IMG/VR virus record: IMGVR_UViG_3300025293_000046
Span: 1 to 23,397 of that record
Direction: 5' to 3' (one strand)
Origin: a virus
Length of the DNA: 23,397 nucleotides
A program made the translations under genes and the position numbers. The notes beneath the pieces are model-generated. The model had not been told where the DNA came from and made no database searches. It worked only from the letters and a program-made list of their open reading frames with translations. This document shows positions 1 through 23,397 of the stretch, piece by piece; position 1 is the first letter of the stretch, and every line of letters starts with the position of its first letter.

Positions 1-61
1 CTCTACCCTCTCTAATTTTCTGAAGCCAGTCTTCGTATGATGTTTGGGGCCCGTTAGGCAT
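1..61 (-). CDS. Start of a further downstream gene (partial)
   Basis: An ATG at 59-61 opens a frame that stays open to the window edge and reads MPNGPQTSYEDWLQKIREGR. It starts 6 bases after the stop of the preceding virion gene, in keeping with the tight packing of the rest of the cluster. There is no clear ribosome site, so initiation may be coupled to the upstream gene. Too little is visible to assign a function. By position it may be another internal virion or late protein. Confidence 0.5.
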   Translation of the reverse strand, partial: MPNGPQTSYEDWLQKIREGR

Positions 62-67
62 GAACTA

Positions 68-1693
68 TTACTGGGATGCTAACAATGTAGCTACGATTTG
101 ATTAAATAATTCCTCATCACGCTTTTTAGTAATCCGAACTTTTTTCCCAGCACTGGTCTTTGGGAGGTTTAATACATCTGAAAGAGCAAAATTATTAGAT
201 GGATATATGTTGAGTCCAGTCACCCCACCAAGCACGTTTGTTGTTGGTTCAACTCTAATCTCTTTCCCTTGCACTGTATAAGTACCAGATGGAATGTCTA
301 CTTGAGCTTCTTTTGCTTGGCTCACATCTGTTAAGACACGCTCTCTTGTTTTTCTTGCCGAAGCCCTCTTCTCAAGCCAATCACTTTTTTCAGCCGGGTC
401 AGTAATTTGGTCAGCTTTTGCTTGGGTTTCTACATCAAACCTCTCCATTTCACGTTGTATCTCAGCGGTCATTGCAATAGTCTCTGGTACCTCTGGGTCT
501 GGTGGTCGAGCCGCAAATTCAGCGGCGGCAGTACCCCAGCGTGTGGTTGGGCCAACGACAGCTTCTGGTGTGGGTGTGTAAGGCCCTTTTATTGGCTCTT
601 TTGTAAGTTCATTATATAAATCTTCTAACTCACCTAGTGGGATACCATAGAGATCATGAGCCTCCTTTTGGGCCTTAGCTATGTCTTCTGGATTCCTCAT
701 GTTGGCTCCTGAGACCTCTCTATTAAAATGAGTTTCCGCTTCGATATCCTCATAACCGTGTATGTCTTTTAGCTCTTGGATTCTCCCTAAAAAAGTGGGC
801 TTTTTCTCACCCCGTTCAGCCGCCAGTTGTGCTCTTATATTGACATTTGCTATTCTAATGTTTTGCTCGTCTAGCTTGTTGATAGCAATGTCTGCATCAA
901 TCTGTTTAACCATCTCTTCATTACCCTGATTGAGGGTTTTAAGTGATAGTAACTTTTCCCTAGCTTCCCCAAGTCTAAATACGGCCGTCATATTGGACGT
1001 TAATCTTTTCTGTAGATTAATATCACCAGAAATACCTCTCTGAGTTGTGGTAAGGGAGTTTACTGAATTTATTTGCTGTGCATCAGTAAGTATATATTGT
1101 CCAGCTCTCGGGTGACCGGGTTCAAACTTTGCAAAGATGAGTGCTCTGGCTGTGTCACCACTATTTTCCTCCGTTGCTAGAAAATTTGGATCGGAAGCGT
1201 TGGCTATTTGAGAACGCTGGTCAGCCCTTGTCTTATTAACTTCTATTGCTTTGTCATTTGTTAGTATTAAAGCATCAAGTCTTGTGTTGAAGCGTGCGTA
1301 CTCATCAACATCCTTCATAGCCTTCAATCGGTTATTTAATTGTGGAAGGTCTTTACCCGCAATAATCCGATATTCAGTAAGATCATCATCAAACCTCTTT
1401 TGAATGCGCTCACTTTCTTTTCGATCCCATTCTTCAGTCCCTTCCCGTATACGCTGATTATACTCTGTTTCAAGGAGGGTCTTAGCATTTTCCAAATCAG
1501 TAACACTTTTCCTACCAGCACGCTCTTCTGCACGTTCTTCCCGTGCAATCTCTTGGGAGTTGAGTGTCTGCATTTTTAATAAGTCCAATGAATCGGACAC
1601 TAATGTTTCCAACATCTGGCTCCTACGTGTGTCTTGTATGATCGGTCTCGATTCAGCTACATAGTCCCGACTTAAAATATCATCTCTTGCCAT
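68..1693 (-). CDS. Large helical, probably internal virion protein (541 aa)
   Basis: I choose the ATG at 1691-1693 (MARDDILSRDY) because it forms a TAATG overlap with the preceding stop, the commonest junction in this cluster. An in-frame ATG five codons upstream is possible. The protein is highly charged, with long Glu/Arg/Lys-rich helices (about residues 45-115 and 230-300) that look like coiled coil. It has no cysteine-rich region, signal peptide or transmembrane segment. The C-terminus is basic (KKVRITKKRDEELF). Long helical proteins after the nozzle gene in short-tailed phages are often internal (ejected) virion proteins, so that is my inference. No family is recognised. Confidence 0.7.
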   Translation of the reverse strand: MARDDILSRDYVAESRPIIQDTRRSQMLETLVSDSLDLLKMQTLNSQEIAREERAEERAGRKSVTDLENAKTLLETEYNQRIREGTEEWDRKESERIQKRFDDDLTEYRIIAGKDLPQLNNRLKAMKDVDEYARFNTRLDALILTNDKAIEVNKTRADQRSQIANASDPNFLATEENSGDTARALIFAKFEPGHPRAGQYILTDAQQINSVNSLTTTQRGISGDINLQKRLTSNMTAVFRLGEAREKLLSLKTLNQGNEEMVKQIDADIAINKLDEQNIRIANVNIRAQLAAERGEKKPTFLGRIQELKDIHGYEDIEAETHFNREVSGANMRNPEDIAKAQKEAHDLYGIPLGELEDLYNELTKEPIKGPYTPTPEAVVGPTTRWGTAAAEFAARPPDPEVPETIAMTAEIQREMERFDVETQAKADQITDPAEKSDWLEKRASARKTRERVLTDVSQAKEAQVDIPSGTYTVQGKEIRVEPTTNVLGGVTGLNIYPSNNFALSDVLNLPKTSAGKKVRITKKRDEELFNQIVATLLASQ

Positions 1694-1893
1694 TATTTTT
1701 CTCCCCAAAGCATATCTAACAGGTCTTTGACTTCACCGCTTTGTTGTGCTTGATTCTCTAAAAACTTTGGTGCCTGTTGTAAAGATTTAACATTATTTTT
1801 CACTGACTTCCATCGTTGCTGGCACTTGCCACAGCCACGGTGTTTGTCTTTATACTTGTCGAGTACGAACTGTTTAAAACTATTTGTGTTCAT
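1693..1893 (-). CDS. Small basic protein with one CxxC (66 aa)
   Basis: Starts MNTNSFKQFVLDKYKDKHRG and overlaps the upstream stop by four bases (ATGA). Its own stop overlaps the next gene as TAATG, so it lies inside a translationally coupled string. It has a single CGKC pair at residues 21-24 in a Lys/Arg-rich N-terminal half, then a Gln-rich helix and an acidic C-terminus. One CxxC is not enough for a normal zinc ribbon unless the protein dimerises or shares metal with a partner. Function unknown. Its position between two virion proteins suggests a morphogenesis or minor structural role. Confidence 0.7.
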   Translation of the reverse strand: MNTNSFKQFVLDKYKDKHRGCGKCQQRWKSVKNNVKSLQQAPKFLENQAQQSGEVKDLLDMLWGEK

Positions 1894-4064
1894 CGCGGTC
1901 TTGCGTTACGCATATCATCTAAAAATGTGGTGCCTCCGTTACCAGTGCCTCCGTTACCATTGCCACCATTAACAATGTCTTGCGTACCAGTCGTTCCTAC
2001 AGCGGCTCTTTGGTCGGCACATCTCTTTAGACATGCCTGATAGCGGACTGAATTCCCCCGAAATGCTTTGCACTTATCTTCACAGCTTGGCCCACCAACA
2101 CCAGCACCATTACCATTACCGTTACCATTACCATTGCCACCCACTGGTTGACAATCCATAGTGAAATCGCCCGGAGCTCCAGAAGTACCCTCTACTCTCA
2201 CACACTGTTCATTCGCTCCGCATGGGGGGTCACACACATTAACTCCATCACCATCATCACCATCAATTGGGGGACAATCACCTAGGTCTCCCACACAGGT
2301 TCCATCCTCACATTCCAGTAATCCCTGTTCTGTACATGATAAGGGAACGGTGGTGCCACAGCTCGCACCTACTGCGGTACATTCATCTGCTCCCATACCA
2401 GCGACAGAAATACATGTGTCAGTGTTGGGATCACATACCAAGTGTGTTTCACCATCACCATCCCCGCCAGTACATGCTTCACCTATTGTAGAACACGTAT
2501 CTATGCCTTCACCCGCCGTCTCAGTGCATACACCATTTTGACACGATAAGTGTGTTGCTGTTTGACCACAGGGGCCACCTACTTCATAACAATCGTCTCG
2601 ACCCTCATCAAGACATTCTTGACATGTTTTGGAAGGGCCAAAACATAAATCTGAACTATCAGCACAGGTGCCATCAGGACAGGTAACCTTGTCCTGTTCT
2701 TCACATGTCTTTATAGTACTACCTTCTTCTGGCTTAAATCCAGCTTGATACAGGCGGAGGGATTCTCTTCCAATGCCACTTAAATATTGTTGCATAATGT
2801 CTTCTGGGGCGAGTGCCTTCTTAAATCTTGCTTCCTCAAAGCCGATGAGGGCTTGCTCCCGTTCCATCTTAGCCTTTATGTCAGCTAGCTCTACATCGGA
2901 ATAGCCAGCATCTTTGGCCGCTTGTAATTGTGCTTCTATTACATCTTCATTAGCCTGTGCCTGTTGCTGGGACTCAAAATTCTTGAGGACTTGTTGCACA
3001 AGGTCTTCTTGGCTTGCACGTCTGGCTTCTTCTGCCTCGGTTTCTGAGGCTTCAAGTTCACCGGCACGACCTAAAAATTTTTCTTGGAGCTGTGTGTATG
3101 CTTCTCCGGGCTGTCTACCAGCTTGTTGTAGAAATGGAGAGGTTGCCCCTGCTATAAAGCCCCGTGTTTGAGCGCCGCCGAGGCGTTCTTGAGCATACTG
3201 TTGCATAAGGCTCCCACGAAGACCTTCCTTCCCACTTACAAATTCTGTTCTAGATGCCTTTCTGCCAAGTCTTATTCTCTCAGCCGCTTCACCACCGAGA
3301 ATCTCGGGAGCATCAATAATTTCCCCTGTCTCTGGGTCTTTTGTGGTAAACTCACCATACTTGGCTTCCAGCCGGTTGATCTCCTCATTGATCTGTTTAC
3401 CTGTAAGGCCACCAATAACACTTCCGTGTTTAATGGTAGTGAATTGTAGATCATCTGGAAGCTTGTCATAATCTTCCTTGGACATGTCCTCACCGAACAT
3501 GACCTTGCGCTGTCTACCCATTTCATCGATCTTCTGCTTGGCAATGCCGCCAAGTTCTTCAGCACCTTCTACACCATATTGAGCCTGAAGCTCGGCTTCT
3601 TTTTTTGTTTTCTGTGAAACTGAGAAGTTCCAGTCATCAACGATATTCTTGATCTGGGCTTTTTCCCAGTCGGGGAGTCGATCAAGGATAGCGTTGAACT
3701 GTTCACGCTGGAAAGGAATAATATATTTCTTAGCCGCATCAAGCGTAATACCATATTTATCGGCAATAGCTTTATGGGCGGCGTCCTGATCGTAGGTATT
3801 ATTTTCCGGATCATACCCAAAAAGCTCGGCATACTGGCTAAAATCACTAAAGCCAGCGTCTTCTAAGAGAGAGGCTAGGTCAGTAGGTAAGTCTGCATCT
3901 GTAAGGCCACCGAGGAACTCCTGCATCCAAGGCGGATTTTCTTCACTCGGGGCTTGTGTATCTACACAACCATAAACCAGATCACCGGCAGAGCCCGTTT
4001 CCCCACCACCTATGACTACACATTCTTGCCCCTCTGGGCATCCATCTGTTCTACAATCAGCCAT
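1890..4064 (-). CDS. Modular cysteine-rich virion protein (724 aa)
   Basis: Residues 45 to about 455 are helical and charged, like an internal or tail-associated virion protein. This core is framed by small cysteine modules. An N-terminal module (C4, C9, C15, C33) is repeated near the C-terminus (C611, C615, C621, C638) with the same GxxGxxGD core. Two 36-residue repeats beginning THLxC lie at residues 504-569. Two CxDGTC motifs sit near 465 and 590. Gly-Asn linkers (about 650-660 and the C-terminus) separate the modules. Such modules normally need disulfides, which suits an external or ejected protein rather than a cytoplasmic enzyme. It starts ATG GCT GAT just after the stop of the 246-aa protein. 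No enzyme motif is seen and the function is unknown. Confidence 0.75.
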   Translation of the reverse strand: MADCRTDGCPEGQECVVIGGGETGSAGDLVYGCVDTQAPSEENPPWMQEFLGGLTDADLPTDLASLLEDAGFSDFSQYAELFGYDPENNTYDQDAAHKAIADKYGITLDAAKKYIIPFQREQFNAILDRLPDWEKAQIKNIVDDWNFSVSQKTKKEAELQAQYGVEGAEELGGIAKQKIDEMGRQRKVMFGEDMSKEDYDKLPDDLQFTTIKHGSVIGGLTGKQINEEINRLEAKYGEFTTKDPETGEIIDAPEILGGEAAERIRLGRKASRTEFVSGKEGLRGSLMQQYAQERLGGAQTRGFIAGATSPFLQQAGRQPGEAYTQLQEKFLGRAGELEASETEAEEARRASQEDLVQQVLKNFESQQQAQANEDVIEAQLQAAKDAGYSDVELADIKAKMEREQALIGFEEARFKKALAPEDIMQQYLSGIGRESLRLYQAGFKPEEGSTIKTCEEQDKVTCPDGTCADSSDLCFGPSKTCQECLDEGRDDCYEVGGPCGQTATHLSCQNGVCTETAGEGIDTCSTIGEACTGGDGDGETHLVCDPNTDTCISVAGMGADECTAVGASCGTTVPLSCTEQGLLECEDGTCVGDLGDCPPIDGDDGDGVNVCDPPCGANEQCVRVEGTSGAPGDFTMDCQPVGGNGNGNGNGNGAGVGGPSCEDKCKAFRGNSVRYQACLKRCADQRAAVGTTGTQDIVNGGNGNGGTGNGGTTFLDDMRNARPR
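2340..2555 (-). repeat. Tandem 36-codon cysteine-module repeat
   Basis: Two units start at 2555 and 2447, a period of 108 bases. Both encode a THLxC start followed by a C-x(8)-G-x-G-x-D-x-C-x(5)-G-x(2)-C type pattern, separated by a Gly-Asp linker. They lie within the 724-aa virion protein (residues about 504-569). Confidence 0.7.
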
Positions 4065-4073
4065 AATTAATTC

Positions 4074-4814
4074 CTAAGCAAAAATATCATAAATTTTATC
4101 TGGTCGAATCTCACCACCACCACCACCGAGTCCTTTCGTAAAGTCCATACTACCAAGTAGAGCCATGATTGGATAAGCTAACTGCCTAGCATAAGCAATA
4201 GATTCTGGGCCCACTTCCATTCCTAATCCCTCCGCTGTCGGGGTATATTCTTGCTCCAGCATACTTTTGAGTGTTCTTGTTTCTGTCTCTATTGCTCCAG
4301 CCTCTCTTCTAGCCGCCAATCTTTCGTCCCGTGCGGCTTCACCATTCTCTGGCTCCCTGTATTGAGCAATGGGGACTTCACCTGCACGCTCTTGTACAAC
4401 CTCACGACCTGCTTTCTGAGCTTTGCCACCGGCGAATAAACTACCCGCTATAGTGGTGCCATACCTAGCCGCTTTACTTCCTTTCATAAGAGCATGAAAG
4501 GCTTTGAGACCCTTACCACCTAACCCCAAAGCACCACCACCATATGCCATAAGAGCAAGGCTTGCAAGTCCAATTGTCCAGTCTAATAATTTTTTATCTG
4601 CGGCTCCCCTTGCCTCCGTTGCGACCTGAACAGTTTTTTGTTTGGCAGTTTTGGCCACTTCTCCAACCCTGCCAAGCTCGGCTTCTATATCACCAGTCTC
4701 TTTTAAATATTGAAGTGTTGCCTGACCGCCACGTTCTTCCCGCTCCATTTCCATACTACGGACGAAGTGTTGCATCATTTCTTCTGTAATATCTTCTCCA
4801 CCGTATATAGCCAT
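4074..4814 (-). CDS. Virion-associated protein with glycine-rich hydrophobic segment (246 aa)
   Basis: Starts MAIYGGEDITEEMMQHF after an AGGGAG ribosome site. Residues 1-75 are charged and helical. Residues 79-99 form a hydrophobic Gly/Ala/Leu stretch that could insert in a membrane, with a second weaker hydrophobic stretch at about 119-130. The middle is Ala/Arg/Glu-rich and there is a GGGGG run near the C-terminus. Its place between the nozzle-like protein and two long helical proteins is where short-tailed phages often encode ejected proteins that form a channel through the host envelope. The membrane-prone segment fits that, but no family is recognised. Confidence 0.7.
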   Translation of the reverse strand: MAIYGGEDITEEMMQHFVRSMEMEREERGGQATLQYLKETGDIEAELGRVGEVAKTAKQKTVQVATEARGAADKKLLDWTIGLASLALMAYGGGALGLGGKGLKAFHALMKGSKAARYGTTIAGSLFAGGKAQKAGREVVQERAGEVPIAQYREPENGEAARDERLAARREAGAIETETRTLKSMLEQEYTPTAEGLGMEVGPESIAYARQLAYPIMALLGSMDFTKGLGGGGGEIRPDKIYDIFA

Positions 4815-4826
4815 AATAAAACTCCC

Positions 4827-5054
4827 TTACGTTAAACTTTCCCAATTATTGGATGTCTCTTCCTCAACAGGAAAGAACTCCGTGTAATACAACTTAGACC
4901 CCAGACGAAGGTACAGTCTGAGGTTCTTGCCCGGCACCCGTGAATATCGCCTCTCACCGTCAGCCATCTGGCTCACAGATGGTGGATGAGGAGAAATAGC
5001 AATGGGTGGCTGGGTACTATTCCTTAATTTTCTTTCTTCTCGTGTCAGTGGCAT
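4827..5054 (-). CDS. Small hypothetical structural protein (75 aa)
   Basis: Starts MPLTREERKLRNSTQPPIAI. Its ATG overlaps the nozzle stop as TAATG, so translation is coupled to it. The first half is Pro/Ser-rich (PPIAISPHPPSVSQMADGE). The second half alternates basic and aromatic residues (LRLYLRLGSKLYYTEF) and looks beta-rich, ending in an acidic tail. From memory, short proteins with a similar PPS...DGE layout sit next to tail genes of uncultured marine phages, without known function. No cysteine, signal peptide or membrane segment. Confidence 0.65.
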   Translation of the reverse strand: MPLTREERKLRNSTQPPIAISPHPPSVSQMADGERRYSRVPGKNLRLYLRLGSKLYYTEFFPVEEETSNNWESLT

Positions 5055-7897
5055 TAGCTTACCCTCTGGTATATTGGTCTGTATTCCACTGCCACATCAT
5101 TGATCTGGACACCTTCTGAACTTCCAGTATCATTCGTAGCGTTCACGATCTTAAATCTTATACTCTGGCAGGATATAGGACTACTGGGCTTTGCCCGAAC
5201 CTGTTTCCAGCCAGAACCCCCGCCAGCGAAGTCACCTGTAAGCTGGTTTGAAAAGCTAGTACCGCCGTCAGTATCATAAAATATGGGTTGTGTCTGGTCA
5301 TTATCACTCTTATATGTTAGTGTTACACCATATATTTTCTTTTTCCTACCCGGTTCACCAAAGTCAATATCCTTTGTAGTGACTACGAACTTGTCCTCTC
5401 CCACAGAACGCATGGAATCTGTCCATTCTTTAATCTCGTAGGCATCAGATGTGGAGTTCCAAGTATTGCTTGTCTGTCCTTCCCATGCTGTGTCAGATGA
5501 CCAATACAGGTCACCAGTAAGCAATGTCTGGTATACAGATGTAGTATTACTGTTCCAATCTACTACCATGTTGGCCCTATTATAGTTATCATCAAATGCT
5601 GATTGACCCTTGATCCACGACTGCGTCCTGAAATCATATATATATACATCTCCCGCATCAGCAAAGGCGTTCTTCAGGACAATGAGATAATAGCGCCTTG
5701 GGTTATACCCGATCAATGTATCACGTCTAAAGTAGGTCTGCCATGTAGATTCCTTGATCCTGTTGAATAAAAGATTTGTCACGTTTTGACCATCATATAG
5801 GTATACACCGAACTTGTTAACCCAGCACACACCAAACTCTGTCTTGGTAGAGGCATAAGGATGTTCAATCCCTACCAAGTCCTTAATATCCTCAACATAC
5901 CAGTTGGATGGTGACGGAGAAGCGATATTAATGATATAGAGTTTCCGGTTCTTAAAGGCTAGTAATCGGTCTGAGAACTCTTCCAGCTTGGTAAACTCCT
6001 CAGCATCGCCCTTTACCACATCAATGAAGTAGCTTCTAGGGAACGTATCAAACTTACCGATAGGCGTATACATGATCCGGTCACGCATCTGAACAGTCTC
6101 ACTGTCCTCATTTACCGTCTTCATGTTTGCCACAAAGGCACGTCTATTAGCCACTATGGCAGTTTTAAAGCCTTCACCAGTACCGGAAATGGTTAATTGT
6201 TCATTAGCGTCTTTATTAGCCGGGAAGCTATTAAGAATTTCATAAGTCTCAAGGGCTGGGGAAGGAACGATGACTGTATCCACTTTCATATTAATACCAG
6301 AGTCCACTACCCACGGAGAATATTCACCGCTTAGACTTCCCCTGACGCCATCTCGAAGGCTAATGTCCAACAGCAAAGCCCACGGATCAGAGGTGGTATT
6401 TATTCTAGTATAAATACGAGCACCGGATATCCTTGGATTAAAAGAACCTGCGGAATTAGCATCAGTTAAAGCGGCTCTTACATCTATATCAAGAGAATCC
6501 AGTGATGTGGCGGCAAAAGTATTGTTAGATGATGGTATGAAAAGGAATGATTCCTGATGGCCATCATATATAAAACTTGCGGCAATCTGATATGTCTCAC
6601 TTGCCCACGTACCGGCTGGAGATGTGGGACTTTCAACCTTTAACTTGAATCCAGCTCCAGCTTCAGGATAATTTGAAGCGTGTATGTCACATTCCGTAGG
6701 TGGGGATAGAGTATTATTATCATCGTGCCAATCGTCAAAACCGTAAAATGTCAGAGATACATTATCAAGGTTGAATGCGGCATTGGTTGACGAGCCTGTA
6801 ATTCCTATAGTAAAAGCACCAGCCGATGACTTGGTCTTGTAATATATACTTGTCGTAGCGTCTGACATGGTCAAATCTGTTGAAGTAGCGGCATGGGCTG
6901 TTGTGATAGAAGCCTGTAAAGTCGCCGAACTACCAAGATTTAATCCTGACATTGTATATGTAAACTTGTAGATGGCGTTGGGAATGGTCTCACCTATAGT
7001 CATCTCAGCCACTGCCTGAACTAAAGTGGCGGGGCTTGCATGGTGAGCATAGCTTGCATCTGTTGCATCCAGAGTCCACCCATTACCTCCTGTCCAATTA
7101 GAACTAAAATTGCCCGTATTGGCTAGGTGTTCCATTGATCCGGAGATGTCCTGAAAGGGACGACGATTGATGTAACCGTACCACTTATTCTGGATACTGG
7201 AACCGAATGCGGCGTCTGAGACCCTGAGAGCTTCATCGGCGAAATAAAATACACCCTGTGTCAATCTGGTAATTGTAACATCACCATCTTCATCGTCCTC
7301 GTCAGTAAGTACCCCGCTGTGATCCAAGGTTAATACAAGTTCGGAGACAGTTCTTACACGCAGACCGTTGAAATTGTTATTGGTCACATCAGTACAACCC
7401 GAGATTCCTATGATGTCACCTTTTCTAAACCCCTGAGTTATAAAATTAACTGAGCCGGCATCTGCTGTAATGGTGTCATAACCATCAGCATTGCCAGCAA
7501 AAGCCAGTTCATCTGAACTAAAAGCTCCCGAGGTGGATGCCGCACCCATATCAAATATCCCAGACTGAAAAGAATCACTACCAAGATCATAAAGATCAAC
7601 CTCTCCAGTTTTAGAATCAATGACTCCCAACCAGTTCTCACCAGTATCTAGAGCCCTAGGGCCACGTTCATGATCGGACTCAAAAATAAAGGCGCCATAG
7701 CCGGGACAGATATGTCCAGCCGTCCCACTGGGAACATCAGTATGTGCGGTATCCCCACCCATGGGACGTATAGACTTCCTATCTTCCAGTATGATATTCT
7801 CTACGTCAGACATCTCGTTCTCACCAATGTCACGTGGATCGAGAGCTGAGTTTAGACCACCGGAGAAATCATTAATGTTATAAAACGCTTTAGGCAT
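5054..7897 (-). CDS. Nozzle/tail-hub-like structural protein (947 aa)
   Basis: The N-terminus (NDFSGGLNSALDPRDIGENE...VENI...IRPMGG) has the F-x-GGLN...P..I...E...N....G...R.G layout that opens tail tubular protein B/nozzle and packaged-DNA stabilisation proteins of short-tailed phages. The rest is beta-rich, with many Tyr, Trp and Asp residues suggesting propeller-like blades (for example YVEDIKDLVGI and VYLYDGQNV). Residues about 255-390 look like an inserted galactose-binding-like beta-sandwich (NFSSNWTGGNGW ... FNLDNVSLTFYGF). Its ATG overlaps the lysozyme stop by 8 bases. T7 gp12 is about 800 aa, so 947 aa fits a nozzle plus an inserted domain. The assignment rests on the N-terminal motif and position. 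Confidence 0.65.
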   Translation of the reverse strand: MPKAFYNINDFSGGLNSALDPRDIGENEMSDVENIILEDRKSIRPMGGDTAHTDVPSGTAGHICPGYGAFIFESDHERGPRALDTGENWLGVIDSKTGEVDLYDLGSDSFQSGIFDMGAASTSGAFSSDELAFAGNADGYDTITADAGSVNFITQGFRKGDIIGISGCTDVTNNNFNGLRVRTVSELVLTLDHSGVLTDEDDEDGDVTITRLTQGVFYFADEALRVSDAAFGSSIQNKWYGYINRRPFQDISGSMEHLANTGNFSSNWTGGNGWTLDATDASYAHHASPATLVQAVAEMTIGETIPNAIYKFTYTMSGLNLGSSATLQASITTAHAATSTDLTMSDATTSIYYKTKSSAGAFTIGITGSSTNAAFNLDNVSLTFYGFDDWHDDNNTLSPPTECDIHASNYPEAGAGFKLKVESPTSPAGTWASETYQIAASFIYDGHQESFLFIPSSNNTFAATSLDSLDIDVRAALTDANSAGSFNPRISGARIYTRINTTSDPWALLLDISLRDGVRGSLSGEYSPWVVDSGINMKVDTVIVPSPALETYEILNSFPANKDANEQLTISGTGEGFKTAIVANRRAFVANMKTVNEDSETVQMRDRIMYTPIGKFDTFPRSYFIDVVKGDAEEFTKLEEFSDRLLAFKNRKLYIINIASPSPSNWYVEDIKDLVGIEHPYASTKTEFGVCWVNKFGVYLYDGQNVTNLLFNRIKESTWQTYFRRDTLIGYNPRRYYLIVLKNAFADAGDVYIYDFRTQSWIKGQSAFDDNYNRANMVVDWNSNTTSVYQTLLTGDLYWSSDTAWEGQTSNTWNSTSDAYEIKEWTDSMRSVGEDKFVVTTKDIDFGEPGRKKKIYGVTLTYKSDNDQTQPIFYDTDGGTSFSNQLTGDFAGGGSGWKQVRAKPSSPISCQSIRFKIVNATNDTGSSEGVQINDVAVEYRPIYQRVS

Positions 7898-8363
7898 GCA
7901 TTGCTCTCTTTACCCAACCATAATAATATTTTTCCAGCTCAGGCCTTGTAAGAGCCAGTCTGGCGTACTCCATGATCCGGTAAGCCCTTAACCTATCAGA
8001 CTCCAGCCTAGCAGTCGCCTTGATGGTGTTAGGGCCTACCTTCCCATCTACTTTTATCTTGTCCTTATTCTTCCCGTTACAGGCACGTTGAAGTATCTTG
8101 GAGGACTTGGCTATACCCTGATTGACCACCATGTCAAAGTACTGGCCCTGTAGTTTGTCGGGCAACCTCTCAATCTTGGCGGGTAACCAGTAATCATCTT
8201 TGTACAGTTCCACAGCGTCATCCACTGTCAGGTTCTCAATGTCAACATTCGGATACGCCTTCTTGGAAATACCGTACTTGGTCTCCCCGCCGGGATCATC
8301 AGGGTCATTTACATAACCACCTTCCCGTTCAATAACTTTCTTTATCTCTTGATAAAACGGCAT
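7890..8363 (-). CDS. Endolysin: GH108-type muramidase with C-terminal peptidoglycan-binding domain (157 aa)
   Basis: Cuts the glycan backbone of peptidoglycan at lysis. Residues 12-32 carry the GH108 signature E-G-G-Y-V-N-D-P-D-D-P-G-G-E-T-K-Y-G-I-S, with Glu14 as the likely catalytic acid. Residues about 80-157 (DMVVNQG...QRACN...VDGKVGPNTIKA...RPELEKYYYGWVKR) match the PG_binding_3 type that usually follows. The length (about 160-180 aa) is normal. I start at the ATG at 8361-8363, because the frame upstream covers the 50-aa gene in another frame and this ATG makes a TAATG junction with it. There is no signal peptide, so release should need a holin from the genes just upstream. Confidence 0.9.
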   Translation of the reverse strand: MPFYQEIKKVIEREGGYVNDPDDPGGETKYGISKKAYPNVDIENLTVDDAVELYKDDYWLPAKIERLPDKLQGQYFDMVVNQGIAKSSKILQRACNGKNKDKIKVDGKVGPNTIKATARLESDRLRAYRIMEYARLALTRPELEKYYYGWVKRAMHA

Positions 8364-8515
8364 TATTTTTTCTTCATTACCTTTATGCCTGTCAAAACTT
8401 TCTTCACAGACGCCCAAATTAAGTCGTCCATTTTGCTCGGTGACATGGCGACGACTTTGTCTACCACCATCACGCCGATTGTAACTATTTGCCAATTCTC
8501 TACTACCCAGTCCAT
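8363..8515 (-). CDS. Small membrane-associated protein before the endolysin (50 aa)
   Basis: Reads MDWVVENWQIVTIGVMVVDK and ends in KVMKKK. It is preceded by a strong GGGAGG ribosome site 6 bases before its ATG at 8513-8515. Its stop overlaps the endolysin ATG as TAATG. The hydrophobic stretch at residues 9-24 is followed by an amphipathic helix and a basic tail. From memory, similar short proteins (N-terminal Trp, hydrophobic stretch, DKVV.MSP) commonly sit next to phage lysozymes. A holin-like or lysis-accessory role is plausible but not shown. Confidence 0.75.
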   Translation of the reverse strand: MDWVVENWQIVTIGVMVVDKVVAMSPSKMDDLIWASVKKVLTGIKVMKKK

Positions 8516-8532
8516 TATAGACCTCCCATTGT

Positions 8533-8745
8533 TTATTTATATAATATCCAAGCTGAAGGATCAGCGGTATTATCTTCCGGCTCTTTCGGGCTGACAATTT
8601 TGTCATTTTTATCATATCCTTCCCAACTGCATCCCTCATAGAAGAACATCACAAAAGCACAAACGAAACACATCCCAAGCACCGTTGCAAAAGTGTTCCC
8701 GAACTTCTGATTCCAATTCTCCATATCCTTAATATCTTTATTCAT
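8533..8745 (-). CDS. Single-pass membrane protein of the lysis region (70 aa)
   Basis: Starts MNKDIKDMENWNQKFGN at an ATG overlapping the upstream 18-aa ORF stop (ATGA). Residues 18-37 form one hydrophobic segment (FATVLGMCFVCAFVMFFYEG) with two cysteines, followed by a polar acidic C-terminal tail ending ILYK. The cysteine after the helix does not sit in a convincing lipobox. Position among coiled-coil membrane proteins and before the endolysin suggests a lysis-accessory or holin/spanin-like part. No family is recognised. Confidence 0.65.
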   Translation of the reverse strand: MNKDIKDMENWNQKFGNTFATVLGMCFVCAFVMFFYEGCSWEGYDKNDKIVSPKEPEDNTADPSAWILYK

Positions 8746-8798
8746 TTACACTCGCAATTCTCACATTCACAATTTTCACAATCACATTCATTAGTCAT
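8742..8798 (-). CDS. Cysteine-rich 18-residue microprotein
   Basis: Reads MTNECDCENCECENCECK: six cysteines in 18 residues in a regular C-x-C-E-N-C spacing, like a minimal metallothionein or metal-binding peptide. Three things argue it is translated: an AGGAAG ribosome site over the stop of the upstream gene 10 bases before its ATG, an ATGA overlap with the next gene, and exact fit between two real genes. The alternative is a leader that merely couples translation of the next membrane protein. Metal binding is inferred from composition only. Confidence 0.55.
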   Translation of the reverse strand: MTNECDCENCECENCECK

Positions 8799-8812
8799 TT
8801 TAATTACACTTC

Positions 8813-9094
8813 CTATCGTTTTCTTATTCCAATTTTTTCCAATAAAGATTTATTCTCTTGTATAAGCTCTTCGTTATGATGCTCAATCTCTTCTACATGC
8901 TCTTTTTCCATCTGGTCTAGCCTCATCTGTATCCCTACTATCTCATCGTGTATCTGCGTTATCCTAGCCCCGTGGTCATCAAGTGTGCTACTGACTTTAA
9001 AATAAGAAGCCGTAAGCAAAACAGAAGCTGTGATAATCTGTATAAGCCACTTGATATTGATGTTGACATGAAGGCTATCATTGAGACTAGTCAT
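8813..9094 (-). CDS. N-terminal membrane anchor plus coiled coil, i-spanin-like (93 aa)
   Basis: Starts MTSLNDSLHVNINIK by an ATGA overlap with the preceding gene. Residues 14-32 are one transmembrane helix (IKWLIQIITASVLLTASYF). Residues 36-90 are a heptad-like charged helix (HDEIVGIQMRLDQMEKEHVEEI), ending KIGIRKR. One N-terminal helix followed by a periplasmic coiled coil is the layout of Rz-type inner-membrane spanins, and the gene is in the right place. No partner Rz1 nested in another frame was recognised, although a lipoprotein lies upstream at 10563-11036. Holin-associated proteins of similar layout are an alternative. Confidence 0.65.
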   Translation of the reverse strand: MTSLNDSLHVNINIKWLIQIITASVLLTASYFKVSSTLDDHGARITQIHDEIVGIQMRLDQMEKEHVEEIEHHNEELIQENKSLLEKIGIRKR

Positions 9095-9342
9095 TTCCCA
9101 AATACTACACTGCTAACCAGAGCAAGAACAGAGCCAAGAATAACACCAACAATCGAACCAAGCCCCCGAAGCCACGATACCTGCTTCGCAAGTTCAGATT
9201 GACGCACATCCATTCGTCCAAGATTTTCCTTAATCCATTCGACATCATTACGTACGACGGATAAATCAGATTTTAAACTTTCTCTCCACTCAGTCAATTC
9301 AGCATTGTTCATCAGTATCTTGCCCAACATAAGTCCAACCAT
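9091..9342 (-). CDS. XhlA-like coiled coil with C-terminal membrane helix (83 aa)
   Basis: Residues 14-56 are a charged helix (ELTEWRESLKSDLSVVRNDV ... ELAKQVSW) followed by a transmembrane helix at 59-81 (GLGSIVGVILGSVLALVSSV) and a short FGK tail. This is the layout of the haemolysin XhlA family, which works with holins in host lysis. The start is uncertain: ATGs at codons 1, 5 and 11 all lack a strong ribosome site. I kept the first, which lies 15 bases after the stop of the two-helix candidate upstream. Its stop overlaps the next start as ATGA. Confidence 0.7.
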   Translation of the reverse strand: MVGLMLGKILMNNAELTEWRESLKSDLSVVRNDVEWIKENLGRMDVRQSELAKQVSWLRGLGSIVGVILGSVLALVSSVVFGK

Positions 9343-9357
9343 CTGGAAAACTAGTTT

Positions 9358-9534
9358 TCACTTCTTGCTCCACGTCGTCCACGAAAATCCATTTTGTTTT
9401 AGGTGGCGTTGACACGTATAAATCAATAGAGTTATGAGTACTCCCCAGAACACGTGTGGTGCTACCTGTTTTACCGATACCAGTATCATGGCACCGACAA
9501 CTGCAATCGCACACGCTGTCACTGGGTCTTTCAT
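9358..9534 (-). CDS. Two-helix membrane protein, holin candidate (58 aa)
   Basis: Reads MKDPVTACAIAVVGAMILVS, then VKQVAPHVFWGVLITLLIYTC and a basic tail ending TTWSKK. Two hydrophobic segments (about 5-21 and 25-41) joined by a very short turn, plus a charged C-terminus, are typical of small holins. Its ATG makes the TAATG junction with the preceding gene that is standard here. A longer same-strand frame (9299-9541, 80 aa, Cys/Asp-rich) overlaps it. I prefer this frame for its clear membrane pattern and junction. Holin function is inferred from topology and context. Confidence 0.7.
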   Translation of the reverse strand: MKDPVTACAIAVVGAMILVSVKQVAPHVFWGVLITLLIYTCQRHLKQNGFSWTTWSKK

Positions 9535-10022
9535 TAATCATTGCTTCTTAATCTCTCTACTTCTTTTTCAAGAGTATCAATTCTAAACACATTAGCCTGT
9601 ATATCAGCCTGTAGTGCATACCACATACCTAGCAGGGATATAAGACCAGTCACAGCCGCCACCATAGTTTGGATTGACAACGTGAATTTTTTTTTAAGTA
9701 TCTCCTCATCAGGCACAGGTAGTGTAGTAGGTAGTGGTGCTACCTTAGCCACAACCGGCTTAGGAGTAATCTTCTTCTGTAAAATTTGTTTCTGTAATAA
9801 CCTGTCACGCTTTGACTTTTCTCTTTCAGACTGTGCTTCCTTAGCTTCCTCTAGCATGACCCCTGTTAAATCTTCTACTGTGACATACCCAGCGGCAACT
9901 AGAATCTCTCCCAACTTTCTATCATCACCATTAGACTGCTTATTAATAGCCTCATTAAGCTGTCGCTTAGTGATAATGTCAGCATCCATTAATAGACTGC
10001 CGAGCTTAGTCTTATGACCCAT
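9534..10022 (-). CDS. MshEN/GspE-N-like domain on a membrane anchor (162 aa)
   Basis: From the ATG at 10020-10022 the protein begins MGHKTKLGSLL. Residues 6-29 and 36-59 are two tandem copies of K-L-G-x-x-L-x(4)-I/V-T-x(3)-L-x(3)-I/M, the repeat of the N-terminal domain of GspE/PilB/MshE ATPases, which binds cyclic-di-GMP in MshE. The first copy has Asp15 where Gly is usual; the second keeps Gly45. Then come a charged helix (60-85), a Pro/Val linker (86-104), one transmembrane helix (about 115-137) and a C-terminal coiled coil (IDTLEKEVERLRS). There is no ATPase domain. It overlaps the H-NOX gene by 11 bases and the holin candidate by one. Ligand binding is unproven, and it could be a plain structural use of the fold. 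Confidence 0.7.
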   Translation of the reverse strand: MGHKTKLGSLLMDADIITKRQLNEAINKQSNGDDRKLGEILVAAGYVTVEDLTGVMLEEAKEAQSEREKSKRDRLLQKQILQKKITPKPVVAKVAPLPTTLPVPDEEILKKKFTLSIQTMVAAVTGLISLLGMWYALQADIQANVFRIDTLEKEVERLRSND

Positions 10023-10563
10023 CGGTAAACTTGACCTCAAATACATCATGGTCATCAGTTCCTTTATACTCTATCTGAGTAATATCTGCTTCGCCACCGA
10101 AATGTTGAGCGATACCCTTTAGTGTGCCTATAGCCAAAGGAGCTAATCCATCCCTTGGGGACTCATAATGAATTTCAAAATGATTGTCTCCAAGCTTCTT
10201 TATTTCAAACGAGGGTGGAGCTAAGTTGGGTAACATCTCTGCTATCCTAACATGCATCTCATCCAGTCCCTCTACAAAGGTTTCAAAGTCGTGCCCAAAT
10301 GCATTGAAGTAATCTCCATAACCTTTTGGCGCTACATCCGTTGCCCAATACACGCCAAACATCTCTAAGACGTCTGATGCCGGCACCCCCAATATCTCTG
10401 ACGTAGCCCCAACAAGTGAGTATGTAACGGAATCATCATACCCTTCCATACTATCAAATACATCCTCTCCTACTCCAGAGGTTTCAAGTACTTGTTCCCA
10501 TACCTCATCGCCAGCCTCTCTTGTGACTAAGGTTCGGATAGCTTCGTTAATCATTCCGTACAT
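10012..10563 (-). CDS. hnoX: H-NOX haem nitric-oxide/oxygen-binding sensor protein (183 aa)
   Basis: A complete stand-alone H-NOX (HNOB) domain, which binds haem and senses NO, or O2 in some members. From the ATG at 10561-10563 it starts MYGMINEAIRTLV, the family's N-terminus. Visible hallmarks are YDDSVTYSLV...SEILGV (42-60), F-G-x-Y-W (69-73), LDEMHVRI with the proximal haem ligand His104, Pro117, and the Y133-x-S135-x-R137 haem-propionate motif. It ends HDVFEVKF. The length of about 183 matches family members. The site of the O2-stabilising distal Tyr seems to hold Pro142, suggesting NO selectivity. The start overlaps the lipoprotein stop (TAATG) and the end overlaps the MshEN-like gene. 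No output domain is fused, so it must act on a partner. Confidence 0.93.
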   Translation of the reverse strand: MYGMINEAIRTLVTREAGDEVWEQVLETSGVGEDVFDSMEGYDDSVTYSLVGATSEILGVPASDVLEMFGVYWATDVAPKGYGDYFNAFGHDFETFVEGLDEMHVRIAEMLPNLAPPSFEIKKLGDNHFEIHYESPRDGLAPLAIGTLKGIAQHFGGEADITQIEYKGTDDHDVFEVKFTDGS

Positions 10564-11036
10564 TACTTGTATTCCAATTCCATTGTGTATGATACTACAA
10601 CATCTGTGGGCCAATCATCTGTTGCCCATCTCTGTTTAGAAAAAAACTCTCCATGACTATAGCTAAATGGAAGAATCCAATCTCTAGCATTATCAGGCCA
10701 AGGAACATAATATGTCTTATCCATTACATCACCCCCATTCATATCATCGTTCCACTTAATGATGTGACCAGTAAGAAAAACAGAATCAACAAAAGATGAA
10801 TCCAGTTTCGTGACAGCATACCAGTAGCCGAGTTCCAAGCTGTCTGTACCATACGGGTAGAGTGTAGCATCTGATGTTATCCCAAAAGATGCTTCGCTTT
10901 CAACATATGAAGTATCATGGACTTGAACATAGAGCGTATCCCTTATCTCATAGATTTCGGGAATGTATACTATCTCTGGCTCTAATTGACATCCGAGAAG
11001 TATGAGTGGAAGAATCCATTTAAGCGGCTTTAGCAA
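10563..11036 (-). CDS. Predicted lipoprotein (157 aa)
   Basis: Reads MLKPLKWILPLILLGCQLEP, a short basic n-region, a hydrophobic core and the lipobox L-L-G-C with Cys16 as the lipidated residue. Glu19 is not an inner-membrane retention Asp at +2 (that position is Gln). The mature part is acidic and beta-rich (IVYIPEIYEIRDTLYVQVHD, then repeated Tyr/Asp/Trp strands). The start is a TTG at 11034-11036 inside the end of the preceding gene; no in-frame ATG precedes the signal sequence, so TTG is the best fit. Its stop overlaps the H-NOX ATG. Candidate roles are superinfection exclusion, an outer-membrane spanin partner or a partner of the H-NOX. None is shown by the sequence. Confidence 0.75.
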   Translation of the reverse strand: MLKPLKWILPLILLGCQLEPEIVYIPEIYEIRDTLYVQVHDTSYVESEASFGITSDATLYPYGTDSLELGYWYAVTKLDSSFVDSVFLTGHIIKWNDDMNGGDVMDKTYYVPWPDNARDWILPFSYSHGEFFSKQRWATDDWPTDVVVSYTMELEYK

Positions 11037-11220
11037 CTTTGGATTTTTTCTCTTTCTTCGGAGGAGGCATTACCTCACCGTTCTTAGGTGTGGCTTCAGC
11101 CTCAACATCTTCCAGTGCTCTTTTATATCCCATCAACTGATGTTGTTCAGCAGTTATCTCTGCCATCTGTTGAGGAATCTCTGCAAGTCTTGCATCTACC
11201 TGTTCTAGTGTTAGTACCAT
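11020..11220 (-). CDS. Small coiled-coil protein with Lys/Pro tail (66 aa)
   Basis: Starts MVLTLEQVDARLAEIPQQMAE after a GGAGATAAC ribosome site. Residues 3-45 form an amphipathic helix rich in Glu, Gln and Leu, probably a coiled coil. Residues 50-66 are a Pro/Lys tail (PPPKKEKKSKVAKAA). Function unknown. It lies directly after the fibre-like protein, where phages can carry small fibre chaperones or assembly factors, but there is no motif to prove that. An A6 run in the tail precedes the TTG start of the lipoprotein, which overlaps this gene by 17 bases. Confidence 0.7.
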   Translation of the reverse strand: MVLTLEQVDARLAEIPQQMAEITAEQHQLMGYKRALEDVEAEATPKNGEVMPPPKKEKKSKVAKAA

Positions 11221-11235
11221 GTTATCTCCTATGAA

Positions 11236-13209
11236 TTAAGCATTTTCCAATGCGGTTACTTTGGCTGAAAGTTCTTGGATTGCTTTGATAACGGGAGTCA
11301 TAAAATTACCCTTAGACAAACTCTGTTCTCCTGTCTTACTATTGCTACAACCCCAAGCTGGAAACTTCGAATGATTATGAGAATCCATCGTAGTTTTTAC
11401 TTCTTGTGCAACAAATCCATAGTTTAGTTTTTCTGTGTTTATACCCGTCTTTGTCATTCCTTCTTCCTTTAATTCCTCATCCCAATCTTCGTAGGCTCTC
11501 CACTTAAAAGTTACAGGACGAAGGTCATTAACAAAGGCAAGTCCCAAATCACAATCCTCAATATCTTTTTTTATCCTTTCATCTGAAGCATTTGCCCAAG
11601 AAGTGCTGTCGTTAGCAACATAAATTTTAGAAGTGTTGCTTGACCCTAAGTTAATTGTATTGCTGTCTCCAGACATTCCATATCCCAGACAAACAACATC
11701 AACTTTGTTCTCCGCATCCATGCTGGTACCCGTACCAATCAGAGTATTACGTGAACCAGTTTGTATTACATCACCTGCTTGATAACCAACACAGGTATTA
11801 TTACGTCCCGATGTCTGGGCACTTAAAGCCTGATGTCCGATTGCTACATTTCTGATAGAATTATTTAGTGCGGCATCCATAGCATAATTACCAATACCAA
11901 TATTTTCACTGGTCGCATCATTTGCCCAATCGCCACCACCTGAATTTCTACCAATAAATATATTGTTGCCTGAACCAGCGGAGGTAGTTTGTGTTCCAGC
12001 CGCCTGAGTAGCAGTCATAGCATTAACACCAATGGCAATATTATTAGAACCCGTGGTATGTTCATCCATCGCCCCTCTTCCGATGGCGATATTCTGCCCA
12101 CCAGATGTGAGAACCGCAGCTGCACCTTCTCCGATGGCTACAATCTCATTTGCTGTTGTTACACCAGAACTCATAGCACCCGAACCTATTGCTACAATAG
12201 ATGCACCTGTACTAATGGTCTTTCCTGCTTGATAACCAACGGCTGTATTTTTTCCAGAACCATCTGCCCCTTCATAATCTTCCAACGCCTGATAACCGAT
12301 TGCAGTATTAAAATCTCCATCAACGCTACCCAATAAAGCACCATTACCAAATGATGTATTATAGTTACCAATAGTAATGGCAGTCCCAGAATTGTATCCA
12401 ACAAAAGTATTTCCTGCCCCCTCTGTAAGGGCCGCTCCTGCCGACTTGCCAATTGCAACTGTGCCAGAAGCCTCATCAGCTCCATCCGTACTATCTAAAG
12501 CACCAGCTAAAGCACCACTACCAATAGCAACACAATCGTTTACTTGTTCTGTTCCAATAGCACCGCTCATAGCATTGTAACCAATCGCCACGTTATCGTC
12601 CGATTCGGTGGTACCTTGATATAATGCGTTATAACCTATGGCTACATTATTATCCGAAGTTGTAAGTGCCGTACCAGCCCCAAAGCCCAGCGCTGTATTT
12701 TTAGCTCCAGAAGTAACTGCGGCTCCTGCGGCCTTACCTACTGCTGTTAGACCAGAAGCACCGCCAACTAAAGCTCCGGCACCTGCTCCGCTACCTATTA
12801 CAACACAATCAATAACTGAGGCTGTAGTCCAAGCACCACTCATAGCATTAAAACCTACTGCTACATTGTCGTTTGTTTCAGTCGTACCCTGATATAGTGC
12901 ACGATAACCAACTGCTGTATTATGCTCTCCTGTAGTCACATCAGCACCAGCACCTTCTCCAAATAAAGAATTACCAGTACCTGCGGCTAAATCAACACCA
13001 CAATCTTTACCAAATGCGGTATGTGATGTTCCCGTACCACTACCTACAGCATAAACCTCTGTAGCTGATACAAATAATGGAATGGTATTACCAGCACCGT
13101 CTGAGCACTGGTCAGGGGTAGCGCCGTCTGCCGCCCTTGCACCATTATCATTCGTCTTGAGCAAGCCTGTAAAAGTACTTGCTATTGTATTTCCTGATAA
13201 ACTCGCCAT
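11236..13209 (-). CDS. Tail fibre/spike-like protein with S74 intramolecular chaperone (657 aa)
   Basis: Residues about 60-500 are a repetitive Gly/Ala-rich region built from [NT]xAxGxxAL-type repeats (NTAVGYRAL, NVAIGYNAL, NTAIGYQAL), as in trimeric beta-roll/adhesin head domains. Residues 542-657 are an intramolecular chaperone/peptidase S74 domain: S542-D543-E-R-I-K-K-D-I with the self-cleavage Ser-Asp, then LRPVTFKWR, YGFVAQEV and a C-terminal helix VIKAIQELSAKVTALENA. S74 domains trimerise fibres and then release themselves. Residues 97-279 contain a tandem duplication. The start has a GGAGATTAAATTATGGC leader shared with the 113-aa gene upstream. It is likely to bind the host surface. 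Confidence 0.88.
   Translation of the reverse strand: MASLSGNTIASTFTGLLKTNDNGARAADGATPDQCSDGAGNTIPLFVSATEVYAVGSGTGTSHTAFGKDCGVDLAAGTGNSLFGEGAGADVTTGEHNTAVGYRALYQGTTETNDNVAVGFNAMSGAWTTASVIDCVVIGSGAGAGALVGGASGLTAVGKAAGAAVTSGAKNTALGFGAGTALTTSDNNVAIGYNALYQGTTESDDNVAIGYNAMSGAIGTEQVNDCVAIGSGALAGALDSTDGADEASGTVAIGKSAGAALTEGAGNTFVGYNSGTAITIGNYNTSFGNGALLGSVDGDFNTAIGYQALEDYEGADGSGKNTAVGYQAGKTISTGASIVAIGSGAMSSGVTTANEIVAIGEGAAAVLTSGGQNIAIGRGAMDEHTTGSNNIAIGVNAMTATQAAGTQTTSAGSGNNIFIGRNSGGGDWANDATSENIGIGNYAMDAALNNSIRNVAIGHQALSAQTSGRNNTCVGYQAGDVIQTGSRNTLIGTGTSMDAENKVDVVCLGYGMSGDSNTINLGSSNTSKIYVANDSTSWANASDERIKKDIEDCDLGLAFVNDLRPVTFKWRAYEDWDEELKEEGMTKTGINTEKLNYGFVAQEVKTTMDSHNHSKFPAWGCSNSKTGEQSLSKGNFMTPVIKAIQELSAKVTALENA
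12372..12921 (-). repeat. Tandem duplication in the fibre-like gene
   Basis: Two adjacent units of about 91-92 codons (from residue 97 and residue 188) share the order NxAxGYxALYQGTTExxDNVA, then NAMSGA, then VxDCVxIGSGA, then AVGK or AIGK, then AGAA and a GxGT-ALTT/AITI end. The second unit carries a short insertion (DSTDGADEAS). This points to a past segmental duplication that lengthened the shaft. Confidence 0.75.
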
Positions 13210-13241
13210 AATTTAATCTCCTAAAGTTTCCTTGTTAAAAC

Positions 13242-13280
13242 TCGCAACTTACCGCCCGAAACTATTTGACATGGTTGCGA
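13242..13280 (-). ncRNA. Possible structured RNA leader, copy B (upstream of the fibre gene)
   Basis: On the transcribed strand TCGCAAC (13274-13280) pairs with GTTGCGA (13242-13248), enclosing a 25-base loop that contains CATGTCA and CGGGCGG. A short hairpin AGTTT/AAACT and then the AGGAG ribosome site follow. The same loop elements recur at 13800-13823 between a different pair of complementary stems. I do not recognise a known riboswitch class. It may be a regulatory leader, or a relic of duplication. Confidence 0.4.
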
Positions 13281-13288
13281 TAAAATCT

Positions 13289-13426
13289 TTAAACAATCTT
13301 TTGCCATTCACGTTGTTCATTATCCCATGTATCGTTAAGAGATATAGAGTTCCATAAATCTCTTGCGAGACGTGCCATTTGATGCACTGTCTGTGTGATA
13401 CCTAATCTTGTACCTAAACGTGACAT
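13289..13426 (-). CDS. Small hypothetical protein (45 aa)
   Basis: ATG at 13424-13426, three bases after the preceding stop, reading MSRLGTRLGITQTVHQMARL and then ARDLWNSISLNDTWDNEQRE, ending WQKIV. The composition (Arg/Trp/Asp-rich, helical start) looks protein-like, and it fills an otherwise empty gap. The ribosome site (TAGGG) is weak, so coupling to the upstream gene is likely. No function can be given. By place it is a minor structural or assembly protein. Confidence 0.55.
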   Translation of the reverse strand: MSRLGTRLGITQTVHQMARLARDLWNSISLNDTWDNEQREWQKIV

Positions 13427-13429
13427 GAC

Positions 13430-13771
13430 TTAAGGCCCTAAGTACAGGAATGCAGAACCAGAATCCAAAGCTACTGCTTTCCACCTACCATAGATCGTCA
13501 TACCTTGTGGCATAGTTGTTCCATCAATAGCAACGCTACCTGATCCAGCTCCACCTTGAACATCCGTAGGCCAATCCGATTCAGCCGTTGTCGCATCACT
13601 GGAATCAAATACACTATCTTCTGAAAACTGTATTGCCACTACCACCATATTGTCCGGTGGTGTATATGTGCCTGTGCTAGATAAAAATGCAACACCTGCC
13701 TGACCCAGTGTGATGTTGCCCTGTTCTACAACAGTATATTTATGAGTATCCGCTGAAGAATCTGTTGCCAT
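13430..13771 (-). CDS. Small structural protein (113 aa)
   Basis: Starts MATDSSADTHKYTVVEQGNI after AAGGAGATTAAATTATGG. It is beta-rich, with Gly/Ser/Thr loops (YTPPDNMVVVAIQFSED, GGAGSGSVAIDGTTMPQGM) and ends GRWKAVALDSGSAFLYLGP, a closing strand pattern common in small phage virion or decoration proteins. It lies between connector-like genes and the fibre gene. Its leader carries copy A of the possible RNA motif. The specific role (decoration, tail or fibre base) cannot be decided. No catalytic motif or membrane segment. Confidence 0.7.
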   Translation of the reverse strand: MATDSSADTHKYTVVEQGNITLGQAGVAFLSSTGTYTPPDNMVVVAIQFSEDSVFDSSDATTAESDWPTDVQGGAGSGSVAIDGTTMPQGMTIYGRWKAVALDSGSAFLYLGP

Positions 13772-13793
13772 AATTTAATCTCCTTGTATTGTG

Positions 13794-13829
13794 TATGCCT
13801 TTCCGCCCGAGACCTCTGACATGGGCATA
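13794..13829 (-). ncRNA. Possible structured RNA leader, copy A (upstream of the 113-aa gene)
   Basis: On the transcribed strand TATGCC (13824-13829) pairs with GGCATA (13794-13799) around a 24-base loop with CATGTCA and CGGGCGG. Loop elements match copy B (13242-13280) while stem sequences differ and remain complementary. A short in-frame ORF (13775-13828, 17 codons, MPMSEVSGGK) overlaps it. That ORF is not preserved in copy B because of a one-base length difference, which favours an RNA or DNA role. Confidence 0.4.
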
Positions 13830-13830
13830 T

Positions 13831-14208
13831 CTATCTAAACGTAAATGGGACGATGGCTCTCTGGCCACCTACCTTATCCCTGCCGGCTTCCTGACGGACT
13901 TTGGTTTCCCAAAGCCTCTGATACTTAACAGCCGATGCGGCACTAACCTCGTCCAATCTATCTTCAAAAAGTTTCCAGTTTACATAATTGACCAATGTTG
14001 GATGTAACGTGTCATCGATCTCTGGCACGTCTGAAAGGTTTTCAATCTTTCTTGGCTGGGCACTGTATTCAATGAGCAATCCATTACTCGTAGACTCGTC
14101 TATTGATTCAAGGGCATTCTTACTAGAAGTATTCTTGCTGGTAACAAGAGCGATCCTGTCACCCACAACATACCAAGACAGATAGTCCTCTGGATAGTTA
14201 TAAGCCAT
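13831..14208 (-). CDS. Head-tail connector-like protein (125 aa)
   Basis: Starts MAYNYPEDYLSWYVVGDRIA at a TAATG junction. Middle segment LLIEYSAQPRKIENLSDVPEIDD, then LHPTLVNYVNWKLFEDRLDE, then a basic C-terminus QEAGRDKVGGQRAIVPFTFR. From memory, proteins with this MAYNYPEDYL...L.Y...P..I...D.PEID..LH..LV.YV...L...R.KIGG...I.P layout lie after the adaptor in many uncultured marine phages and are taken as connector or tail-completion proteins. It is the third of three tightly coupled connector-region genes. Exact role unproven. Confidence 0.7.
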   Translation of the reverse strand: MAYNYPEDYLSWYVVGDRIALVTSKNTSSKNALESIDESTSNGLLIEYSAQPRKIENLSDVPEIDDTLHPTLVNYVNWKLFEDRLDEVSAASAVKYQRLWETKVRQEAGRDKVGGQRAIVPFTFR

Positions 14209-14504
14209 TATTTTTCATCCACATTTACAATATTATAATAATTGGTCACTCTGGGAATATATCTGTAACTCCCGTCCGAGTCCTTATAGGACACGGAATA
14301 AATCTTATCTATCTGAAGGTCAGAGTTCCGATCTCCAATGTTGTACCAACGCTGATCCTCAACTGTGTCAATCTTCATACGTCTTCTTACGACCTTATAC
14401 TTGCGTAGATCAAGGAGCGCATCATTAACAAGCGCTTTGACGTATGTTTCACCAGCATCGGGATGAACCATTCTAACCCTTGATAGTATTTCTTTAAATG
14501 TCAT
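14208..14504 (-). CDS. Connector-region structural protein (98 aa)
   Basis: Starts MTFKEILSRVRMVHPDAGET by an ATGA overlap and ends at a TAATG junction. Residues 1-40 are helical (YVKALVNDALLDLRKYKVVR). The second half is beta-rich (DTVEDQRWYNIGDRNSDLQI, then DKIYSVSYKDSDGSYRYIPR). The layout of a helical start and a beta domain describing a residue-by-residue 'state' fits small adaptor proteins between portal ring and tail. From memory, similar proteins recur beside the 125-aa type protein in marine phages. The function is inferred from position. Confidence 0.65.
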   Translation of the reverse strand: MTFKEILSRVRMVHPDAGETYVKALVNDALLDLRKYKVVRRRMKIDTVEDQRWYNIGDRNSDLQIDKIYSVSYKDSDGSYRYIPRVTNYYNIVNVDEK

Positions 14505-15145
14505 TGCGCTCTGGCTCCTCCCTGTTGACCATAAAGAGCGGTTAAACCCATCTGATAATCATTTTTCAAATTTGCTATAATGGGCGAGAGGAGCTCAATA
14601 TCCTCATTGTTAGCCAGTAAGTACTCACCAGCCTTAACAGCTCCATAGAGCATCACAAGGTATTCAGCCTCATCAGGAAAGCCTGCAATCGAACCCCCGC
14701 TACTGGCGTCCACAGTGGGTGGGCTAGCATATACAACCTTCCCTACACTGGAACTGGAAACCGGTAGGATGATAACCTTCATAGTACCATCAGTCTGCGG
14801 CTCCGTGTAATATACGGGGTCTGTAGCCGTTGCATAGTTCATATCGTCCGGATCGGTAGCACGACCCCTTAATGCCGCAGGAATACGCCTACACGGCTGA
14901 TCTATGGTACCATCGTTCCTATAGACCTTTAAAATCTTAAATGTGGTTAATGTGGTACCGCTATCAGGATCAAACGCTGAGGTCTCAGTTGCCACACTGT
15001 TAAGCATGTCCCGAGGCATGAGGTTTGTGATCTCCTTTGCCCCATTAGTCATCCACGTGTCCAGAAGTCCCTGAATACTAGCCAGTGTAGTACTGTCTAT
15101 AGCCAGTAAGTTCTGAATCTGTACATCAAAGTTCTGGTATGCCAT
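14501..15145 (-). CDS. Head-tail adaptor-like protein (214 aa)
   Basis: Starts MAYQNFDVQIQNLLAIDSTT at a TAATG junction. It has an N-terminal helix (TTLASIQGLLDTWMTNGAKEITNLMP), a beta region (TTFKILKVYRNDG, then VYYTEPQTDGTMKVIILP, then VGKVVYASPPTVD) and a C-terminal helical part with FPDEAEYLVMLYGAVKAGEY and LKNDYQMGLTALYG. Helix, beta insert, then helices with an acidic D-E-A-E-x-L-V...A...L motif is the plan of T7 gp11/P22 gp4-like adaptors. It follows the capsid region, where the adaptor is expected. I call it adaptor-like. Confidence 0.7.
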   Translation of the reverse strand: MAYQNFDVQIQNLLAIDSTTLASIQGLLDTWMTNGAKEITNLMPRDMLNSVATETSAFDPDSGTTLTTFKILKVYRNDGTIDQPCRRIPAALRGRATDPDDMNYATATDPVYYTEPQTDGTMKVIILPVSSSSVGKVVYASPPTVDASSGGSIAGFPDEAEYLVMLYGAVKAGEYLLANNEDIELLSPIIANLKNDYQMGLTALYGQQGGARAQ

Positions 15146-15504
15146 TAGTCTTCAATAATTAGAATTTCTAAGTCTACAGCCGCAGTATTAGCTCTTCCCC
15201 AATAATCACTATCAGCGGCACGAAACATAGCAAACTCACCGGCTTTCAACTTGCAGAAGTAATTAGTATCATTTTCGTCCGCAATCTCAACATAATTGCT
15301 TGAATCTAAATTTTTGATAAACATATATCCATAGGTTCCAATTGTAGCAACGGCAGTAATCTGTGTATTACTAGTAGCAATCTCTTGAATAGTTTTGTTA
15401 AGCGAATCTCCTGACACATCCACAAAAGTAGAAGTGTGCATACTCTCCTTAACACCACTCTTGCCGTACTCCAGTTGAGCTTCAATTCTTAGTTCGTTAG
15501 CCAT
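15145..15504 (-). CDS. Small structural protein (119 aa)
   Basis: I start at the ATG at 15502-15504 (MANELRIEAQLEYGKSGVKE) because it forms a TAATG junction and there is an acceptable upstream sequence; a longer in-frame start six codons earlier would run into the previous gene. The protein is beta-rich (GYMFIKNLDSSNYVEIADEN, then LKAGEFAMFRAADSDYWGRA) with an acidic LEILIIED end. The FIKNLD...VEI...F.LK.GEF pattern recurs, from memory, in small marine phage virion proteins. It looks like a decoration or tail accessory protein. No function is demonstrable. Confidence 0.7.
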   Translation of the reverse strand: MANELRIEAQLEYGKSGVKESMHTSTFVDVSGDSLNKTIQEIATSNTQITAVATIGTYGYMFIKNLDSSNYVEIADENDTNYFCKLKAGEFAMFRAADSDYWGRANTAAVDLEILIIED

Positions 15505-15926
15505 TATTCTTGTTGCCCCCAATAATCTTTATAATGTTTAGAGAACCAAAGAGCCTCTTCATCATTATTCATTTGTATATATTCTCCGGTTTGTAGTGCG
15601 AAATCATAAGCATCATCCACTGTAAGAAGGGAAAGCATTGGTTGACCATTCACCTCTTCTCCCCTATCAACCACCCTAGGAATAACCAGATTATCAACCT
15701 GCATCATAAAATGAGACATGGGGCTAGGATCACCCTCTATAAATACTTCTTTGCCAAAGTTCAATGAACGATCTAAAATGCGCTGAACAAAGTTCTTATC
15801 TTTGTTTGCAAGAAGGATATTTTCAATAGATGGTTGCTTGGTCTGACCATTTTCCTGATGTAATTGCAAAGATGCCGAAGCCAAGAGGCTATCTATTCCT
15901 GAATGAACTCCTAAGCCATTAGCCAT
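15504..15926 (-). CDS. Conserved hypothetical phage protein (140 aa)
   Basis: Starts MANGLGVHSGIDSLLASASL at a TAATG junction with the basic peptide gene. Segments NFVQRILDRSLNFGKEVFIE, then SPMSHFMMQVDNLVIPRVVD, then YDFALQTGEYIQMNNDEEAL and WFSKHYKDYWGQQE. From memory, small proteins with NFVQRIL ... Y.FA...EYI...D...A.WFSK.YK..W occur in many marine phages near the connector genes and have no known role. No transmembrane helix or metal motif is seen. Confidence 0.7.
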   Translation of the reverse strand: MANGLGVHSGIDSLLASASLQLHQENGQTKQPSIENILLANKDKNFVQRILDRSLNFGKEVFIEGDPSPMSHFMMQVDNLVIPRVVDRGEEVNGQPMLSLLTVDDAYDFALQTGEYIQMNNDEEALWFSKHYKDYWGQQE

Positions 15927-16039
15927 TATTTCTTCCTCGACATCCTTTTACGTCTCACAGGCTTGGCTTTTTTTCTCTTTTTTGTCTTTAGTGGCGGTCT
16001 TCCAACCTTCCTACCGTATGTTCCGGGGCCTTTTGGCAT
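15926..16039 (-). CDS. Small very basic peptide (37 aa)
   Basis: Reads MPKGPGTYGRKVGRPPLKTK, then KRKKAKPVRRKRMSRKK. AAGGAGA lies 8 bases before the ATG at 16037-16039 and the stop overlaps the next ATG as TAATG, so it is well supported as a gene. More than half the residues are Lys or Arg, with an AT-hook-like GRPP. It may bind DNA or nucleic acid in the head, or be a minor virion peptide. From memory, comparable basic peptides are common in phages of this type. Confidence 0.7.
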   Translation of the reverse strand: MPKGPGTYGRKVGRPPLKTKKRKKAKPVRRKRMSRKK

Positions 16040-16041
16040 AG

Positions 16042-16230
16042 CTATTTCTCCTTATCTTTAACTACCTGATACCGCTTACTGGATATATCTTCAATATTCT
16101 CCAAGCGCTCATCTATGACTTTCAATTTCTCTAGAACCTGTTGATACTTATCCATAAAGTTTTGAGGATCATGAGCCATCTTCTCAAGTTTCTTTATCCT
16201 AGACGCTAGCTCGGCTTTTTTTAAAGCCAT
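16042..16230 (-). CDS. Small coiled-coil protein (62 aa)
   Basis: Starts MALKKAELASRIKKLEKMAH at an ATG with GAGG about 7 bases upstream; it overlaps the zinc-ribbon gene by 32 bases. Apart from a short turn (DPQNF) it is one long charged helix with heptad Leu/Ile (YQQVLEKLKVIDERLENIED). No other motif. It is likely to oligomerise or act as an assembly factor. Its stop is 2 bases before the next ATG. Confidence 0.7.
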   Translation of the reverse strand: MALKKAELASRIKKLEKMAHDPQNFMDKYQQVLEKLKVIDERLENIEDISSKRYQVVKDKEK

Positions 16231-16462
16231 CTACAATCCTCTTATGGAACTTATCAGCCTTTGTCTTAGCCATAGCATTAACAGACTGTTCTATAGTTGT
16301 ATGTTTGAAATCAATAAGGTCTCGTCTTATGGCTGGTGCCCAAGACGACTCCCTTACTACAGCATTAACTGTATATAGCCGAGGAGCGGCCCGTTGACCA
16401 CACTCCTTGCAATAAAACCATCCTTCTGGATTGGGTTTCTCACAATGCATACATGTTTTCAT
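16199..16462 (-). CDS. Zinc-ribbon protein (87 aa)
   Basis: Starts MKTCMHCEKPNPEGWFYCKE. Four cysteines at residues 4, 7, 18 and 21 form C-x2-C ... C-x2-C, a zinc-ribbon knuckle. The rest is basic and helical (LIDFKHTTIEQSVNAMAKTK, then KRIVDGFKKSRASV). From memory, short zinc-ribbon proteins beside capsid genes are widespread in marine T4-like and T7-like phages, without a known role. The start lacks a free ribosome site: the bases just before the ATG lie in a GC-rich hairpin. Confidence 0.75.
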   Translation of the reverse strand: MKTCMHCEKPNPEGWFYCKECGQRAAPRLYTVNAVVRESSWAPAIRRDLIDFKHTTIEQSVNAMAKTKADKFHKRIVDGFKKSRASV

Positions 16463-16464
16463 AG

Positions 16465-16524
16465 AGGTGGAAGGGGGTTTGACCCCCCAGCCACCTGATC
16501 CTTATATCGGGATTCTAACCCCGA
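16465..16524 (-). other. Two hairpins in the leader of the zinc-ribbon gene
   Basis: On the transcribed strand, TCGGG/CCCGA closes an 8-base loop (16507-16524). Downstream AGGTGG/CCACCT plus an inner GGGGG/CCCCC closes a second hairpin (16465-16496) with a 2x2 internal loop. The second ends two bases before the zinc-ribbon ATG, and no T-run follows it, so it is not a standard rho-independent terminator. It may control translation or protect an RNA end after the abundant capsid messages. Confidence 0.4.
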
Positions 16525-16541
16525 ACTTCAGATTTTTTTCG

Positions 16542-17438
16542 TTAAGCTACGCTATGTCCCGCAACACTCGGTGAACGAGTGATCTTTAGGGCTTTCAAAT
16601 AGACAGCACTATCGGCATTTTTACCTTGCACTATCATATAGGGCACAAGCACATCACCACTATCAAAAGTGAATGCCGCAGTTGTGGTAGGAGCCGCTAA
16701 TGCTCCCGTCTTCATTGGCTGTGCAGAAATATGCTTATATGTAACTGCACCATCTGAATCTAGGTTAATTACGAACCTATGATTATGATTCGCCGCTGGA
16801 TTGTCACCGGTATCCGTATAAGTACGTCCACCATCATTCAAAGCACTAGCGATAGATATCATATCAGCTTGCATGTTACCAAAAGCTACATAGTCAGTAT
16901 ACAGGGGGTCGCCACTAGCCGCCGCTAGAATACCACCATGTCCTGTTTCAAACTCTATACCCTTTCTCAGTCCCACTGCACAAGCGTCGTAATCAGTCCA
17001 GTCTACATTATTCCATGTTACATCAATAGTAGCGGTATGTGTACCAGCAACAATCTTGTTGCTTTTACTACCAAACTGACTACCACTGAAGACTATTTCA
17101 ACTCCAGTGTTATCAGCAGTCTCGGCATCCATTTGCAGGTTTAATCCTGCTACTGTAGCGTTTGTATCTGTTGCAGGTACAGTTCCATCAACATTGGGAA
17201 TAGTTCCCACTGCTGTGAAAGCACCTACGCAAGATGCTACACTTGGATATAAGTCGCCATCTGGCCCCGGCCAGAGAGCACCGAACTTATCTCCATCCGC
17301 ATAAACATCAGTTGCTGAATTGCCAAAAGATGATAACACAGGTGGAGCACAGTTAATGTAGTCCCATTCGAAAATAGTTTCAGCTCTAGTTTTTCCATCA
17401 TAGGAAGAACTATTTTGGTTTAATACATCAGCTCTCAT
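16542..17438 (-). CDS. Capsid-accessory/decoration-like protein (298 aa)
   Basis: Starts MRADVLNQNSSSYDGKTRAE a few bases after the capsid stop, with AGGAGATTGTT upstream. It is rich in Gly, Asn, Thr and Asp and beta-like, with segments VEIVFSGSQFGSKSNKIVAG, then TATIDVTWNNVDWTDYDACA, then NHRFVINLDSDGAVTYKHIS and LKALKITRSPSVAG. Its place directly after the major capsid gene and its jelly-roll-like composition suggest a decoration or head-spike protein. No known family is recognised, and a role in the connector is possible. Two cysteines, no membrane segment. Confidence 0.6.
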   Translation of the reverse strand: MRADVLNQNSSSYDGKTRAETIFEWDYINCAPPVLSSFGNSATDVYADGDKFGALWPGPDGDLYPSVASCVGAFTAVGTIPNVDGTVPATDTNATVAGLNLQMDAETADNTGVEIVFSGSQFGSKSNKIVAGTHTATIDVTWNNVDWTDYDACAVGLRKGIEFETGHGGILAAASGDPLYTDYVAFGNMQADMISIASALNDGGRTYTDTGDNPAANHNHRFVINLDSDGAVTYKHISAQPMKTGALAAPTTTAAFTFDSGDVLVPYMIVQGKNADSAVYLKALKITRSPSVAGHSVA

Positions 17439-17450
17439 AACAATCTCCTA

Positions 17451-18833
17451 TTAAAGATCGGTAAAAGCATAAAGAGCATGAGTTTCAGGAATAGTGACCT
17501 CTAAACCGGCTTCGGTCATGATCATATCCTTTCTCAGGTCTTCATCTGCTTGTTGTACGTTCGTAATAACATGAGTGTCACGATTAACGCCATTACCAAC
17601 CAAGGGTCGGTAGGCGCACTGACTCATATCAACCATGAGCAAGAAACCACTTGCAATACCTCTAAACAAAGGTTCTTTCACCAGTGACAATGAACCGTGA
17701 ATGGTATCAATCTGCATCACACTGTGACCGAAAGACCCCTCACGTTGAATAACATCCATATTGTATCTCAATGGATAATCTTCGGAAGCACCAGCAGATT
17801 TTGTTACAAACCCTGTGGCCCCCATTTTATTCATATAAGTCACAACCGGCAAGCTGGCAAGGGCAAGTTTATCTGACTGTCCGCCACGAGCGGGGTCAAA
17901 AACAACCTGCAAGTCACCAAGTAACTGATCGTAGGTAAAAGATGTGCTAGCAAGCGTCATATGGTAAGGAGCACCTGAAGTATATGAAGCGGAACTAGCC
18001 GCCGTGGCATTCTTTAGAATGTGACCCACAATACCTTCAGTATACTGATAACCATCGACACGAGCACGGTGTGAGAAGAGCATAGCCCTCTCAATATCCA
18101 CCTTATGTTCTCTGAGTTTCATTGCCCAGACTCGTTGCCATTCATCAGCATAACCACGATAATTCGTGGCTCTAGCTGTATTGGTTAACTCAGCGGCAGT
18201 CTTAAAGATTTGGGTGTACCCAAAATCGTCTTCTACTTCACTTGACCAAACATCAGGAGAACCGGAGCCCTCTTGAAACGATGTACCGATAACTTGACAT
18301 TCGTCATTATCTTCCACATCGTTATAGTTTGTTCCGTCATTAGCGGAGTTAGAAAGAGCGACACACTTGGCTTCAATGCTAGTATTCGTACTACCATGCG
18401 AAACAGTCTCAACTCTAAAAATGATATGAGACTGTGCGGTTTGATCTGCTTCAAGTGCAAAGACCATGCCCTTGACCAACCATTTGATCGGTGAGCTTGA
18501 ACCGTCATCTACGTTAAGATCATGTTTTGATCCCACTGTCACATCACTGGCAGTAGTAGTCTGAATGTTAAAGTTCCGACTCGTCCAATCAATCCTTGAC
18601 CTGTCTTCCAAAAATCGGAATACAGAATCATCGGTTGGTACCTTGGACATTTTGCTGAGGTAAACAAAGAATGGAGATTCCTCTGGGGACAATTCCGCTA
18701 CCCGGTCGCTAAAATCGTATAGTCGTCTGGTATCTGGGGCAGTTCCTACACTTGTAAGAGTACCTGAACCAGCGGCTGACGTTGAAGCTTTACCCGGATC
18801 GAAAGACCTTGTTTGGCCTACGTTTATTGCCAT
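17451..18833 (-). CDS. Major capsid protein (460 aa)
   Basis: Starts MAINVGQTRSFDPGKASTSA with a CGGAGAT ribosome site. The segment RRLYDFSDRVAELSPEESPFFVYLSK at residues about 37-62 resembles the N-arm region of SU10-type capsid proteins (DUF5309 group). The middle carries KLREHKVDIERAMLFSHRARVD and a beta-rich end (GVNRDTHVITNVQQADEDLR, then EVTIPETHALYAFTDL). Length, position after the scaffold and HK97-like helix-then-beta layout fit a major capsid protein. The subfamily is a guess; the role rests on context and the DFSDRV motif. Confidence 0.85.
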   Translation of the reverse strand: MAINVGQTRSFDPGKASTSAAGSGTLTSVGTAPDTRRLYDFSDRVAELSPEESPFFVYLSKMSKVPTDDSVFRFLEDRSRIDWTSRNFNIQTTTASDVTVGSKHDLNVDDGSSSPIKWLVKGMVFALEADQTAQSHIIFRVETVSHGSTNTSIEAKCVALSNSANDGTNYNDVEDNDECQVIGTSFQEGSGSPDVWSSEVEDDFGYTQIFKTAAELTNTARATNYRGYADEWQRVWAMKLREHKVDIERAMLFSHRARVDGYQYTEGIVGHILKNATAASSASYTSGAPYHMTLASTSFTYDQLLGDLQVVFDPARGGQSDKLALASLPVVTYMNKMGATGFVTKSAGASEDYPLRYNMDVIQREGSFGHSVMQIDTIHGSLSLVKEPLFRGIASGFLLMVDMSQCAYRPLVGNGVNRDTHVITNVQQADEDLRKDMIMTEAGLEVTIPETHALYAFTDL

Positions 18834-18852
18834 TATTTATCTCCGTATTACA

Positions 18853-19614
18853 TTAAGGCAATCTCCGTGCGTTTGATGCGTTCATGATCCCGTCCCATAC
18901 CTGATCCTTTTCGGACTTCGGTCTTGGGGCTTGACCCTGAACAATACCAGCACTTCTTGGAGATTGCTTGTTTGCTCGAACAATATCTAAAGACGAAGAA
19001 GGCTTCGACCTATCCTCACTTCCATTTGTCTTTAAATACACATCAACAAGCGCCTCGAATGGTAAATCCTCTTTAGGAGTAGAATAAAACTGTACAAAAT
19101 CATCAACCATATTGTCGTTGAAATTATAGTTCTCTTTCAAATCCCTTTTAAGGTCATTCATAAACACTTGTTCTTTAACAGCACCCATCTGCTGTTGAAC
19201 CCCACGATTCACCGCTTTCTGCATCTCCTTCTGGACATGCTGATAAGACTCGGAACGGGGGTCGAAAAAGGCCTTCCAAGGGCTAAACTCGTCTTCAGAT
19301 ATCTTTTTCTGCTGTGCCGTTGCTGGCTGTCCACCGACAATCGCTGTCTGGAGCGTTTGCACCAGATCAGGTCTGCTCTCCAACAGTTCTATGAGTGGCT
19401 CATATTTTCCCATTTCCTTGTTTTTAGCGACCTCACGGTCGTACATGGACTGGAACTTTCTGGCCTCTGTGTCATAGTCTGAACTTGAAAAGTCAGTTTC
19501 TCCTGTCTCATCACCAGCGTACTGATAATCAGAACCTGTGTCGGCAACCTGCCCGGCATTCACGTCTGTGATTCCCGAATACTCAGTTGCTTCTTGTGTA
19601 GTTGCCTCTGCCAT
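18853..19614 (-). CDS. Scaffold protein (253 aa)
   Basis: Starts MAEATTQEATEYSGITDVNA after AGGAGGTGAATT. It is acidic, low in Cys and Trp, and mostly helical: an Asp/Glu/Ser-rich N-terminus, then PLIELLESRPDLVQTLQTAI, a Gln/Glu/Lys middle (VQKEMQKAVNRGVQQQM) and a basic disordered C-terminus (RPKSEKDQVWDGIMNASNAR). This composition and the place between portal and capsid are the hallmarks of phage capsid scaffolds. No protease motif is visible. Confidence 0.8.
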   Translation of the reverse strand: MAEATTQEATEYSGITDVNAGQVADTGSDYQYAGDETGETDFSSSDYDTEARKFQSMYDREVAKNKEMGKYEPLIELLESRPDLVQTLQTAIVGGQPATAQQKKISEDEFSPWKAFFDPRSESYQHVQKEMQKAVNRGVQQQMGAVKEQVFMNDLKRDLKENYNFNDNMVDDFVQFYSTPKEDLPFEALVDVYLKTNGSEDRSKPSSSLDIVRANKQSPRSAGIVQGQAPRPKSEKDQVWDGIMNASNARRLP

Positions 19615-19624
19615 AATTCACCTC

Positions 19625-19708
19625 CTAGATGTTTTTGGACTTTGGGCGGAACCCCTTACGGATTTCCCACACCAAAACGTCACCTTTAGTGACCGGCTCG
19701 GCGCCCAT
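19625..19708 (-). CDS. Small ORF between portal and scaffold (27 aa)
   Basis: Reads MGAEPVTKGDVLVWEIRKGF and ends RPKSKNI. GGGAG lies 8 bases before the ATG at 19706-19708, and the TAG stop forms part of the AGGAGG ribosome site of the scaffold, so translation there is coupled. The peptide is beta-like then basic. It could be a real microprotein or a leader for the scaffold gene. Confidence 0.45.
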   Translation of the reverse strand: MGAEPVTKGDVLVWEIRKGFRPKSKNI

Positions 19709-19735
19709 TTTGAGGGCTCCCTTTCTTGCCTGTTG

Positions 19736-21745
19736 TTAATCTCCGCCAATACTTTTTACCGCATCTTTAATGTCACGCTCACCGAGCTTGACAGCGGTAT
19801 CCATTTTGGCAGATTTTACTTTCCTGTCTGCTTCACCTCTGGAAGAAATGTCAGACAGCTTACTCTTAAGTTTTGCTACTTCAACACGCATACGGTCATG
19901 TACAGACTCACGTCTAGCGGTCTGTAGGTCTCCTTCAAGTTCTTGAACCTGACCTTGTAGACCCTGTATCTGCGCCTCGTAGCGATCATAATCATTTAAT
20001 CTTTGCATAATTCCAGCCTTGTCAAATATTTCTGGGTTCTTGGCTAGTACTTCCATCCTGTCAACGAGACCAAGTTGAAAGGCCTGTAGATATACATCGT
20101 AGATAGCCCACTTACTTTCGGGAAGTGTAGAGCCGGGCTGTATGCGTACATCATGCTGACCTATATTCAATCTGTCTTTATAGATATCATTGACCGCATT
20201 GCCCACATCATCATACAAGTTGACAGAGATACCCGGTTCATCATTGTTTGGTTGAGCAAGGGTAAAAACTTTTTTATAGGTATAGTGGCCTTTAGCAAGA
20301 CCATACAGTACCCGTCCCAACCTGTTAATACTAAATTCTATGTCCCTGAGCTTTGATTTTGGTCTTTCTGACCCTAGGGCAATCATACGTTCTGTGCCCC
20401 GTACTGTTTCCGGTGCCTTGTCCGGTACCCCATGCATCATCTCCGGAACTCCAAATGAAAAGTCTATATAGAACTCACATTGCTGGATCAACCGGTAGAA
20501 CTCTCCCGCAAGAGGTTGTGGTGCCGGATAGTGTGGCTCTCCCTGTGTGGTATCCACTTCAATGACAGCATTGGGGTTTGACCAGTCCCGCTCAAGGTCT
20601 TCTATGTTAGGAACTGATCCCATAGGTACAATAAGCTTCAATCCGGCTGACGCCTGTGCATGTGACAGTGCCAGAGACCAGAGCTTATTCAAAAGCCTTT
20701 GCATGGGTCTCGCACGAGAAACATCTGATTTGGGATAGGGTGTCTCAGTCCAGATATTGGGGACTGGAACGATAGGATACATGTCTATGTTGAGTACTTT
20801 TTCATATAGTACCACCTCTCCAAGGGACGCTGATACAGCTACTCTAGGCTGTTGTATCTCCTCAAATTCCAAAAACCCACGCTCAAAAGCACCGGGGTTC
20901 TCTTCCAGTAATACTGAAAAAGCCTCTTCATCCATAATACTCTCTTGACCTGTCTGTGAATCCACCACACGATAAAAAGGTACTGTAATAGGATAAAACC
21001 GCTCTAGAATCTGGTATTTTTCCTGTCCCCACCAGTTCTTATCCTTGGTCTCTGCCGGAGTAAACGCACGAATAGAATTTTGCAAGGTAGATTCTGGATA
21101 GTCTTCTTCCAGAACAGTGGAAAGGTCATGAATAAGACCGGGTATCATCTCACCAGTCTCTGGATCAACCTGATCGCCTAATTGCGGGTAGAGGTTAACG
21201 ACTTGCTCACCAGTCAGTATAGTAGATAATATGATGCCATCAGCATCAGTAAACCACCTGTCCCGACAATCAGGTGGAACATAAACACGAAACGGATTGA
21301 CGTATGTGAACTTGACGTCACCTCTACCAAAATCTGCGTTGTTATCAACATAAGCATACAAATACCCAAGACCTGTGACAGTATAGTCATGGATAGCCTG
21401 TTTCATCTGAGCATCACCATCAGAGACATCCCAGACATAACCCAGTATTGTTCGCCATATCTGAGATACTTGAGAATCTGAGTCTTCACGTGGAATAACT
21501 GTAAACACTGGAGGTTTAGCTGTGAGCATACTTTTAAACTTCTCAACAGCCGGTGCAACCCTGTCCATAGGAATATCAGCTTGATTACGACTTGACAAGT
21601 CTGAGGACTCACCAGCGGTAAAATGATTACCAAGAAAGAAATCCACGTCCTTTCTGGCTTCATCTTCCCAGTCTTTGCGAGCATCACGCCACCGGCGATA
21701 AAGCTCCTGATTTTCCTTTGCTCTTGGGTCTAGCTCTATGGGCAT
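19736..21745 (-). CDS. Portal protein (669 aa)
   Basis: Starts MPIELDPRAKENQELYRRWR at a TAATG junction. It forms the dodecameric DNA gate at one capsid vertex. Supporting features: an N-terminal helix, the segment VAPAVEKFKSMLTAKPPVFTVIPRE, then YTVTGLGYLYAYVDNNADFG and YVNPFRVYVPPDCRDRWFTD (the VNPFRVYVPP type motif seen in P22-like portals), a central region with MHGVPDKAPETVRGTERMIA and a C-terminal coiled coil (GLQGQVQELEGDLQTARRES). Length fits P22-like portals. The scaffold follows, as expected. Confidence 0.88.
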   Translation of the reverse strand: MPIELDPRAKENQELYRRWRDARKDWEDEARKDVDFFLGNHFTAGESSDLSSRNQADIPMDRVAPAVEKFKSMLTAKPPVFTVIPREDSDSQVSQIWRTILGYVWDVSDGDAQMKQAIHDYTVTGLGYLYAYVDNNADFGRGDVKFTYVNPFRVYVPPDCRDRWFTDADGIILSTILTGEQVVNLYPQLGDQVDPETGEMIPGLIHDLSTVLEEDYPESTLQNSIRAFTPAETKDKNWWGQEKYQILERFYPITVPFYRVVDSQTGQESIMDEEAFSVLLEENPGAFERGFLEFEEIQQPRVAVSASLGEVVLYEKVLNIDMYPIVPVPNIWTETPYPKSDVSRARPMQRLLNKLWSLALSHAQASAGLKLIVPMGSVPNIEDLERDWSNPNAVIEVDTTQGEPHYPAPQPLAGEFYRLIQQCEFYIDFSFGVPEMMHGVPDKAPETVRGTERMIALGSERPKSKLRDIEFSINRLGRVLYGLAKGHYTYKKVFTLAQPNNDEPGISVNLYDDVGNAVNDIYKDRLNIGQHDVRIQPGSTLPESKWAIYDVYLQAFQLGLVDRMEVLAKNPEIFDKAGIMQRLNDYDRYEAQIQGLQGQVQELEGDLQTARRESVHDRMRVEVAKLKSKLSDISSRGEADRKVKSAKMDTAVKLGERDIKDAVKSIGGD

Positions 21746-22404
21746 TAATAAGTTTTGTTCATATCCCCGAAGGACTGATAACGAAGAGGTAGGTTAGATT
21801 GAGAAATATTTGACTGTTTCTTGGCCCCTTGTATTTGCGGGTTTTGAGGAAAGTTTCCCTTGGGGAGCTTATTCTTGTTCATTTCCAGTATGACATCCAA
21901 TATGATATTCATCTTTTCTTGCTTGTCACCAGTAAAACTAATATCATATTCCTTTTCCAACATATCCATGGTATCCTCTGGTTCCGTGTCCCGAACCTCA
22001 GATACACATTGCACAATTTCTCTGGGTGTCTTATTCCCTTCCAAACACCCCTCAGTTCGTGCTATCTGTAAAAGTTTTGATTTTCCTTCGGGGGTTTCCA
22101 CATTCACGCCTGATGGCTGTGGAATACTGAGCGGTACCTGTGTCTCTTGTTGGGTAAACCCCATTAAGGGTTCAGCGAAGGGACTTGTCTTACGAGGGTC
22201 TCCAAGCATGGCCTTAGATAATTTTCTAACATCCTGAACAACATCCGTTGGAGCTTCATATTGATCCACATCCAGAAAACTCCGGCTCAGACCCATAGGA
22301 GACACCATTGTCTCTAATTCGTCACGCTTAGGAATACGCCCTCCTTGAAGGCCGTAGACCTGTTCTGCCATTCTTATTTTTGAGCTAAAATTCCCAATAG
22401 CCAC
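21745..22404 (-). CDS. Hypothetical protein between terminase and portal (219 aa)
   Basis: The frame begins GTG at 22402-22404 (MAIGNFSSKIRMAEQVYGLQ). An ATG at codon 12 with an A-rich upstream is an alternative start, and neither has a strong ribosome site. It has an acidic helical middle (TPREIVQCVSEVRDTEPEDT, then MDMLEKEYDISFTGDKQEKM) with two cysteines, and a Gln/Asn/Pro-rich C-terminus. Function unknown. Position suggests a packaging or portal-assembly factor. It is the first gene after the promoter candidate. Confidence 0.65.
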   Translation of the reverse strand: MAIGNFSSKIRMAEQVYGLQGGRIPKRDELETMVSPMGLSRSFLDVDQYEAPTDVVQDVRKLSKAMLGDPRKTSPFAEPLMGFTQQETQVPLSIPQPSGVNVETPEGKSKLLQIARTEGCLEGNKTPREIVQCVSEVRDTEPEDTMDMLEKEYDISFTGDKQEKMNIILDVILEMNKNKLPKGNFPQNPQIQGAKKQSNISQSNLPLRYQSFGDMNKTY

Positions 22405-22463
22405 TTCGTATACTTAGAGTCCTATAAACTAAAAAAAGTTAAATAAAATATTAAACAGTAAGT

Positions 22464-22485
22464 AGCGGCGTAAATATACACCGCT
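22464..22485 (-). promoter_or_regulatory. Dyad overlapping the promoter candidate
   Basis: The transcribed strand has AGCGGTGTA, TATT, TACGCCGCT: nine pairs with one G.U wobble around a 4-base loop. It spans the -10 and the likely start site of the promoter candidate, so it could be an operator or an RNA hairpin at the 5' end. It is followed by T-rich sequence including a T7 run at 22431-22437, so weak termination of the terminase message is also possible. Confidence 0.4.
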
Positions 22486-22502
22486 CGTCGCTAAAATGTC
22501 AA
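22473..22502 (-). promoter_or_regulatory. Promoter candidate for the head operon
   Basis: Reading leftward, TTGACA (22497-22502) matches the -35 consensus exactly. After 18 bases, TATATT (22473-22478) matches the -10 consensus at five of six positions. The -35 overlaps the terminase stop codon and the box pair lies in the largest gap of the head module (22405-22498). It could drive the unknown protein, portal, scaffold and capsid genes. Confidence 0.5.
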
Positions 22503-23397
22503 GAAGTAATTCTTGCGCCGGTAAGCCAGTTATAAGCTTTAGTAAACTTAAAATCCCGCCCTGACTCTTCCGGCGAAAGGTCAGATACGTCCATAGCCCC
22601 GCTTCTTGGGGCTTGTGAGAAATAGTCGGCGTAGTACAGGGCATCCATGATATCATCATGCTTGGGTACAGGATGCTCAAAGAACTCATCCACTATCTCA
22701 GTCATGTCTCTCCGAATGTACAGCTTCCCACTATTGACCACTGGCCCTAGTGCTGTTTCCAGCCTGTCAGCTTTTTTAATGCCGGGAGGCGGCTTTGCAC
22801 CCTTAAATATGCCGGGGATAAGCCTTCTATCCTTTGCGCTTATCCTCGTAACCATATCCCTCACCATCTCCTGTGCCGCTACCGTCTCGATTGTTACCCT
22901 TCTCATAGGGCGATATTTTTGTGCCATAGCTAGAATCCGCTCTGGCATATCAAATGTAGGTATGCGATCCCTGAAATACTCTATAACATAACGATTTTTA
23001 TCAGAGTCCACACCCAGTACCAGTATAACCTGATAATCAGAAGTCTTCGTGGCTGTGTGTGCAAGGTCTACACCCATATAGGTATGTATGGGAATAGCCT
23101 TATTACCATCCATTAAATAGCCGAAGTTGCCATGACGCTCAAATTTTAAGCTGTGATGCTTGATCTTGTCGGTTTTGAAAGAGGCGTTGGAGATATCACG
23201 AGCATCGTTCATATACTCCTGAGCAAACTTGTTGACAAGTCCAGCCTCTATGAACTCCTGACGCTTCCTCTCTAGCTTCTTGTAAGAGAACTGATCCTTC
23301 CAGATAGGCTTTCCCTCTTCCATAGCTCGCTTGAATGTTACATCCCATGGATACTTACGTCCTGTCTTCAATGCTTCCTCAGAACCTTCGTATATCA
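22499..23397 (-). CDS. terL: Terminase large subunit, nuclease part (5' end outside the window)
   Basis: The frame is open to the window edge (IYEGSEEALKTGRKYPWDV) and stops at 22499. The ATPase half is outside. The visible part holds the RNase H-like nuclease that cuts packaged DNA. In the numbering from the TTG at 23369-23371, the acidic residues are Asp102 in MGVDLAHTATKTSDYQVILV, Glu162 in VTIETVAAQEMV and Asp240/Asp243 in PKHDDIMDALYYADY. This is the standard D...E...D layout. The C-terminal SQAPRSGAM...YNWLTGARITS tail is polar. The first gene of the packaging module by order. Confidence 0.92.
   Translation of the reverse strand, partial: IYEGSEEALKTGRKYPWDVTFKRAMEEGKPIWKDQFSYKKLERKRQEFIEAGLVNKFAQEYMNDARDISNASFKTDKIKHHSLKFERHGNFGYLMDGNKAIPIHTYMGVDLAHTATKTSDYQVILVLGVDSDKNRYVIEYFRDRIPTFDMPERILAMAQKYRPMRRVTIETVAAQEMVRDMVTRISAKDRRLIPGIFKGAKPPPGIKKADRLETALGPVVNSGKLYIRRDMTEIVDEFFEHPVPKHDDIMDALYYADYFSQAPRSGAMDVSDLSPEESGRDFKFTKAYNWLTGARITS

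Follow-up and report, generated by a model that had tools for sequence, protein, structure and literature searches.

Cellular gas sensing is the known role of H-NOX proteins, and in bacteria their genes usually adjoin kinases or DGC/PDE c-di-GMP enzymes, through which they act (PMC8738867). The closest described systems to the locus reported here are the bacterial stand-alone H-NOX proteins, such as Nostoc Alr2278 (Ns H-NOX) and the members of kinase or DGC/PDE operons. The H-NOX encoded in the window, by which the whole analysed stretch of 23,397 nt is meant (IMG/VR record IMGVR_UViG_3300025293_000046), has the fold, the haem-site residues and the length in common with them and likewise adjoins a putative signalling partner. 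Unlike them, it is encoded by a phage, belongs to a separate clade (support 98/98) and contains no Cys, and its partner, a small MshEN-TM protein, is neither a kinase nor a DGC/PDE enzyme nor a chemoreceptor.

The partner itself is comparable to the MshEN/GSPII-N domains (V. cholerae MshE, T. thermophilus PilF GSPII-B, and E. coli NfrB), with which it shares two 24-residue RLG...L...Q motifs and the four-helix fold. It differs from them in having the N-terminal subdomain only, a 6-residue spacer and some changed ligand positions, and what follows it is a single TM segment and a coiled coil, in place of the ATPase or glycosyltransferase to which MshEN/GSPII-N domains are fused. Phage genes dealing with NO are also represented by nirK/norB of a marine virus (PMC8115048), but these encode enzymes, whereas a sensor-type protein is encoded here. 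Like phage morons and exchangeable cassettes, the locus occupies a constant site, with resident genes on either side, as a discrete segment that close relatives lack; unlike morons, it carries a putative gas sensor together with a membrane partner.

The H-NOX open reading frame runs on the minus strand from an ATG at 10563 to a stop ending at 10012 (Table 1). Its product matches the HNOB profile (PF07700) with 158.5 bits against the Pfam cut-off of 25.5 bits (E 1.8e-46, profile positions 1-162 of 163), the closest solved structure in a PDB search is the Nostoc Alr2278 H-NOX (E 3e-47), and the AlphaFold model (pLDDT 80.8) resembles the Nostoc H-NOX structure 2o09 in Foldseek (TM-score 0.90, E 2e-17). 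Chance is thus excluded as the source of the match, and the full-length H-NOX domain proposed in the preliminary description is confirmed by both profile and predicted fold. The gene is overlapped from both sides, as that description had also stated; it shares 1 nt with the upstream gene (TAATG) and 11 nt with the downstream one, given a start of the latter at 10022. Its phage setting is borne out by terminase, P22-like portal, SU10-like capsid, tail spike with S74 chaperone, and GH108 endolysin genes (Pfam, PHROG). In IMG/VR 14 contigs bear H-NOX of this kind, a number obtained with exact short peptide patterns, which rarer or more distant viral H-NOX may escape; a rescan with a diverse alignment returned the same 14 contigs. 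Recent bacterial contamination was considered and rejected, since phages of several types have the cassette embedded in phage genes, with a GC content of 0.42 for the cassette and 0.44 for the window.

Table 1. Features of the cassette and its surroundings in the window
Feature	Positions	Strand	Evidence or remark
Endolysin, GH108 + PG_binding_3	7890..8639	(-)	Pfam 5e-25 and 1.5e-10; PHROG 315 endolysin 6e-45
Three small one-TM proteins, 83, 93 and 70 aa	8533..9342	(-)	Hydropathy
80-aa protein	9299..9541	(-)	Resident gene downstream of insertion site; nucleotide similarity resumes here
Two-gene cassette, H-NOX + MshEN-TM protein	9534..10563	(-)	blastn, empty site
Partner protein, 162 aa	9534..10022	(-)	NF053729, profile search, Foldseek, hydropathy
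H-NOX (haem-NO-binding) protein, stand-alone, 183 aa	10012..10563	(-)	HNOB profile, structure, residues, dN/dS
157-aa protein, lipobox-like N-terminus (LLGC)	10563..11036	(-)	Resident gene upstream of insertion site

All haem-site residues named in the preliminary description, His104, Pro117 and Y133-E-S135-P-R137, are kept, and the same His, Pro and YxSxR positions are invariant across 13 bacterial relatives from many phyla (alignment A4). A distal Tyr is the mark of O2-binding H-NOX (PMC8738867). In the phage protein Tyr is present at positions 2, 42, 48, 72, 82, 85, 133, and 166 only, none of them in the helix following YxSxR. The distal Tyr of Tt H-NOX lies in the corresponding helix, and the phage protein may be selective for NO rather than O2. 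The haem-site motifs and the lack of Tyr in the helix after YxSxR make NO sensing by the phage H-NOX a fair expectation. Since Cys is absent from its 183 residues, redox sensing through Cys, as reported for the V. cholerae protein (PMC7108781), is precluded. The intact motifs are also compatible with a scavenging or protective role, in which H-NOX would be a haem sink lowering NO in the infected cell and the membrane protein would have another role, and the marine virus contig with nirK/norB makes NO chemistry in infected cells plausible (PMC8115048); however, H-NOX is a stoichiometric sensor and not an enzyme, and the linked c-di-GMP-motif protein would be left unexplained, so this role seems highly improbable.

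The phage H-NOX is, judging from dN/dS values of 0.02-0.16 wherever dS could be estimated, under strong purifying selection. The phage copies form a single clade, whose neighbours are one long-branched actinobacterial row of unsure placement and gammaproteobacterial proteins; in the gammaproteobacterial loci the gene adjoining H-NOX encodes a histidine kinase with an HNOBA region. No close bacterial donor was found, the best bacterial relatives being 44-48% identical to the phage H-NOX, and no MshEN-type gene stands beside H-NOX in 80 bacterial loci. Profile search of the phage records, which are contig fragments, covered HisKA, HNOBA and GGDEF and gave no match, and the positive control for HNOBA was detected.

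These data bear on the earlier interpretation, according to which the phage would either sense NO or interfere with host NO signalling. A real phage-borne H-NOX is supported, while interference became less favoured, because H-NOX comes with a conserved partner of its own and the contigs are without HisKA kinase, HNOBA or GGDEF. Such a mimic would bind a host kinase or c-di-GMP enzyme and fix host NO/c-di-GMP signalling, so that the host could, for example, be kept planktonic and metabolically active. It agrees with the way in which bacterial H-NOX acts, by means of neighbouring kinases or DGC/PDE enzymes (PMC8738867), and with the kinase partners with HNOBA retained in the nearest bacterial clade, and the same lack of kinases, HNOBA and GGDEF in phage contigs makes a host target possible. 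Nevertheless, a dedicated partner is always directly downstream and travels with H-NOX, whereas a pure decoy would need none, and identity of at most 48% to the bacterial relatives found is low for a protein that should imitate that of a particular host; we therefore regard the mimic as unlikely and prefer a sensor acting with its own partner.

That partner, as well as the mobile two-gene cassette, was overlooked in the first reading of the sequence. The protein is composed of an N-terminal MshEN-type c-di-GMP-motif domain (about 9858-10007), a linker, one TM segment predicted by hydropathy, and a long C-terminal helix interpreted as a coiled coil; its longest open reading frame begins at 10055, but the starts of homologues favour 10022. 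The NCBIfam model NF053729 (MshE-related cyclic di-GMP-binding motif) gives 47.7-49.7 bits at a cut-off of 38, which is exceeded in 12/12 phage records searched, and there is no significant Pfam match for the MshEN domain that NCBIfam and profile search did detect. The profile built from eight phage partner copies finds PilB (2e-11) and the c-di-GMP-bound MshE 5htl (2e-5), and Foldseek retrieves the c-di-GMP-bound 5htl and 8pfa at probability 1.00 and rmsd 1.1-1.2, but with E of 0.02-0.2, the AlphaFold model of the partner being confident in the MshEN domain only. With respect to a holin identity only a weak PHROG holin match was obtained (E 0.19). The partner gene adjoins H-NOX directly downstream in 11/11 other IMG/VR contigs that extend past H-NOX, the copies of L003 and L010 having been read from frames and not from gene-caller output.

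The MshEN motif consists of R9/K, L10, G11, L25, L29, Q32, R38/K, L39, G40, L54, L58, and Q61 with a 5-residue spacer (PMC5013675). At those positions the window copy has K, L, G, L, I, Q and K, L, G, L, M, E, and is degenerate: Lys replaces Arg twice, Gly18 is changed to Asp, the last Gln to Glu, and the spacer is of 6 residues instead of 5. Both motif Gln residues are kept in L006-L009 and L013, and the ligand positions, partly lost in the window copy, are well preserved in L006, L008, L009, and L013. In T. thermophilus PilF, c-di-GMP binding is compatible with Lys as the first motif residue and also with an N-terminal subdomain on its own, while one Gln-to-Glu change reduces the affinity 77- to 158-fold (PMC11731258). 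According to these ligand residues, and with the tolerance of PilF to Lys set against the loss caused by Gln-to-Glu, c-di-GMP binding is likely in some partner copies, and the window copy, for which this is less sure, may bind it.

The contigs bearing H-NOX span at least three phage backgrounds, namely, the window type, L004/L005 (L005 has a tape-measure-like gene), and the L006-L013 type, which is considered contractile-tailed because the L013 contig has baseplate wedge genes. In blastn comparison the DNA similarity of the window to L005 is the cassette only, that to L004 the cassette and two short pieces of 50 and 73 nt, and that to L008/L013 extends over H-NOX and the beginning of the partner gene, the first ~780 nt of the cassette. 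An empty site was found in the relatives L033 and L034, whose portal is 71% identical to that of the window phage; they align to the window through 10567 and resume at 9531, so that at this point the cassette and nothing else is missing; there an 84-aa open reading frame with one predicted TM segment occupies the site. The upstream resident protein is conserved in contigs both with and without the cassette, and proteins similar to the downstream one are encoded in L033, L034, and L056. Because DNA similarity is confined to the cassette and the empty site is exact, the pair is regarded as a mobile unit: on this comparative evidence, the H-NOX and MshEN-TM genes move together between unrelated phages as one cassette. 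The distances of H-NOX and partner proteins correlate as well (Mantel r 0.90, 0/5000 permutations).

The MshEN-TM gene is also present without H-NOX in L186 (10010-10585) and L187 (9986-10546), where the same thioredoxin-like gene follows, and these contigs may reflect a resident partner gene in front of which H-NOX was gained or lost. Since they have the partner without H-NOX, the MshEN-TM protein is presumably able to act alone. It could then be the functional unit, as a c-di-GMP sponge or a membrane effector, with H-NOX as an optional regulator in some phages, and in distant comparisons the MshEN half is indeed the more conserved part of the protein. On the other hand, both genes are gained or lost together in the window lineage and H-NOX is better conserved than its partner, which makes this order of roles decidedly unlikely. 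As a separate observation, the thioredoxin-fold proteins adjoining the cassette in contractile-tailed phages (L190:13216-13656 and L013:11205-11645) have a signal-like N-terminus and no CxxC.

We give about an even chance to the view that phages use the locus as a mobile sensor cassette of two genes, for an NO sensor and a membrane partner possibly reading c-di-GMP. A direct pair of H-NOX and membrane protein, with c-di-GMP as a possible second input, would be the simplest reading, because the MshEN-TM protein is the only constant neighbour and GGDEF, HisKA and HNOBA are lacking in the contig fragments, the adjacency of the two genes being short of proof of contact. According to this proposal the phage H-NOX would bind haem and report NO rather than O2; once NO is bound, H-NOX would interact differently with the cytosolic portion of its membrane partner, like the control of an operon partner by bacterial H-NOX; the MshEN domain would read or capture c-di-GMP; and the membrane protein, switched by both inputs, would make some envelope event during infection dependent on cellular NO and c-di-GMP. 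For the window phage the likeliest such event would be lysis timing, in view of the endolysin and small TM genes downstream. The whole chain, in which phages read NO and host c-di-GMP jointly via a mobile cassette and time lysis or another envelope event, so that an infection decision would be gated by NO and a second messenger, is offered tentatively and is regarded as rather unlikely.

With respect to lysis, the cassette occupies the position where relatives have small one-TM open reading frames, immediately upstream of the endolysin. The small one-TM proteins between cassette and endolysin (8533-9342) gave no convincing family match and are possible holin/spanin-type lysis accessories; related contigs shuffle small genes resembling this set. 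In the L006-L013 type the gene after the cassette is thioredoxin-like (L008 copy, Pfam 1.9e-8) and not a lysis gene. In the window phage the place of the cassette among small TM genes before the endolysin thus points weakly to an influence on lysis, because the cassette of contractile-tailed phages is not beside a recognised lysis gene.

Among isolate phages tblastn of 50,697 records gave only noise at E > 1 for H-NOX and no match for the partner, PHROGs had no match for H-NOX, and no description of a phage H-NOX was found among 5.39 million open-access papers. Thus, the H-NOX family is known, while its phage location and the MshEN-TM partner are new within the databases and literature searched. 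The locus points to nitric oxide sensing by some phages in the course of infection. If true, a diffusible gas, and perhaps a second messenger of the host, would be among the signals perceived by some phages while infecting; a new output type for H-NOX and a phage-encoded c-di-GMP-motif protein would be added; and viral lysis in natural waters would be linked, in a testable way, to denitrification or NO stress.

PADLOC gave no defence-system match. Several other genes were observed. The 69.5-kb H-NOX phage contig of record G006 has a match to Pfam DruA (Druantia; L189:10113-11315, E 2e-28), a tryptophan halogenase-like gene (L188:11846-13411, Pfam 2e-58), and, from L188:18437-20000 into L189 (G006:18437-21229), a gene for a secreted-looking protein of 930 aa with CarboxypepD_reg and TonB receptor plug domains, which is unusual in phage. 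L191 (1432-9543) encodes a protein of 2704 aa that combines PKD repeats with an intein/HINT-like domain.
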